This document shows, one piece after another, positions 1 through 64,000 of a stretch of DNA of 64,000 nt. The first letter of the stretch is position 1. Each line of letters starts with the position of its first letter. The notes below the pieces were generated by a model. The model saw only the letters and a program-made list of their open reading frames with translations, searched no databases and was not told the DNA's origin. A program made the position numbers and the translations under genes. Source of the DNA: Gemmatimonadota bacterium (GTDB taxonomy: Bacteria > Gemmatimonadota > Gemmatimonadetes > Gemmatimonadales > Gemmatimonadaceae); contig JAPLKS010000022.1 in NCBI GenBank assembly GCA_026387915.1, positions 1 to 64,000 of the forward strand, in the 5' to 3' direction.

Positions 1-1
1 C

Positions 2-1045
2 CTCGACCTCGATACCACGACCTGGCTGCAGGATTGGCTCAACGAAGCCGACGAAACAGTGATTGTGGTGTCGCACGATCGTGCGTTCATGGACGCGATC
101 TGCACGAACATCCTGCACGTCGAGGCAAAGTCGAGCGAGTCATACAAGGGCAATTACAGTCAGTTCGTTCCGCAGCGTGCCGAACGGCGGCTCACGCGCG
201 AGCGCGAAATGGAAAAGCAGCGCGCCTATGTGAAGAAAGAAGAGGAGTACATCCGGCGGAACCTCGCCGGCGTGAACTCGTTTCAGGCCAAGGGCAAGCG
301 CAAGCGGCTCGAACGCCTGCCGCGCCTGGCGCCACCGCCGGGCGATCCGGCCGCTATGTCGCTCCACTTCGAAGTAGGCGAGCGTGGTGGCGACCAAGTC
401 GTAGACATCAAGGATCTCCGCGTGGAAGTGCCGGGCCGCGTGCTCGTGGAAGACTTCACCGCCGTGCTGCGGCGTAACGACTTCGTGGCGCTCGTCGGGC
501 CCAACGGCGCGGGCAAGTCCTCTTTCATCTCTACCATCCTCGGCGATCGCTCCGCCGCGAATGGCGGGGCTCGAGTGGGGAGTTCCATCACGCCAGCCTG
601 GTTCCGACAGGATCTCTCGGATCTTCCGCTACGCCAGTCGCTCTTTGACGTGATCCAGAACCAACGACCGCTCTGGAACCGCGGCTCCGTGCAAAACCAC
701 CTCGGCGCCTTCGGATTCAGTGGGGACGAAGTCCTCCGTGAGATTTCGAGCTTGAGCGGTGGCGAACGGGCACGTGTAGCGCTCGCGCTGATTACGCTGA
801 CCCGCGCGAATCTCTTGGTGCTCGACGAACCCACCAACCACCTCGACGTCGAGAATATTGAGGCGCTCGAAGACGCGCTCGACGAATACGAAGGCACCGT
901 GTTGTTGGTGAGCCACGACCGTGCGTTCTTGCGCGAGGTCGCCACGCGGGTGTGGTCGTTTGATGGCACGAGGCTCGTTGACTTTGACGGCCCCTTCGTG
1001 GACTGGGAAGCGGATCGTGCGCGCCGAGCGGCCCTCGCGCGCTGA
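2..1045 (+). CDS. ABC-F family ATPase, C-terminal part (5' end outside window)
   Basis: The reading frame is already open at base 2, and the first visible residues (LDLDTTTWL, then SHDRAFM) are the end of a first ATPase domain. After a charged linker comes a complete second ABC domain with Walker A (GPNGAGKSS), signature (LSGGERARVALA), Walker B (LLVLDEPTNHLD) and a switch histidine (SHDRAFL). Two ABC domains with no membrane segment, joined by a basic linker, is the ABC-F layout (EttA/Uup/YfmR group), whose members act on the ribosome and sometimes protect it from antibiotics. The Uup, YheS or EttA subfamily cannot be decided without the missing N-terminus. The stop codon lies in a short tandem repeat, and a hairpin follows 12 bases later. 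Confidence 0.93.
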   Translation, partial: LDLDTTTWLQDWLNEADETVIVVSHDRAFMDAICTNILHVEAKSSESYKGNYSQFVPQRAERRLTREREMEKQRAYVKKEEEYIRRNLAGVNSFQAKGKRKRLERLPRLAPPPGDPAAMSLHFEVGERGGDQVVDIKDLRVEVPGRVLVEDFTAVLRRNDFVALVGPNGAGKSSFISTILGDRSAANGGARVGSSITPAWFRQDLSDLPLRQSLFDVIQNQRPLWNRGSVQNHLGAFGFSGDEVLREISSLSGGERARVALALITLTRANLLVLDEPTNHLDVENIEALEDALDEYEGTVLLVSHDRAFLREVATRVWSFDGTRLVDFDGPFVDWEADRARRAALAR

Positions 1046-1064
1046 GCGGCCATCGCGCGCCGAG
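1019..1064 (+). repeat. 18-bp imperfect tandem repeat spanning the stop codon
   Basis: Two 18-bp units (1019-1036 and 1037-1054) and a partial third (1055-1064) share the pattern gcgcgcYgagcggccMtc. The C-to-T difference in the second copy creates the TGA that ends the ABC-F gene. Slippage here would change the length of the basic C-terminal tail. Confidence 0.7.
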
Positions 1065-1077
1065 GAAGCCTCGGCGC
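1057..1077 (+). terminator. hairpin after the ABC-F gene
   Basis: A 9-bp perfect stem (1057-1065 with 1069-1077) closes on a 3-base loop, 12 bases past the stop codon. No T-tract follows, so it is either a U-less terminator or an mRNA-stabilising hairpin. Confidence 0.4.
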
Positions 1078-1261
1078 TAGCCGCGCGGCGTGAGTTCGAG
1101 AGGTGATAAAGGTCGTGGCGGAAGTGTCATGAGTTGCGCGCTCCCGCATTGGCGGCCAGCTTCAGTGTGACACGGTCCCTCGGACCGCGTCGCTCCTGCA
1201 CACTCGGTCGCCCGCCAGTCATTGCACCGCGGGCCCGCTCGAACCTCAAACCAAAATTCCA

Positions 1262-2932
1262 ATGCGCGCGATTCACTGTGTTCGCTTGGCCCTGTTCGTG
1301 TGCCTGCCGCAGCTCGCGACGGCGCAGAGTCGCGCGGCGGCCGTCGATACCACCACGCGAACCGTTGACCGCGTGTTTGATGCGTTTCGCGGCACCGATC
1401 GTCCCGGGTGCGCGCTTGGCGTGAGCCGCAACGGCCAAGTGATCTATGAGCAGGGTTATGGGATGTCGAATCTCGAAACGATCACACCCATTCGACCAGC
1501 GTCGATTTTCCACGTGGCGTCCGTGTCCAAGCAGTTCACCACGATGTCGATCATGTTGCTGGCCCGAGATCATGCGTTGTCGATCGACGACAACATCCGC
1601 AAGTATCTGCCTGAGATCCCCGACTACGGCACGCCGATCACGATTCGGCACCTCATGACCCACACCAGCGGCCTGCGCGATCAATGGGACCTGCTCAATC
1701 TCGCCCGCGGCCGCTTTGAGGAGAATCGCATTACCGAGGCCGATGTCATGGACATTGTGCCGCGCCAAAAGGCGCTGAACTTCACGCCTGGCGCGGAGTA
1801 CCTGTACAGCAATACGGGCTTCACGCTGCTTGGCGTTATTGTGAAGCGCGTGAGCGGCAAATCACTCCGCGACTTTGCGGCCGAACGGATTTTCAAGCCG
1901 ATTGGCATGGCCAATACGCACTTCCACGACGACTACACGATGCTCGTGCCGGGGCGCACGTCGGCGTACGCGGTTGGGGCAAACGGTTGGCGGGTGAGCA
2001 TTCCCAACTTCGACACCTACGGCGCCACGAGTTTATTCACGACGGTCGGCGACCTCCTGCGCTGGGAGGCCAACTTCGACAGTTTCACGGTCGGAGACCG
2101 GGCCACGTTGGAGCAGATGCAGACGCAAGCTCACCTGACAAACGGCGACACGATTCCATACGGATTTGGCCTCGTGATGAGCCGTTACCGCGGCGTACGC
2201 GAGGTTTCGCACACGGGCTCTGACGCGGGCTACCGAGCTTACGTTGGCCGCTATCCTGATCAGGGGATCGCGATTGCGATTGCCTGCAACGCGGCGACTG
2301 CCAACACCACGACGCTCGCGCACGGAGTGGCCGACGCCTATCTAGGGAGCGCGCTGGCCGCAGTCGATGCGACTCCGATGCCCCAGCCCGTACCCCTGTC
2401 TCGCGCCGCGCTCGAACGCCGGATTGGCAGCTATCTCCAGCCGACGACGCTGCAAGTGCTTGAACTTTCGCTTCAAGACGGCAAGCTGATTCTGGGACGC
2501 ACTGCGGGCCCCGTGCTCATTCCGTTGGCCGAGAACAGATTTCGGGTCACGGATCAGCCAGTCGAACTGGTGTTCGGCAGCGGCGAGCACGCGCGCATGG
2601 AGCGGCGTGTACTCACCGGTGGACGCGCAGTACCGTTCGAATGGCATCTGCCGCTGGCGGGTACCGCGGGCGCGCTGGCCGGATTCGTCGGGGAGTACTA
2701 CAGCGAAGAACTCGACGCCCGCTACCGTTTGACGGCGACCGACTCCACCCTGCTCTTCCGCACGGGAACCTCCGAACCGACAGAGGCACGACCCGTGTTT
2801 GCCGACGGCTTTCTCAACAATAACGGCGTCACCTTTCAGTTCATCCGTAGCGGGGCGCGCGTAACGGGTTTCGAAGTGACGACCGGGCGGACTCGGCGCG
2901 TGAAGTTTGTGAGAGTCGCGCCCAGTCGGTGA
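1262..2932 (+). CDS. exported serine hydrolase, beta-lactamase/D-Ala-D-Ala carboxypeptidase (class C-like) family
   Basis: The protein has 556 residues. An N-terminal signal peptide (about residues 1-22, ending ATAQS) is followed by a beta-lactamase-family (PF00144) domain to about residue 370. The nucleophile motif is S87-V-S-K90, the tyrosine motif is Y182-S-N, and a third-box HTG (SHTGSD) lies about 130 residues further on. The remaining C-terminal part, about 190 residues, is a beta-rich tail seen in many such hydrolases. Family members cleave D-amino-acid amides, esters or peptides outside the cytoplasm; the substrate here is not predictable. No Shine-Dalgarno sequence is obvious before the ATG, but the signal peptide supports this start. 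A paralogue follows directly downstream. Confidence 0.9.
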   Translation: MRAIHCVRLALFVCLPQLATAQSRAAAVDTTTRTVDRVFDAFRGTDRPGCALGVSRNGQVIYEQGYGMSNLETITPIRPASIFHVASVSKQFTTMSIMLLARDHALSIDDNIRKYLPEIPDYGTPITIRHLMTHTSGLRDQWDLLNLARGRFEENRITEADVMDIVPRQKALNFTPGAEYLYSNTGFTLLGVIVKRVSGKSLRDFAAERIFKPIGMANTHFHDDYTMLVPGRTSAYAVGANGWRVSIPNFDTYGATSLFTTVGDLLRWEANFDSFTVGDRATLEQMQTQAHLTNGDTIPYGFGLVMSRYRGVREVSHTGSDAGYRAYVGRYPDQGIAIAIACNAATANTTTLAHGVADAYLGSALAAVDATPMPQPVPLSRAALERRIGSYLQPTTLQVLELSLQDGKLILGRTAGPVLIPLAENRFRVTDQPVELVFGSGEHARMERRVLTGGRAVPFEWHLPLAGTAGALAGFVGEYYSEELDARYRLTATDSTLLFRTGTSEPTEARPVFADGFLNNNGVTFQFIRSGARVTGFEVTTGRTRRVKFVRVAPSR

Positions 2933-2993
2933 AACGATGTTCGCGCTCGAGTGCTGACGTTCGTACATTTCGGCATCCTCTTGGAGCCATCAC

Positions 2994-4424
2994 ATGACAC
3001 GTGCTTTCCGTTCCGCAGGCCTCACCGGCCTCGCGATGCTCGCCAGCTTCTCCTCGGCCAGTGCCCAACGGTCGACCATCACACGCGACGCGTTCCGCCA
3101 GCGCGCGGACTCGCTCGTCTACAGCTATCTCGCCGAATCGCACGCCGCGAGTGCGTCGTTCGCGGTGATTCGCGGCAACGACACGCTGGCCTTCGGTGCG
3201 CACGGTCTCGCGAACATGGATGCGTGGCGCGCACCGACCGCCACAACGATCTACGAGATCGGATCGCTCACCAAGCAGTTCACCTCTGCCGCGATCATGA
3301 AGCTCGTGGACCAGGGGCGCATCAAGCTGGATGACGATCTCTCGCAGTACGTGCCGCAGTTCCCGCTACACGGAAAGAAGATTTCGATCCGTCAGCTGCT
3401 GACGCACACGTCGGGCATCCACAACTACACGTCGTCACCCGCGTGGTCGAAGACCTGGAACGACGAGCTCTCACCTGATGCCGTTGTCGCGTTTGTCGCA
3501 GCCGACTCGCTCGACTTCGCGCCTGGCACCGCCTATCGGTACAGCAACACGGGCTATGTGCTGCTCGGGATGGTGGTCGAGAAAGCCGCGGGCCAGTCGT
3601 ACGCGAAGTACCTCGATGCACAGTTCTTCAAGCCGCTCGGTTTGCGGCAAACATCGTACTGCCCGTCTAAGACCAGCGATCCCACCTTCGCGCTCGGCTA
3701 CAGCAAGAGCCCGAACGGCACGGTTCGCGCGCAGTTCATGCACCTCTCGCACCCATTCTCGGCGGGCGCCGTCTGCTCCACGGTGGGTGACTTTGCCAAG
3801 TGGCAGCGCGCACTCGACGCTGGAAAGGTGGTGTCGCCGGCATCGTACGCACTGATGTCGTCCGCCGACACGCTCAACAGCGGACGCAAAATCAACTACG
3901 GGTTCGGCCTCGTCCCTGGCCTGTTTAATGGCCACAAGACGGTCTCGCATACCGGCGGCATTCCGGGGTTCGCCACGGCGGCGACTTACCTGCCTGAAGA
4001 CAGCCTGAGCATTGTGGTCTTTACGAACTATGATGGCGAATCACCGCAGGCGTTGACGGCGAATCTTATGCGCCTAGCGTACGGCGTCGCTCCCGTGGGC
4101 CGAGCCGCCGCGGCTACACCTGCGGCTACACCTGCGGCTCCGCCTTCGCTCTCGACGGCAGACCGAGACGCTGTCGTCGGCAGCTACGCACTAGAGTTGC
4201 CCGGCGGGCAGACGTTGCCGATCAAGTTCTTTGCCGACGGCGCACGCCTGATGGCGCAGGCGCAGGGTCAGGACCCAAGTGAAATGCGCTACCTCGGCAG
4301 TTTCACCTTTGGCGTCGCGTTTGACCCGGCGGTGCGGTTCACGTTTACGGTCGTCGCGGGGAAGGCAAGTAAGGTGACCTTGCTGCAGGGTGGAGCGAAG
4401 ATTGATGGAGCGCGAGCCCCGTAG
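2994..4424 (+). CDS. exported serine hydrolase, beta-lactamase (class C-like) family
   Basis: The protein has 476 residues with a signal peptide (about 1-25, ending ASAQR). The catalytic motifs are S91-L-T-K94, Y183-S-N and a later HTGG. A low-complexity Ala/Thr/Pro linker near residue 375 separates the catalytic domain from a small C-terminal beta-domain. GGAG stands 8 bases before the ATG. Together with the preceding gene this is a tandem pair of related but divergent PF00144 hydrolases, 61 bp apart on the same strand and probably co-transcribed. The substrate is unknown; the fold covers esterases, D-aminopeptidases and penicillin-binding enzymes. Confidence 0.9.
   Translation: MTRAFRSAGLTGLAMLASFSSASAQRSTITRDAFRQRADSLVYSYLAESHAASASFAVIRGNDTLAFGAHGLANMDAWRAPTATTIYEIGSLTKQFTSAAIMKLVDQGRIKLDDDLSQYVPQFPLHGKKISIRQLLTHTSGIHNYTSSPAWSKTWNDELSPDAVVAFVAADSLDFAPGTAYRYSNTGYVLLGMVVEKAAGQSYAKYLDAQFFKPLGLRQTSYCPSKTSDPTFALGYSKSPNGTVRAQFMHLSHPFSAGAVCSTVGDFAKWQRALDAGKVVSPASYALMSSADTLNSGRKINYGFGLVPGLFNGHKTVSHTGGIPGFATAATYLPEDSLSIVVFTNYDGESPQALTANLMRLAYGVAPVGRAAAATPAATPAAPPSLSTADRDAVVGSYALELPGGQTLPIKFFADGARLMAQAQGQDPSEMRYLGSFTFGVAFDPAVRFTFTVVAGKASKVTLLQGGAKIDGARAP
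4110..4139 (+). repeat. 12-bp tandem repeat in the Ala-Thr-Pro linker
   Basis: About 2.5 copies of cggctacacctg lie inside the second serine hydrolase gene and encode the flexible linker between its two domains. It is in frame, so copy-number change would alter only linker length. Confidence 0.75.
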
Positions 4425-4441
4425 TTGTTGACTCAGACGGC

Positions 4442-4473
4442 CGTGGTCATGTGGGCTCGTCCACATGACCACG
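4442..4473 (+). terminator. 13-bp perfect hairpin after the serine hydrolase pair
   Basis: Arms 4442-4454 and 4461-4473 are exact inverted copies around a 6-base loop, 17 bases after the stop. No T-run follows, but position and strength suit transcription termination. A second small palindrome (AGCAGTaACTGCT) lies at 4484-4496. Confidence 0.6.
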
Positions 4474-4522
4474 ATGCCGGCATAGCAGTAACTGCTGTGA
4501 TTCAACCACCCCCCACTTCAGC

Positions 4523-4732
4523 GTGACACAAATGCGAATCATTGCTGTCGCACTCGGCGCCTGCAGCGCATTTTTCGTTTTCTATGAAGCTCGGCTTTTG
4601 GTCGTCACCCGTTTCTTTCAGCTGGTTCGGTCGAATGGTCAGGGAGCGTACATCGGTGCGATGGCATTTCCCGTGATTGCTCTCGCCTTTGGTCTTGCCG
4701 CCCGCGCCGCCTGGCGACGGAGTGCTCGCTAG
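4523..4732 (+). CDS. small two-helix membrane protein of unknown function
   Basis: The product has 69 residues from a GTG start, or 66 from the ATG at 4532. It has two hydrophobic segments, roughly residues 4-20 and 45-62, joined by a short polar loop, and a basic C-terminus (WRRSAR). I do not recognise a family. It sits alone between the hairpin and the acetyltransferase gene. The hydrophobic pattern argues for a real gene, but its small size leaves doubt. Confidence 0.5.
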   Translation: MTQMRIIAVALGACSAFFVFYEARLLVVTRFFQLVRSNGQGAYIGAMAFPVIALAFGLAARAAWRRSAR

Positions 4733-4808
4733 CACGCGGCCTGACCATAGACTGGACAGACGTCACACGTTCGCTGCACTCCCGCCATCTCCAACATTCC
4801 CCGCCCCG

Positions 4809-5438
4809 ATGCCATACGGCCCCCCGCCGAAGACGCGCTACCCGATCGCGGGCGTGACGCGCACTGGGTTTCTCAAACCCTTCATCACGCGCCCCAACAT
4901 CGTCGTCGGCGACTACACGTACTACGATGATCCTCGAGGACCCGAACACTTCGAGGAGAACGTTCTCTATCATTTCGACTTTAACAACGATCGACTGCAG
5001 ATCGGTCGGTACTGCTCGATTGCCGCCGAGGTGCGATTTATTATGAACGGCGGCAATCATCCCACGACGTGGCTCACGACGTACCCGTTCCCGATCTTCG
5101 GCCAGGGGTGGGAGTCTGCGACGCCACTGGCGTGGCCGAATCGCGGCGATACCGTCGTTGGCAACGATGTTTGGATTGGCTATGGCGCCGTGATCATGCC
5201 CGGCATTCATATTGGCGACGGAGCCATTATTGCGACCGCGTCGGTGGTCACGAAGGATGTGCCACCGTACGCCATTGTCGGCGGGAACCCTGCCACTATC
5301 CTGCGATACCGTTTTGACGATGCCACTATCGCGCGATTATTATCCGTGCGCTGGTGGGACTGGGATGTGGAGAAGGTGACGAAGTATGTCGGTGCGCTGT
5401 GCAGCGGCGACGTCACCGCGCTGGAAGCGGCGGTCTAA
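4809..5438 (+). CDS. Vat-type xenobiotic O-acetyltransferase (left-handed beta-helix)
   Basis: The protein has 209 residues from the ATG at 4809; an upstream in-frame extension is rejected because it is Pro-rich and unlike the family. The sequence follows the CatB/Vat family closely: GDYTYYDDP, FEENVLYHFDF, IGRYCSIA, FIMNGGNH, then hexapeptide repeats (VVGNDVWIGYGAVIMPGI, IATASVVTKDVPPYAIVGGNP). The His in NGGNH matches the family's catalytic base region. Members transfer acetyl from acetyl-CoA to streptogramin A or chloramphenicol-like substrates, but many chromosomal homologues have unknown acceptors. Resistance is therefore possible and not shown. Confidence 0.9.
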   Translation: MPYGPPPKTRYPIAGVTRTGFLKPFITRPNIVVGDYTYYDDPRGPEHFEENVLYHFDFNNDRLQIGRYCSIAAEVRFIMNGGNHPTTWLTTYPFPIFGQGWESATPLAWPNRGDTVVGNDVWIGYGAVIMPGIHIGDGAIIATASVVTKDVPPYAIVGGNPATILRYRFDDATIARLLSVRWWDWDVEKVTKYVGALCSGDVTALEAAV

Positions 5439-5469
5439 ACGAGTTGTGCCTAACTTACGGAGTCATGCT

Positions 5470-5877
5470 TTGAAGATCACGGTTGAAACCCTCGTCGTCG
5501 CACCAATCGCCAGAGTCTGGAGCGCGTACACCTCGCCGAGCGACATCACCCAGTGGAACGCTGCATCCGATGACTGGCACACCGTCAAGGCCACGGTCGA
5601 TTTGCGAGAAGGCGGCGTCTTTTCGTCACGGATGGAGGCCAAAGACGGCAGCTTTGGCTTTGACTTCGCCGGTACGTACACCAAGATCGTGACGCACGAG
5701 CTGATTGAGTATTCGCTCGGCGAGCGCTCGTGCACCGTAGACTTCTTGACGGGCGAGAACGGTGTGACCGTGCGCGTCACCTTCGACGCCGAATCCGAGC
5801 ACACGGTGGAACAGCAACGTCAGGGATGGCAGGCGATTCTGAACAACTTTTCCAAGCACGTTGCATCGACGCAGTAA
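5470..5877 (+). CDS. SRPBCC (AHSA1/START-like) ligand-binding protein
   Basis: The product has 135 residues. The start chosen is TTG at 5470 because GGAG (5459-5462) lies 7 bases before it and the protein then begins MKITVETLV like its relatives; a longer reading into the acetyltransferase gene is unlikely. Motifs typical of the AHSA1-like SRPBCC fold are present: VAPIARVWSAYTSP, ITQWNAASDDWH, FAGTYTKI and the C-terminal helix GWQAILNNFSKHV. These proteins bind hydrophobic ligands in a helix-grip pocket; many are stand-alone with unknown ligand. Confidence 0.88.
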   Translation: MKITVETLVVAPIARVWSAYTSPSDITQWNAASDDWHTVKATVDLREGGVFSSRMEAKDGSFGFDFAGTYTKIVTHELIEYSLGERSCTVDFLTGENGVTVRVTFDAESEHTVEQQRQGWQAILNNFSKHVASTQ

Positions 5878-5946
5878 ATGCGGCGATGCGCGGCCTAATA
5901 ATGGTGAAAGTTCCGTTCTTTCGGAGCTTCCCCAATCACACCGTAC

Positions 5947-8154
5947 TCAGTTGCCCGGATGGTACACCCGCTCCGTATGCCCAGCGAGTTGATTCGGGTA
6001 GTAGTACACCTCACGCAAATCGCCCGTGGCGTACCGCGCACCTTGGTCGTTGAAGTGCTTGGAGCCAATCACGCTATTCAAGCCACCGGCGGTCACCGCG
6101 CGAGCACGCACGCTGTCCTTGCCGAACTCCACTACCGCCACAAAACTGTTGCCGCTCGTGCCGTACCACTTCTTGGTGTTCGGGTAGGCGTGCGCGCCAA
6201 ACGATGCGAGTGATCCGTACACCGCCGACGGGAACCCAACCGGTGTGCTCGGTGCTGCATCGTCAAACGATGAGTTGATGTCGGCATTGAGACGCTGGAA
6301 GCGATTGATGTCGCCCCATGGCGTGTTGCATTTGCCAAAGTCGGCGGTGAGCTTGGCACAGGCTGCCTCGAGCGCTTGCAGTTGCTGCTCGCCGGTCGGT
6401 GCATCGGCGGCGGCGGCGCGACGCCCGCGTCCGCCGGCAATACGCTGCAACTCGGTGGTGTAGAAGATCGCGATGGACGTCGGCACTGACGTCGAGCTCC
6501 AGCGCATATCCCAGGCGCGCAACAACGCGACTTGCTCTGCAACCTTTGCCTTGAGCCCCCCAGCGGGGGCGGCATCCCACGCCTTGATGAGTGCTGGGAC
6601 CGATGCTTCAAAGCCAGGCAGATACGTGTCGTAGGCGGCGTCGCGCAAGCCGGAAATAGTGAAGTCTTTTTTGTTCTGCAACACCATCACCGCGTGACGA
6701 CCGCGATGCGACTCCACCCCACTGTCCACGTACTTGGGGAAGCTGGACTGCTTGGGACTGCTCGGACCAGCCGCAGCCCATGGCCAATCATTCGAGTTGT
6801 ACGCCCAGCCACTTTCCGGGTTGATGACGTTTGGCTCCTCTTCAAACTTCAACAGCCCCTTCCACTCCGTGGCCGGATTGCTGCCATCCACCGGCTTGGT
6901 CCAATCAAACGACGTGTCGCGACGCGGAATAAAATTGGCGTGAAGATACGCAATGTTGCCCTCGGCGTCGGCAAAGAGCGTGTTGTTCGACGAGTTCGTG
7001 TGTAGCTCCATCGTCTTGTTGAAGCTCGCCAAATTCGTGGCTTTGGTCCGCGAGTAGCTCTGCATCAATGCCTTGAGCGGCTCCTGCATGATGCGAATAG
7101 CCACCCACTTGCCGCCGGTGGACCGCACGATCGGCCCGAAATGCGTGTAGTAGACCACGAACTTCTTCTCAGCCATTCCACTGGCGGTGGTGTACGGCAC
7201 CGTAATGGTCTTGGAGATCAGCGCCTTCGGTACGCCACCGACCGTGTACATAAACTTGTCGCCGCTTTTCGTCACAGTTTCCAAGAACTCGTCGCCGCGA
7301 TCGGCCGCACTGGTGGTGTGCATCCAGCCGGCTTTGCTGTTGAAGCCCTGATAGATAAAGAACTGACCCCAAGTGGACGCACCATAGGCGTTCAGCCCTT
7401 CGTCGCTGGTCATCTGTAGTTCTTCGCGAAAGAAGAACGACGTGTGAGGATTGATCAGAAGCAACGCGCGCCCGGCCTTGGTGTTCTTGGGAGAAACCGC
7501 CATGCCGTTAGAGCCAGACGGTTCCTTTTCGATGGCGTCTTCGAGCGCCCGCGTGATATCTGCGGCGCGTGCGGCGCGCTCATTGGGGCTACCGGGCGTC
7601 AGAGACGACAGCTTGACCGGTCCGTTGCCGTAAAACGCCTGCAGCTGCGTCACGTTCACCTGATCGATGTCGTTGCCAATACTTCCTTCGCTGAACGACA
7701 ACGCCATCCACGGTTCAAACTTGGTGATCACGTGCGGCTTGACGGTGGGATGCTTAGCCAGATAGAAGTTGAGGCCGTCGGCCCACGCCACCATCAACGT
7801 CTTGAGCCACGCCGGGCTCGACGCGTACATCTTTTTGAGCGAATCGGGATCAATAAACAACTTCATACGCAAGTCGCGGTAAATCGCCTGCTCTCCTTCG
7901 GCTTCCGCGGTGCGGCCAAGGCTGGTGATGAAGTTCGCTTCCACGCGATTGAAGTCGTCTTCGGCCTGCGCGTAGATCGCGCCGAACACGGCGTCCGCGT
8001 CGGTCTTGCCCCGCACGTGCGGAATGCCCCAGTCATCACGGGTAATCGTGATGCGCTGCGCTTGTGCCTGCCACCGCGTCATATCTGCCGGACTTTGAGC
8101 AACCGCAGTGTTGAGGGCGAACGCCGAGGCGAGCAAAACGGCGAAGATTTTCAT
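5947..8154 (-). CDS. penicillin acylase family Ntn hydrolase, exported
   Basis: The protein has 735 residues with a signal peptide (about 1-20, NTAVAQ). The family's alpha-chain begins at RDDWGIPHVRG. The autocatalytic cleavage site and nucleophile are in PSGSNG (S215), giving a roughly 190-residue alpha chain and a 520-residue beta chain. NPH shortly after (LLINPHTSF) is the usual oxyanion neighbourhood. Homologues include penicillin G acylase, aculeacin A acylase and AHL acylases (PvdQ/QuiP); the acyl substrate cannot be read from sequence. It is convergent with the SRPBCC gene and lies 77 bp downstream of an exported protein of unknown function on the same strand. A second member of this family lies at 60.0-62.1 kb. 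Confidence 0.92.
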   Translation of the reverse strand: MKIFAVLLASAFALNTAVAQSPADMTRWQAQAQRITITRDDWGIPHVRGKTDADAVFGAIYAQAEDDFNRVEANFITSLGRTAEAEGEQAIYRDLRMKLFIDPDSLKKMYASSPAWLKTLMVAWADGLNFYLAKHPTVKPHVITKFEPWMALSFSEGSIGNDIDQVNVTQLQAFYGNGPVKLSSLTPGSPNERAARAADITRALEDAIEKEPSGSNGMAVSPKNTKAGRALLLINPHTSFFFREELQMTSDEGLNAYGASTWGQFFIYQGFNSKAGWMHTTSAADRGDEFLETVTKSGDKFMYTVGGVPKALISKTITVPYTTASGMAEKKFVVYYTHFGPIVRSTGGKWVAIRIMQEPLKALMQSYSRTKATNLASFNKTMELHTNSSNNTLFADAEGNIAYLHANFIPRRDTSFDWTKPVDGSNPATEWKGLLKFEEEPNVINPESGWAYNSNDWPWAAAGPSSPKQSSFPKYVDSGVESHRGRHAVMVLQNKKDFTISGLRDAAYDTYLPGFEASVPALIKAWDAAPAGGLKAKVAEQVALLRAWDMRWSSTSVPTSIAIFYTTELQRIAGGRGRRAAAADAPTGEQQLQALEAACAKLTADFGKCNTPWGDINRFQRLNADINSSFDDAAPSTPVGFPSAVYGSLASFGAHAYPNTKKWYGTSGNSFVAVVEFGKDSVRARAVTAGGLNSVIGSKHFNDQGARYATGDLREVYYYPNQLAGHTERVYHPGN

Positions 8155-8231
8155 GGTTGGATTCTGGGATGGGCGGTTGGGGCGACGAAGCTGCCTTTCG
8201 CTTAAAAATACGGCGTGGAGCGGCTCCGCGT

Positions 8232-9452
8232 TTAGTCGGCGCGCTTCCGGGCGGTGATCACCACGCGGTACGCATTTTCGGCATTGAGGTTCACGAGGGC
8301 GACAAAGGCCCGCCCCTGATACTGGCCGACGGTCCCCGACTGCGAGACCGAGCTCACCTCCCAGCCGGCCGGGAGCAGGAAACTGTTGCGAAGCCCCTTC
8401 ACCACCCGATCAAAACGCAGTTCGCCGGCCGTGACCGTGTAGTCAGCGTCGGCGAGGGTGCCGGTGACGCGCAGATGGGCGCTCTGCTTGTCGTTGATGA
8501 TGGGTTCTTCGAGCGTCACCACGGTAGCCCCGCCCTTTTTGCTCTGCGGAAGCGGATGGGCGGTATCCAGGTCGGTCACGATCACCTCGCTGAGCGCCGC
8601 ATACGAGAGCAAGTCGATGGGCAGCGTCGTTCCCGTGCGCGCATCGCTGTACGTCTGCTCCACCGAAATTCGATGCGCCCCAGGATCGCCAAAATCGTAC
8701 AACGTTTTGACGTCGTCGAGGAACATGTCCACGTACGGCGTAGGGGCAAACGTTGTGGTTGTTTTGCGCGCGTGAATCGTAAACGGATTGCTCAGGCCAC
8801 TCGGATTCGCAAAGTGCAGTGCGAGCCGCCCGTCGGGCGTGGTGCTCATCTGCGCGGCGATGCTGGATGACAACAACCGATACCCAGCCGGCAGGATCAC
8901 ACCGAGCCGGTAACCACTCAGGCTCCGCACCCAGGAGATATCACCGGCCTGAATGCCGTACTGCGCATTGGGTTCGGTGTAGTTCTGATAGGTGCGGGCA
9001 TCCTTGTATGTCTTGTAGATCAGCACTCGCCCAATGCCGCCCTGCGGCACTGGCGCGGTGAGTTTAGCATGAATGGCGTGGCCGTCGCCCTCGGGTTCGT
9101 ACGTAAAGGGCAACGGTTTGCCGGTGCGCGGGTCGAACACGGCAACGTCGGTGCCTTCACTTCCACCGCGAGTGGCGTTCACCAACTCAGTGGCGCCCAC
9201 GCGTGTTTCTTCGGTGAAAAACCGAATGCGGAATTGTTCGCTCCCCGGCTGTAGTAGCGCGTACTCGGTAAAGGCATCCTGAGTAAACAACCGCTGGAGG
9301 CGGCCCGTGGGGCGCAGCGAGCCATCGGCGTTTTCGCCGCCCGGGAACGGCCCAGCGGCGGGCCGCTGGGCATGGGCCGCTAGCGGCGCGAGTACCATCA
9401 GTACCAGCGCCGCGCCAACGAAGCCCCGCTGAATGCTCTTTAGGCAATACAT
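8232..9452 (-). CDS. exported protein of unknown function
   Basis: The protein has 406 residues with a clear signal peptide (about 1-28, LAPLAAHAQ). I do not recognise the family. The body is beta-rich with few cysteines, no metal-binding motif and no catalytic signature I can name; SEQFRIRFFTEETRVG near residue 70 and ISWVRSLSGYRLGVILPAGYRLLSS in the middle suggest beta-sandwich domains. It lies between the amidohydrolase and the penicillin-acylase-like gene on the same strand, with gaps of 69 and 77 bp, and may be co-transcribed with them. Confidence 0.8.
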   Translation of the reverse strand: MYCLKSIQRGFVGAALVLMVLAPLAAHAQRPAAGPFPGGENADGSLRPTGRLQRLFTQDAFTEYALLQPGSEQFRIRFFTEETRVGATELVNATRGGSEGTDVAVFDPRTGKPLPFTYEPEGDGHAIHAKLTAPVPQGGIGRVLIYKTYKDARTYQNYTEPNAQYGIQAGDISWVRSLSGYRLGVILPAGYRLLSSSIAAQMSTTPDGRLALHFANPSGLSNPFTIHARKTTTTFAPTPYVDMFLDDVKTLYDFGDPGAHRISVEQTYSDARTGTTLPIDLLSYAALSEVIVTDLDTAHPLPQSKKGGATVVTLEEPIINDKQSAHLRVTGTLADADYTVTAGELRFDRVVKGLRNSFLLPAGWEVSSVSQSGTVGQYQGRAFVALVNLNAENAYRVVITARKRAD

Positions 9453-9521
9453 AGCATCAGTTCTGGAAGGAGAATACCACGGCCGAATCCATCGTCAGAC
9501 GTTCAACCAAATCCTAGACAC

Positions 9522-12500
9522 TCACCGCTTGGCCGGCGGCTCCTCTTTCCACCACCATTGCGCCGGCAGTGCCTTGGTGCGCGGCCAGACTTCGTCGAGC
9601 GTGTTGCCGTCGTAGATCCGGCCATTCTTCATGACATACCGAATCGAGTTCGTATTGTGGATGTCGGTCAATGGATTCTTGTCGAGCACTTGCAGGTCGG
9701 CCAGCTTGCCGACCTCAAGCGACCCGAGGTCTCCGGCGAGGCCAATCGCGTCGGCTCCGTGAAGCGTGGCGGCGCGCAATGTCTCGAGGTTCGTCAATCC
9801 ACCGGACTGCATCATCCACAACTCCCAGTGCACACCGAGTCCCTGGAGTTCACCGTGCGAGCCGAGTCCCACTCGGCCGCCGGCCTTCACGAACTTGGCG
9901 AGCTGTTCGGCGTGCCCCTTGAAGATGTACTGGTCATCTCGATTGTAGGTGACCGTTCTCCACGAGTCGAGTTCATCGTGCGGCGTGAAGCGGCGCAGCT
10001 TTTTATCGTCGTCAATGTTGTAGCGTGTCAGGTAGTAGTCGCGCCCAATCGGGCCGCCGTATCCAACGATGAGCGTAGGCGTGTACGTGATACCGCTCAT
10101 TGCCTCGAGTTGAACGACATCCTTGAAGAGGGGGAAAATCGGCATCGCATGTTCGAGCCCCGGATACCCGTCCTGCATGAGTGTCAGGTTCATCGTGAGG
10201 TTCGAACCACCTTCGGTGGTGGTCGTGAGCCCCAGTTCTTTAGCGGCCATGATCACCCACTCCCGCACCTTTCTGTCGCCGGCCAGATACTGTTTGATCG
10301 TCTTGGTATTGTAGTGATCGGCGTAGCGGCGGAGGATGTCGCGCGCTTCGTCCAGACTCTTGATATTGTCGGCGGCAAAGATCCCGGGGCCGGTGGAATA
10401 CAGACGTGGGCCAATGAACGCGCCCGTCTCCATCAGGTCGGTATAGGTGAGGATATCGGTGGCTGAAGTCTGAGGGTCACGCTGCGTCGTCACGCCGTAC
10501 GCGAGGTTGGCGAGCAGCTGCGTCACCTGATCGCGGTGCACGCCCCAGCCAAACCAATTGTGCGCGTGGATGTCGACGAAACCTGGAATGATCGTCTTTC
10601 CGCTGGCGTCGATGACGCGCGCACCCGCTGGCACACGCACCGATCCGCTCGGGCCGATGGCCGTGATACGATTGTCCGTGACGACCACATCACCCTTTTC
10701 GATGACCTGGTCGCCCTTCATCGTGACGAGTCGAGCACCCTTGAGTACGACGGCGCCGCGCGGCTTGTCCTTGGCCGCCGTAACCGTCACATCCGTTCGG
10801 CGCGCTTCGTAGGCCATGGACAGCTTTTTCGTCGTGTCGCGTGCGCTGACGCCACCGGTACTTGGGGCGCTGGTTGCGATCGAATCGGCGCGCGCCACTG
10901 AATCACGAATCGCGCCCTCGCCCGTTCGCACATTGTACTGGAACCAGCTGTGGCCGATCGAATAGAACGCGGTCGCGCCGTCGTTGGACCATCCAATAAA
11001 ATCGCCACCCACTCGCGTTAGGCGCGTGGTGGGCACGCCGCTGGATGACACTCCAATGGCGGGTGCCTGCCCCACCACCGGTGGCACGGTGATGATGAAG
11101 ACGTTGCTGCTGGCCACCACCAAGGCTCGTGTGCCGTCGGGTGAGAGCAATACTTCGTCTGGGGATGGCGGTGGTGGCGGTGTCGCACCCGGGGCGAGCG
11201 GCTGTGCCGGTGCCGGCGGACCAGCGACCCGAACCACGACTTTCCGGTCGGTGCCGTCAAATCGCATTGACACCAATCCCTCGTTTCCTGCCCAAACGTA
11301 GAGCCGCGTGCTGTCGGGCCCGACGTGCGGCACATTGCGCCCCTGCTGCGACTGACCGCTGCCGGCCCACGCGATGCGTGTGGCCGTACCGCCCTCTGCC
11401 GGGAGCATCACATACTCGAGTTCGCCGTTGCTGATATTTCCAAAATCCTCGAACTGCCGCAGGCGGCTGTACCGCGAGCCGCGCACGGCCATGAGGTGGG
11501 CGCCATCCTTGGTGTAGGCAACCTTGTCGAAGTACGCGGCTGTGCGCGTGAGGCGCTCGGCCGGTCCACTGCCGTCAGCGCGCACGCGATAAATATTGCC
11601 GCCGGCCGTGTCGGTCCATGTCACGTAGGCGAGGTAGCGTCCGTCGGGCGACCAGACCGGTGCGTGCTCCACCATCGCGCCCGTCGTGAGGCGCCGCGCG
11701 TTGCGCACGTGGCGTGTCGCAGTGTCACCGGCGGCTGCGGCCGGGCCGAGCTCGCCGACGTACAGATGGTCGAGAGCGGTGAACGCGAGCAGGCGTCCGT
11801 CTGGCGAGGGGCGCGCGCCGCGAATCTGCGTCACGACCAGTGTGGAGTCGTTGATGGGATACTCGAACTTGGCGAGCGCGCCCATTTGCTGCTCCACTTG
11901 CGCAGTAAACGGAATCGGCGTCACCGCTCCCGACGGCACCTCGACACGCCAGATCTTGCCGCCGTAGCTCGTGATGAGCGACCGAGAGTCAGGCGTGAAC
12001 GCCGAGCCGGGATAGAGATCGCGGTCGTTGACGCCGCCGCCCTGCGAGTTGTCGCGCTGCACGTCCATCACGAGCCAGCGTTCCTCGCCGGAGGTGAGAT
12101 CGCGGAGCTTGAGTGCCGCGCGTGCGTCGTGGCGCGTGGCATACACGAGCCACTTGCCGTCTGGGCTCGCGACGGGACGGAACGCGCCTTCGGTTTCGTG
12201 CGAGCGGACGAGGGTGCGGCCCGTTGCGCGGTCGAACTGTGCAATCTGGTATGTCCCCAGCCGACGCGCGTTGCTGCGCGCGGCGAGTTCATCGTTTTCC
12301 TCGCGCGCAGATGTGATGTCATCCGGGGTCGCGCCGAATGCGCCAGTGGCAAGCGTGGTTGAAACTCCACCGCTCACGTTCACCCAGAGCGTGTGGGAAT
12401 CACCGCCCTGCGCGGGGGCATAGTGCGAGGGGCCGGCGCCCGGCGCGCCTGCAGACGCGGCGCCTTCCGAGCGAAGCCCTGTGAGCTGCACACCGGATCC

Positions 12501-13013
12501 GCCGTCCTTGTTGTACATCCAGAGCTGTCCCGTTCGCGCGGCGATCACGTACTGCCCATCGGCTGACCAGATGGGCGACGCGAAGTTGATCCGCTCACTC
12601 TTGGTGAGGAGACGGGCCCTCGAACCATCGGCGTGAGCAATCCAGATGTTCTTGGATCCATTGCGGTCGCTAACGAAGACGATCTGCTTCCCGTCGGGAG
12701 CGTAGCGTGGCTGCTGGTCCCACCCGGTGCCGCTCGTGATGCGCGTAGCGGTGCCGCCGGCCACGGGGAGCGTGTAGAGGTCGCCCAGAATGTCGAAGAC
12801 AATCGTCTTGCCGTCTGGCGCAACATCGAGCGAGATCCACGACGCCTCGTCGGTGGTGAAGCTGAGCTTGCGCGGCGTCATGAGCGGCAGCGAACTGGTC
12901 CGCGCGGCGGCTTTTACCGCACTGTCATTCTGTGCGGGGGTCTGCGCGCCGAGTGGCGCAGTAGCGACGATCGCGATCGCCAAGGTCGATCCGAGCAGGC
13001 GCAGGGGCTTCAT
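9522..13013 (-). CDS. exported PD40 beta-propeller/amidohydrolase fusion
   Basis: The protein has 1163 residues. A signal peptide (about 1-23) precedes a long TolB-like PD40 propeller (about 45-600) with repeated blades such as SPDGKWLVYATR, SPDGRLLAFTA and SPDGRYLAYVT. An amidohydrolase domain follows (about 750-1140) with the metal motif H816-A-H818 (VDIHAHNW) and a later LGSHGELQG. The C-terminal KLADLQVLDKNP is the usual end of the composite beta-sandwich. GGGAG stands 8 bases before the ATG. Such fusions are frequent in Gemmatimonadota, Acidobacteria and Bacteroidetes and are thought to be periplasmic peptidase- or dipeptidase-like metallohydrolases. The substrate is unknown. Confidence 0.92.
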   Translation of the reverse strand: MKPLRLLGSTLAIAIVATAPLGAQTPAQNDSAVKAAARTSSLPLMTPRKLSFTTDEASWISLDVAPDGKTIVFDILGDLYTLPVAGGTATRITSGTGWDQQPRYAPDGKQIVFVSDRNGSKNIWIAHADGSRARLLTKSERINFASPIWSADGQYVIAARTGQLWMYNKDGGSGVQLTGLRSEGAASAGAPGAGPSHYAPAQGGDSHTLWVNVSGGVSTTLATGAFGATPDDITSAREENDELAARSNARRLGTYQIAQFDRATGRTLVRSHETEGAFRPVASPDGKWLVYATRHDARAALKLRDLTSGEERWLVMDVQRDNSQGGGVNDRDLYPGSAFTPDSRSLITSYGGKIWRVEVPSGAVTPIPFTAQVEQQMGALAKFEYPINDSTLVVTQIRGARPSPDGRLLAFTALDHLYVGELGPAAAAGDTATRHVRNARRLTTGAMVEHAPVWSPDGRYLAYVTWTDTAGGNIYRVRADGSGPAERLTRTAAYFDKVAYTKDGAHLMAVRGSRYSRLRQFEDFGNISNGELEYVMLPAEGGTATRIAWAGSGQSQQGRNVPHVGPDSTRLYVWAGNEGLVSMRFDGTDRKVVVRVAGPPAPAQPLAPGATPPPPPSPDEVLLSPDGTRALVVASSNVFIITVPPVVGQAPAIGVSSSGVPTTRLTRVGGDFIGWSNDGATAFYSIGHSWFQYNVRTGEGAIRDSVARADSIATSAPSTGGVSARDTTKKLSMAYEARRTDVTVTAAKDKPRGAVVLKGARLVTMKGDQVIEKGDVVVTDNRITAIGPSGSVRVPAGARVIDASGKTIIPGFVDIHAHNWFGWGVHRDQVTQLLANLAYGVTTQRDPQTSATDILTYTDLMETGAFIGPRLYSTGPGIFAADNIKSLDEARDILRRYADHYNTKTIKQYLAGDRKVREWVIMAAKELGLTTTTEGGSNLTMNLTLMQDGYPGLEHAMPIFPLFKDVVQLEAMSGITYTPTLIVGYGGPIGRDYYLTRYNIDDDKKLRRFTPHDELDSWRTVTYNRDDQYIFKGHAEQLAKFVKAGGRVGLGSHGELQGLGVHWELWMMQSGGLTNLETLRAATLHGADAIGLAGDLGSLEVGKLADLQVLDKNPLTDIHNTNSIRYVMKNGRIYDGNTLDEVWPRTKALPAQWWWKEEPPAKR

Positions 13014-13272
13014 CGAGCGGTCTCCCGATCCACGGTGGTGTCGCCAGACGAGCGCAGCGACGCATGAAGATTCGAAGCTACTGGAGCCGTTCCGAGGCCG
13101 CCAGCGTGGACGAGGGCAACCCTACGCCTCGTGAGGGTCCGTGCGGGTTAGTTCGAGCGTGAACGCCATGGCCGGTAGACACCGAGGGCCTCTCGACCAC
13201 CACCCTTACCGTTTCCTGTTTTCGGCATGATCTTCTCAGGGATCGGTCTCATTCCTTTCCCGCGGAGTCGTC
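13014..13272. other. divergent intergenic region
   Basis: This 259-bp gap separates the minus-strand amidohydrolase from the plus-strand ABC operon and must hold both promoters. I see no convincing -35/-10 pair, no large palindrome and no small gene. Confidence 0.6.
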
Positions 13273-14160
13273 GTGCAGCTCGTCATTGAAAACCTGTCCA
13301 AAACCTACCCGAATGGCGTTCGGGCTCTAAATGGCGTTAGCCTCACGATCAACACCGGGATGTTCGGGCTCCTCGGCCCCAACGGAGCCGGCAAGTCGTC
13401 GCTGATGCGGACGATTGCGACGCTCCAGCTCCCAGACAGCGGCACCATTCGCTTTGGTGAGATCGACGCGCTACTCGATCCCGACGCCCTCCGCCGAGTG
13501 CTGGGCTATCTGCCACAGGAGTTCGGTTTCTATCCGAACCTGTCGGCCGAAGTCACGCTCGACCACTTCGCGAGCATGAAAGGGATCGTGGACCGTGGTC
13601 AGCGCAAAGAACTGGTCGCGAGCCTGCTCAACCAAACCAATCTCTACGATGCCCGAAAAAAGCACGTCGGTACTTTCTCTGGCGGCATGAAGCAGCGACT
13701 GGGCATTGCCGTCGCGCTCGCCGGAAGTCCGAAGCTCCTGATTGTGGACGAGCCGACCGCAGGTCTCGACCCGACAGAGCGCCATCGTTTTCTCAACTTG
13801 CTCGCTGAGATCGGTCAGGACATTGTGGTCATTCTCTCGACGCACATCGTTGAGGATGTCCGCGAGCTCTGTAACGCCATGGCAATCATTAATAAGGGAG
13901 AGGTTGTGGTCGCGGGCGATCCGCGGCAGATCGTCGACAGCCTCAGCGGCAAGCTCTGGCGGAAGTTTGTGTCCAAGGCAGAGCTCCCTGCAGTGAAGGC
14001 ATCGTATCACGTGATCTCTACCACGTTGCTCGCCGGCGCGCCGGTGGTACATGTGTATGCGGAGCAGTCGCCGGGCGACGGCTTTACGCCGATCGAAGCG
14101 GATCTCGAAGACGTCTACTTCCACCAACTCGGCCTCGCCGGCTTGACTGAGGCCGTCTGA
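13273..14160 (+). CDS. ABC transporter ATP-binding protein
   Basis: The protein has 295 residues. Walker A is LLGPNGAGKSS, the signature is FSGGMKQRLGIA, Walker B is LLIVDEPTAGLD, and the H-loop is LSTHIVEDV. The start is GTG at 13273, with GGAG 5 bases upstream. The C-terminal 80 residues are typical of CcmA/NatA-type ATPases paired with ABC-2 permeases. The stop codon overlaps the ATG of the next gene by one base, so the two are translationally coupled: this subunit energises the membrane part of the fusion protein that follows. Confidence 0.95.
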   Translation: MQLVIENLSKTYPNGVRALNGVSLTINTGMFGLLGPNGAGKSSLMRTIATLQLPDSGTIRFGEIDALLDPDALRRVLGYLPQEFGFYPNLSAEVTLDHFASMKGIVDRGQRKELVASLLNQTNLYDARKKHVGTFSGGMKQRLGIAVALAGSPKLLIVDEPTAGLDPTERHRFLNLLAEIGQDIVVILSTHIVEDVRELCNAMAIINKGEVVVAGDPRQIVDSLSGKLWRKFVSKAELPAVKASYHVISTTLLAGAPVVHVYAEQSPGDGFTPIEADLEDVYFHQLGLAGLTEAV

Positions 14161-17100
14161 TGTTCGGCACGATCTTCCGTTTTGAGATTCGCTACCACCT
14201 CACGCGACTCATCACCTGGTTCTACGCCTTCATCTTCTTTGGCCTAGCGTTTTTGTTTATGGCCACAGATGCTGTGGAAGTCGGTGGTGGCGTTGGGCAG
14301 GTGATGCGGAACTCGCTCTTTGTTCAGGCCCAGACGTTTTTCATTCTCGTGGCCGTCGGCCAGGTGATCCTGACCGGCCTTGTCGGCACGGCGGTGCTTC
14401 GAGACTACCAGTTCAAAACACACGAGCTGCTCTTCACCACGCCCATCACGCGGTTCGCCTACCTTGGCGGCCGCTTTTGCGGCGCGTTTGTGGTGATGGT
14501 GATCGTTCACCTCGGCATCCCGTTTGGCCTGCTCCTGGGCCCGATGATGCCGTGGGTGGATCACGCGAAGATGCTACCGGCCAACCCAGGCGGCATTCTC
14601 GTCCTCTTTGCGACGATTCTGTTGCCAAGTGTCTTTCTCCTCAGCGCCATCTTCTTTGCCGTCGGCGCGCTGACCCGTAGCCTTTTTGCGATCTACACAC
14701 AGGGTATTGCCCTGCTGGTGGCGTGGACGATTTCGGTTCCGATGCTCATGAACGTGAACAATCAGCGAATGGCGACGCTGTTGGATCCGTTTGGGCTCTC
14801 CGCGTATGCTATGCTCACGCGGTACTGGACGCCTGCCGAAAAGAACACACTCTCCGTGCCGATTGCGGGAGTGCTCCTCGAAAATCGAATCTTTTGGATC
14901 AGCATCGCGTTGATCATCTTGGCGGTGACCTATAACGTGTTCCGGTTCCGGAGCGCGCCGATCACCATCGGCCGCAAAGCGGTCGGCGACGCCGAAGCGG
15001 AAGCGGTACGGCCATTTGTCGGGCATGTGGTGCACGCCGAACAGCGCTTCGATAATGCGACGTGGAGAACCCAAGTCATCAGTAGCGCACGACTCTCTTT
15101 CTGGAGCATCGTGCGGCAGGTGCCGTTTCTCGCGATCGTGACTGTCGGCATCGTGAATATGCTGATGAGCTCCTCATTCGTGGACAGCCTCTACGGCGAA
15201 AAGACCTGGCCCGTCACCTACACGATGGCGCAGGTGCTCGAGGCCAGTTTTGTACTTTTCTTCATGATCACGATTACGATCTACGCCGGCGAAGCCGTCT
15301 GGCGTGAGCGACAGCTGCAACTCGACCAAATCTCCGACTCGTTACCAACCAAGACCAGTGTGGGGTTCCTCGGTAAGCTGGGCGGCCTGTTGATGGTTGA
15401 GGGATTGTTGCTCCTGATCATGATTGTGGCCGGGGTCGTCATACAGACGTTCAAGGGATACCATCACTACGAGCTCGGACTTTACCTCCGCTATCTCTTT
15501 GGCACCACATTCCCCTCGCTCGCCCAGATCACGGTTCTCGCATTTCTGGTGCACGTGATTGTCAACCAGAAATACGTCGGGCACGTGGTCATGATTCTGT
15601 TTTGGGTGATGCAGATGGCGATGCGGCCCCTTGGCGTCGAACACCTTCTATTTAAGTACGCCAGCACGCCGACCTTTCTGTATTCCGACATGAACGGCTT
15701 CGGGCCCTACGTTCCCGAACTCACGCTCACCGCGCTCTATTGGACTGGCGTGTCGATCGTGCTTGGCGTGGTCGCGCTTCTGTTGTGGGTTCGTGGCACC
15801 GAAACGCGGTGGAGTTTCCGTCGAGCCACGGCACAGCTCCGTTGGAACCGCTCTGCCTTCACCGCTACCGCCGCCGGATGCCTGCTGGCCGTTGGGGCCG
15901 GCGGTGGGACGTTCTACAACACCAATATTTTAAATCGCTACGAAAACTCGAAGGACGTGCGCAAGCGGAAAGCCGCGTACGAACGGACGTACAAGAAGTA
16001 TGAGAAGATGGAACTGCCCCGCCTCGTAGCAGCGGCTGTTCGGGCGGACCTTGTTCCGGAGCGGCTCACCTTTACCGCGAGCGGTACGTTCACGTTCGTG
16101 AACAAGCATCAGCAGCCAATCGACTCGGTGCTCGTCTTCAACTTGCACGATCGCGATCTCCGAATCGACAGCTTAGTGTGGGATCGGCCGGCCACGGCGG
16201 TGCTGACTGATGATGAACTGCGCATTTTCCGCTTCGCGACTCCGTTGGCGCCGGGTGATACCGTGCACCTTCGCTACCGCGCAGCGCTGGAGAATCGAGG
16301 GTTTTCGAACAACGGCCCACTGACCGTCGCGGCCGCCAATGGCACGTTCGTGAACTCCAATTACTTTCCTGCACTCGGCTATCAATCCGTCGGCGAGATC
16401 GATGACGACGATGACCGCCGGAAAGAGCAGTTGCCGCCCAAGATGCGGATGCCTTCGATTGACGATGAGTCGGCCAGAGCGAACTCGTATTTCACCAATA
16501 ACGCCGACATGATCGACTTTAAGGCGACCGTGAGCACGGCGCCCGATCAGATTGCCATAGCGCCGGGCTACTTAGTAAAGGAATATCAAGAAAAGGGTCG
16601 TCGCGTGTTTGAGTACGCCATGGACCACCCCATCATGAACTTCTATGCCTTTCTGTCAGCCCGGTATCTGGTGAAACGCGAGGAGTACAAAGGCATCAAG
16701 CTCGAGATTTATTATCATCCCGGCCACGAGTATAACCTCGACCGCATGATGGCCTCGATGAAGGCCTCGCTCGATTACTTCGGAACCAACTTCAGTCCCT
16801 ATCAGTTCCGGCAGGTTCGCATCATCGAGTTTCCGCGCTACGCGCAGTTCGCGCAAGCATTCCCGAATACCGTTCCATTTTCCGAGAGCATTGGATTCAT
16901 CCTCCGCACTGGGGATGGCGATGGCGATCTGGATCTGCCGTTCTACGTGACGGCACACGAGGTGGCGCACCAGTGGTGGGGGCATCAGCTGGTCGGCGCC
17001 AACATGCAGGGGTCCACCTGGTTCTCCGAAGGGCTCGCGAACTACTCGGCGCTCACGCTGATGGAGAAAAAGTCTGGGCGACCTGCACTGGAGAAGTTCC

Positions 17101-17753
17101 TCTCGAACGAGCTCGACCGTTATCTGACGGGACGCGCCTTTGAACGGAAGAAGGAACTGCCGCTCTTGCTGGTCGAAAACCAAGGCTACATCCATTACAA
17201 CAAAGGCTCGCTTACCCTGTACGCCTTCCGTGACTTAGTTGGCGAGCCGGCCATGAACCGCGCGCTGTCAAAATTCTTGGCTGCCCGCGCGTTCAGTGGA
17301 GCGCCCTATCCCACGAGCCGCGAGTTTATTGGCTACCTCAATGCCGAAACACCGGACTCGCTGAAGTACGTGCTCGACGACTTCTTCAACACTATTACCG
17401 TATGGGACGGCCAGGCCACGGAGGCGACCGCTACGAAGGGGGCCGATGGCACGTATCAGGTCTCGCTCAAGGTGTCGGCTCGAAAATTCCGTGCGGATAC
17501 GCTGGGGAATCAAAAAGAAATCCCGATGGCCGATCTCGTGGACGTTGGGGTGTTCGGCGAACGTGAGCCCGGCAACAAGCTGGGCAAGCCGCTCTATTTT
17601 GCCAAAGTCTGGATTCACGGCGATACCACGTTCACCATTCCGGTGACCGGTGAGCCGAAGCGTGCGGGGATCGATCCCTATCACAAGCTGATTGACCGAA
17701 CGCCGAAGGACAACGTGAGGGACGTCATTCTCAATGCCGCGAAGACACCCTAA
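14160..17753 (+). CDS. ABC-2 permease fused to M1-family aminopeptidase
   Basis: The protein has 1197 residues. The first about 590 carry roughly a dozen hydrophobic helices in two six-helix blocks (about 15-270 and 320-590), as in ABC-2 permeases. A soluble part follows, with a beta-domain and then an M1 gluzincin core containing H933-E-V-A-H937 and the third zinc ligand E957 in STWFSEGLANY. The spacing is 19 residues rather than the textbook 18. Y in YNKGSLTLY is the likely transition-state tyrosine. The peptidase presumably faces the periplasm and may process a peptide that the transporter moves, or vice versa. It pairs with the ATPase just upstream. Confidence 0.93.
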   Translation: MFGTIFRFEIRYHLTRLITWFYAFIFFGLAFLFMATDAVEVGGGVGQVMRNSLFVQAQTFFILVAVGQVILTGLVGTAVLRDYQFKTHELLFTTPITRFAYLGGRFCGAFVVMVIVHLGIPFGLLLGPMMPWVDHAKMLPANPGGILVLFATILLPSVFLLSAIFFAVGALTRSLFAIYTQGIALLVAWTISVPMLMNVNNQRMATLLDPFGLSAYAMLTRYWTPAEKNTLSVPIAGVLLENRIFWISIALIILAVTYNVFRFRSAPITIGRKAVGDAEAEAVRPFVGHVVHAEQRFDNATWRTQVISSARLSFWSIVRQVPFLAIVTVGIVNMLMSSSFVDSLYGEKTWPVTYTMAQVLEASFVLFFMITITIYAGEAVWRERQLQLDQISDSLPTKTSVGFLGKLGGLLMVEGLLLLIMIVAGVVIQTFKGYHHYELGLYLRYLFGTTFPSLAQITVLAFLVHVIVNQKYVGHVVMILFWVMQMAMRPLGVEHLLFKYASTPTFLYSDMNGFGPYVPELTLTALYWTGVSIVLGVVALLLWVRGTETRWSFRRATAQLRWNRSAFTATAAGCLLAVGAGGGTFYNTNILNRYENSKDVRKRKAAYERTYKKYEKMELPRLVAAAVRADLVPERLTFTASGTFTFVNKHQQPIDSVLVFNLHDRDLRIDSLVWDRPATAVLTDDELRIFRFATPLAPGDTVHLRYRAALENRGFSNNGPLTVAAANGTFVNSNYFPALGYQSVGEIDDDDDRRKEQLPPKMRMPSIDDESARANSYFTNNADMIDFKATVSTAPDQIAIAPGYLVKEYQEKGRRVFEYAMDHPIMNFYAFLSARYLVKREEYKGIKLEIYYHPGHEYNLDRMMASMKASLDYFGTNFSPYQFRQVRIIEFPRYAQFAQAFPNTVPFSESIGFILRTGDGDGDLDLPFYVTAHEVAHQWWGHQLVGANMQGSTWFSEGLANYSALTLMEKKSGRPALEKFLSNELDRYLTGRAFERKKELPLLLVENQGYIHYNKGSLTLYAFRDLVGEPAMNRALSKFLAARAFSGAPYPTSREFIGYLNAETPDSLKYVLDDFFNTITVWDGQATEATATKGADGTYQVSLKVSARKFRADTLGNQKEIPMADLVDVGVFGEREPGNKLGKPLYFAKVWIHGDTTFTIPVTGEPKRAGIDPYHKLIDRTPKDNVRDVILNAAKTP

Positions 17754-17766
17754 CGGGGAGGCCGGT

Positions 17767-18219
17767 ATGCAACGCGTGCAGAGCAGGACCGCACACCGAC
17801 TGCTGCAACTCGGCATCTTGCTCTTCTTGCTGGGACTCGTCACGGGCCTCGCCGTTCCCGCACTGGCGAACCCGCGCATGGGGCTTGCCAGTCACGTCGA
17901 GGCGGTAATGAATGGGACGTTTCTGGTGGTACTCGGCCTTGTGTGGCCGCGACTGATCTTGACGCCGCCTCTCCTCAGCGCTGCTTTTTGGCTCGCTGTG
18001 TACGGTGCCTTTGCCAACTGGCTCGCAACATTGCTCTCCGCCGTCTGGCGCGCGGGCAATCCCATGATGCCAATCGCGGCGCAAGGAGCCGCAGGCACCG
18101 CCCTGCAGGAGCTCGTGATCAAAGCTCTCCTCGTATCGCTCGCCCTCGCCATGATCGGCTGCTGTCTGCTCGTGCTGTTCGGGCTCCGCTCACCGGAAAC
18201 GCCACGGGACGAAGGCTAG
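17767..18219 (+). CDS. HabA/StyC-like membrane protein (hydroxylaminobenzene mutase/styrene-oxide isomerase family)
   Basis: The protein has 150 residues and four hydrophobic helices. The start at 17767 is preferred over an overlapping ATG at 17734 because GGGGAGG ends 5 bases before it. The stretch ANPRMGLASHVEAVMNG followed by GLVWPRL, and YGAFANW further on, resembles hydroxylaminobenzene mutase HabA and styrene-oxide isomerase StyC. For StyC a haem-ligating histidine in the conserved region is reported; H43 is the candidate here. The family isomerises epoxides or hydroxylamino-aromatics in the membrane. No aromatic degradation genes are adjacent, so the physiological role is open. Confidence 0.7.
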   Translation: MQRVQSRTAHRLLQLGILLFLLGLVTGLAVPALANPRMGLASHVEAVMNGTFLVVLGLVWPRLILTPPLLSAAFWLAVYGAFANWLATLLSAVWRAGNPMMPIAAQGAAGTALQELVIKALLVSLALAMIGCCLLVLFGLRSPETPRDEG

Positions 18220-18271
18220 ACGTGATCGCCTGCTCAAACCAACGCAACCGCATTTCCACGACTCACACCGC

Positions 18272-18877
18272 GTGAAACCCACGCGGCGCGAAGTGATCGA
18301 GATGGCGGGCTACTTCGCCCTGTCGGCCGTGATCTATTTCTACCTCGGCCGCCACGGCGTGGCGCCGGTGGAAGTAGTGAACGCGTCATGGGTGCCCTTT
18401 CTTCCTGTGTTGGCGCTGCCGTATCTACTGCAAGTCGTGGTCAGCTACGCGTTGATCCTCTTGCTGAGCGATCGCGCGTTACGCCGCGCCACGGTGAAGG
18501 CGTACTTCGTGGGCTTCGCCGTCTGCGCACTGGCGTGGCACTTCTACCCCACCGTAATGTACCGCCCAGAAATTCTGAACCCTACCTGGTGGAACTGGCC
18601 CTTCCGCGTGATGGCGAGTCTCGACATGCCCACGAATATTGTTCCAGCCGGACACATTCTTATGCCGGTGCTCATCATCTGGGCCTTTGCCATTGATCGG
18701 CCGCGCTCACTGTGGTGGCTCGTCCCCTGTGAGTTGGTGGGCACGCTAGCGATCGTCTCGACTTGGCAGCACCGTCCTATTGATGTGGCAATGGGAGCCC
18801 TCCTCGCGGTCGCTACTGGACTGTGGGCCGGGGTGGGGCGACACCCGGGCCGTGCGGCTATCCGATCTGCCCCCTGA
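18272..18877 (+). CDS. PAP2-like (phosphatidic acid phosphatase/Aur1-type) membrane protein
   Basis: The protein has 201 residues from a GTG start, with about six hydrophobic segments. VPAGHILMPVLI and TWQHRPIDVAMGALLA correspond to the PAP2 motifs PSGH and SR-x5-H-x3-D, although the SR pair is replaced by TWQ and the first KxxxxxxRP box is only partly visible. This divergence fits the PAP2-like and inositol-phosphotransferase branch more than classical phosphatases. It probably acts on a lipid phosphate at the membrane. The start is uncertain because no Shine-Dalgarno sequence is seen. Confidence 0.65.
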   Translation: MKPTRREVIEMAGYFALSAVIYFYLGRHGVAPVEVVNASWVPFLPVLALPYLLQVVVSYALILLLSDRALRRATVKAYFVGFAVCALAWHFYPTVMYRPEILNPTWWNWPFRVMASLDMPTNIVPAGHILMPVLIIWAFAIDRPRSLWWLVPCELVGTLAIVSTWQHRPIDVAMGALLAVATGLWAGVGRHPGRAAIRSAP

Positions 18878-18970
18878 CCGTTATCATCTGCGCTTCGAGA
18901 CGTCTCTCCCCGCACCGCAGAGCATTGTGCCTCCACGCACCTCGGCAGCCTTCGCCCCTCGGGGTATCGC

Positions 18971-20914
18971 GTGACTGACGACGACGACAAACTCGGTCTT
19001 GATCGCCACATCTCGCGTCGCGATTTTCTCGACGGGGTAGCGATCGCAATCGGCGGTTCCATAGTCGGTCCCGCTGCCCTGCAGGCTGCATCGGCCCCGC
19101 GCGGCGCCACTCAGTCAGCGAGCCGCGCCGCGGGATGGGCGGACGCGTATCCGCCAGCACTCACCGGGCTACGCGGCTCGCACGTCGGATCGTTCGAGGC
19201 GCTTCACGCACTCAAGAACGGACAGTTTTGGAATAACGCCAAGCGGCCAACGCCAACCCGCGAAGACTACGATCTCATCGTTGTAGGCGCTGGCATCAGC
19301 GGGCTCGCCGCCGCGCACTATTTCCGGCAAAGCCGCCCAGACGCTCGTGTACTCATTCTCGACAACCACGACGACTTTGGCGGCCACGCCAAACGCAATG
19401 AGTTCACCTACGAAGGCGAAACCCACATCGGGTACGGCGGAACGCAGTCCATTGATAGCCCTGCGCCATACAGCGCTGTTGCAAAGGCGCTGCTCGTGGA
19501 ACTCGGCATCGACGTCGCGAGCTACCCCTCGGTCGTGGACCGCGCGCTCTATCCGTCGCTGGGACTCAAACCGGCGGTCTTCTTTGATGCCGCCACATAC
19601 GGAGCAGATCAGCTCGTCGTCGGCAATGCTCGCGCCGCCGACCAAACTTTTCTTGCCGCAGCGCCGCTCTCCGACGCCGTGCGACACGACCTCGAACGAC
19701 TGACCACCGAACTCTTCAATCCATTTCCCGATCTGTCGCTGACGGAGAAGAAAGCAAAGCTCGCGCGCATGAGCTACGCCGAATTCCTCACCAGCGCCTG
19801 GAAGGTGGATCCAACAGTTGTGACGCTTTTCCAAAAGACCACGCATCCTCTGTTCGGCGCCGGCATTGATGTGGTTCCTGCGCAAGACGCATACGGACTC
19901 GGGCTTCCAGGTTTTCAGGGAATGGCGCTCGATGACGTACCGGGACCGGGGCAGAACTACGACTCAAGAAAGTCCACGGAAACCGAGCCGTACTATTTTC
20001 ACTTTCCCGACGGCAACGCCACCATCGCGCGACTGCTCGTGCGCAAGCTCGTCCCCGCTGCGATGCCTGGCTCTACCACAGAAGACGTCGTCACCGCTCG
20101 TGCGGACTATGCGCGGCTCGACGAAGCGGGCGCCCCCGTCCGCATTCGCCTCAGCTGCCCGGTGATGCGGGTGCGACACCTCGGTGCGCCATCAACAGCG
20201 AAAAGCGTGGAGGTCGCCTATCTCGACAACGGCACCCTGCGCACGGTCACCGCTCGCGCGGCAATCCTCGCCTGCTGGCACCAAGTCATTCCGTTCCTCT
20301 GCCCCGAGCTTCCGGCGGCGCAGAAAGAGGCGATGAACTTTGAGACGAAAGTGCCACTCGTTTACACGAACGTCTTCATTAAAAACTGGACAGCCTTCGA
20401 GAAACTCGGCGTCAACAGCATCGCCACACCGGGGCTCTGGCACGACAGCGTGTCGCTCGACATGCCGGTTAGCGTTGGCACGTATCAGCATCCGAAATTA
20501 CCGACGCAACCTATTGTGCTCCATCTCAACAAAGCGCTTGCCAAGCCGGGGATGCCGATTCGTATGCAGCACCTGGCGGGGCGAAGCGAGCTGTACCTCA
20601 CCGCCTTTGACACCATCGAGAAACATGTGCGCAGCGACCTGCAGCGCGTACTCGGCCCCGGGGGGTTTGACTCCGCGCGCGATATTCTGGGCCTTACTGT
20701 CAATCGATGGCCACACGGCTACGCGTATCAGTACAACTCGCTGTTCGATGACTTCTGGTTGAATGGCGGCGAACAGCCCTGCGAAGTGGCACGGCGGCCA
20801 TTCGGTCGACTCGCTATCGCCAATGCCGATGCGGCGGCGTACTCTTACACAGACGCCGCGATTGACCACGGATACCGTGCCGTACAGGAAGTTCTCGCGC
20901 TCAGCACTCGATGA
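18971..20914 (+). CDS. Tat-exported FAD oxidoreductase, spermidine dehydrogenase-like
   Basis: The protein has 647 residues from a GTG start. The twin-arginine signal is S-R-R-D-F-L (residues 15-20) before a hydrophobic stretch ending at AASA. A Rossmann FAD-binding motif VVGAGISGLAA follows near residue 100, and then GGHAKRNEFTYEG and GYGGTQSID. The architecture and these motifs resemble Pseudomonas SpdH, a periplasmic flavohaem spermidine dehydrogenase. No CxxCH haem motif is visible, so it is likely flavin-only. The amine substrate is inferred from family resemblance alone. It lies 28 bp before the beta-lactamase-like gene. Confidence 0.78.
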   Translation: MTDDDDKLGLDRHISRRDFLDGVAIAIGGSIVGPAALQAASAPRGATQSASRAAGWADAYPPALTGLRGSHVGSFEALHALKNGQFWNNAKRPTPTREDYDLIVVGAGISGLAAAHYFRQSRPDARVLILDNHDDFGGHAKRNEFTYEGETHIGYGGTQSIDSPAPYSAVAKALLVELGIDVASYPSVVDRALYPSLGLKPAVFFDAATYGADQLVVGNARAADQTFLAAAPLSDAVRHDLERLTTELFNPFPDLSLTEKKAKLARMSYAEFLTSAWKVDPTVVTLFQKTTHPLFGAGIDVVPAQDAYGLGLPGFQGMALDDVPGPGQNYDSRKSTETEPYYFHFPDGNATIARLLVRKLVPAAMPGSTTEDVVTARADYARLDEAGAPVRIRLSCPVMRVRHLGAPSTAKSVEVAYLDNGTLRTVTARAAILACWHQVIPFLCPELPAAQKEAMNFETKVPLVYTNVFIKNWTAFEKLGVNSIATPGLWHDSVSLDMPVSVGTYQHPKLPTQPIVLHLNKALAKPGMPIRMQHLAGRSELYLTAFDTIEKHVRSDLQRVLGPGGFDSARDILGLTVNRWPHGYAYQYNSLFDDFWLNGGEQPCEVARRPFGRLAIANADAAAYSYTDAAIDHGYRAVQEVLALSTR

Positions 20915-20942
20915 TCGTCTCCTCTCTTCCACCGACTGTGCC

Positions 20943-21878
20943 ATGACCATCCTGCTCCGTCGCACGCTGTTGATGCTGCTCTTCGCGTGGCCCACCGCAC
21001 AGTTCGCACAATCGCCGACGGCGCTCACGCGCCTCCTCGCAGCGGACGCCGCGCGCTTTCCAGGATCGTTTGGCGTCTACGTGAAGCATCTGGGAACCGG
21101 CGAAGAAGCCAGCGTGCGCGCGGACGAGTCTTCTAATTCGGCGAGCGTCATCAAGTTGCCGATCCTTGCCCTCGCGATGCAGCAGGTCGATGCCGGCACA
21201 TTGTCGCTCGCGACGCGTCTCACCATCACGGCGGAGCGTATGCGCGGCGGTAGCGGTATTCTGCAGCGCTTCGACGCCGGGCTACAGCCGACGTTGCAGG
21301 ATGTACTCACGCAGATGGTGATCACCTCAGACAACACGGCCACGGATCTCGCAATCGCCGAGGTCGGCGGCGTTGATCGGGTCAATGCGTGGATTGGCGC
21401 GAATGGCGGCGGGATGCAACTGTTCTATACGGTGGCGCAGGTCTTTGCGAAGGCACGCGAATCGGCGTACGCCGCGAATCCGCGCGAAGCGGTCTCGCAC
21501 AATAGGGCCTACTGGCTTGGGGAGATCACGCCACGGGCGGTTGGCCGTTGGCTCGAGCGCCTGCAGCGGTGTCAGGATGGGACCTCGCAAGGTGCGCCCC
21601 TCGCAAGCCTCGCGTCGTGCAAGCGGATGCTGACCATGATGCGGATGCAGCTGTCGGGCGATCACCGCCTCCCGCACTATCTCGATATTCCGGTTGCCCA
21701 TAAGACGGGTGACTGGCCGCCATTTCTCGCGAACGATGTGGGGATCCTGTACACGAAGTCCGGGCCGGTCATCATGGTCATCTGCGCGAATAACATCACG
21801 GGCAACTACGGTGAGGCGGAGGACCGTATGGGTGAGCTGGCCCGTCGCGTGGTGGACTATTTTGACGGCGCGAGGTAG
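20943..21878 (+). CDS. exported class A beta-lactamase-like serine hydrolase
   Basis: The protein has 311 residues from the ATG at 20943; a longer in-frame reading overlaps the flavoprotein gene and lacks a signal peptide at its start. The signal peptide ends near QFAQS (about 24). Class A landmarks are S68-V-I-K71, S129-D-N131 and K254-T-G. The omega-loop ExxLN motif carrying the deacylating Glu166 is not recognisable; the region reads NPREAVSHNRAYW. Without that glutamate the enzyme may bind or acylate beta-lactams without turnover, or act on other amides or esters. Confidence 0.87.
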   Translation: MTILLRRTLLMLLFAWPTAQFAQSPTALTRLLAADAARFPGSFGVYVKHLGTGEEASVRADESSNSASVIKLPILALAMQQVDAGTLSLATRLTITAERMRGGSGILQRFDAGLQPTLQDVLTQMVITSDNTATDLAIAEVGGVDRVNAWIGANGGGMQLFYTVAQVFAKARESAYAANPREAVSHNRAYWLGEITPRAVGRWLERLQRCQDGTSQGAPLASLASCKRMLTMMRMQLSGDHRLPHYLDIPVAHKTGDWPPFLANDVGILYTKSGPVIMVICANNITGNYGEAEDRMGELARRVVDYFDGAR

Positions 21879-21940
21879 GCACTCGACGCACCGCGGCACG
21901 ACGTAAGCACGGGGCCGCAGCATCGGGCAGCCGGGGCTCC

Positions 21941-21980
21941 TTGATATACATAGCACCGCAATGTATAATACCGCTATGTA
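21941..21980 (+). promoter_or_regulatory. sigma70-type promoter with inverted-repeat operator for the PadR gene
   Basis: TTGATA (21941-21946) and a perfect TATAAT (21964-21969) are 17 bp apart. TACATAGC at 21947-21954 and its exact inverse GCTATGTA at 21973-21980 bracket the -10 element, and a second pair ATACAT/ATGTAT (21946-21951 and 21961-21966) lies inside. This is the expected place for PadR autorepression. The motif is seen directly; the regulation is inferred from the family. Confidence 0.85.
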
Positions 21981-21988
21981 GCTATCGA

Positions 21989-22008
21989 GCCGGGCCCGTG
22001 AGCCCGGC
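21989..22008 (+). other. 5'-leader hairpin before the PadR gene
   Basis: A 7-bp GC-only stem (GCCGGGC and GCCCGGC) with a 6-base loop lies between the promoter and the ATG at 22024. It may influence mRNA stability or translation; no riboswitch-like architecture is seen. Confidence 0.4.
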
Positions 22009-22023
22009 ACCACGCCTGCGATC

Positions 22024-22410
22024 ATGGAAATCAACAAAGACCTCGTCGCCGCTTCGTCTACCCCTATCGTCCTCTCGATCCTCGCCGAGTCCGACAGCTA
22101 TGGGTACGCGATTCTTTTGCGCGTCCGAGAGTTGTCGGGAGGACGCATGGCGTGGACGGACGGAATGCTGTATCCAGTGCTCCATCGCCTCGAGCGACTC
22201 GGCTATGTGACCGCGCGATGGGAAAGCTCGGAAAATGGCCGTCGGCGCAAGTACTATCGCATCACCGTTGAGGGGCGTGCGCAACTCGCTGAAGAGCATC
22301 GCCAGTGGCAGGCGGTGAACGCGACGCTGCAAGGCATGTGGTCACTTCGCTTCACGCCCGCTGTCGCACATCACGCTGCGTCGGCCGTGCCACTTCCACA
22401 GGGAGCGTAA
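22024..22410 (+). CDS. PadR family transcriptional regulator
   Basis: The protein has 128 residues. The winged-helix signature is clear: ILAESDSYGYAILLRVRELSGGRMAWTDGMLYPVLHRLE, then GYVTARWESSENGRRRKYYRIT. PadR proteins are usually repressors that bind inverted repeats and are relieved by a ligand or membrane stress. The 3' end lies 2 bp before the next gene, which encodes a membrane protein with a permease-prefix domain, a common pairing in which the regulator controls its partner. Confidence 0.95.
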   Translation: MEINKDLVAASSTPIVLSILAESDSYGYAILLRVRELSGGRMAWTDGMLYPVLHRLERLGYVTARWESSENGRRRKYYRITVEGRAQLAEEHRQWQAVNATLQGMWSLRFTPAVAHHAASAVPLPQGA

Positions 22411-22412
22411 CG

Positions 22413-23783
22413 ATGACGGCTTCAGGGAACGCCTACTCGCTCGAGGAACAGATCGACCAGTGGCGCAACTATCTCCGCCGTCGACAGGCCATTCAGTCCG
22501 TCGACGTGGCGGAACTGGAAGACCATCTCCGCGAGCAAGTGGAGGTGCTGATCAATGCGGGGCTCGCCACCGATGAGGCGTTTTTGGTGGCCGTGAAGCG
22601 TCTAGGCGACCTCGATTCCCTTTCGCGCGAGTTCGCGCGTGAGCATTCGGACCGCCTCTGGAAGCAACTCGTGGCGGTTGGTGCGGATGCCAACGAGGCA
22701 GCGGCGACGGCGCGCACCGAGGCCATGATGGCCTTCGGGTTTGCCGTGGCGGCTGGCGTGGCCGTCAAAGCGCCGGCGCTATTTGGTATGCCGTTGAATA
22801 CGAACGCCAGCTTCTACGCGCGCAATGCGAGTCTATTCACCTTCCCCCTGCTCACGGCCTTTTTCGCGTGGAAACGACGGCTCGACGTGGGCACGCTCGT
22901 GCGACTGCTCGTAGCGTTCGCCGCGGCAGGGATTGTGGCGAACATGTACCCGCTCGTGTCGCGCGGCTCCAATGAAGTACTCACGGCCATGCACCTCCCG
23001 ATCGCGCTCTGGCTGGCGGTGGGAATTGCGTACGCCGGCGGTCGTTGGAACCAGGCCGCTCGTCGTATGGACTTCGTTCGATTCTCAGGCGAACTGTTCA
23101 TCTACTACGTGCTCATCGCACTCGGCGGCATCCTCCTGACTGCGTTTATGGCGGCGATCTTTGAGGCCATCGGGATCAAGATCGAAATTTTCTTCCAGAC
23201 CTGGATGCTCCCCTGTGGGGCAGCAGGAGCTGTGATCATTGCCAGCTGGCTGGTGGAGGCTAAACAGAGTGTCATAGAGAACATGGCACCAGTACTCACG
23301 CGCCTCTTTACGCCGCTCTTTGCCGCCGTGCTGATTGCATTTCTCGTGACGCTACTGTGGACCGGACGTGGCGTCGTCCATGACCGCACTGTGATCATCG
23401 CATTCGACGCGATCCTCGCGCTGGTCCTGGCGCTTCTGCTGTACTCGGTCTCCGCGCGGGATCCCCGAGCGCCCGTCGGCGCCTTTGATGCGCTGGAGGT
23501 GGTCCTGGTGGGGAGTGCGCTCGTGGCTGACGTGGTTGCGCTGTGGGCGATTGCCGCGCGCATCTCGGAATTCGGGTTCAGCCCAAACCGCGTGGCCGCG
23601 CTGGGCGGAAACCTCATTCTTCTCGTCAACCTTGCCTGGTCGGCTGTGCTGTACCTCCGCTTTTTGCGCGGGCGCGGAACGTTCGCACAGCTCGAGCGCT
23701 GGCAGACGAACTATCTGCCGGTCTACGCCGCGTGGGCGGCGTTCGTCGTGGTCGCCTTTCCGCCGTTGTTTCGTTATATTTGA
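22413..23783 (+). CDS. polytopic membrane protein with N-terminal permease-prefix (HAAS-like) domain
   Basis: The protein has 456 residues. GGGAG lies 8 bases before the ATG. The first about 80 residues are soluble and helical (EEQIDQWRNYLRRRQ through DLDSLSREFAREH), like the prefix domain found on PadR-linked permeases. The rest has about ten hydrophobic helices. No transporter motif or ATP-binding site is visible. Coupling to PadR suggests that it is the regulated output or a signalling partner. Confidence 0.85.
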   Translation: MTASGNAYSLEEQIDQWRNYLRRRQAIQSVDVAELEDHLREQVEVLINAGLATDEAFLVAVKRLGDLDSLSREFAREHSDRLWKQLVAVGADANEAAATARTEAMMAFGFAVAAGVAVKAPALFGMPLNTNASFYARNASLFTFPLLTAFFAWKRRLDVGTLVRLLVAFAAAGIVANMYPLVSRGSNEVLTAMHLPIALWLAVGIAYAGGRWNQAARRMDFVRFSGELFIYYVLIALGGILLTAFMAAIFEAIGIKIEIFFQTWMLPCGAAGAVIIASWLVEAKQSVIENMAPVLTRLFTPLFAAVLIAFLVTLLWTGRGVVHDRTVIIAFDAILALVLALLLYSVSARDPRAPVGAFDALEVVLVGSALVADVVALWAIAARISEFGFSPNRVAALGGNLILLVNLAWSAVLYLRFLRGRGTFAQLERWQTNYLPVYAAWAAFVVVAFPPLFRYI

Positions 23784-23862
23784 CGCAGCGTCGCGTGCCA
23801 TTTACGCGGCCGAGCTTGATCACTCCCCGGAATGTTGTGCCACTCCCCTCGTCGAGGCCCCC

Positions 23863-24396
23863 GTGCGCCACGCTCGTCTTGCCCTGATCCTCGCGCTCGC
23901 CTGCACGGCAGCGCCGCTCACCGCGCAGCAGCTCATCTCCAAAGATGCCCTCATTGCCGTGGTGGAAAACCACAAAGGCGCGGTCATCCGCTACATCGAC
24001 GCCGCTCCGGACTCGATGCTCGGTTTTCGCCCCACCAAGGGCGTACGCACCTTCGCGGAACAGATTGAGCACGCGGCGGGCGCTGATGCGCTCATCGCCC
24101 ATCTGGCCATCACCGGCGGTATGAAAGGCATTCCCGCGATGGGCGACTCTGCCGTGTATCTGCACAACAAGGCCGCACTCAAGGCGTATTCTATTGCCGC
24201 CATGGATCACACCATTCAGATGCTGAAGGCCGTGAGCGACGCTTCGATGCAGGAAAGCATCGTGCAGTTCGGCAACAAGGTCACCCGCGGCCGCGCGCTG
24301 ATGGAACTGCTCGACCATTTTCCTTGGACGCTCGGACAGACCGTGCCGTACCTCCGCATGAACGGCGTCACGCCGCCGGCATACTCGCCCTTCTAA
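23863..24396 (+). CDS. exported DinB-fold protein
   Basis: The protein has 177 residues from GTG at 23863; earlier in-frame sequence overlaps the preceding gene in another frame. The signal peptide is about residues 1-22 (LTAQQ). The four-helix DinB pattern is visible: FRPTKGVRTFAEQIEHAAGAD and ALMELLDHFPWTLGQTVPYLR. DinB proteins often carry a three-His metal site and include thiol transferases; here only two or three histidines are in plausible positions. Export is common for DinB proteins in this type of genome. Confidence 0.85.
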   Translation: MRHARLALILALACTAAPLTAQQLISKDALIAVVENHKGAVIRYIDAAPDSMLGFRPTKGVRTFAEQIEHAAGADALIAHLAITGGMKGIPAMGDSAVYLHNKAALKAYSIAAMDHTIQMLKAVSDASMQESIVQFGNKVTRGRALMELLDHFPWTLGQTVPYLRMNGVTPPAYSPF

Positions 24397-24421
24397 GTCG
24401 CGGTAGTTCAGCCACAAGTAC

Positions 24422-24465
24422 CGAGAGCGCCCCGCACCGATCATGATCGGTGCGGGGCGCTCTCG
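24422..24465. terminator. perfect 44-bp palindrome, bidirectional terminator
   Basis: Bases 24422-24443 are exactly the inverse complement of 24444-24465, with no mismatch and no spacer. It sits 25 bp after the DinB stop and 27 bp before the convergent BNR gene's stop. TTT follows on the plus strand. The position between convergent genes makes a shared terminator the simplest reading. Confidence 0.85.
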
Positions 24466-24492
24466 TTTGCATCCTAGTTCATACGCCGAGTA

Positions 24493-27400
24493 TTACTCGT
24501 GGGGATTCTCCGCCGGAATAATCGCCGCCTGCGCCGCACGTTGCGGCGCGTTCCCCAGCTCATCCGTGCTGGGCACAATCGGCTTCTGGCCTGCCGCCTT
24601 GAGCGTGGCATTCACGCGCGGTAGCAGCACGTCCATCTGCTTCTTGAGTCGTACGAGTTCTACGTTCAACTGCGGCACAAGCGTGTTCCATACCTCGTAC
24701 GCCTGCGGCGGCGGACGGCGATCATTGGCGGAGACGAAGCCAGAGATTGCGCCGATTTGATTGCCGAGTTTGATCGGGAAGTTGAGCGGATCCTGCCCAG
24801 CCTCGTTCTTTGTTTGATAGAGCACCCCTTCCACCTTGCGAGTGCTGTCGATCAACACATTCGCTTCCTTCTCGAATGCTTTCAACTGCGCGCCATTGAG
24901 CACATTGCGCAGGCTATCCACTTGATAGCGCACATTGCGAATGGTGCGCACCGCATTGTTCGCGGCCGACGCCGTATCGCGAATCTTGATGAGCAGATTG
25001 AACTTCTCAATCAAGTCGCTTTCGGTGGCACCGGTACGCGGCGGCGGTAACACGCGAACCGTCGCGGTCACCGGTGCGTTGGTGCCAGCCGTGAGGCGTA
25101 CGGTGTACGTGCCTGGCGGGCCCGCCGGTCCGTTGAGTCCGTTGCCAGACCAGTAGACGGCGCCGCGAAAGTTGACGCCATCCGGGTACCGAAGTGCAAT
25201 GCTGTACGTGTTGAGCCCTTCAGTGGTTGTTACGCGCGCCGCAGGAGCTCCACCAAAGCCGCCACGACCACCGCCGCGCCCGCCACGTCCGCCAGCTGCG
25301 GCAGCTGTGTCGGTACTGGAGGCCTTCGTGACCACAAAACCCTTCTTGTCGAGCAACTCAACCGTCACCGGCTGCGTGGCCGACTTGAGCCAGTACTGCA
25401 CCTTGATGGCACCTTCATTCTGATACGTGGCGCCCGGCGTATAGAGATGTACGCCCGCCACGCTGTTCACTTTGTCCGCCTCGCGCAGCGCCGCAATGCC
25501 TTCCATGGCATAGAAACCGCGCCCCATCGTCGCAATCACAATGTCATCATCGCGGAGCGCAATGTCGTGCACCGCCACCGGCGGAAGATTGCGCTTGAGA
25601 CTCTGCCAGTGATCGCCGGCGTCGTACGACACATACATGCTCCGCTCCGTCGCGGCGTAGAGCATGCCAGGGCGTACGAGATCTTCACGCACCGCGCGCG
25701 TGAATTCGTTGGCGGGAATACCAGTGACAATCTTCTGCCACGTCTTGCCGTAGTCCGTCGTGCGATAGATATACGGCGCAAAGTCGTCCATCTCATATCG
25801 GTTCGCGGCGAAGTACATCGTACCAGCGCTATAGCGCGACGGCTCAACAATCGAAATGCGCGTCCACTTTGGAAGATCTTTGGGCGTCACATTCTGCCAG
25901 GTCGGCATCGCCGCACCCGTACCCACATTGCGCGCCACATGAATGAGGCCGTCGTCCGAGCCGCTCCAAACGAGCCCCTTGGTTACGGGCGACTCTGCCA
26001 CCGCGAAGATCGTAGCGTAGTACTCCACGCTCGTCTGATCCTTGGTGAGCGGCCCGCCCGATGAACCGAGCGTGCTGGGATCGTTTCGCGTGAGATCGGG
26101 CGAGACAATCTTCCAAGTGGCGCCGAGGTCTGACGAACGGAAAAGCACGTTCGCGCCGGCGTACAGCACCTTCGCGTCGTTCGGCGAATTCATAATTGGG
26201 AAAGTCCACTGGAACCGATACTTCGAATCCTTGGCGTCGTGGCCCATCGGGTTCAGTGGCCACGGGTCGAGGCGCATCGATACACCGGTGCGCTTATTCT
26301 GCATCGCTAACACGCCGCTATAGTTGCCACCGAAGGTCACATCTGGATCGTTCGGATCGCTGGCCACGTAGCCTGACTCACCACCGGCACCACCGTAGCG
26401 CGGCGTGAAGTCGAACTGCGATGCCGGCGTTCCAGGAGCCGCACCACCGCGCCCACCGGCTGGCGGAGCTGCCGCGCCGCGTCCACCGCGCCCGCCCGCA
26501 GCACTCGCAACGCGCACGGGGAAGCAATCCACGCCGCCGTCCTGTTCAGCACCGCACACATCGTACGGCGAAGCGTTGGTGAGATGCACGTGATAGTACT
26601 GGCCCGTCGGCAGGTTGGCGCGCACTGTCGAGGTGCCACCGTCGTACGTGAGCACAATCCCAGGATCGCCGGCCACGGCAATTCGCTTGGGGTTTGTGGG
26701 GTCAATCCAGAAGTAGTGCGTGTCTCCGTTGCCGAGTCCGCTGCGGAAGGTTTTGCCACCGTCGTTGGAGATGTAGCCGCCAACGTTGCCGGCGTACACG
26801 GTGTTCGAATCTTTTGGATCGGCAAAGAGCTTGCTGTAGTACCAAGCGCGCTGACGGAGATTGCGGTCGGCATTCACGTACTGCCACGTGGAGCCGGCGT
26901 CGTCGGAGCGGAAGACGCCGCCAGAATCGGCTTCAATAACGGCCCACACTCGATTCGGCTTTGCCGGCGAAATGGCAATTCCAATGTTGCCCCACAGGCC
27001 ATGCGGAAGACCGGCGTTGTGCGAGAGTTCAGTCCAGTGGTCGCCGCCGTCCGTTGTCTTGTACATGCTGCCACCAGCACCGCCGCTCACCAGAAGCCAC
27101 GGCTTGCGACCGGCCTGCCAGAATCCGGCGTAGAGCACATTCGGATTGGTGGGATCCATCACAAGATCGGCAATGCCCGTCGAGTCATTCTTGAACAGAA
27201 TATTCTGCCACGTCTTGCCGCCGTCCTTGGAGCGGTACACGCCGCGTTCCTTGTTGGGGCCAAACACGTGGCCGAGCGCGCCCACGTACACGATGTTCGG
27301 ATCCGTTGGGTGCGTGACGATGCGCGAGATATACTGCGTCTCGGCGAGCCCCATAAAGCTCCACGTTTTGCCAGCATCGGCGCTCTTCCACACACCGTCG

Positions 27401-27810
27401 CCATGCGAGACGTTGCCGCGAATCGCCGTTTCGCCGCCGCCGGCCCACACGACATCGGGGTTCGGCTTGAAAATGTCGAGCGCGCCAATCGTACCGCCGA
27501 AGTACTTATCGGTGGTCGGGTGCCAGGTCTTACCGCTATCGGCGGTCTTCCAGACGCCGCCGCCGGTGGTGCCCACGTAGTACTCAGCAGGACGCTGCGT
27601 AGAGCCCACGACCGAGGTCATACGGCCGGAGTGCGCCGGTCCGAGGAGGCGCCAGCTCACATTCTGCCAGAGGGTGGTGTCTACCGAGGCGGCCGAGGCC
27701 GGCCGCGCCGCCGCAACCTTGGCGGCCTGCGCCGGGAGCAACGCCGGCAACGAACAGAGCAACAGAGCAGCCAGCGCGTGGCCGCGCCGAGTCCGTGGGA
27801 AGAAACGCAT
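24493..27810 (-). CDS. exported BNR/sortilin-type beta-propeller protein
   Basis: The protein has 1105 residues with a signal peptide (about 1-29). It contains many BNR/Asp-box repeats (GVWKTADSGKTW, GVWKSADAGKTW, GVYRSKDGGKTW, VFRSDDAGSTW, LFRSSDLGATW) forming two propellers over about residues 50-770. A C-terminal section follows with two Gly-Arg-rich low-complexity linkers (RGGRGG types near residues 450 and 850) and a beta-sandwich plus helical tail. Proteins like this are often annotated as glycosyl hydrolases, but sialidase catalytic residues are not evident. It probably binds glycans or proteins on the cell surface or in the periplasm. Confidence 0.9.
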   Translation of the reverse strand: MRFFPRTRRGHALAALLLCSLPALLPAQAAKVAAARPASAASVDTTLWQNVSWRLLGPAHSGRMTSVVGSTQRPAEYYVGTTGGGVWKTADSGKTWHPTTDKYFGGTIGALDIFKPNPDVVWAGGGETAIRGNVSHGDGVWKSADAGKTWSFMGLAETQYISRIVTHPTDPNIVYVGALGHVFGPNKERGVYRSKDGGKTWQNILFKNDSTGIADLVMDPTNPNVLYAGFWQAGRKPWLLVSGGAGGSMYKTTDGGDHWTELSHNAGLPHGLWGNIGIAISPAKPNRVWAVIEADSGGVFRSDDAGSTWQYVNADRNLRQRAWYYSKLFADPKDSNTVYAGNVGGYISNDGGKTFRSGLGNGDTHYFWIDPTNPKRIAVAGDPGIVLTYDGGTSTVRANLPTGQYYHVHLTNASPYDVCGAEQDGGVDCFPVRVASAAGGRGGRGAAAPPAGGRGGAAPGTPASQFDFTPRYGGAGGESGYVASDPNDPDVTFGGNYSGVLAMQNKRTGVSMRLDPWPLNPMGHDAKDSKYRFQWTFPIMNSPNDAKVLYAGANVLFRSSDLGATWKIVSPDLTRNDPSTLGSSGGPLTKDQTSVEYYATIFAVAESPVTKGLVWSGSDDGLIHVARNVGTGAAMPTWQNVTPKDLPKWTRISIVEPSRYSAGTMYFAANRYEMDDFAPYIYRTTDYGKTWQKIVTGIPANEFTRAVREDLVRPGMLYAATERSMYVSYDAGDHWQSLKRNLPPVAVHDIALRDDDIVIATMGRGFYAMEGIAALREADKVNSVAGVHLYTPGATYQNEGAIKVQYWLKSATQPVTVELLDKKGFVVTKASSTDTAAAAGGRGGRGGGRGGFGGAPAARVTTTEGLNTYSIALRYPDGVNFRGAVYWSGNGLNGPAGPPGTYTVRLTAGTNAPVTATVRVLPPPRTGATESDLIEKFNLLIKIRDTASAANNAVRTIRNVRYQVDSLRNVLNGAQLKAFEKEANVLIDSTRKVEGVLYQTKNEAGQDPLNFPIKLGNQIGAISGFVSANDRRPPPQAYEVWNTLVPQLNVELVRLKKQMDVLLPRVNATLKAAGQKPIVPSTDELGNAPQRAAQAAIIPAENPHE

Positions 27811-27880
27811 GGAAAAGTCCTCGAGAAAAAGCGATGGGGCGCCCGCAGTCGGGCAACCTTTAAGATACGCTTTACGAGGC

Positions 27881-27912
27881 GGGGGCGTTCGGGCTTCCGC
27901 CGAAACGCCCCC
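27881..27912 (-). terminator. GC-rich hairpin downstream of katG
   Basis: A 12-bp stem with one bulged base (27881-27892 with 27900-27912) and a 7-base loop lies 30 bp past the katG stop and 70 bp before the BNR gene start. It lacks a T-tract but is the only strong structure between the two genes. Confidence 0.55.
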
Positions 27913-27941
27913 CTTCGCTTCAGTATCAGGCCAAGCAGAAC

Positions 27942-30203
<2,262 letters not shown>

Positions 30204-30275
30204 TTAGCTAACGCTTCGGTACACAATCCAGTTTCATAGGGAGGAGGGGGTTCCAGCCCTCAGAGCGGAGGCGAA

Positions 30276-31508
30276 CTACTCAGCGGAATCCGCTGGTCCG
30301 CCGGCGCGATACGCGAGTAACCACTCTGCGCTCCATCGCGCAAAATCTCCGGCACAGATAGCCGCGCGGGCCTCGCGCATTAACCCTATGAGCATGGCGA
30401 GATTATGCAGCGCAATGAGGCGTGGACCGAGCGGTTCGTCGGCGGCAAAGAGGTGTCGGAGATACGCACGGTCGTATTGCGTGCACGCGGGACAGGGACA
30501 GCCGTCCACGAGTGGCGCACGGTCGAGGCGATTCGTGCCCTTGAGCAGCTGCACCGTTCCGCGCGGGGTGAACGCCGTGCCATGGCGTCCCATGCGAGTG
30601 GGCGCCACGCAGTCAAACAGGTCCATACCGCGACCGACGGCTTCGACAAGGTCGTCGGGAAAGCCCACGCCCATCAGATAGCGCGGTCGTTCGCGCGGCA
30701 ACTCTGCGCCGCAGATATCGAGCGTGGCATACATCTCGGGCTTGGGCTCGCCCGTGGAGAGGCCGCCCACGGCAAAGCCTTCCCAGTCGCCGCAATTCAA
30801 AATGCCGCGCATCGACGCGCGACGGAGCTCGGCGTGCACACCGCCCTGCACAATCGGAAAGAGCGATTGCTGTGGCGCGCGCCGTTCGTCGTCGTTGGTC
30901 GCGGGGAGCAGCGGAGTGCCGGGCGGTGTTGGGACGGTATCCAACGGCGCGCGCCCCTCGCGCGAGATTCGATCAAACTCAACGCGGCACCGTTCGAGCC
31001 ATCGGAGGCTTCGCTCCATCGCGCCGCGCGCCGGTTCGAGAGCGCTTCCACCATCTATCAGCTCGTCGAGCTGCATAATGACATCGGCGCCAAGGTTGCG
31101 CTCGATTTGAATGACGCGCTCGGGGGTATAGGCGTGGAGTGAGCCGTCAAATTTATTCTTGAAGGTGACGCCTTCCTCGTTCACTTCGCGGTACCGCGCG
31201 AGCGAAAACACCTGGAAGCCGCCGGAGTCGGTGAGCATCGGCCCGTCCCACCGGGCAAAGGCGTGCAACCCACCGAGCGCGCGGACCACGGCGTCGCCCG
31301 GACGCAGGTACAGATGATACGCGTTCGATAGGAGCATGCGCGCACCCATCGCGCCCACCTCGGAGGTGGCGAGCCCGCGAATGGCCGCGTGCGTTCCCAC
31401 GGGCATGAACGCGGGTGTTTCCACGGTGCCATGCGGCGTCGTGAACTCAGCGGCGCGTGCGGCACCTTCGGTGGCGTCGAGCCGGAAGGCGAATGGCGCC
31501 GTGCTCAT
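30276..31508 (-). CDS. tgt: queuine tRNA-ribosyltransferase
   Basis: The protein has 410 residues. The TIM-barrel enzyme exchanges guanine-34 for preQ1 or queuine in tRNAs with GUN anticodons. D94 in DSGGFQVFS is the general-acid Asp region, and the nucleophilic Asp lies in DLFDCVAPTR within MGVGFPDDLVEAVGRGMD. Zinc ligands are visible as CPCPACTQYDRAYLRHLF with a His further on (IALHN). A Pro-rich insertion (TVPTPPGTPLLPATN) near residue 205 is not in the core family. No queA or other queuosine gene is within the window. Confidence 0.97.
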   Translation of the reverse strand: MSTAPFAFRLDATEGAARAAEFTTPHGTVETPAFMPVGTHAAIRGLATSEVGAMGARMLLSNAYHLYLRPGDAVVRALGGLHAFARWDGPMLTDSGGFQVFSLARYREVNEEGVTFKNKFDGSLHAYTPERVIQIERNLGADVIMQLDELIDGGSALEPARGAMERSLRWLERCRVEFDRISREGRAPLDTVPTPPGTPLLPATNDDERRAPQQSLFPIVQGGVHAELRRASMRGILNCGDWEGFAVGGLSTGEPKPEMYATLDICGAELPRERPRYLMGVGFPDDLVEAVGRGMDLFDCVAPTRMGRHGTAFTPRGTVQLLKGTNRLDRAPLVDGCPCPACTQYDRAYLRHLFAADEPLGPRLIALHNLAMLIGLMREARAAICAGDFARWSAEWLLAYRAGGPADSAE

Positions 31509-31622
31509 GGGCAGCGAGCGGGTGCGAGGAACAATGGAAAGGGGCGAGGGGCTTATGGTGGTGCTAACGCTATCCGGTAATAAGTTAATGTAGACACCCT
31601 GCCCCCCGACCCCCTCATTCCG
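31509..31622. other. divergent promoter region, tgt and methyltransferase
   Basis: The 114-bp gap between divergent genes contains an AT-richer patch (about 31565-31590) that could hold promoter elements. I cannot define a -35/-10 pair with confidence. Confidence 0.4.
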
Positions 31623-32420
31623 ATGACCCGATCCATTCGATTTGACGATGGCGCCGCCTACCAGCGGTATATGGGCCTATGGAGTGAGCCAGCGGGCGAC
31701 GCCTTTCTCGCCTGGCTGGCGCCGCCGTATCGCGTGCGATGGCTCGACGTGGGATGCGGCAATGGCGCGTTCACCGAACGAATTCTCGCGCGCACGGCTC
31801 CCAGTTCGGTGCACGGCATTGACCCGTCGGCCGCACAGCTCGAGTTTGCGCGCACGCGAGCCGTGCTCGGGAACGTGCACTTTCGCCAAGGCGATGCGAT
31901 GGCGCTGCCGTACACCGATGACCAATTCGACGCGGCAGTGATGCCATTGGTGATCTTCTTTGTGCCGGACCCCGCCAAGGGCGTGTCCGAAATGGTGCGG
32001 GTCGTCGCGCCGGGCGGTGTGGTCTCCGCGTATGCGTGGGATATGGATAACGGCGGCTTTCCTTATGCCGCGCTACAAGAAGAACTGCGTGCACTCGGCG
32101 CCACGCTTCCGGTTCCACCCAGTCCTGAGGCGGCGCGCGTTGATGTGCTGCGCGAGTTGTGGACCGCTGCAGGGTTGGAGGATGTCGCAACGCACGAGAT
32201 CACCGTGCAACGAACCTTCGCGGACTTCGACGACTATTGGGCGACCATTCATTTGGGCCCGAGCGTCGGGCCAACGCTGGCGGAGATGGGTGCCGAGGAT
32301 AGTGCGCGGCTCAACGCGCGGCTGCGCGAACGTTTGCCAGCGGGTGCCGATGGCCGGATTCAGTACAGTGCACGTGCCAATGCCGTCCGAGGACGCGTGC
32401 CAACGCCGCACGCGGGCTAA
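31623..32420 (+). CDS. SAM-dependent class I methyltransferase
   Basis: The protein has 265 residues. Motif I is LDVGCGNGAFTE, the acidic end of beta-2 is GIDPSAAQL, motif II is QGDAMALPYTDDQFDAAV, and motif III is RVVAPGGVVSAYAWD. It resembles the UbiE/COQ5-like methyltransferase_11 group. The acceptor is unknown, and the neighbours give no pathway. Confidence 0.9.
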   Translation: MTRSIRFDDGAAYQRYMGLWSEPAGDAFLAWLAPPYRVRWLDVGCGNGAFTERILARTAPSSVHGIDPSAAQLEFARTRAVLGNVHFRQGDAMALPYTDDQFDAAVMPLVIFFVPDPAKGVSEMVRVVAPGGVVSAYAWDMDNGGFPYAALQEELRALGATLPVPPSPEAARVDVLRELWTAAGLEDVATHEITVQRTFADFDDYWATIHLGPSVGPTLAEMGAEDSARLNARLRERLPAGADGRIQYSARANAVRGRVPTPHAG

Positions 32421-32535
32421 TGTCGTTCATACGAAGCCAGCAACGCTCTCACTACTCGCGTTCATCGGCTGGCACGCCGCGGCGTGAGGCACATTGTCGT
32501 ATCTTTGCGACTCCTCACGTCCCGGCAGGTGCCCT

Positions 32536-33813
32536 GTGCGTCACGTTCTTTGTTTTGCCTCGCTGCTCGCACTCGCCGCGTGCCGCCCCGCGACCCAGCC
32601 CGCGCAGAGTGAGTATCTCTTTCTCTGGGCCGGCGACTCCGCCGACAAAGCCACAGACTTTCTCGCGGTGATCGACGCGAATCCCGCATCGGCCAAGTAT
32701 GGGAGCGTCGTGACCACGCTCCCCACCGGAGTGGCGGGCACGCAGCCGCATCACACCGAAGCAGAAATGCCCCTCAATCGACACCTCCTGGCGAATGGGT
32801 TTCACGCCGGGCGCACTTGGCTATTCGACCTGACGGAGCCGACAAAGCCCAAGATTCTCACGGAGTTTGGCGATCGCGCGGGGTTTAGTCATCCGCACAC
32901 CTTCGTGCGCCTGTCGAACGGCAATGTGCTGGCGACCTATCAGTACAAGGCGGACTCCGCCACTGCCTCGCCAGCGATGAGCACCATGCCGATGGGCGCC
33001 ATGAAACCGCACGCCGTGGACGTCACCGGCGGGCTCGTGGAAATGGACGAGCGTGGTACCGTTGTCCGCAGAGGTGCCGCGGCGGACAGCGCGATCCCCG
33101 ACAAGCTGATTTATCCGTATAGCGTGATTGCGATGCGCGCCGTTGACCGCGCCGTCTCCACCACCACGAACATGTCGCATGACGACAAGATCTCTACCTC
33201 CGAATGGGTGCAGTTCTGGCGCTTGTCCGACCTGAAGCTGCTCCAGAGCATCGCACTCAAGCCCGGGCCGCGTGGCGATGAGCACAAGTTCACGGGCGAG
33301 CCACATCTCCTGCCCGACGGCAAGAGCGTGTACATCCACACATTCAACTGTGGGTTGTATTTGTTGCGTGGCGTGGAAAGTTCGGCGCCTACCACAACGT
33401 TTGTGAAAGGTTTTGAAGGCACGGGCTGCGGCGTACCGGTCCTCACGGGTCACTGGTGGCTACAACCGGTGCCGGCAGCGCACTCGCTCGTCGCGCTCGA
33501 CATTTCCGATCCCGAGCATCCGCGCGAGGTCTCGTCTGTTTCGTTTGGAGTTGACGAGGAGCCGCACTGGATTGCCATAGACCCCACGGGGACGCGCGTG
33601 GTGTTGAACTCCGGCGGCTGGGTCGCCAACGGGTTCTCAAAGGGGAATAGACTCTTCGTGATCAATTTCGATCCAACAACCGGCACGCTCGCTATTGATG
33701 CGCGATTCAAGGATGCGCAGAGCGATCGGCCCGGCCTGACCCTCACTGGCCGGACGTGGCCCCACGGGTTTACCGGTACGGCCGTGCCACACGGGACGGT
33801 GTTCTCTCGGTAA
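32536..33813 (+). CDS. lipoprotein resembling selenium-binding protein/methanethiol oxidase (SBP56-like)
   Basis: The protein has 425 residues from GTG at 32536, with AGG 6 bases upstream. A lipobox (LLALAAC) is near residue 16. Motifs such as PHHTEAEMP, LLANGFHAGRTWLFDL, SHPHTFVRL and PHLLPDGKSVYIHTFNCGLY resemble the SBP56 propeller family, which in bacteria includes methanethiol oxidase with a copper site. The histidine-rich motifs fit a metal site. Family assignment is by eye and moderate; it could be another YVTN-type propeller. A strong terminator follows. Confidence 0.6.
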   Translation: MRHVLCFASLLALAACRPATQPAQSEYLFLWAGDSADKATDFLAVIDANPASAKYGSVVTTLPTGVAGTQPHHTEAEMPLNRHLLANGFHAGRTWLFDLTEPTKPKILTEFGDRAGFSHPHTFVRLSNGNVLATYQYKADSATASPAMSTMPMGAMKPHAVDVTGGLVEMDERGTVVRRGAAADSAIPDKLIYPYSVIAMRAVDRAVSTTTNMSHDDKISTSEWVQFWRLSDLKLLQSIALKPGPRGDEHKFTGEPHLLPDGKSVYIHTFNCGLYLLRGVESSAPTTTFVKGFEGTGCGVPVLTGHWWLQPVPAAHSLVALDISDPEHPREVSSVSFGVDEEPHWIAIDPTGTRVVLNSGGWVANGFSKGNRLFVINFDPTTGTLAIDARFKDAQSDRPGLTLTGRTWPHGFTGTAVPHGTVFSR

Positions 33814-33821
33814 GGGAGCGT

Positions 33822-33854
33822 CCCCGCCGAGCGATGGCTCGCTCGGCGGGGTTT
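33822..33854 (+). terminator. intrinsic terminator after the SBP56-like gene
   Basis: A perfect 13-bp stem (33822-33834 with 33839-33851), a TGGC loop and then TTT followed by pyrimidines, starting 9 bases after the stop codon. This is the best intrinsic terminator in the window. Confidence 0.9.
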
Positions 33855-33907
33855 CCCTATGGGCGCGGCGCTCGCGTTTCGTCCCAATGTTGGCGTACGT
33901 TGTGCGT

Positions 33908-34237
33908 ATGGAACTCTCCCAAATTCCGTTCGGCACCACCAACTGGGCTGAGGTTTCGCCAACCGAGCATCCCGGCGAAACCGGCGTTGCACTGTGGCGC
34001 ACGCAGCAGTTCGGCACGGTCCGCGTGCGCATGGTTGAGTACTCCGCCAACTACCGTGCCGATCATTGGTGCTCCAAAGGCCACATCTTGCTCTGCCTCT
34101 CGGGGGAGCTTGTGACGGAGTTGGCTGACGGCCGTAGCTGCACACTCACGCCCGGCATGAGTTATCAGGTGGCGGACGGTGCCATGGCGCATCGGTCGGT
34201 AACGGCGGCGGGCGCCACGTTGTTTATTGTGGACTAA
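33908..34237 (+). CDS. DHCW-motif cupin protein
   Basis: The protein has 109 residues from ATG at 33908 (MELSQIPFG). The motif ADHWCSKGHILLCLSGEL gives the family its name, and GMSYQVADG, AHRSVT and ATLFIVD complete the cupin barrel. The histidines and the cysteine in DHWC and KGH are candidate metal ligands. Function is unknown for the family; members are small, cytosolic and stand-alone. Confidence 0.9.
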   Translation: MELSQIPFGTTNWAEVSPTEHPGETGVALWRTQQFGTVRVRMVEYSANYRADHWCSKGHILLCLSGELVTELADGRSCTLTPGMSYQVADGAMAHRSVTAAGATLFIVD

Positions 34238-34289
34238 TGCAGCGCGACCGGACGCCGTATGTCCGGCCCGATCTTCGCTCGAGGGAATC

Positions 34290-34640
34290 ATGTTGATCAT
34301 TCGGTACGTGTACAATCTGCTGGTACTCGGTACCGTGTTGTATGCGTTGCGCAGGGGCTATCTCCGTCGGCGCCCGTACTGGTCTCGTGCGTCGTGGCTT
34401 CGCTTTGGCGCAACGTGCGGCGTGTGCATCGTGATGATCGCCGTATTCCTCGTGGATGCATCTGGCAGTCACCCAGCGTGGGTAACGAGCGCTGATCGGC
34501 GATCCTATTGGATAGTGGGCATGCTCGCGCTAATGATGGTTGGCGCAGGCGGTCTCTCAGCGGCGATCGGGTGGTTGGTCGTCGGAGAAGCTGCGCGCCC
34601 ATTTCCAGGAGTGCGCGACCAGAATCAGCTCAGCCGCTAA
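34290..34640 (+). CDS. small membrane protein of unknown function
   Basis: The product has 116 residues from ATG at 34290, with GAGGG 4 bases upstream. There are three hydrophobic segments (about residues 5-18, 38-55 and 75-98). I do not recognise a family. It precedes another small membrane protein on the same strand by 92 bp. Confidence 0.65.
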   Translation: MLIIRYVYNLLVLGTVLYALRRGYLRRRPYWSRASWLRFGATCGVCIVMIAVFLVDASGSHPAWVTSADRRSYWIVGMLALMMVGAGGLSAAIGWLVVGEAARPFPGVRDQNQLSR

Positions 34641-34732
34641 CGTCCCCTCAATGGCCTGATTACGGCCGTTTCGGCTTGCGGCGTCACCAGGAAATTCGTA
34701 TGATCGCCCGTTCATCCCCCCGAGGAGTTTCC

Positions 34733-35155
34733 GTGGAACGAGCCCCCAAGTGGTTTGTGCCGGTCGTTGTGATTGCGTTGTTGTGGAATCTGATGGGCTG
34801 TGCGGCCTACCTCAGCGATGTGATGCTGTCACCCGAAGCGTTCGCCAAGATGAGCGCTGCGCAACAAGCTGCCTACTCCACACGGCCCGCCTGGTCGGTG
34901 GCTGCAACGGCGGTTGCCGTCTGGTTTGGTGCGGCGGGATGTGTCGGCCTGCTGATGCGCAAACGGTGGGCAACGCCGGTGCTCATCGCATCACTCATTG
35001 GGGTGATTGTGCAGGATGTGTCGCTCTTTGCGTTGAGCAAGGATGCGGGACAAGCTGGGACGGTTGTGATCGCACTGCAGGGGTTGGTGTTGCTGGTCGC
35101 GGTTGCGTTGGTGGTGCTCGGAAAGCGAGCGGTCGCGCGCGGATGGAGCGCGTAG
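34733..35155 (+). CDS. four-helix small membrane protein, conserved hypothetical
   Basis: The product has 140 residues. GTG at 34733 is chosen because GAGGAG lies 5 bases upstream; an ATG at 34700 with a weaker AGGA is the alternative. The pattern WFVPVVVIALLWNLMGCAAYL, MSAAQQAAYSTRPAW and AVWFGAAGCVGLLMRKRWA is a common bacterial four-helix family, often labelled hypothetical or wrongly sugar transporter. Function is unknown. Confidence 0.8.
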   Translation: MERAPKWFVPVVVIALLWNLMGCAAYLSDVMLSPEAFAKMSAAQQAAYSTRPAWSVAATAVAVWFGAAGCVGLLMRKRWATPVLIASLIGVIVQDVSLFALSKDAGQAGTVVIALQGLVLLVAVALVVLGKRAVARGWSA

Positions 35156-35312
35156 CGGAACCATTCATGCATCGCGTGATTAGCCTAGCCGATAGTATTG
35201 ACGCGTTTACCGGAACACGGGGAAGGGTAAAGTCGTGACCCAATTCCAGCGATTCGCTCCGGATATTCAGCTCTTTCACGTTCGATAAACACCGCCACCG
35301 CTCAGGGGCACT

Positions 35313-36725
35313 ATGTCCAGCGACGACCGTCACGGAAGCGCGCATGAACTCTCTCGCCGTACGCTGCTCGAGCGCGGTGCGGCGGCCGCGGCGTTTTTTG
35401 CGATCCCCGCTTCGCTGCGAGGCGATGTGGTGCGCGGTTGGACCGCCGCACGGCCCTACCTCGACGCCGCTCAGCGTGCAGAGCGATGGATTGCGCGCGC
35501 TGCCGTGAAGGGCGCGGCCGGCACAACATGGCCCGCCGATCCCGCTGACGCAAAATCCATTCAGAGCAATCTCTACAGCGGTAGCCCGGGCATCGTGCTC
35601 TTTTACCTTGAGTTGCATCACGCCACCGGCGACGCCGCATATCTCGCACAGGCACGCGCCGGCGCTGACTACCTCATGGCAACCCTTCCCTCGTCCGCCG
35701 CATCACTCGGCGACGAAGGCGCAGGGCTCTACACCGGCGTGGCGGGCATCGCATATGTGCTGGAACTCACGCGTCGCGCCAGCGGTGACGCGCGGTACGC
35801 CGAGGGCGTGGCGCGCGCTGCCTCGCTCCTGAAGAGCGCCCTTACGCCGATGGGCGCCGGAGCGGGATGGAATAACTCTACCGACATCATCTCCGGTAGC
35901 GGGGGCATTCTGCTCACCCTCCTCTGGCTGGGGCAAGCACGCGGAGAGTGGCCGGATTGGCGCCGCGACGCCGTGAAGGTAGGCGCGCGTCTCGTGGAAG
36001 TGGCCCAGCCAGAACATGGCGGACTCAAGTGGTCCATCTCCACCGACATGCCGCGACGCTACCCCAACTTCTCGCACGGCACCGCCGGCGTCTCGTACGT
36101 GTTGGCCACACTGTACAAGGAAACAGGAGAACGGCGCTTCCTCGACGCCGCGCTTTCGGGCGAGCAGTACCTACAAGCGATCGCTACACGAACCGCGCAA
36201 AACGGAATGAAGATTCTCCATTCCGAGCCCGGCGGCGAGCAACTCTTCTATTTGAGCTGGTGTCATGGCCCAGCCGGCACGGCGCGGCTGTATCGCCGTC
36301 TCGCGGATGTCACGGGTGATACGAAATGGCTCGACACCATTCCTCGCCTCGCCCAAGGCATCATCGACAGCGGCGTCCCCGATCAACACCCGGATGGCGC
36401 CGGCTATTGGAACAACATCTCGCAGTGCTGCGGCAACTGCGGCATCTCGGAGTTCTTCCTCGACTGGCATGCCGCCACAGGCGAGCCGCGCCATCTGACT
36501 TTTGCGCAGCGCGTAGTGGATAACACGCTGCAACGTGCCACGCCCGACGGCAACGGACTCAAGTGGATTCAGGCCGAGCATCGCGTGCGCCCCGAACTGC
36601 TCGTGGCGCAAACGGGATTGATGCAGGGCGCGGCTGGTGTGGGGCTCGCACTGCTGCATCTGGACGGCGCACTCGAAAAACGTGCGCCGCGCGTTCAGCT
36701 TCCCGACACGCCCCGCTGGCGCTGA
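35313..36725 (+). CDS. Tat-exported LanC-like (lanthionine cyclase-fold) protein with CCG zinc motif
   Basis: The protein has 470 residues. It carries a twin-arginine signal, SRRTLLERGAAAAAFFA (residues 14-30). The rest is an alpha/alpha barrel with LanC-type glycine turns in each repeat: SGSPGIV, TGVAGIA, SGSGGIL, SHGTAGV (H255), SWCHGPAG (C317, H318) and QGAAGVG. In LanC enzymes zinc is held by a Cys in WCxG and by the Cys-His of a CHG motif; here the second site reads Q-C372-C373-G-N-C376-G. A CCG motif is known from ProcM-type lanthipeptide synthetases. No LanB, LanM or precursor peptide gene is adjacent. Export of a LanC-like protein is unusual. A glycoside-hydrolase-like (GH127/GH88-type) barrel is the alternative. 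Confidence 0.82.
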   Translation: MSSDDRHGSAHELSRRTLLERGAAAAAFFAIPASLRGDVVRGWTAARPYLDAAQRAERWIARAAVKGAAGTTWPADPADAKSIQSNLYSGSPGIVLFYLELHHATGDAAYLAQARAGADYLMATLPSSAASLGDEGAGLYTGVAGIAYVLELTRRASGDARYAEGVARAASLLKSALTPMGAGAGWNNSTDIISGSGGILLTLLWLGQARGEWPDWRRDAVKVGARLVEVAQPEHGGLKWSISTDMPRRYPNFSHGTAGVSYVLATLYKETGERRFLDAALSGEQYLQAIATRTAQNGMKILHSEPGGEQLFYLSWCHGPAGTARLYRRLADVTGDTKWLDTIPRLAQGIIDSGVPDQHPDGAGYWNNISQCCGNCGISEFFLDWHAATGEPRHLTFAQRVVDNTLQRATPDGNGLKWIQAEHRVRPELLVAQTGLMQGAAGVGLALLHLDGALEKRAPRVQLPDTPRWR

Positions 36726-36731
36726 CGCCCG

Positions 36732-37871
36732 TCAGCCGCCCCAGATCTCGCCGAGCACGCGCTTGAAGTTGCCGCCGAGGATGCCTTCGATTTGCGCGTC
36801 GGTGTACTTCCGTCGCGTGAGCCCCTCGGTGAGATCAAACATCCGTTTGGGGTGGTCTACCCCCTCGATGTCGGTCTTGGCGCGGAATCCATAGACGGCC
36901 TTGTAGCCGGCCTGGATTGCTTTGATCTGATCCGGCGGGAGCGCGTCATACCCGTGAAGATCCATGTCGCTGCCCACGCCGAGGTGTTCTGGGCCGGTGA
37001 GTTTCGCGACGTGATCGAAGTGATCGAGCAGGCTTTCGATAGTGGTGGGCTCGCTCCCCTTCACGAACATGCGCACGCCGGTGATGCCCATGACCGAACC
37101 AGCCTTGCCCATGGCTTTGATGACTTCGTCGGGCTTGGTGCGCGGGTGGCCACTGGCCAGCGCGCGGGCATTGGAGTGCGTGATCAAAACTGGTTTCTTG
37201 GAGACTTCAAATGCGTCGAGCGACGTCCGGTCGCCGCAATGCGATACGTCAACGGCCATTCCCACGGCATTCATTCTCTCCACAATCGACACGCCAAAAT
37301 CAGAGAGCCCTTCATCCCGACGCTCGGTGGAACCGTTGCCAATCATGTTGCGCGTGTTGTACGTGAGTTGCGACACGCGCTGCCCGAGGGCGTGAAAGGC
37401 TTCGACATCCTTGGCCGTGCGGAAATGCTCGGAGTTTTGTAAGCCGAGGAGCAACCCGGCGCGTCCGCTTTTTTTGGCGCGGTCGAAGTCGGCGGCGGTG
37501 TCGATGCGAGCGAACCACTGAGGGTGGCTCGCAATGAATCCGTTTTGCAGCGCGAGGTATCGGTAGCTGTCCTCATACGCTCCTGGGCCACCCATGCCCA
37601 CCGCGATATGAAAGGCGGAGATCCCTGATGCTGCGAATTCCGCCGCGTCAGCCGCCGTGAACGAGGCGGGCTTGCTCAGCCATTGCTCCATCTTCGGAAA
37701 ATTCAAGGTGATCGGACTCAGCATGTCGATCACCGTCGCCCGTTTCATCAGGTCGATGGTGCGCGCGGAGTATTCAGCGCCGCTCCACGGAAAGAGAGTA
37801 AAGCGGCCGCGGTTGAAGGCGGGAGCAACGGCGAACGCACTAGCGGCAAGGAAGGAGCGGCGGCTGAGCAT
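36732..37871 (-). CDS. exported M19 (membrane/renal) dipeptidase family protein with altered first metal motif
   Basis: The protein has 379 residues with an SRRSF Tat-like signal at the N-terminus. M19 landmarks are E148 in LQNSEHF, H211 in VDVSHCG, H232 in ITHSNARAL, R244 in GHPRTKP and the Asp in GVGSDMD. The first metal-binding motif, normally HxD in DGHND, reads VIDMLSP around D49, so the usual His and Asp ligands are absent. The family hydrolyses dipeptides, including those with a D-residue at the C-terminus. It ends 6 bp from the convergent LanC-like gene and is downstream of a D-aminoacylase-like gene, 27 bp away, likely one transcript. Confidence 0.9.
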   Translation of the reverse strand: MLSRRSFLAASAFAVAPAFNRGRFTLFPWSGAEYSARTIDLMKRATVIDMLSPITLNFPKMEQWLSKPASFTAADAAEFAASGISAFHIAVGMGGPGAYEDSYRYLALQNGFIASHPQWFARIDTAADFDRAKKSGRAGLLLGLQNSEHFRTAKDVEAFHALGQRVSQLTYNTRNMIGNGSTERRDEGLSDFGVSIVERMNAVGMAVDVSHCGDRTSLDAFEVSKKPVLITHSNARALASGHPRTKPDEVIKAMGKAGSVMGITGVRMFVKGSEPTTIESLLDHFDHVAKLTGPEHLGVGSDMDLHGYDALPPDQIKAIQAGYKAVYGFRAKTDIEGVDHPKRMFDLTEGLTRRKYTDAQIEGILGGNFKRVLGEIWGG

Positions 37872-37898
37872 AGAAGATCCGAAGAGAGAAGAAATGCG

Positions 37899-39473
37899 TT
37901 AGCGCACAACCGGTCGGCGGACCGGCTTGCCAGGTAGCGCTTCCAAGACCAGCGCGCCCGCACGAATCACCGGCGTGCCATTCACAATCACATGACGCAT
38001 CCCTTCGGAGTGCGCGTTGGGAGCGGTGAAGGTGGCCTTGTCGGTCACGGTCGCGAGATCAAACACGACGAGATCGGCATCCTTGCCCACCTGCAGTCTT
38101 CCCTTCTGCTTCATTTGCGGCACGCTCGCTTCAATAATCTGCGCAGGAATGAGCGTCACTTTGCGCAGCCCCTCGCGCAACGACACCTTTTGCCGTTCGC
38201 GCACATAGTCACGCAGAAATCTCGTGAAGGTGCCCGCGCTGCGGGGATGCGCAAAGGCGTCGGCCGGCAACGGCCAAACATTCTCAGTGATCGTCTTTCC
38301 GTTGGACGTCCAAGGCATAGCATCTGATGCAATCGCCCCGCCGGGAAAGAGCACGGCCTGATCGAGCAACGCCTGGTCCGTGGCACTTTGATCCGGGCGC
38401 ATGAAGTGCACCACGATCCACGATCCAGGTGTTTTGGCCTGCGCTTCCGTGAGTGTTGAATCGTTGTACGGCTTTCCACCGAACTCAATGTCGCTCGCCT
38501 TCGCGCCACCCATCCGTTCGCGCCAGTTACCGCGGAATATCTCGGCGCCAACGACCGTGCTGCCGGCGGCATACGGATAGGCTTCCGTTGTGATCGGCAA
38601 TCCGCGCGCCTGCGCTCCGCGAATGAGTTCGGCGATGATAGGAATGTCGCGCGTGCTATTGCTATTGAGATGGCTGATGTGCATCTGCGCGCCTGTCGAC
38701 GCGGCAAGCGACACCAGTTCTTCAAACGCCTCGAACGATGACTGCGGTTCGATCACGCTCAGGTAACGCACATGCGTGTACGTGGGGACGTTGTATTTCT
38801 TGGCCAGTTTGGCGACTTCGTAGTACTCCTTGCGTCCGTGCCCAGGGGCGTAGCCAGCCAGCACACCAATCCCGAGCGCGCCTTCCTTGAGGCCCTGCTC
38901 TACGCGAGCCATAATGCGCGCCGTTTCGTCTGGTGTCGCAACCGTGTACTGCCACCCTGTCTTCTTCTGTGCTTCTTGGAAATAGCTGAGATCGCCTGTC
39001 GGCTCCATATGTTCTTTCTCAGCGACACGACCAAATAGCCACGAGGCCGAGAACCCATAGTTGATCGGACGCCCCTCGCGCGCCGCGCGGTCGTACGCGG
39101 CACCCACCGGCAGAATACCGGCCTCGAGTTCCAGACCGGTCGTGACGCCATCAAAGGCCTGCATGCGCGCCGCGGCGATCTGCTGCCCGTGCGCGTGCAG
39201 ATCAATGAATCCTGGCGCGACAACGAGACCGCGCGCGTCGAGCATCTCTTTTCCCGTGATCGGCGTCGCGGAGATCGCGGCAATCTTGCCCGCCCGTACG
39301 CCAATCCAGCGCACGGCATCGAGGCCGGTTTCGGGATCGATGGCACGGCCGTTTGCAATCACGAGATCGTAGCTGGCGGCGGGACGCCCCTGTGCCGGAA
39401 GTGTGCTCGCGACCGAGAGGGTCACGGCACTCAACGCAACGGAGGCGGATAACCGAAATGGGTGTCTGAACAT
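37899..39473 (-). CDS. exported N-acyl-D-amino-acid deacylase/D-aminoacylase-like amidohydrolase
   Basis: The protein has 524 residues with a signal peptide (about 1-27, STLPAQ). The amidohydrolase core begins YDLVIANGRAIDPETG, with the metal motif DLHAHG and further ligands in THVRYLS and HISHLNS. SDAMPWT matches the position of the essential Asp. The end (GRLQVGKDADLVVFD) closes the composite domain. The D-aminoacylase branch removes acyl groups from N-acyl-D-amino acids. Pairing with the M19 dipeptidase suggests scavenging of D-amino-acid peptides, for example from peptidoglycan. Confidence 0.9.
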   Translation of the reverse strand: MFRHPFRLSASVALSAVTLSVASTLPAQGRPAASYDLVIANGRAIDPETGLDAVRWIGVRAGKIAAISATPITGKEMLDARGLVVAPGFIDLHAHGQQIAAARMQAFDGVTTGLELEAGILPVGAAYDRAAREGRPINYGFSASWLFGRVAEKEHMEPTGDLSYFQEAQKKTGWQYTVATPDETARIMARVEQGLKEGALGIGVLAGYAPGHGRKEYYEVAKLAKKYNVPTYTHVRYLSVIEPQSSFEAFEELVSLAASTGAQMHISHLNSNSTRDIPIIAELIRGAQARGLPITTEAYPYAAGSTVVGAEIFRGNWRERMGGAKASDIEFGGKPYNDSTLTEAQAKTPGSWIVVHFMRPDQSATDQALLDQAVLFPGGAIASDAMPWTSNGKTITENVWPLPADAFAHPRSAGTFTRFLRDYVRERQKVSLREGLRKVTLIPAQIIEASVPQMKQKGRLQVGKDADLVVFDLATVTDKATFTAPNAHSEGMRHVIVNGTPVIRAGALVLEALPGKPVRRPVVR

Positions 39474-39612
39474 GAAACCGCGCTTTAATTGGTGATGGCA
39501 CCACTCCAGACCAAACCGGAGTCAGCGACGTATCGCGCGGATACGATGCGGTAGCCACTCCGATTTGGCTAGGGCGCGTGACGGCTTGGCCGGTGAGCCC
39601 GCAGCCCTGCGG

Positions 39613-40491
39613 TTACCTGTTGCCCAGCGCACACACCACAAGCTGGTCGAAATCCCGACGGTAGTCATCCAGCGAGACCACCGTATGCCGCCGTGCGTTG
39701 TCGCGGCGGGTTGGCGTAGAAACCGCCGCCAAGCCGACGTCAACCAATGGGGAATACAGCTTCACCAGCCGCTCACCACGACGAGTCACCACCCCGGCGA
39801 TCGCGTAATAATGGTCGTCGATCAACCCCGCGAGGTCTGCTCGACCGGTCCGCCGAGCGAGGTCGCGAGTGGACGGCGTGCTCGTCACCATGGGGTGTCC
39901 TGCCGCAATGCCCTCCACGAGCCGCTGCCAGAGCGCGAGCCGTGAGCGTTTGTTCGGCGTCAGCGTTCGGCTCGGTGTGCCCGTCAACGCGGTGAGCGCA
40001 AACCCGCCGTCACCACCCTGATTGACGTGCACGTACCCATGTTGCCACGCGGCAAAGGCTTTCTCAAAGAGCGCCGGCCAAAGCACCTGTCCCCGAGAGC
40101 TCGAGCGGAGGCTGCGTCCGAACTTCTGATGGCCGCGCCTATCTACGGGAAACCGCGTGTCAACGCGAATGCGTACGGGCGCGGCCACCCCCCGTTTCCG
40201 CTCCCAGAACGTGACGGTATAGGTGCCATCATCGTTCGCAACAATGCCGCGCCGAATCAGCCGCGGGTGGCCGTTTGCGACGGCGGCGAGTGACGAGAGA
40301 AAGTAGCAGTCACCCAAATCGCCTTGGCCAATCTCATAGCCGGAAATACGACCGGCAAAGAGGTCGCCTTCATAGCGACGATAGTGAAGGCCAACAAATC
40401 GATGTCCGTCAAAATCCTTGCCGCGCGGCAGCGGCGGCTCGGAGAGCGATACTGGCGTGGGGTGTTCGAAGCGAGTCAATCGTGGCGGCAT
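39613..40491 (-). CDS. calpain-like (C2) cysteine protease
   Basis: The protein has 292 residues with no signal peptide. The calpain core is visible: GQGDLGDC62YFLSSLAAVA holds the nucleophile, LWPALFEKAFA is the typical following helix, and DDH227YYAIAGV holds the histidine. The third residue, Asn in the usual RNPWG, is replaced: the sequence reads KLYS247PL. Bacterial calpain domains are sporadic and mostly uncharacterised. Without the Asn activity may be reduced. It is divergent from the ACT-domain gene over only 52 bp. Confidence 0.85.
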   Translation of the reverse strand: MPPRLTRFEHPTPVSLSEPPLPRGKDFDGHRFVGLHYRRYEGDLFAGRISGYEIGQGDLGDCYFLSSLAAVANGHPRLIRRGIVANDDGTYTVTFWERKRGVAAPVRIRVDTRFPVDRRGHQKFGRSLRSSSRGQVLWPALFEKAFAAWQHGYVHVNQGGDGGFALTALTGTPSRTLTPNKRSRLALWQRLVEGIAAGHPMVTSTPSTRDLARRTGRADLAGLIDDHYYAIAGVVTRRGERLVKLYSPLVDVGLAAVSTPTRRDNARRHTVVSLDDYRRDFDQLVVCALGNR

Positions 40492-40543
40492 TGGGGGGTA
40501 CCTGCGTTGCTATAAAGCTACCACTGCATATTAACCTTTACCG

Positions 40544-40972
40544 ATGCCTTCCCGTGACACCCTCACCGCACTGCTTCGGCAGCTGAATCCGGTACTCCAT
40601 CCCGGAACGTACGTCTTCGCTACGGTGGCCCCCGACGCGGCCCTCAGCGTGCACGAGATTATTGCGTCGGTGCAAGAGCCGGAAGGGCGCTCCGTCATCG
40701 TCGAATCTGCCGTGGCGCGACGGGAAAAACTCTCGGCTCGCTTTCCCTGCGCGTGGATTACGCTCACCGTCAACTCTGACCTTGCGGCCACTGGGCTCAC
40801 GGCGGCTTTCTCCGCGGCTCTAGACAGCGCCGGAATTAGCTGTAATGTCGTGGCAGGTATTCACCATGATCACATCTTTGTGCCCCATGCGATGGCGCAG
40901 GCGGCGATGGGAGCGCTTCAGCAGCTGCAGCTCGGCGCGAGCCACGGCACGACGACGAATCCTCTCGAATAA
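40544..40972 (+). CDS. ACT domain-containing protein (DUF2241/ACT_3-like)
   Basis: The protein has 142 residues. The pattern LNPVLHPGTYVFATV, EGRSVIVE, FPCAWITLTVNSDLAATGLTAAFSAAL and ISCNVVAGIHHDHIFVP matches the two-ACT protein family (YhaK/DUF2241-type). These proteins probably bind an amino acid or other small ligand. The 52-bp gap to the divergent calpain gene contains GCTATAAAGC, a possible -10 element. Confidence 0.85.
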   Translation: MPSRDTLTALLRQLNPVLHPGTYVFATVAPDAALSVHEIIASVQEPEGRSVIVESAVARREKLSARFPCAWITLTVNSDLAATGLTAAFSAALDSAGISCNVVAGIHHDHIFVPHAMAQAAMGALQQLQLGASHGTTTNPLE

Positions 40973-41001
40973 CGATCACCTTCTGCCCGACGAGGACATG
41001 C

Positions 41002-41847
41002 ATGCTCGGCACCAACTCGACGTCTGCTGACCAACAGGCCGCACGCCGAACCGTGTGGACCTACCTCGTCCTTACTGTAGCGTTCAGTTCCATCTTCTGG
41101 GGACTCATCATCTCCGCCGGCACGCTTGGCGTTCGCGGCGGACTCTATGTGTACTTGCTCATGTGGTCACCCGGCGTTGCGGCGCTGGTGACGCGACTCT
41201 TCTACCAACGCAACGTGCGCGGCGAAGGATGGGGGTGGGGCGGCACACGATGGCAGCTGTTTGGCTATTTCTTGCCGATCGCCTACGCGACCGTCGCCTA
41301 TGGCACCGTCTGGCTCGCGGGACTCGGCGGCATCGGAACCTTCAAGAATAGCCTGCCGATGTTCATCATCGCGGGATCAATACAGAGCTGCCTTTCCGCA
41401 CTCGGCGAGGAACTCGGCTGGCGCGGTCTGCTGGTTCCGGAGCTCGCCAAACTCACCACCTACACCCGCACGTCGCTCATCAGCGGTTCGATCTGGGCGC
41501 TCTGGCACGCACCGCTCATCCTGTTCGCGGACTACAACAGCGGCACGCCAAAAGCCTTTGCCCTCCTCTGCTTTTTCGTCATGGTGGTGGGCATATCGTT
41601 TGCGTTCGCGTGGCTCCGGCTTCGCTCCGGGAGCGTGTGGACCGCGATGCTCCTGCACGGCAGTCACAATCTCTGGATTCAGAGCTTCTTTGATCGCGTG
41701 ACGGTGAATACCGGTCGTACCGCATGGTTCACTACGGAGTTCGGCGCGGCCCTCGCGATCGTGTCGGTGGTGGTCGCGTACCTGTTCTGGCGTCAGCGGA
41801 ACAGCCTGTCGTCGGCGGTGACGTTGTCTGCTCTCCCCGCGCAGTGA
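41002..41847 (+). CDS. CPBP family intramembrane glutamic protease
   Basis: The protein has 281 residues with about eight hydrophobic helices. CPBP motifs: GEE137LGWRG with the tandem Glu-Glu and Arg, SIWALWH169APL, and LLHGSHNLW near residue 220. This is the CAAX prenyl protease 2/bacteriocin self-immunity superfamily. No bacteriocin gene is adjacent; most such proteins in these genomes are orphan. Confidence 0.93.
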   Translation: MLGTNSTSADQQAARRTVWTYLVLTVAFSSIFWGLIISAGTLGVRGGLYVYLLMWSPGVAALVTRLFYQRNVRGEGWGWGGTRWQLFGYFLPIAYATVAYGTVWLAGLGGIGTFKNSLPMFIIAGSIQSCLSALGEELGWRGLLVPELAKLTTYTRTSLISGSIWALWHAPLILFADYNSGTPKAFALLCFFVMVVGISFAFAWLRLRSGSVWTAMLLHGSHNLWIQSFFDRVTVNTGRTAWFTTEFGAALAIVSVVVAYLFWRQRNSLSSAVTLSALPAQ

Positions 41848-42017
41848 AGGCGAGCGGGGTCGGCTGGGCGCCGAGGTGAAGTAACCGGTCTGCGTCGGCC
41901 TACCGCGCTGCGTTCCCCTGACAGAAGCTCGTATCAAGTAACCGGCATCGCGCACTCGGATAACGTCGCGAACGACCTGACGTCTCACTCTCCGACGGCG
42001 CGCTCGTGCCGTGATCC
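41848..42017. other. intergenic region
   Basis: 170 bp without a recognisable gene, strong hairpin or promoter element. Confidence 0.5.
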
Positions 42018-43172
42018 GTGCGTCACGCAATCGCCGACCGCTTGTTCCCAACCAGCGAGAGCACGGTAGATTCTTTTCCCGTAGATCATCCTTCTGACCA
42101 GGACGCTCTCGTGGCCATCCCGCTCCCAACCGTCTCGCCCGTCGCACCGAACGTTCGCGTCTGGCGCACGTTGCAAGCGCTCTTCTGGCTGGTCGGCTGC
42201 GTCATCTTCACGAGCCTGATCTTCTTTCCGCCGCTCGGCCTGACGCTCCTCTGGAACATCCTCATTCCCGTGGCGCCGATGCTGATGGTGGTCGCCGTCG
42301 GCCTGTGGCGGAATGTGTGCCCGCTCGCGAGCGTGGTGCTCTTCCCGCGCCATATGGGATGGTCGAAGCAGCGGATTATGTCGCCACGCACACAAGCCAA
42401 GCTCGGGCTGGTCGGTGTCATGCTGTTGTATCTGATCGTGCCCATGCGTCACGCGATGTTGAACACCAACGGGCCGGCCAGCGCTATGCTCATCACCGCA
42501 CTCATCGTGGCGGGATTCGTCATGGGAACGCAGTTCGAATGGAAGAGTGCCTGGTGCTCGTCGCTCTGCCCCGTGCATCCGGTCGAAAAACTCTACGGGT
42601 CCAATGTGTTTGGCGCCATGCCCAACGCACACTGTGATCAGTGCATGAACTGCGTGGTGCCCTGCCCTGACTCCACGCCGAATATGACCCCGCGTCGTCC
42701 GAGCAAGAACGCGTATACGCGCGCCAGCGGTCTGCTGATCGCCGGCGGACTTCCGGGCTTTGTGTGGGGATGGTTCCACGTGCCCGACCACCTCGGCATT
42801 TCCGAAATCGGCGATCTACTTCGTGTGTATCAGATGCCGGTCGCTGGGCTGGTAGTCACTCTCACCCTGTACGTGGCGCTCCTCCGGCTCAAGTTCGCCA
42901 CCGAGCCGTGGCTCACGCGCATCTCTGGAACAGCGGCCGTATCCTGCTACTACTGGTATCGTATTCCGTCGCTGCTTGGGTTCGGTCAGTTTGCCGGAGA
43001 TGGACGGCTCTTCGATGCCCACGGCTTGATTCCTGACTGGGCACCGCTCGCGATGACGCTCGCGTCCACCGCGTTCTTTGCCTACTGGTTGCTCATTCGC
43101 AAGCCGAACGAGAAGAGTTGGGTGGTCCGGCCCAGCTACGCTGGGCGGGCAGCGTCGGAAGATCGGGTGTAA
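42018..43172 (+). CDS. membrane-bound 4Fe-4S protein, NapH/polyferredoxin-like
   Basis: The protein has 384 residues from a GTG start that is uncertain; GTG at 42112 is also possible. About eight hydrophobic segments surround cysteine motifs: WRNVCPLASVV, then WCSSLCPVHPVEKLYG, then the 4Fe-4S motif CDQCMNCVVPCP. This is the NapH/CcoG-like type, which moves electrons between quinol and periplasmic or cytoplasmic partners. No napG, nosR or cytochrome gene is adjacent. The single ferredoxin motif and the early CP pairs are seen directly; function is inferred. Confidence 0.82.
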   Translation: MRHAIADRLFPTSESTVDSFPVDHPSDQDALVAIPLPTVSPVAPNVRVWRTLQALFWLVGCVIFTSLIFFPPLGLTLLWNILIPVAPMLMVVAVGLWRNVCPLASVVLFPRHMGWSKQRIMSPRTQAKLGLVGVMLLYLIVPMRHAMLNTNGPASAMLITALIVAGFVMGTQFEWKSAWCSSLCPVHPVEKLYGSNVFGAMPNAHCDQCMNCVVPCPDSTPNMTPRRPSKNAYTRASGLLIAGGLPGFVWGWFHVPDHLGISEIGDLLRVYQMPVAGLVVTLTLYVALLRLKFATEPWLTRISGTAAVSCYYWYRIPSLLGFGQFAGDGRLFDAHGLIPDWAPLAMTLASTAFFAYWLLIRKPNEKSWVVRPSYAGRAASEDRV

Positions 43173-43299
43173 TGTCGGCGGCATACAACAGACCCTGTCG
43201 GGGCTATCGCGTGAGCTTAACACCAGATCAATTTCAGTAAGGCTGACTTATCAGCCTGAACGAGGTGATGTGTGTTACCGACAGGAGCGCCCTCCGACC

Positions 43300-43524
43300 A
43301 TGACTCCACAATCTGACACCACCCATCCGAACGCCGAAGCATTTCCCCACGGCGTGAGCGGCCCCGTGCTCCGCGCACTCGCGCACGCAGGCATTCGTTC
43401 GATGGCGCAGCTCGCGCAGCGCACCGAAGCGTCGGTGGCCGCGCTACACGGCATGGGGCCGAAGGCGATTCGCATCCTGACCGCTGGGCTCGCGGATCAG
43501 GGAAGAAAATTTCGGCGCGATTAA
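43300..43524 (+). CDS. small helix-hairpin-helix protein, RpoA-CTD-like
   Basis: The protein has 74 residues from ATG at 43300. VLRALAHAGIRSMAQLAQRTEASVAALHGMGPKAIRILTAGL reads like the HhH pair of an RNA polymerase alpha C-terminal domain. Such mini-proteins are frequent and presumably bind DNA non-specifically. Just upstream is a small hairpin (GGCTGActtaTCAGCC at 43241-43256). Confidence 0.82.
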   Translation: MTPQSDTTHPNAEAFPHGVSGPVLRALAHAGIRSMAQLAQRTEASVAALHGMGPKAIRILTAGLADQGRKFRRD

Positions 43525-43596
43525 CACACGCGCGCCGATGACAGCACATCATATCACAGGGCGCGATATGGCGGCCGCAGGCACGGTGGCCGCCGC

Positions 43597-44190
43597 GTGA
43601 CTCCCACGCGGTGGAATATTCCCAACGCTCTCTCCGCCGCGCGACTCCTCGGCGTGCCGGTGCTGTTCCTACTCGTGGATCATCGGCCGGTCACGGCATT
43701 CGCCACACTCTACGCGATCCTCGGGCTCACCGACTATCTCGACGGCAAACTCGCCCGCGCCTGGAACCAGACCTCGGCGTTCGGCTCGATGCTCGACGCC
43801 GTCGCCGACATTGCCTACTACGTATCCACCGCGTATTTCGCCGTACGGCTCTTTCCTAACTACGTCACGCCAAACATTCCATACATCGTTGGATGTCTGG
43901 TGCTGTACTTGGCGCTAGTTTTTGTGTCGAAGGCACGCGTCGGTCGCATCGTCCTGCCGCACACCCATCTGAGTCGCGCGGCGGGCGTGCTGGTCGTGGT
44001 GACGCTGTTTGCGTCCTTCCTCATCGACACCACGTGGGCCTTTCGCGGCGTGATCGCGCTCTACGGAATTTCATTCGTGGAGCAGATCGCGATGGTGTGG
44101 CTGTACGGCGACGTACCGCTCGACACCCGCAGCATCCTCTGGTTGCGGCGTGGCCGGTCGCACGCGGCGACCGGCGCACGCCCCACCTAG
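43597..44190 (+). CDS. CDP-alcohol phosphatidyltransferase
   Basis: The protein has 197 residues from a GTG start, with about five hydrophobic helices. The family signature D-x2-D-G-x2-A-R-x8-G-x3-D-x3-D is complete in LTDYLDGKLARAWNQTSAFG, continuing SMLDAVAD. This is PgsA-like, but the acceptor (glycerol-3-phosphate, inositol phosphate or other) cannot be told. A GC-rich inverted repeat (43570-43576 with 43588-43594) lies over the ribosome-binding region. Confidence 0.92.
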   Translation: MTPTRWNIPNALSAARLLGVPVLFLLVDHRPVTAFATLYAILGLTDYLDGKLARAWNQTSAFGSMLDAVADIAYYVSTAYFAVRLFPNYVTPNIPYIVGCLVLYLALVFVSKARVGRIVLPHTHLSRAAGVLVVVTLFASFLIDTTWAFRGVIALYGISFVEQIAMVWLYGDVPLDTRSILWLRRGRSHAATGARPT

Positions 44191-44193
44191 TCG

Positions 44194-45561
44194 CTACGCC
44201 GGAACTTTCGGCAGCGACGACAGCGCTTCGGCCACCAGCTCTTTGGGATACTCGTAATCCTGCAACTGCCCGCGGTTGTAGGCCTGATATGCCATCATAT
44301 CGAAGTGGCCGTGACCGGAGAGATTGAACGCAATCACTTTCTTCTCACCCGTCTGCTTACAGACCAGCGCTTCATCGATCGCAACACGAATGGCATGTGC
44401 GCTCTCGGGCGCGGGAATAATTCCCTCGGCCTTTGAGAACTGCACGGCCGCCGCGAAGGTCTCCAATTGATGGACCGCGCGCGCCTCGATGTCGCCGTTA
44501 TGCACGAGCGCGCTCACGCTGGGCGCCATGCCATGGTAGCGCAGGCCACCGGCATGAATGTCGGGCGGCATGAACGTGTGTCCGAGCGTGTGCATCTTCA
44601 CGATGGGCGCGGTGCCAGCGAGGTCGGCCCAGTCGTATGCATAAACGCCGCGCGTCATGCTCGGGCAAGACGCCGGTTCGACCGCAATGATCCGACTCTT
44701 CTTCCCCGCCGTCAGATTCTGATGGACAAACGGATACGCAAAGCCGGCAAAGTTTGAACCGCCACCGGCGCACGCAATCACAAAGTCTGGATACTCGCCA
44801 GCCATTTCCATCTGCTGCAGCGCTTCTTGGCCGATCACCGTTTGATGCATCAGCACGTGGCCGAGCGACGAGCCGGCCGAGTATTTCTTGGCTCCGCCGC
44901 TCATAGCCACCGTCTCAACGGCTTCTGAGATTGTAAGGCCGAGCGTGCCGGCATTTTCGGGGTCTCGCGCCAACACCGCGCGGCCCGCATGCGTGCGATC
45001 GGTGGGGCTCGCATACACCTGCGCGCCGAAGTTTTCCATGATGATGCGGCGATACGGCTTCTGCGTGTGACTGATCTTCACCATGAAGACTTCAAGGTCG
45101 ATATCAAAAAAGTTGCACGCCATCGCCATCGCCGATCCCCACTGGCCAGCACCAGTCTCTGTGACCATCGCCTTGGTGCCCGCTTCCTTATTATAGAACG
45201 CCTGCGCCACCGCCGTATTGGGCTTATGCGATCCCACGGGGGACACGCCTTCGTACTTGTAATAAATGTGCGCGGGTGTATCGAGCATCTTCTCCAAACG
45301 CACGGCGCGCAGCATCGGCGTGGGCCGCCACAAGCGATAGATGTCCCGCACGGGTTCGGGAATATCGATATAGCGCTCGGTGCTGATTTCTTGCATGATC
45401 AAACTCATGGGCAACAGCACGCCTAAGAAATCAGGCGTGACCGGCTCCATCGTGCCTGGGTGCAGCACCGGCTGCGGTGGCACGGGCAGGTCAGCGTTGA
45501 TGTTGTACCACGTCTTGGGAATCTGATTTTCGTCCAAGAGAAACTGACGCCGTTCGCTCAC
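44194..45561 (-). CDS. trpB: tryptophan synthase beta-like PLP enzyme (TrpB2)
   Basis: The protein has 455 residues from GTG at 45561, where AAGGAG lies 7 bases upstream. The PLP lysine is K113 in VGSHKPNTA, the phosphate loop is CAGGGSNF, and GHGHFD ends the active site. The length and the N-terminal block WYNINADLP are those of TrpB2, which can act without TrpA, using free indole and serine. No trpA or other tryptophan gene is in the window. The gene ends 3 bp from the convergent phosphotransferase gene. Confidence 0.95.
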   Translation of the reverse strand: MSERRQFLLDENQIPKTWYNINADLPVPPQPVLHPGTMEPVTPDFLGVLLPMSLIMQEISTERYIDIPEPVRDIYRLWRPTPMLRAVRLEKMLDTPAHIYYKYEGVSPVGSHKPNTAVAQAFYNKEAGTKAMVTETGAGQWGSAMAMACNFFDIDLEVFMVKISHTQKPYRRIIMENFGAQVYASPTDRTHAGRAVLARDPENAGTLGLTISEAVETVAMSGGAKKYSAGSSLGHVLMHQTVIGQEALQQMEMAGEYPDFVIACAGGGSNFAGFAYPFVHQNLTAGKKSRIIAVEPASCPSMTRGVYAYDWADLAGTAPIVKMHTLGHTFMPPDIHAGGLRYHGMAPSVSALVHNGDIEARAVHQLETFAAAVQFSKAEGIIPAPESAHAIRVAIDEALVCKQTGEKKVIAFNLSGHGHFDMMAYQAYNRGQLQDYEYPKELVAEALSSLPKVPA

Positions 45562-45754
45562 GGAGCATCTCCTTACCAAACGGGGGGACGGTCGACGTCG
45601 TGCGCCGAACGTGGGGCTCATGCCATGCCGATGCTACCTCGCTGACAGTCGCCGTAGTGCGGTAGTATGTAGAGTTGCCGGTGCATACGCTAGCAAACAT
45701 CGTATAGTTTGGACATCAACAAAAGTTCGCCTACGAACAAGGTGTCCTAAAAAG

Positions 45755-45775
45755 GGCCGTCTACCGCAGACGGCC
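45755..45775 (+). other. hairpin upstream of the cyclase gene
   Basis: A perfect 8-bp stem GGCCGTCT/AGACGGCC with loop accgc, ending 32 bp before the GTG start. A weaker 5-bp hairpin lies at 45725-45738. It may lie in the leader or mark a terminator or attenuator; no ligand-binding architecture is seen. Confidence 0.4.
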
Positions 45776-45807
45776 TCCGCGCACGTTTCCGCTGAGGGAG
45801 GGCAGCT

Positions 45808-48800
45808 GTGACCAACATGACCGAATGGCTACAGTCTGTGCGCCTCGCGGAATACGCGGCGCTCTTTGCCGAACACGAAATCACGCTCGACGTGCTCCCG
45901 CATCTCACCGAGTCCGACATCAACGGACTCGGCTTGCCCATCGGTCCGCGCCGTCGACTGCTGGTGGAAATTCAGGCGCTCGCCGCTGCCGCTCAGCCGG
46001 CGGCGATCGTCGAGCGTACCGCGCCACTCAAAGAACTCGACTCCGCACCAAGCAGCGCCGAGCGGCGCCAGCTCACGGTGATGTTCTGCGATCTCGTGGG
46101 CTCTACGGCACTCGCCGAACACCTCGATCCCGAAGAACTGCACGCGCTGATGCAAACGTATCGCGCCGCCTGCGGTGCCGTCGTCGCACGCTATGAAGGA
46201 CATGTGGCGCAGTATCTGGGCGACGGCTTGATGGTCTACTTCGGTTGGCCCGTGGCGCACGAAGATGACGCCGAACGCGGGGTGCGCTCGGCGCTGGAAA
46301 TGGTGGAGGCGGTGCGGCAGATTCGAGCGGCGCGTCCACTCGCGGTGCGCATCGGTCTCGCCACTGGCCAAGTCGTCGTGGGCGATACGAGCCAAGACAA
46401 CGCCGAAGCGAGACTCGCCGTGGGAGAGACGCCGAACCTGGCGGCACGCCTCCAAGCACTCGCGGCACCGCACGAAATCGTCATCGCGCCCACCACACGC
46501 CGCCTCGTGGTTGATGCCTTTGACCTAACCGACCTCGGCGCGCGCGAACTCAAGGGAGTCGCACAGCCGGTGCCGGTGTGGCGCGTGGATGCCGCTCGTC
46601 GCACAGAAGGGCGCTTCAAAGCAGCGCACGGTGGTATGCAATTGGCGCCGCTGGTAGGTCGTGAAGAAGAGAGCACCCTGCTGGAGCGCCGCTGGCGTCA
46701 GGCGAGCGCCAACGATGGGCAAGTCGTGCTGATTGGCGGACAGGCCGGCATTGGCAAATCGCGACTCACGCAAGGATTGCGCGAGCGCATGACTGGGCCC
46801 TGCACCGAAATCCATTACCAGTGCTCGCCCTACCACCTCAACTCGCCGCTACATCCGTTTATTGAGCAGATCGAAGGCGCGGCGGGCTTTGCGCGCGACG
46901 ATGCCGCGGAACAGCGCCTCAATAAACTGGAAGGGTCGCTCGTAGGTGACGCGGCCCAGATTGCGCAAACGGCCCCCTTATTGGCCGCTGCACTCTCACT
47001 GCCGGTGGATCGCTATCCGCCGTTGGCACTCTCGCCGCAGAAGCGGAAAGAGAGAACGCTCGAGGCAATCGCTGGGCAAATCGAAGCGCTCGCGTTGCAG
47101 GGCCCGGTGCTGATGGTGGTGGAAGACGTCCACTGGATTGACCCGACGAGCCAGGAATTGCTCGAGCTACTGGTGCCGAAGCTGCGGCAGCTTCCCGTGT
47201 TGCTGGTGATGACGCATCGACCGGAGTACGTGCCCGTGTGGGCTACGCACCCCAACGTGACCAGCATCACGCTCAACCGACTCGGGCGAGCCCAAGGGGC
47301 GTTGCTCGTCGGCGCCGTCACCTCTGGCCGCGCCCTACCACCAGACGTGCTCGACGAGATTCTGGCGCGCACCGACGGTGTGCCTCTGTTCGTGGAAGAG
47401 TTGACCCGTTCGGTGCTTGAGTCGGGACTGCTACTTGAGGACGGCGATCACTACACGCTGCAGGGGCCGCTGTCCGCGTTGGAAATTCCCGCCTCACTGC
47501 GCGACTCGCTCATGGCGCGCCTCGACCGACTCGGCGCCGTCAAAGAACTCGCGCAGATTGGCGCGTGCATTGGACGGGAGTTTTCGCACGATCTACTTGC
47601 CAGTGTCTCGCCGTTGCTTGCCGAGCCGCTCGCGGCCGCACTCGAACGTCTGGTTGAGGCCGGGCTAGTGACGCAACGCGATGTGGCGCCATTCGCGACC
47701 TACACGTTCAAGCACGCCTTGGTGCAGGACGCCGCTTATGAATCGCTGCTCAAAAGCCGGCGGAGCGCACTGCACGCGAAGATTGCGTTTGTGTTGGAGC
47801 ATGAGTTCGTCGATCGTGTGAACAACACCCCGGAGTGGCTCGCGCACCACCACACGCAGGCTGGGAATCTCGCCCCGGCCATTCCGCTCTGGCGCAAAGC
47901 GGGCACCATGGCGGTCAGCCGCGTAGCGCTGAAAGAAGCCGTGGCGCACTTCCAGAACGGGTTGTCGCTGATTGATCAGTTGCCGCCGTCCGAAGAGCGC
48001 GATCGACTGGAACTCACAATCCGCGAACCACTCAACGCCGCGTGGACCGGTTTACGCGGTTGGGCCGCCGCCGAGGTTGGCGTCAATGCGGCGGCGATTC
48101 TCAAACTCGCCGAGAGTCAACGGAATGCGCAAAGTGTGCTCTTGGCCATCTGGTGGGTGTGGACGAGCACAATCACGCAGGGTCGCATCGCTGACTCGCT
48201 TCCGTGGGTAGAGCGGCTGGTCGCGGAGGGGCGAGAGTCCGATGACATCGACCTCAAGATGTTCGGCCATGCCACGGCGATGGTGCAGTACTTTCTGCAC
48301 GGCGACCTGCTCGAGTCGCGCGCGGAAACAGATAAAGCGCTCGCACTACACGACCCGCGTCGTTCCCAGCGTTGGATTCAGCTCACGGGGCACGATCTTC
48401 GCACCTTCGTGGAAGTGTACGCCTGCCAGCTGATCTGGATGCTGGGCTATCCGGAGCAGGCGGAGCGGATGAGCGAAACGAGCACGGCGCATGCGCGCGC
48501 CGACGGCCATGCGTTTGGGCTTGTATGGGCGCTCACCTTCAGCGCGTACGTCTTTGCGTATCGTCGCGAGCCGGCGCGGTTTATGGAGCGCGTGGATGAA
48601 GCCGACCGCCTGGCGCGCGAGCAAGGGCTCGCGTTCATCTCTGAGGTTTCCGCGCCACAGGCGCGCGGGATAGCCGCGCTCCAGAATGGTGAGTTCAGTG
48701 ACGCCATCGTGCTCCTGCGACGCGGGCTTGAACGGTGGACGAGAACCGGTGGCAATGTTCGCGTGCCATTCGTGAAGTCTGCGCTGGCGGAGGCGGTGGC

Positions 48801-49170
48801 GCGTCAGGGCAACCTCGACGCCGCGTTGGAGTTGATCGACGAATGCCTGGCGCAGATCGATCGACAGTCGGGACAGGAGCGGTTGTGGCTCGCGGAAGTC
48901 TTACGTCTCAAGGGCTGGATGCTGATGCGCCAAGAGCGATACGACGAAGCCGAGTCGCAGTTGCGCGCGTCCATTGACTGCGCGCATAGCCAGCATGCCA
49001 AGTCATGGGAGCTGCGCGGCGCCACGACGTTGGCGGGATTGATAGCAACGCAGGGACGGCGCGACGAAGCGCGCGCCATTCTTGCCCCCGTTTATGCGTG
49101 GTTCACCGAAGGCTTCGGCACCAAGGACCTGACGGAGGCAAAAGCCTTACTCGACGAACTTTCCTCGTGA
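45808..49170 (+). CDS. SAM-domain/class III nucleotide cyclase/AAA-ATPase/TPR protein
   Basis: The protein has 1120 residues from GTG at 45808, with GAGGGAGGG 5 bases upstream. Domains in order: an SAM domain (about 5-65, WLQSVRLAEYAALF); a class III nucleotide cyclase (about 85-260; metal Asp in MFCDLVGST and GDGLMVYFG, Arg in NLAARLQ); a large ATPase like AAA_16 (about 285-640; Walker A GQAGIGKS, Walker B LMVVEDVHWID); and about ten TPR-like helical repeats to the end. It resembles the soluble adenylate cyclase/MalT-STAND-like family. It probably senses a signal through the ATPase-TPR part and makes cAMP or a related nucleotide; the base specificity is not decidable by eye. Confidence 0.92.
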   Translation: MTNMTEWLQSVRLAEYAALFAEHEITLDVLPHLTESDINGLGLPIGPRRRLLVEIQALAAAAQPAAIVERTAPLKELDSAPSSAERRQLTVMFCDLVGSTALAEHLDPEELHALMQTYRAACGAVVARYEGHVAQYLGDGLMVYFGWPVAHEDDAERGVRSALEMVEAVRQIRAARPLAVRIGLATGQVVVGDTSQDNAEARLAVGETPNLAARLQALAAPHEIVIAPTTRRLVVDAFDLTDLGARELKGVAQPVPVWRVDAARRTEGRFKAAHGGMQLAPLVGREEESTLLERRWRQASANDGQVVLIGGQAGIGKSRLTQGLRERMTGPCTEIHYQCSPYHLNSPLHPFIEQIEGAAGFARDDAAEQRLNKLEGSLVGDAAQIAQTAPLLAAALSLPVDRYPPLALSPQKRKERTLEAIAGQIEALALQGPVLMVVEDVHWIDPTSQELLELLVPKLRQLPVLLVMTHRPEYVPVWATHPNVTSITLNRLGRAQGALLVGAVTSGRALPPDVLDEILARTDGVPLFVEELTRSVLESGLLLEDGDHYTLQGPLSALEIPASLRDSLMARLDRLGAVKELAQIGACIGREFSHDLLASVSPLLAEPLAAALERLVEAGLVTQRDVAPFATYTFKHALVQDAAYESLLKSRRSALHAKIAFVLEHEFVDRVNNTPEWLAHHHTQAGNLAPAIPLWRKAGTMAVSRVALKEAVAHFQNGLSLIDQLPPSEERDRLELTIREPLNAAWTGLRGWAAAEVGVNAAAILKLAESQRNAQSVLLAIWWVWTSTITQGRIADSLPWVERLVAEGRESDDIDLKMFGHATAMVQYFLHGDLLESRAETDKALALHDPRRSQRWIQLTGHDLRTFVEVYACQLIWMLGYPEQAERMSETSTAHARADGHAFGLVWALTFSAYVFAYRREPARFMERVDEADRLAREQGLAFISEVSAPQARGIAALQNGEFSDAIVLLRRGLERWTRTGGNVRVPFVKSALAEAVARQGNLDAALELIDECLAQIDRQSGQERLWLAEVLRLKGWMLMRQERYDEAESQLRASIDCAHSQHAKSWELRGATTLAGLIATQGRRDEARAILAPVYAWFTEGFGTKDLTEAKALLDELSS

Positions 49171-49271
49171 GGAATGTGGGTTGCGAAGTAACCGTCTAGC
49201 GGTAGATTCGCGGAATCACGGAAGTCTTCTCGCTCCCCCCGCATATCACTTCCCCTCAGGAGTCGTGAGTT

Positions 49272-49709
49272 ATGAGCAAGAAATCAGGGTCCCGCACGTC
49301 TAAGCCGAAATTCGACCCTCGTATCGTCAAGGCGCACAAAGCGTACGTCAACGCCATCAACTCGAACATTACTTCTCGGGTCATGGCCTGCTACGACAAA
49401 GACGCGCAGGTGATGCAGCCGGACGGTCCGCTCGTGCACGGTCACAAGGCCATCGAGAAGTGGGTCGCGGGCTACTTCAAAGAATACAAAACGCACTGGG
49501 ACAAAGTTTCGAAGCTCATCTGGGTGGCCGGCGACTACGGCTTTGACCAGGGCGTCGACTCGGCGGTGGACATTCCCCGCAACGGCGGCTGCACGCAGCG
49601 CTATACCGTGAAGGGGCTGCTGATCTACAAGCGTCAGGCAAATGGGGAGTTCAAGGTGTATCGCGACATCTGGAACTTCAATTCCGTGCCGACCTTTACG
49701 CGCGGCTAA
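49272..49709 (+). CDS. SnoaL/NTF2-like protein
   Basis: The protein has 145 residues with AGGAG about 10 bases upstream. The NTF2 fold pattern is clear: helix KAYVNAINSNITSRVMACYDKDAQVMQPDGPLVHGHKAIEKW, then beta-strands ending KVYRDIWNFN. A basic leader (SKKSGSRTSKPK) precedes the domain. It stands directly before the CTQ-type operon but is separated by a strong hairpin. A role in that system is possible but unproven. Confidence 0.85.
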   Translation: MSKKSGSRTSKPKFDPRIVKAHKAYVNAINSNITSRVMACYDKDAQVMQPDGPLVHGHKAIEKWVAGYFKEYKTHWDKVSKLIWVAGDYGFDQGVDSAVDIPRNGGCTQRYTVKGLLIYKRQANGEFKVYRDIWNFNSVPTFTRG

Positions 49710-49719
49710 GCCACGTGGG

Positions 49720-49754
49720 TCCGCGCTGGCGCGCCGAACGGCGCCCAGCGCGGA
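49720..49754 (+). terminator. hairpin between the NTF2-like gene and the CTQ-type operon
   Basis: A 15-bp stem with one bulged C (49720-49735 with 49740-49754) closes on GAAC, 10 bases after the stop codon, and GTTTG follows. It is a probable terminator. The next gene starts only 36 bp later, so partial read-through may serve the downstream operon. Confidence 0.75.
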
Positions 49755-49790
49755 GTTTGACCGCCCTCCCCCCTCGCACCAGGCACGGCA

Positions 49791-51263
49791 ATGTCCTCAC
49801 GTAGCGATCGCCACGTTCTCCGGCCAACGCCGGCGACCGCGGCCCAGAAGTCCTTGGCCGCCTCGAAGAACGCTGGGAGCAAAGCTCGACTGCCCAAGCT
49901 CCCACCCAAGCCGGAAGAAATGACGTGGCGTGATTATCTCATCATGCTCCTGCATATCGGCGCCGAGCTCGAGCACGCGCTCATGGTGGAGTACCTCTAC
50001 GCTGCATACTCGCTCGGCGGGGACGATGCCGCAAAGCACGACGACCGCGTACGCGAGTGGCGCGACACCATCCTCACCGTGGCGCGCGAAGAAATGGGGC
50101 ACCTCATCACGGTGCAAAACCTCCTGCTGCTTGTTGGCGGCCCGGTGAGTTTTGAACGGCGCGACTATCCGTGGAGCAGCCCGTTCTATCCGTTTGAGTT
50201 TCGTTTGGAGCGGCTCTCGCTCAAGTCGCTCGCGTGCTACGTCTACGCGGAGATGCCTCGCACGCTCGTCACACCCGCCGACAAAAAGGTCCGGCGCGAT
50301 GTGGTGAAACTCGTCGGCCCCGACGCCCCCACGGTGGGCGAGATCTACGATCGTATTATTGAAGTGATCGGCAATGAAAAATTGATTCCAGATTCGATGT
50401 TCAACGCGGACTCATACGCGTTTCAGTCCACATGGGACGAGTGGGGACGCGGCTACCGGCCGCCGAACCACCAGCCGTATGCCAAGCATCCAGAAATCCC
50501 GCCGGCGCACGAGCGCAAGACACGCGTCATCGTCACGCAAATGGCGACGCGCACCGAAGCACTCGACGCGCTCCGTGACATCGCCGGACAAGGAGAAGCC
50601 GAGCATCTGCGCTCGGATGCGAAGATGGAAGAGTCGCACTTCGATCGCTTTGCGCGGATCTTCCGCGAGTATCAGGCCATTCTGAAGAAAGACCCCAAGT
50701 GGTCGCCGAGTCGCCCGGTGCCTGAGAATCCGTACGCGGGCGAAGCCGAGTATGCACCAGAAGGCACGACGGCCGTTTCGAATCCGGCCTCGATGGCCTG
50801 GGCAAGCCTCTTCAACGTCCGCTATCGGATTCTGCTCTCGCTGCTCACGTACACGTTCCGTATTCCCCGAGACGCGCCGGAGTCCGCCAAGCTACGGCGC
50901 GCATCCATGCTGGCTCGCACCTTTGGGGAGATGTACAACCTCAAGGCGGTCGCCGGTGTGCTCGTGCGGTTGCCACTCGCTGGGCCTAGGGGCGTGAAAC
51001 GGGCGGGGCCGCCCTTCCAACTCCCCTACACGCTCACGCCTCCGCTACCGGAAGCGAACTATTGGCGCCTGCATCTCGATCTGCTCGACGCCAGCAAGGA
51101 GCTCGCCGAGAGTTTGCTCGACTCCAAGCGACACCACACAGCAGACGCGCCAACAGACGGCACACGGTATCTGCACGCCATGCTCGAGGCCGACCACGCG
51201 TCGAGAACGTGGATTGAAGGCATTCTCGCTGGCATCGACTTCAGTCGGAGGTTGCTCGCATGA
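49791..51263 (+). CDS. VioB/RebD-like ferritin-fold protein, first gene of a CTQ-type operon
   Basis: The protein has 490 residues. ELEHALMVEYLYAAYSL, EEMGHLITVQNLLLLVGGP, AEHLRSD and EESHFDRF place the four-helix metal ligands. ASMAWASLFNVRYRILLSLL and RRASMLARTFGEMYNLK, then LAGPRGVKRAGPPF, parallel the C-terminal half of VioB/RebD, the enzymes that couple two imino acids in violacein and rebeccamycin synthesis. The large N-terminal half of those proteins is missing here; residues 1-50 are only a low-complexity leader. The stop overlaps the next start by 4 bases. Enzymatic role unknown: diiron oxidase or coupling partner of the LodA-like protein are both possible. Confidence 0.85.
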   Translation: MSSRSDRHVLRPTPATAAQKSLAASKNAGSKARLPKLPPKPEEMTWRDYLIMLLHIGAELEHALMVEYLYAAYSLGGDDAAKHDDRVREWRDTILTVAREEMGHLITVQNLLLLVGGPVSFERRDYPWSSPFYPFEFRLERLSLKSLACYVYAEMPRTLVTPADKKVRRDVVKLVGPDAPTVGEIYDRIIEVIGNEKLIPDSMFNADSYAFQSTWDEWGRGYRPPNHQPYAKHPEIPPAHERKTRVIVTQMATRTEALDALRDIAGQGEAEHLRSDAKMEESHFDRFARIFREYQAILKKDPKWSPSRPVPENPYAGEAEYAPEGTTAVSNPASMAWASLFNVRYRILLSLLTYTFRIPRDAPESAKLRRASMLARTFGEMYNLKAVAGVLVRLPLAGPRGVKRAGPPFQLPYTLTPPLPEANYWRLHLDLLDASKELAESLLDSKRHHTADAPTDGTRYLHAMLEADHASRTWIEGILAGIDFSRRLLA

Positions 51264-53617
51264 CCATTCGCGAACTTCGCATCCTCCCCCCGCTCGCCAT
51301 CGGCCGCCTCGGCTCGGCGAGCAAGCCGCTCGACAACTTCACGATGGAGACGAACCACGACAAGCCGTTGGGGTTTCGTCGCATCGTGCCTGCCGAAACG
51401 CTGCACGTGGACGAGAAAACGGGAGAGATCAGTCACCAAACGATCCCGACGTCGATCGAATTTAAGACCGTGCACGGAAAAATCCGCCCGGTCGCCCCGT
51501 TTATTGAAGTGTGGGCGCGGGTCGACGACTCCACGACATTCGTTCCCCTCACGCTCGACCTGCTCAAGAAGCACGGCGCAACTGCAAGCGACATTGCCTG
51601 GGATGTGACGGTCGGCAACCGCAAGGTTGAGCGTCGCACGGGTCATGCAGGCGACCGCGTCGAGGCCGTCACCGGCTCGTTCTCTGATCACGGCAAGCAG
51701 CCGCTCACTGGGCACAGTCCGCATTTTCTCTCAAAGAAACACACGATCGACTTCGGCAGCGTGCGGTTCATCAAGCCCAATCACGCACACCCCGAGATTC
51801 GACTGCGCTTTTCCCCCGCCAAGGGTTTGATCTACGGACCCAAGATCACGGCGAAGGAATTCAAGAAGATGCAGGAGGCGGACCCGAGCGTTCACAATCT
51901 CTATCGGGTGCCTGCGAAGCAGGCCGTCTATAACAAAACCAAGGGATGGTGGAAGTTTTCGATTCCGCCCGAAGTGCGAAACGCGGACCCGAGCGTCACC
52001 AAGTTCTACAACGAAACGATGCCGCCGGCGTTGTTTGCGATCATCCCACCTGGTCCGTGCTGGCTGAACAACAACGTAGCGGTGAGCCGTGGGTATTTTG
52101 ACGACGCCTGTGACGGCACGGTGCACGTCAAGCTCAAGGTGGGCGGCAAGAAACTCACGGCCGTTGGGCGGATCGTGGCGGCACCGCCGGCGCTGGTTCC
52201 GGATTCCCTCTTTGTGCGCAGCCTCGCCGACGACATTGATCAGGTGATCTTTGGCCCAGACGTCCCAAAGAGCGAGACGGTCGATGTGACGCGGGCCCGC
52301 GCCGAGGACATTGTGCGTCGTGCCTTCGAGACCGTGCGCTTTTTGAACGTCGCGGTGATGAATGGCAACCCAGTTCAGGGGCGCGATCCGCTCGACATCG
52401 ACACCATGCCGGCTGAAGAAGCGTTCGATAACTATCGGCTCATGCGTCCGGTGTTCGCACCGCATTCGGCTGACACGCTCGCCATCATGGGGTTACACCA
52501 GCGTGTCTACGCCACCATGCGAAGCGGCGCCGCACCCTGGTTTCCCGTCGTCCTCCGCAAGCCAAACGAGGTCGCCGACTTCACTGACAGCGGCCGCCGC
52601 AAGATGCCAGCGTTGATGGCCGGCGCCGACGGCAACTACCTCGCGCTCACGTACCGGCAGATTCAGACGATTCAGGCGGCATCAAAGGCGCCGCTCGATA
52701 TGCCCAATACGGATATCACCATCGAAGCCGATACGAATCCGGCACGATTGATTCCGCGCAACGCATCCGCTCGGCGCGCCGCCGAAATGCATCACGTGGC
52801 CATGGGCAATCCCGTGAGCTCCCGCCCCGTCACGGCCATCGGCAATTGCACACCAGGAATGGAGGTGGACTTCCGCGCGGTGTGGCGCCGCGTCTTTGAG
52901 GGCATCGTCCTGCGCGAGTATGACAATCTTGTCTTGGAGTCTGACGACAAGAAATACCGCCACCTGGTGGGCCATCGGTTGCTCAAGGTGGAGTATCAAC
53001 GGCCGTCGGGGAGTGGAAAGAAATCGCAGGCGTCATTCCTTACGATGACCACGCAGATCGGGCCGAATCCGTACGACACCGCCACCGAGTCCGTAGTGCT
53101 GTCATTTGAAGCCAGCCCGGATGGCGTCGCGCCACTCGAGTGGTCGAACCTGCTCGCGTACATGCTGCACGAGCGTGCCGGCAAGACGGTCACCTGCTAC
53201 TTCAGCGCCGACAACGAAAACCTCGGCATGATCGCGTGGAATCCGAAAGACAAGCACATCAAGATGACGCTCTCCGTACGCGAGTTCTTCGACGGGGACA
53301 CCGCCATGATCGCGCCCGTGCTCGCTAAACCGGGCGAACTGACGCAGGGGCTCTGTTCTCCCTGGCAGAACGATTACCGCGAGTGCTCGTGCTACTACTG
53401 GGCATCGGCGCGGCCAGACTTTGTGAACGTCGAAGCCGCACCCTCCGGAATGGCGGTGGGCGACAACTGGCTGCAGAAGACGCGTACCGGCGAATACGTG
53501 CCCGACGATTACGCCGACACGCGACTCGTGTTGTACGACGATCTCTTCAACGAGTGGGAGAAGTGGCTGCGCTTCGCGGTCAAGGGTCAAGACGCAGAAG
53601 GTGAGGCCAAGCGGTGA
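51260..53617 (+). CDS. LodA/GoxA-like putative CTQ-containing oxidase
   Basis: The protein has 785 residues and no signal peptide. The N-terminal LRILPPLAIGRLGSA parallels the HPAIGIARVGNS start of LodA-type lysine and glycine oxidases. GNC530TPGMEVDF parallels their PGIE block, and PGELTQGLC699SPW702QND followed by REC709SC711YYW714ASARPDF parallels the PWQAD...C...W..RP block. Cys and Trp candidates for a CTQ crosslink are therefore present, though the exact pair cannot be assigned by eye. Only seven cysteines occur (267, 284, 530, 646, 699, 709, 711). The gene is coupled by 4-base overlaps to the genes on both sides, including a radical SAM maturase, so this is the probable substrate of modification. 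Confidence 0.75.
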   Translation: MTIRELRILPPLAIGRLGSASKPLDNFTMETNHDKPLGFRRIVPAETLHVDEKTGEISHQTIPTSIEFKTVHGKIRPVAPFIEVWARVDDSTTFVPLTLDLLKKHGATASDIAWDVTVGNRKVERRTGHAGDRVEAVTGSFSDHGKQPLTGHSPHFLSKKHTIDFGSVRFIKPNHAHPEIRLRFSPAKGLIYGPKITAKEFKKMQEADPSVHNLYRVPAKQAVYNKTKGWWKFSIPPEVRNADPSVTKFYNETMPPALFAIIPPGPCWLNNNVAVSRGYFDDACDGTVHVKLKVGGKKLTAVGRIVAAPPALVPDSLFVRSLADDIDQVIFGPDVPKSETVDVTRARAEDIVRRAFETVRFLNVAVMNGNPVQGRDPLDIDTMPAEEAFDNYRLMRPVFAPHSADTLAIMGLHQRVYATMRSGAAPWFPVVLRKPNEVADFTDSGRRKMPALMAGADGNYLALTYRQIQTIQAASKAPLDMPNTDITIEADTNPARLIPRNASARRAAEMHHVAMGNPVSSRPVTAIGNCTPGMEVDFRAVWRRVFEGIVLREYDNLVLESDDKKYRHLVGHRLLKVEYQRPSGSGKKSQASFLTMTTQIGPNPYDTATESVVLSFEASPDGVAPLEWSNLLAYMLHERAGKTVTCYFSADNENLGMIAWNPKDKHIKMTLSVREFFDGDTAMIAPVLAKPGELTQGLCSPWQNDYRECSCYYWASARPDFVNVEAAPSGMAVGDNWLQKTRTGEYVPDDYADTRLVLYDDLFNEWEKWLRFAVKGQDAEGEAKR

Positions 53618-55026
53618 GTGTGATGGGTACGGACGCCGCACCCGTACGGCCTGACGCGCCGTCCGCACGCACTGAGGCGATGAGGCACGAGGGACGATCC
53701 TTCATGGACGCCTCGTCGCCTCGTTCGCCCGCGGCGCATCTGCTCAGCTCCGAAGCGGGGCGCCATCTCTTCGTTCCCGATGGAAGCCGACTCTTTGATG
53801 CCGACGCGAGCCTGTTCGCGCAGTTCGAGGCAGCCATCGACAGGGGTCACGCCGATGCGCTGCTCGATGACGTGGGATTGCGTGGCACGCCGTTCATTGA
53901 CGACGAGCCGCTGACGGCGCCACCGCTGCACGCCCTCTCGCTCGCCATCGCCCAGAAGTGCAATCTGGGATGTACCTACTGCTATGCACAGCAGGGAGAG
54001 TTCGGTGGAACCGCGCGAAACATGGCACGCGAAGCCGCCGAGCAGGCGGTCAATCTGTTGGTGGGCGGTGCGGAGCCAGGCGCGCGACTGAATCTCGCCT
54101 TTTTGGGTGGTGAGCCGCTCGCCAATCGCGCGCTATTACAGGAGACGACGCGCCGAGCGGCGATGTTGGCGGCGGAACGGAACGTGACGCTCGGGTTCTC
54201 CATTACGACCAACGGAACACTGGTCACTGCGGCGGACGCCGATTTCTTTGAAGAGTTCGGTTTTGCCGTGACCATCAGCCTCGACGGACCGCGCGAGGCA
54301 CACGACGCGCAACGTCCATACAAAAGTGGTAAGGGAAGCTTCGACCGCATTATGGCGAACCTCGAGCCTATGTTCGAGAAACAGCGCCGGATGCAGGTCA
54401 CCGCCCGTGTAACGGTCACGCCGCGCAACATGATGTTGCGGCAGACACTCGATGAGTTCGTCGCCGCTGGTTTTCACACGGTGGGATTTTCCCCGCTCCT
54501 GCGCTCGCCCACCGGCCAGGGTGAATTGGAACGCGACGATCTTGAAGTGATGCTCGGCGAGATGATCGATTGCGGCCGGGAATTTGAACGCCGCACCGTG
54601 GCCGGCGAACGGTATCCGTTCGCGAACATGCTCAACGCGCTGCGCGAAATCGAACGCGGCACGCATCGGCCCTATCCCTGCGGCGCTGGCGCTGGCTACC
54701 TCGGCGTGTCCGCGGAAGGCGAACTGGCAGCCTGTCATCGATTTGTTGGGGACGCCGATGGTGCGATGGGCACGCTTGCAGAAGGAATAGATGCGGCTCG
54801 ACGCGCCACGTGGCTGAAGGAGCGGCACGTGCATCAGCAGGAGCCGTGCACGCAGTGCTGGGCGCGCTATCTCTGCGGGGGCGGCTGTCACCACGAAGTC
54901 ATCGCTCGTGGCCGGCCGGCCTGCGACTACATTCGCGGCTGGCTACACTACTCGCTCGGCGCCTATCTCCGGCTCACGCCGTACGGACTCGGATACGACC
55001 CACGTGTTCCGCGCGAGGTAGCGTAG
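53614..55026 (+). CDS. radical SAM/SPASM maturase, QhpD-like
   Basis: The protein has 470 residues from a GTG that overlaps the preceding stop by 4 bases. The radical SAM cluster ligands are C116, C120 and C123 (CNLGCTYCYAQ). GGEPL and ITTNGTL are the usual SAM-binding turns. A full SPASM domain follows with C356, C374, C412-x2-C415-x5-C421-x3-C425 and C437. The N-terminal 100 residues (HLFVPDGSRLFD) look like a PqqD/RRE-like or QhpD-type region. In quinohemoprotein amine dehydrogenase, QhpD builds thioether crosslinks between Cys and Asp/Glu. The likely target here is the LodA-like protein. It could also be a sactipeptide-type enzyme, but no precursor is visible. Confidence 0.92.
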   Translation: MSVMGTDAAPVRPDAPSARTEAMRHEGRSFMDASSPRSPAAHLLSSEAGRHLFVPDGSRLFDADASLFAQFEAAIDRGHADALLDDVGLRGTPFIDDEPLTAPPLHALSLAIAQKCNLGCTYCYAQQGEFGGTARNMAREAAEQAVNLLVGGAEPGARLNLAFLGGEPLANRALLQETTRRAAMLAAERNVTLGFSITTNGTLVTAADADFFEEFGFAVTISLDGPREAHDAQRPYKSGKGSFDRIMANLEPMFEKQRRMQVTARVTVTPRNMMLRQTLDEFVAAGFHTVGFSPLLRSPTGQGELERDDLEVMLGEMIDCGREFERRTVAGERYPFANMLNALREIERGTHRPYPCGAGAGYLGVSAEGELAACHRFVGDADGAMGTLAEGIDAARRATWLKERHVHQQEPCTQCWARYLCGGGCHHEVIARGRPACDYIRGWLHYSLGAYLRLTPYGLGYDPRVPREVA

Positions 55027-55032
55027 GCTGCA

Positions 55033-56478
55033 ATGACGCGCGTCACCACGGAGATCGTCGTCGTCGGCGCCGGACCCGCAGGATGCGTCTTTGCAACGCG
55101 AATGGCGCAACTCGGCTACGACGTCGTATTGATTGAGCGCGCGCGCTTTCCACGGTCGCACGTCGGGGAATCATTGAGTCCCGGCGTGATGCCGATGCTC
55201 GCGTTGATGGGATCGGCCGCGATTATCGAAGCCGTGGGTTTTCCGCGCGTCAGCAACGTGAGTACAAACTGGGAGGGCACGGAGGCGGTCCGTCACGATC
55301 CGCGCGCGCAAGGCATGCTCGTGGAGCGCGGCGCGTTCGATGCTGCCTTACTTGCGCGTGCACACGCGGTGGGGGTGCGCGTGCTGCAACCGGCGCAGGT
55401 TCGCGAACACGAGCGCACGCCGAATGGTTGGCGCCTCAACGTGGATGTTCCGGCCGAGTCGATGGAGCTTCACGCTCGTTTTCTTGCGGACGGCACCGGA
55501 CGTTCCGCTCGATTTGGTGGACGGCGCCGCACGATGGGGCCGCGCACGATAGCAATTCACGGCTACTGGACCGGCACGAAACTTCCGGACCAGCCGCGCA
55601 TTGAGGCCGGCGAACGTGAGTGGTATTGGGGCGTTCCGATTCCCGACGGGAGCTACAATACGCTGGTTTTTGTAGATGCCGAACGATTCCGCGCGGAACC
55701 CGGCGTTCCGCTCGATAATCGCCTCCGCGCGCTACTTGGTGAGTCTTTGCTGATGCGCGATACGCGGGGCGCAATACTCCGTGCGCCCGCGCGCGCCGCC
55801 GACGCCACGCCGTATGTCGATGACGACTGCGTCAGCGCGCATCACATCCGAGTGGGTGATGCGGCGCTCGCCATTGATCCGCTCTCGTCTAGTGGTGTGC
55901 AGAAGGCCATTCAGTCGGCGCTCGCTGGTGCGATTGTCGTCAATACGTTGTTGCGGCGTCCTGAATCCACAGATGCGGCCCTCACGTTCTACCGCGAAAG
56001 TCTTCAGGAGTCCGCCGTACGTCATCGACTGTGGGCCGGTAGTCACTATGCCACTGCGGCCGCGCGTTTTAGTGACGCGTTCTGGCACGACCGCGCTAGC
56101 AACGCCGACGTCATGGCGGCGGCACCGAGTATGATGCCGGCCGTCGCGCCAATTGCCGACGACGTACCGCTACAATTGTCGCCGATGACCGTGTGGGACG
56201 ACGTGCCCTGCCTCGGCGAGCAGTACGTTGAGCGCAAGCGCGCGCTCCGCCATCCGTTGCTCGATGGGCCGGTGGCGTATGTTGGCGGTCAGGAGCTTGC
56301 CCCGCTTCTTCGTGAAATGCCGTCGGGGCTCACTGCTCTGGAACTCGCGCAGGTGTGGTCGCGTGCGATGCCGACCAGCGTGGGGCACTCGGTCGCGCGG
56401 TGGCTCGTGGGGCACGGAGTACTCGAGCCTCTGACAGACGTCAGCGGTTCTATACGTCCTGCTTCGACGCATACCTAA
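55033..56478 (+). CDS. FAD monooxygenase of the LodB/QhpG (halogenase-like) type
   Basis: The protein has 481 residues. G12-A-G14-P-A-G17 is the dinucleotide motif. FPRSHVGESLSPGVMPML is the conserved loop of tryptophan-halogenase-like monooxygenases including LodB and QhpG. GDAALAIDPLSSSGVQKAIQSA is the second FAD region. The halogenase lysine and WxWxIP signatures are not seen. LodB and QhpG hydroxylate the Trp that becomes the quinone cofactor, so this protein most likely oxidises a Trp of the LodA-like protein. It lies 6 bp after the radical SAM gene. Confidence 0.9.
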   Translation: MTRVTTEIVVVGAGPAGCVFATRMAQLGYDVVLIERARFPRSHVGESLSPGVMPMLALMGSAAIIEAVGFPRVSNVSTNWEGTEAVRHDPRAQGMLVERGAFDAALLARAHAVGVRVLQPAQVREHERTPNGWRLNVDVPAESMELHARFLADGTGRSARFGGRRRTMGPRTIAIHGYWTGTKLPDQPRIEAGEREWYWGVPIPDGSYNTLVFVDAERFRAEPGVPLDNRLRALLGESLLMRDTRGAILRAPARAADATPYVDDDCVSAHHIRVGDAALAIDPLSSSGVQKAIQSALAGAIVVNTLLRRPESTDAALTFYRESLQESAVRHRLWAGSHYATAAARFSDAFWHDRASNADVMAAAPSMMPAVAPIADDVPLQLSPMTVWDDVPCLGEQYVERKRALRHPLLDGPVAYVGGQELAPLLREMPSGLTALELAQVWSRAMPTSVGHSVARWLVGHGVLEPLTDVSGSIRPASTHT

Positions 56479-56510
56479 CCTACTGGACGGTGTTATTCGC
56501 GCCCCTTCTA

Positions 56511-56516
56511 TATAAT
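56511..56516 (+). promoter_or_regulatory. candidate -10 element for the DUF3830 gene
   Basis: A perfect TATAAT follows the stop of the monooxygenase gene by 32 bp and precedes the DUF3830 gene by 141 bp. No good -35 match lies 16-18 bp upstream, so the assignment is weak. Confidence 0.35.
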
Positions 56517-56657
56517 GGGGCGTTGACGGTGATGAGCGGCGCGCCCGACGCCAATCACCGAAACAACGACCAGCGCGCATACGCCGTTGCATCCGCCGCG
56601 CTTCGCTTCATACTTCCTGAGCCGTACATCCCGTCCACGCACTCACCCGAGCTCGTC

Positions 56658-57071
56658 ATGACCCGCATTCGCATTAAAGCCGGCCCCTTCGAGTTCTTTG
56701 GCCAGCTCGAAGAAATCGCCGCGCCGCGCACCTGCGCCCGTTTTCTACAACTCTTGCCCTACACCAACAAAGTCATCCACTCCCGCTGGAGCGGCGAGGC
56801 CGTTTGGATTCCACTCGGCGATCTCGACCTTGGACTCGAATACGAAAATCATACGAGCCATCCGTCGCGCGGCGATATCTTGCTGCACCTAGGCAAGTTC
56901 AGCGAGACCGAGTTTCTCTTTGCCTACGGCAGTTCCTGTTTTGCCAGCAAAGTTGGCCAGCTCGCCGGCAATCACTTTCTCACAGTGATTGAAGGCACTG
57001 AACACTTCGCGGCGTTCGGAAAGCTCGTGTTATGGGAGGGAGCGCAGGATATCGAGTTTTCGCTTGCCTGA
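56658..57071 (+). CDS. DUF3830 (cyclophilin-like fold) protein
   Basis: The protein has 137 residues from ATG at 56658; the longer in-frame sequence upstream overlaps the previous gene and is not family-like. The conserved blocks are LLPYTNKVIHSRWSGEAVWIPLGDL, ENHTSHPSRGDILLH, KFSETEFLFAYG, KVGQLAGNHFLTVIEG and LWEGAQDIEF. Function is unknown. It is convergent with the PQQ dehydrogenase gene, 17 bp apart. Confidence 0.9.
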   Translation: MTRIRIKAGPFEFFGQLEEIAAPRTCARFLQLLPYTNKVIHSRWSGEAVWIPLGDLDLGLEYENHTSHPSRGDILLHLGKFSETEFLFAYGSSCFASKVGQLAGNHFLTVIEGTEHFAAFGKLVLWEGAQDIEFSLA

Positions 57072-57088
57072 TCGCACGTGAGTCACGC

Positions 57089-59266
57089 CTATTTTTTGTG
57101 CTCCGCCTCGAACAACTTGCGTTGCTCACGAATCAGATACGCCTGAATCGCTTTTGCGTCAGCTGGCGTGAGCAGATCGGAGAAGCTCGCCATCCCGTTC
57201 GCCGCGTACATGCCGCCGAGTACCACGGAGTCGAACACGGCGTGGGTTGCGGCGGGGAGACGATGCAAGTCGGGATATGACGAGAGCTGCTGCTCTCCCT
57301 TGCCGCTATGGCACCGGGCGCAGCGCGCGCCAAACAACCCAGCACCGCGCGTCGCCGCCGTATCGGAGTACCACGCCAGCTTCGGCGCTTCAGGCGTCGC
57401 CACGACCGGACGCTTCGGCGGCAGAGGCGTGGCGCCACCGCCAATCTTGAACGCGAGAATGCGGCCCGTGTTCAGATACTTCGTTGTAGCGAGCAACGGC
57501 GACAACGCCGGGTTGACCGCACCTCCGAAACCTGCGAACACCGCGACGTACTGCTCGCCATCAATCTCGTAGCTCACCGGCGCTGCCATGATGCCCGTGC
57601 CCACGTCGATTTCGTGCAGTTTCTCGCCGTTGTCCGCGCGATACACAATTAATTTGCCAGCGCCGGTGCCCTGAATCACAAGATTTCCGGCCGTCGTGAG
57701 GACGCCACCGCCAATGAACTCGGTGAGCCCAATCGGCACACGCCACCGTTCCTTCTGCGCCACCGGATCCCACGCGAGCAGAAACTCTTTCACCGCCATA
57801 GACGGTTCCCCGTCCACGGCCTTCCAGAACGCCGCCGCCTGTTCTTTTGAAACCGGAATAGGCATGCCGTGGTTCGCCTTGAACTCGTTCGGCAGATCAT
57901 TAAACATGGCGCCCGATCCCACATTCGCGTCGCCAGGCATCCAGCGATACGTGTCTTGGCGGAAAATCATCATCCCTTGATCGCGCGCCGGAATGTAGAC
58001 GAGTCCGGTCTGCGGATTGAACGCCATCGGCTGCCAGTTGTGCGCGCCCGCCTGCGTGGGGAACACCACCTTCGGGTCCTTATTGTAGTTCCCCTTGCCG
58101 GTGGGAATCGGGCGCCCAGTCGAATCCACTCCCTTCGCCCAGTTCACGTACACAAAGGGCTCCGCCGAAATGAACTGCCCCGACTCGCGATCAATCACAA
58201 AGTAAAAGCCGTTCTTCGGCGCCTGCATGATCACCTTGCGCGGTTTTCCTTTGATCGTGAGATCCGCAAGAATCATGTTCTGCGTGGTGGTGAAATCCCA
58301 CTCTTCGCCGGGCGTGGTTTGGTAGAACCACTTCATGCGCCCATCATCGGGATTAATGGCGAGGATGCAATCGAGATACAGATTGTCGCCGCCGCTCGGG
58401 CTACGGAATGCCATGGGATACGGCGAACTGTTACCGGTGCCAACGTAAAGCAGGTTCAACTCGGGGTCATAATTCATTTCGCCCCAGACCGTGCCGCCCA
58501 GCCCCGACGCCCAATCAGACTTGGGATCCCACGTCTTGCGAGCCGTGGTGACTTCGGGATGTTCGTCCGGTCCCTTGGCGGGATCGCCCGGCACCGTGAA
58601 GAAGCGCCACTTTTTCTCGCCGGTGTTGAGGTCATACGCCGTGACATAGCCGCGCACGCCGAACTCCGCACCGCTGTTCCCCACCACTACGACGTTCTTC
58701 GCCACAATCGGCGGACCGGTGATCGTATAGAAACGCGAATCGCGCTCAATAAACGTGTCCGCGCGCCACACTTCTTTTCCGGTCGCGGCGTCGAGCGACA
58801 CCAGCCAGCCGTCGAGCGTTGCCACATACACATGGCCACCCCACACCGATAATCCGCGGCTCACCACATCGCAGCAGGCGCGACGGCCATAGCTACCGTC
58901 CACCTTGGGGTCGTAGCGCCACTTTTCCTTACCGGTTTTGGCATCCACCGCAAAGGCGCTTCCCCAGGGGCCAGACACATAGAGCACGCCGTCCACGACA
59001 ATCGGCGTTGCTTCCTGACCGTGATCCACGCGGCCACGATGCGACGGCGCCGAATATTCCCACGCAAAGCCGAGTTTAGTGGCGTTTGCGGCGCTCAGCT
59101 GTGTGAGCGGCGAAAAACGGTCGGCCTTGTAGGTACGTCCGAGCCCCAGCCATTGCCCCGGTTCGGCGTCGCCATGCGTCCAGCGGTCGAGGGTCACATT
59201 GCCTGGCGCTTTGCCACACGCGGACAAGGCCACCAAGAGCAACATCGTGAACGAGCGTCCGCGCAT
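57089..59266 (-). CDS. PQQ- and haem c-dependent quinohaemoprotein dehydrogenase, lipoprotein
   Basis: The protein has 725 residues. The start at 59266 gives an LVALSAC lipobox (C17), so it should be membrane-anchored in the periplasm; an ATG at 59299 would lengthen the leader. An eight-bladed propeller with repeated W-containing blades (GWLVSLDAATGKEVW, VTAYDLNTGEKKW) binds PQQ. The vicinal disulfide pair characteristic of PQQ dehydrogenases is in RRACCDVV. A C-terminal cytochrome c domain has C649-A-R-C652-H653. No PQQ synthesis gene is in the window. The alcohol or aldehyde substrate is unknown. Confidence 0.93.
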   Translation of the reverse strand: MRGRSFTMLLLVALSACGKAPGNVTLDRWTHGDAEPGQWLGLGRTYKADRFSPLTQLSAANATKLGFAWEYSAPSHRGRVDHGQEATPIVVDGVLYVSGPWGSAFAVDAKTGKEKWRYDPKVDGSYGRRACCDVVSRGLSVWGGHVYVATLDGWLVSLDAATGKEVWRADTFIERDSRFYTITGPPIVAKNVVVVGNSGAEFGVRGYVTAYDLNTGEKKWRFFTVPGDPAKGPDEHPEVTTARKTWDPKSDWASGLGGTVWGEMNYDPELNLLYVGTGNSSPYPMAFRSPSGGDNLYLDCILAINPDDGRMKWFYQTTPGEEWDFTTTQNMILADLTIKGKPRKVIMQAPKNGFYFVIDRESGQFISAEPFVYVNWAKGVDSTGRPIPTGKGNYNKDPKVVFPTQAGAHNWQPMAFNPQTGLVYIPARDQGMMIFRQDTYRWMPGDANVGSGAMFNDLPNEFKANHGMPIPVSKEQAAAFWKAVDGEPSMAVKEFLLAWDPVAQKERWRVPIGLTEFIGGGVLTTAGNLVIQGTGAGKLIVYRADNGEKLHEIDVGTGIMAAPVSYEIDGEQYVAVFAGFGGAVNPALSPLLATTKYLNTGRILAFKIGGGATPLPPKRPVVATPEAPKLAWYSDTAATRGAGLFGARCARCHSGKGEQQLSSYPDLHRLPAATHAVFDSVVLGGMYAANGMASFSDLLTPADAKAIQAYLIREQRKLFEAEHKK

Positions 59267-59299
59267 GGAAGGAACCCCTTGAGGGTGAGGAATGAGCAT

Positions 59300-59496
59300 G
59301 GCCGCCAGCAGCTGGCGCCGAACAGCAGGCTCCGGGGGGGGCCGCTACAACTTAGAGTCGGTGGGAATAATGGCGCGATCTGAACTCCACCGCTATACGC
59401 GCGGGTAACCGTTACTCCCGCTGGAGGGGTCGTGGCGGAGACGCAGCGGAGCTACATTCGCCTCCAGCCGTTCACTTCCATTCGAGATGAGGCGCT
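59300..59496. other. divergent intergenic region
   Basis: 197 bp between the PQQ dehydrogenase and the NTF2-like lipoprotein genes. No convincing promoter pair, large hairpin or small gene is seen. Confidence 0.5.
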
Positions 59497-59988
59497 ATGC
59501 ATCAGCCCGGTGTCGTGCTCCGCAGGTTTATCGTCGTGGCAGCCGTTACAATCGCCGGCTGTCAGCCAGCGGCAGCTCCAGCCGGCGGCGGTGATGCGGC
59601 CGCGCAGGCAGGCGACATTAAGGCGGTGGAAGCGGTGCTTCACGGCTGGTACGATGCCGCCGAACGCCAAGACTCCGTTGCGTGGAAAGCGGCGATGCTG
59701 CCGGAGTTCTTTATTGTCGAAGATACGAACGTGTTCGACAAAGCGGCGATCACCAAGATGGTCGTAGAAGGATTTCCCGTGGGCAGGGCGCGGGCCACGT
59801 TGAGTGACTTCCGCACGCAGGTGCGTGGCGACGTCGCGTGGTCGACCTTCCGCAACACGGAAGACTGGACGCCGAATGTCGGAAAACCCGACGCGCCACA
59901 CCGGTTCATCGAGTCGGTCGTCTTTCGCCGAGTAGATGGCGCCTGGAAGATGGAACGCTACCACGCCACCGCGATCAATCGCCGCTAA
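59497..59988 (+). CDS. NTF2/SnoaL-like (DUF4440-type) lipoprotein
   Basis: The protein has 163 residues with a lipobox at VTIAGC and a short Ala/Gly-rich linker, then the NTF2 domain (VEAVLHGWYDAAERQDSVAWKAAM, FFIVEDTNVF, FRTQVRGDVAWSTF, VFRRVDGAWKMERYHA). Function is unknown. It lies 17 bp before the penicillin-acylase-like gene on the same strand, so the two may be co-expressed. Confidence 0.85.
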   Translation: MHQPGVVLRRFIVVAAVTIAGCQPAAAPAGGGDAAAQAGDIKAVEAVLHGWYDAAERQDSVAWKAAMLPEFFIVEDTNVFDKAAITKMVVEGFPVGRARATLSDFRTQVRGDVAWSTFRNTEDWTPNVGKPDAPHRFIESVVFRRVDGAWKMERYHATAINRR

Positions 59989-60005
59989 CCTTCGTGGATC
60001 TCGAT

Positions 60006-62099
60006 ATGCGAAAACTTTTCATTGCCACTTGTCTGCTTGCGACGAGTTTCTCCCGCGCGGCATTCGCGCAGGCTGCGCCTACAGCGCCGGGGGCACTGGC
60101 TCCAGAAATTCTCTGGGATACCTGGGGCGTCCCACACATTTACGCCGCCACCGATGCCGGCGCCTTCAAAGCCTTTGGCTATGCGCAAATGCAAGCGCAT
60201 GGTGACCTCATCTTGAAACTGTACGGTCAGGCGAGAGGGCGCGCCGCTGAATACTGGGGCGAGTCGCATCTCACCACCGACCGCTTTGTGCGCACGCTGG
60301 GAATCACGCAGCACGCTGCGCAATCATATCGCACAATGTCGCCCGCCCTGCACGCCAACGTCGCGGCGTTCGCGGCGGGCATCAACGCCTACGTCGCCCA
60401 GCACCCCGACAAGATCGCGGACAGCGTGAAGGTGGTGCTCCCGGTGACGGCCACCGATGTGGTCGCGCATACGGAACGGGTCATCTACTACTTGTTCATG
60501 TTACTCGGACAGGTGCAGATGCCCAGCAAGTTCAACGATGCATCCAAGCCCGGTTCGAACATGTGGGCCATCAGTGCCGGTCGCTCCGCGTCGGGGCACC
60601 CGATGTTACTGGGCAATCCGCATTTGCCATGGAGTGATCTGTACCTGTTCTTTGAATCGCAGATCACCGCCCCCGGTCGTGATTTCTACGGCACCACGCT
60701 CGTCGGCTTTCCTGTACCAGTCATCGGATTCAACAACAACGTGGGCTGGTCGCATACCGTCAACACACAGGACGGCGTGGACGACTATACCCTGACCCCG
60801 CGCGGCAACGGCTACTTGCTTGACGGGGCTGAACGGGCCTTCACCACGCGGAACGAGATTCTCAAAATCAAAAGCGCCACCGGCCTGCGCACGGAGACAA
60901 TGCGCGTCCGCACCTCCGTCCACGGACCAGTATTCGACGACAGCACCGGCACACTCCGCGCCGTGCGCATTGCGGGCCTCGACGACCCGAACATGCTCGA
61001 ACAATGGTGGAAGATGGGCGCGGCAACCTCCATGAAGGAGTTTGAATCCGGCGTGCGCGGCATGCATGTGCCGTTCTTCAATATCATGGCCGCCAGCCAC
61101 GATGGTCACATCTACTATTTCTTTGGCGGAAAAACCCCTAAGCGCGTGCGCGGTGACGGCGCTTTCTGGCGCGCTCCCGTACGCGGCGACAGCTCGGCGC
61201 TCATCTGGAAAGAGACCCTCGCCTACGATCAACTTCCGCACGTGATGGACCCGCCGTCGGGCTGGCTGCAGAACGCCAACGATCCGCCCTGGACGGTGAC
61301 CTGGCCCCTCGTGTTCAAGCCGGATGCCTATGCCGCCTACGTGGCGCCGCGTGAAATGTCGTTCCGCCCGCAGCGTTCCGCGGCCATGCTGATGGCCGAT
61401 AGCAGTATCACTTTTGACGAGCTCGTGCAGTACAAGCACTCCACGCACATGTTGCTGGCGGACCGTGTGCTTCCGGAACTCCTCGCCGCCGTACGCATCA
61501 CGGGCGACGCCGACGCCAAGCGGGCGGCCGTTGTGCTCGCGGCGTGGGACGGCAACGCGAACGCCGACAGTCGCGGCGCCGTGCTCTTCAGCGCGTGGGT
61601 GCAGCAATGGCTCGGACCGGTGGGCGAAAAAGCATTCGCGCGCCCATGGCGACTCGAGGCGGCGGTTTCCACGCCGTCCGGCATCGCCGATCCCGCACGC
61701 GCAGTGAAAGCATTGAGCGCCGCCGCGCTCCTCACCGAAAAGAACCACCATGCGCTCGACGTCGCATATGGCGACGTCAACCGCTTGCGCTACGCGGGCA
61801 AAGATCTTCCGGGCAACGGCGCAGCGGGTGACCCGTTTGGCGTATTCCGCGTCGGTTACTACGCGCCGCAACCAGACGGCAAGTCGGTGTTCAGCGCGGG
61901 GGACAGCTACTATCAGGCCGTGGAATTCGGCACACCCCTCCGCGCGAAAGTGCTCACCGCCTACGGCAACGCTTCGCAACCGAGTTCACCGCACCGCGGC
62001 GACCAACTCGAACTCTTTGCCGCCAAGCAAATGCGCGATGCGTGGCGCACGCGGGCAGAAGTGCTCAAACACCTCGAGTCAAAGGACGTGATCCGCTAG
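60006..62099 (+). CDS. second penicillin acylase family Ntn hydrolase, exported
   Basis: The protein has 697 residues from ATG at 60006; the earlier in-frame region overlaps the lipoprotein gene. A signal peptide (about 1-22) is followed by ILWDTWGVPHIYAA, the alpha-chain start. The nucleophile is S184 in KPGSNMWAIS, and LLGNPHLPW follows as the oxyanion neighbourhood. Compared with the homologue at 5.9-8.2 kb the alpha chain is about 30 residues shorter, and the two are only distantly alike, so they are not a recent duplication. Acyl specificity is unknown. Confidence 0.92.
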   Translation: MRKLFIATCLLATSFSRAAFAQAAPTAPGALAPEILWDTWGVPHIYAATDAGAFKAFGYAQMQAHGDLILKLYGQARGRAAEYWGESHLTTDRFVRTLGITQHAAQSYRTMSPALHANVAAFAAGINAYVAQHPDKIADSVKVVLPVTATDVVAHTERVIYYLFMLLGQVQMPSKFNDASKPGSNMWAISAGRSASGHPMLLGNPHLPWSDLYLFFESQITAPGRDFYGTTLVGFPVPVIGFNNNVGWSHTVNTQDGVDDYTLTPRGNGYLLDGAERAFTTRNEILKIKSATGLRTETMRVRTSVHGPVFDDSTGTLRAVRIAGLDDPNMLEQWWKMGAATSMKEFESGVRGMHVPFFNIMAASHDGHIYYFFGGKTPKRVRGDGAFWRAPVRGDSSALIWKETLAYDQLPHVMDPPSGWLQNANDPPWTVTWPLVFKPDAYAAYVAPREMSFRPQRSAAMLMADSSITFDELVQYKHSTHMLLADRVLPELLAAVRITGDADAKRAAVVLAAWDGNANADSRGAVLFSAWVQQWLGPVGEKAFARPWRLEAAVSTPSGIADPARAVKALSAAALLTEKNHHALDVAYGDVNRLRYAGKDLPGNGAAGDPFGVFRVGYYAPQPDGKSVFSAGDSYYQAVEFGTPLRAKVLTAYGNASQPSSPHRGDQLELFAAKQMRDAWRTRAEVLKHLESKDVIR

Positions 62100-62142
62100 G
62101 GATAGCGCAAGAACGAATCACCGTCGGGACCGGCTCCGCTGC

Positions 62143-62190
62143 GATCACACGCTGCGCACGCTGCGCACGCTGCGCACGCTGCGTGTGATC
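62143..62190. terminator. 9-bp tandem repeat enclosed in a 10-bp inverted repeat, between convergent genes
   Basis: GATCACACGC (62143-62152) and its exact inverse GCGTGTGATC (62181-62190) flank 3.7 copies of GCTGCGCAC (62151-62183). TGCGCA within each unit is itself palindromic, so several foldings are possible. It lies 44 bp after the acylase stop and 23 bp before the convergent esterase stop and probably ends transcription from both sides. Confidence 0.65.
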
Positions 62191-62212
62191 GTCAACGCGA
62201 CGCTTCAGTTTC

Positions 62213-63214
62213 CTATGGCACCACGCTGTACAAGAACCGGAGCCCTCGCACCACCGCCGTTCCGTATGAATCGCCGTGCCCCAAGCCGGGGTTGATGTCG
62301 CTCTGTAAGCGAAGCCCGGGGTAATGTCGCGACGTGAGCGCCGATGCCAAGCGCATCTGGCCACTCACAATGCGCCCAACGCCCTCAAGAAACGGATCGC
62401 TCATCTCAAGACTCCCGGACGCCAAGTAGATCCCAACTTTGAGATCTTTGTGCGAGGCAGCCCATCGCGCTTCCTGCCGGTCCATTTCGCCATCGCCGTA
62501 CGCCATGGCCGGACTCGAGATGATGTACTTGGTAAAACGCGAGCCCGGCTGAAAAATTACATACGACGCAAAGAAGCCACCGGCTGATACGCCGACCAGC
62601 CCGAGCTGTGTGGTGTCTACCGGAAAACGCTTTTGGAGCCCAGCAACAAGTTCGTTATTGATCGCCGCCAGAAACTTCTGTGCGCCACCCGTGCAGGGAC
62701 CAGACCACGCCGCTTTCATTTTTTCGCACGTCTGTTGCACCACCTCACCGAACGGATCCTTCATCTGCCAGTCCGGCGGCGAAAACTCGTAGACGCGACG
62801 GCGCGTAAATACTTCCTCACCCAACGCGAGCGGTGCCCCGATGCTGGCAATCATCAAGTCGCCAATCGCGCCCTGATTTCGGAGCGAACGCACTGCGTCG
62901 AGCGTCGCGTTGAATGCATCGTTCCCGTCCGTCACCACTAACAACGGAAGCGTCTTCCCGCCCTCGGCTTTGAAGGTGGGCGGCACCCACACCGACACCT
63001 CGTAGCGCACGCCCATGGAGGGCGAATCAAAGACAAATGCTGAGACGCCCGGCACCACATAGGGAACCGACTGCAGCGATTGCGCGGCTACTGGCGTGAC
63101 GGTCGTCGCGAGTACAAACACCGCGAGTGCGGAGACCCGATAAAACAGACGCATTCGTAAAATGGGCTTGAGGAATGAACGGGAACGACGCAGCGATAAC
63201 CGCTTCACCAGCAT
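62213..63214 (-). CDS. exported alpha/beta-hydrolase esterase (Fes/esterase D-like, PF00756)
   Basis: The protein has 333 residues. The start at 63214 overlaps the stop of the upstream gene (TAATG), suggesting translational coupling; a later ATG at 63154 would give a more typical signal peptide (ending TPVAAQS). The nucleophile elbow is GVSAGG, the catalytic His is in LGHGDSYG near the C-terminus, and LPLLVVTDGNDAF is the strand before the oxyanion hole. Enterochelin esterases, S-formylglutathione hydrolases and xylan esterases share this fold; the substrate here is unknown. Confidence 0.88.
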   Translation of the reverse strand: MLVKRLSLRRSRSFLKPILRMRLFYRVSALAVFVLATTVTPVAAQSLQSVPYVVPGVSAFVFDSPSMGVRYEVSVWVPPTFKAEGGKTLPLLVVTDGNDAFNATLDAVRSLRNQGAIGDLMIASIGAPLALGEEVFTRRRVYEFSPPDWQMKDPFGEVVQQTCEKMKAAWSGPCTGGAQKFLAAINNELVAGLQKRFPVDTTQLGLVGVSAGGFFASYVIFQPGSRFTKYIISSPAMAYGDGEMDRQEARWAASHKDLKVGIYLASGSLEMSDPFLEGVGRIVSGQMRLASALTSRHYPGLRLQSDINPGLGHGDSYGTAVVRGLRFLYSVVP

Positions 63215-64000
63215 TACGGCTTCGCCGGCTTGATGCGTGTGAAGACGATCGGCTTCACACTCGCCTCGATGGGAACTGACACCGACGTGACGCCTCCCTT
63301 TTCATCCAGCGCAAAGGTGACGCGTCCGCTCAGCATAGCCTTCGGTGCAACCGCGAACACATCGTAGTGCACATGCTCAAGCGGCACTTTGATGTCATCA
63401 AGCGCCATGTCGAGCCCTTTCGCGCCAGCGTGAATCTCCAGAACGCCGTAGCCGGGGTGCTCATATCGACCCGCAAAGTCCGCCAACGCGCGCGACGGGG
63501 TCGTGCCAGCCACGCGTGTCTTGATGTCTGCCGCTCGCATGGCCTTCATCGCAGAGTCGGCCATCTTCGTCTGCTTGCGAGCCGTCCCAGTCCAGTCGAG
63601 CGGGGGGAGACCCAACATCCGATCTACCAGATACAGCGCGAGCGCGTTCGGCAGTGGATTCCCGCCACCATCAGTGTTTCCAGTGTTCGAGAGAATCACA
63701 AAACCAATCTTGTCGTTCGGCAGCCACCCCATCTGCGAAATGAATCCATCAATACCGCCGCCGTGAATCACCACCTTGTGGCCACGGTAGCCCACCACGC
63801 CGAGTCCGAGCGCGTACGTGTCCGGCCCGAGTTCCGGCACACCGGCAAACAGCCATGCGCCGGGCACCACCGCGCGCGACGTCTGCATCACCGAGTCCTG
63901 CTTCGCCGAAACGAGTTGCTTCCCTTCCCAAGCGCCGAAGTGCATCCGGAAGGATACGTACTTGAGCATGTCGTCCACGCTCGCATTGATCGATCCCGCC
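63214..64000 (-). CDS. serine hydrolase, beta-lactamase family, C-terminal part (5' end outside window)
   Basis: The frame is open to the right edge (AGSINASVDDML), which matches the region after the catalytic core of PF00144 hydrolases. HGGGIDGF is the third-box HxG. The N-terminus with SxxK and YxN is outside the window. A C-terminal beta-domain (YEHPGYGVLEIHAGAKGL) follows the core. Together with the genes at 1.3, 3.0 and 20.9 kb this is the fourth beta-lactamase-fold hydrolase in the window. Confidence 0.88.
   Translation of the reverse strand, partial: AGSINASVDDMLKYVSFRMHFGAWEGKQLVSAKQDSVMQTSRAVVPGAWLFAGVPELGPDTYALGLGVVGYRGHKVVIHGGGIDGFISQMGWLPNDKIGFVILSNTGNTDGGGNPLPNALALYLVDRMLGLPPLDWTGTARKQTKMADSAMKAMRAADIKTRVAGTTPSRALADFAGRYEHPGYGVLEIHAGAKGLDMALDDIKVPLEHVHYDVFAVAPKAMLSGRVTFALDEKGGVTSVSVPIEASVKPIVFTRIKPAKP

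Follow-up and report, generated by a model that had tools for sequence, protein, structure and literature searches.

A predicted exported LanC-like protein with a three-cysteine motif in a Gemmatimonadota genome without LanM, LanL or LanKC synthetases

LanC enzymes are either cytosolic lanthipeptide cyclases, which form thioether rings, or eukaryotic repair enzymes, which add glutathione; the beta-L-arabinofuranosidases of GH127/GH146 are helical barrels. In LanCL1, a zinc ion activates the thiolate, one histidine protonates the enolate, and a second histidine, directly after the first zinc cysteine, stabilises it (PMC9934072). The latter residue is found in eukaryotic LanCLs, ProcM and HalM2, its place being taken by tyrosine in most bacterial LanCs (PMC9934072). 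Orphan LanC genes as such have been reported before (PMC3091789); in the literature searched, no description of an exported or a Gemmatimonadota LanC-like protein turned up. We analyzed a 64,000-nucleotide stretch of the Gemmatimonadota bacterium contig JAPLKS010000022.1 (positions 1 to 64,000, hereafter the window), which carries the following gene:

35313 to 36725, forward strand: predicted exported LanC-like protein (PF05147, E 6.8e-39; AlphaFold2 pTM 0.88; top Foldseek matches LanCL2, CuvL, MadC, LanCL1 and NisC)

The ORF starts with ATG and encodes 470 aa, of which residues 85-454 match the Pfam LANC_like model PF05147 with 133.9 bits against a cut-off of 23.2. Its scores against the NCBIfam models for LanM (TIGR03897; 162.9 bits, cut-off 304) and LanL (NF038150; 131.5 bits, cut-off 650) are well below threshold, so that by existing sequence models the superfamily is assigned but a named enzyme class is not. 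An AlphaFold2 model built from a 43-member alignment was confident (pLDDT 89) and poorly defined in the first 40 residues only, as would be expected of a signal peptide. The predicted fold is the alpha/alpha toroid of NisC and the LanCLs: the leading Foldseek matches in the PDB were LanCL2, CuvL, MadC, LanCL1, Arabidopsis GCR2, LicM2 and NisC (E 7.5e-12 to 2.4e-8), followed later, at lower TM-scores, by GH76 and GH88 folds (E >3e-6), while GH127 did not reach the top 50. Searching PDB sequences with a profile led to the same conclusion, with CuvL as best match (8car, E 1.2e-18), and did not recover GH127. The first-pass annotation had identified the protein as LanC-like and had set against this a GH127/GH88-like fold; the comparison with NisC and LANCL1 upholds the identification, on both the Pfam match and the fold, and the glycosidase-like fold is not supported, LanC proteins being closest, GH88 lower and GH127 outside the top 50.

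The N terminus carries a putative export signal:

35352 to 35435, forward strand: predicted Tat signal region, about residues 14-41 (SRRTLLERG plus a hydrophobic stretch; RR at residues 15-16; supported by conservation)

The call was made by an in-house rule and rests on the SRRTLLERG motif, the hydrophobic stretch and conservation; by this rule the protein has what defines a Tat substrate, a conserved twin-arginine motif ahead of a hydrophobic region. The rule returned Tat for 32 of the 35 Gemmatimonadota members, the remaining three showing RR by eye, and was positive in 6/100 random proteins used as a control. In Acidobacteriota, the signals are mostly of the Sec or lipoprotein type, lipoboxes are seen in one Planctomycetota member and in the member from Aminicenantes, and one alphaproteobacterial member resembles a Tat lipoprotein. 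There are two exceptions: a Pseudomonadales member (L038) without visible signal, and an Acidobacteriota fusion protein of 1442 aa (L192:4820-9145), in which a Sec-like signal is followed by DUF5107, TPR repeats and then the family LANC domain at residues 1050-1418. The Tat export proposed in the first-pass annotation therefore stands insofar as the twin-arginine motif is conserved among Gemmatimonadota members, but export is not tied to Tat, since the Acidobacteriota mostly use other signals. Judged from these N termini, export appears to be conserved in the family and its route (Tat, Sec or lipoprotein) to be variable, and nothing points to an extracytoplasmic site of action more strongly than this retention by differing routes.

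Orthologues were found in 31/298 sampled Gemmatimonadota genomes (E <1e-30) and in 12/297 sampled Acidobacteriota genomes (E <1e-60), two of the latter being zinc-less paralogues, and the family is also present in Planctomycetota, Aminicenantes and Pseudomonadota. More distant cousins, apparently cytoplasmic, occur in Nonomuraea, Streptomyces and Mesobacillus. No relative was detected in the viral contigs searched, and the defence library gave no match. The protein belongs to a bacterial family that is conserved and apparently undescribed. In the window's genus, one orthologue (L049, G084:C37:4590-5975) is broken by an in-frame TAG and is either a pseudogene or an assembly error.

Alignment to characterized LanC proteins places the predicted active site and a family-specific signature as follows:

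35883 to 35885, forward strand: codon of D191, equivalent of NisC D141 (profile alignment to NisC; invariant in the family)
36075 to 36077, forward strand: codon of H255 in PNFSHG, equivalent of the catalytic acid NisC H212 / LanCL1 H219 (alignment; role from PMC9934072)
36261 to 36266, forward strand: C317, predicted zinc ligand 1, and H318, at the LanCL1 H277 position, in WCHG (invariant in 45/45; H277 role from PMC9934072)
36426 to 36431, forward strand: C372 and C373, predicted zinc ligands 2 and 3, CCG motif (invariant in 45/45; column-aligned with CHG/CCG of LanM and LanL)
36564 to 36632, forward strand: C-terminal signature W418-x-Q420-x-E422-x-R424 ... Q433 ... Q438 (invariant in the family; absent from LanM/LanL domains)

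The motifs SHG (H255), WCHG (C317/H318) and QCCGNCG (C372, C373, C376), as well as SRR from residue 14, lie where they had first been read. Where covered, H255, C317, H318, C372 and C373 are unchanged in 44-45 of 45 aligned relatives, and D191, matched to NisC D141 via a numbering offset of 6, is invariant in the family. All six residues are invariant among zinc-type members and correspond to the catalytic and zinc residues of NisC and LanCL1; when LanM and LanL domains are aligned together with the family, the LanC catalytic positions share columns. By alignment, the protein thus has the Cys, Cys, His/Cys ligands and the catalytic His of the superfamily, with Cys instead of His as third predicted ligand. 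C376, which is Cys in only 14/45 relatives, is on this evidence outside the predicted zinc site; of the QCCGNCG motif noted at first, C372 and C373 are conserved but the last cysteine is not. Three paralogues are apparent metal-free offshoots, as judged from their residues at the three zinc positions: L098 (G260:C813), which has A/R/F, and L193 and L194 of Acidobacteriota, which have S/H/S and retain a Tat-like signal.

With LanCL1 and LanCL2, the eukaryotic glutathione-adding enzymes, the protein shares the fold (Foldseek E 7.5e-12, TM-score 0.74 on target), the WCHG motif with its Cys ligand and His, and the catalytic acid His, but it has Cys rather than His as third ligand, carries an export signal and is only about 17-18% identical. 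With NisC and class I LanCs it shares the fold and equivalents of D141, H212, C284 and C330, and it differs in having CCG instead of CHG, His instead of Tyr after the first Cys, and the export signal. That the LanC fold serves here as a non-catalytic binding or chaperone protein is distinctly improbable: the zinc-less L098, L193 and L194 do keep the fold family, but in the main family the metal and acid residues are all invariant.

The C-terminal patch (W418, Q420, E422, R424, Q433 and Q438) is without a known counterpart among LanCs and may indicate a different chemistry. One such chemistry would be that of a hydrolase or transferase using a zinc-bound cysteine nucleophile on a non-peptide substrate, for example a sugar, as in the GH127/GH146 arabinofuranosidases. 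The zinc site of GH127 is of the Cys3 kind, with cysteines next to each other, and the enzyme's nucleophile is likewise a cysteine (PMC10728902), so that the helical barrel, the ligand set and an extracytoplasmic use would all be shared, and the family-specific polar patch and the DUF5107-TPR fusion in one Acidobacteriota genome would also fit. The Pfam matches of the ORF to GH127 and GH76 are weak, that to GH127 reaching 43 bits as a whole-protein score without any significant stretch. We nevertheless consider this reading improbable, because LanC proteins are closest in fold, GH127 was recovered by neither the fold nor the profile search, and the protein retains H318 as well as the LanC acid, H255, and gives no sign of the Glu ligand or acid/base of GH127.

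Given that the ligand set is that of ProcM, we placed the family in an arbitrarily rooted tree comprising 72 LANC domains. The family, its cousins and one kinase-type CCG synthetase form one clade (support 98), to which a LanL protein and another LanC-family protein attach next (98), while the ProcM-type CCG LanMs of Nostoc and Halocatena cluster with CHG LanMs (100); the exported members alone form a single clade at low support (57-65). With the CCG LanMs inside the LanM branch and the family beside kinase-type synthetases, the three-cysteine site was probably not derived from ProcM. The label "ProcM-type" given in the first reading is thus apt for the ligands but not for descent, which the tree does not support. 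A published survey already contains three independent bacterial CCC clades (PMC11251773). The ProcM-type class IIa LanM cyclase domain shares with the family the Cys-Cys-Cys ligands and the His after the first Cys, but the family protein has no dehydratase domain, stands on a separate branch and is exported by prediction. The class IV LanL cyclase domains are represented by CuvL, the best PDB profile match, and share the QCCG motif, and kinase-type synthetases are nearest to the exported family in the tree; unlike them, the family protein lacks a kinase or lyase domain, has an export signal and bears the extra C-terminal signature.

The whole 3.58 Mb genome contains a single LANC_like domain, that of the ORF itself, and LanM, LanL and LanKC synthetases are thus absent, which goes further than the original remark that no lanthipeptide genes lie nearby. 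A LanB search of the genome gave no match, its control being likewise silent. A search for small ORFs across homologues found no conserved cluster, and hence no candidate lanthipeptide precursor, among the neighbours at near loci; in one Gemmatimonadota genus the spacing to the two flanking genes is about 1 and -4 bp, too tight for a precursor to fit in between. These results bear on whether the protein could be a lanthipeptide cyclase whose precursors are unclustered and undergo dehydration elsewhere, as the CCG ligand set might suggest, since ProcM acts on scattered precursors (PMC10027976). We regard this as highly unlikely: the genome lacks LanM, LanL and LanKC, LanB was not matched (though the control was silent), no precursor-like neighbour is conserved, and the family is predicted to be exported and lies outside the ProcM branch. 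The LanC fold, the complete LanC-type site, the export signals and the lack of a synthetase together argue that the role is probably not in lanthipeptide biosynthesis, as the first-pass annotation had suggested.

We propose, with a probability of roughly 40%, that the protein is an extracytoplasmic zinc-dependent LanC-fold enzyme, of a distinct family apart from lanthipeptide biosynthesis, that adds thiols to, or removes them from, peptides containing dehydroamino acids. Zinc held by C317, C372 and C373 would bind and activate a thiolate, H255 would give or take the alpha-carbon proton and H318 would stabilise the enolate, such that a thiol is added to dehydroalanine or dehydrobutyrine residues or, in reverse, eliminated from the thioethers. 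The substrates would be periplasmic, either small peptides or N-acyl amino acids, and the products may be passed to neighbouring exported amidases and peptidases in a pathway of peptide catabolism. The fold, the active-site residues, the export signals and the lack of lanthipeptide synthetases are supported computationally. What we infer is that metal is bound, that thiols are added or eliminated at dehydroamino acids, that a peptide serves as substrate, and in which direction the reaction runs. To our knowledge, the thia-Michael LanC enzymes are all cytosolic, which counts against thiol addition by an exported protein. That an exported branch is conserved, with its predicted site intact and no synthetase partner, suggests that bacteria use LanC zinc chemistry outside the cytoplasm for another purpose, and the small single-domain protein offers a direct test bed for the idea. 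We put forward more tentatively, and with some doubt, that a widespread extracytoplasmic LanC branch adds thiols to dehydroamino-acid peptides or lanthionine peptides, or opens thioethers in them, in peptide scavenging or detoxification; if true, this would be, in the literature searched, the first bacterial LanC chemistry outside both the cytosol and lanthipeptide biosynthesis.

Downstream of the gene lie two hydrolase genes on the opposite strand:

36732 to 37871, reverse strand: M19 membrane dipeptidase with a Tat-like N terminus (MLSRRSFLAASA), convergent, stop codons 6 bp apart (Pfam E 4.3e-73)
37899 to 39473, reverse strand: amidohydrolase of the PRK09061 subfamily (NCBIfam E 7.8e-218)

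M19 adjoins the family gene in two genera. Upstream of the family gene, a propeller-amidohydrolase (39% identity over 1100 aa) and a penicillin amidase (30% identical) recur in Gemmatimonadota and Acidobacteriota, and downstream a PLP decarboxylase recurs in Gemmatimonadota and Planctomycetota (about 50% identity); further neighbours include M20, S9 and M1 peptidases and threonine-dehydratase-like PALP enzymes. Hydrolase homologues make up 10/56 immediate neighbours as compared with 4/100 random genes (Fisher p 0.005), a difference that is overstated, the categories being post hoc and the comparison partly circular, with query families drawn from the neighbours and chosen after inspection. In the Acidobacteriota loci added later, at least 3/18 immediate neighbours are such hydrolases. 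Many orthologues in the family adjoin housekeeping genes (transketolase, Obg, LeuRS). The hydrolase neighbourhood may be background, because Gemmatimonadota are rich in exported hydrolases and the window is full of them: two of its genes encode penicillin amidases and one an M1 peptidase, and it also carries a propeller-amidohydrolase with 43% identity to the neighbour from another genus. Since the neighbourhood is catabolic, thioether opening or the detoxification of dehydro-peptides would be the most attractive version of the proposed thiol chemistry. The association with amidohydrolases and PLP enzymes, together with the invariant C-terminal signature absent from known LanCs, would also suit another zinc-thiolate chemistry new to the LanC fold, such as alkyl transfer, isomerisation, or amide or thioester cleavage, on a small molecule or a peptide; this we judge unlikely, as the protein keeps every residue that thia-Michael chemistry is known to require.

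Dense hydrolases and their relatives occupy positions 1262-30197 and 59838-62099 of the window, where two serine beta-lactamase-family proteins and a class A beta-lactamase-like protein accompany the amidases, the propeller-amidohydrolase and the peptidase mentioned above, along with a Sortilin/VPS10 protein and a peroxidase. Elsewhere the window encodes a bacterial calpain-family (C2) cysteine protease (39613-40491) and a multidomain protein that combines a SAM domain with guanylate cyclase, AAA and TPR domains (45808-49170). A small biosynthetic cluster may be present at 49791-56478, where a run of four genes encodes a ferritin-like protein, a 785 aa protein of unknown function, a radical SAM protein and an FAD halogenase-like protein.
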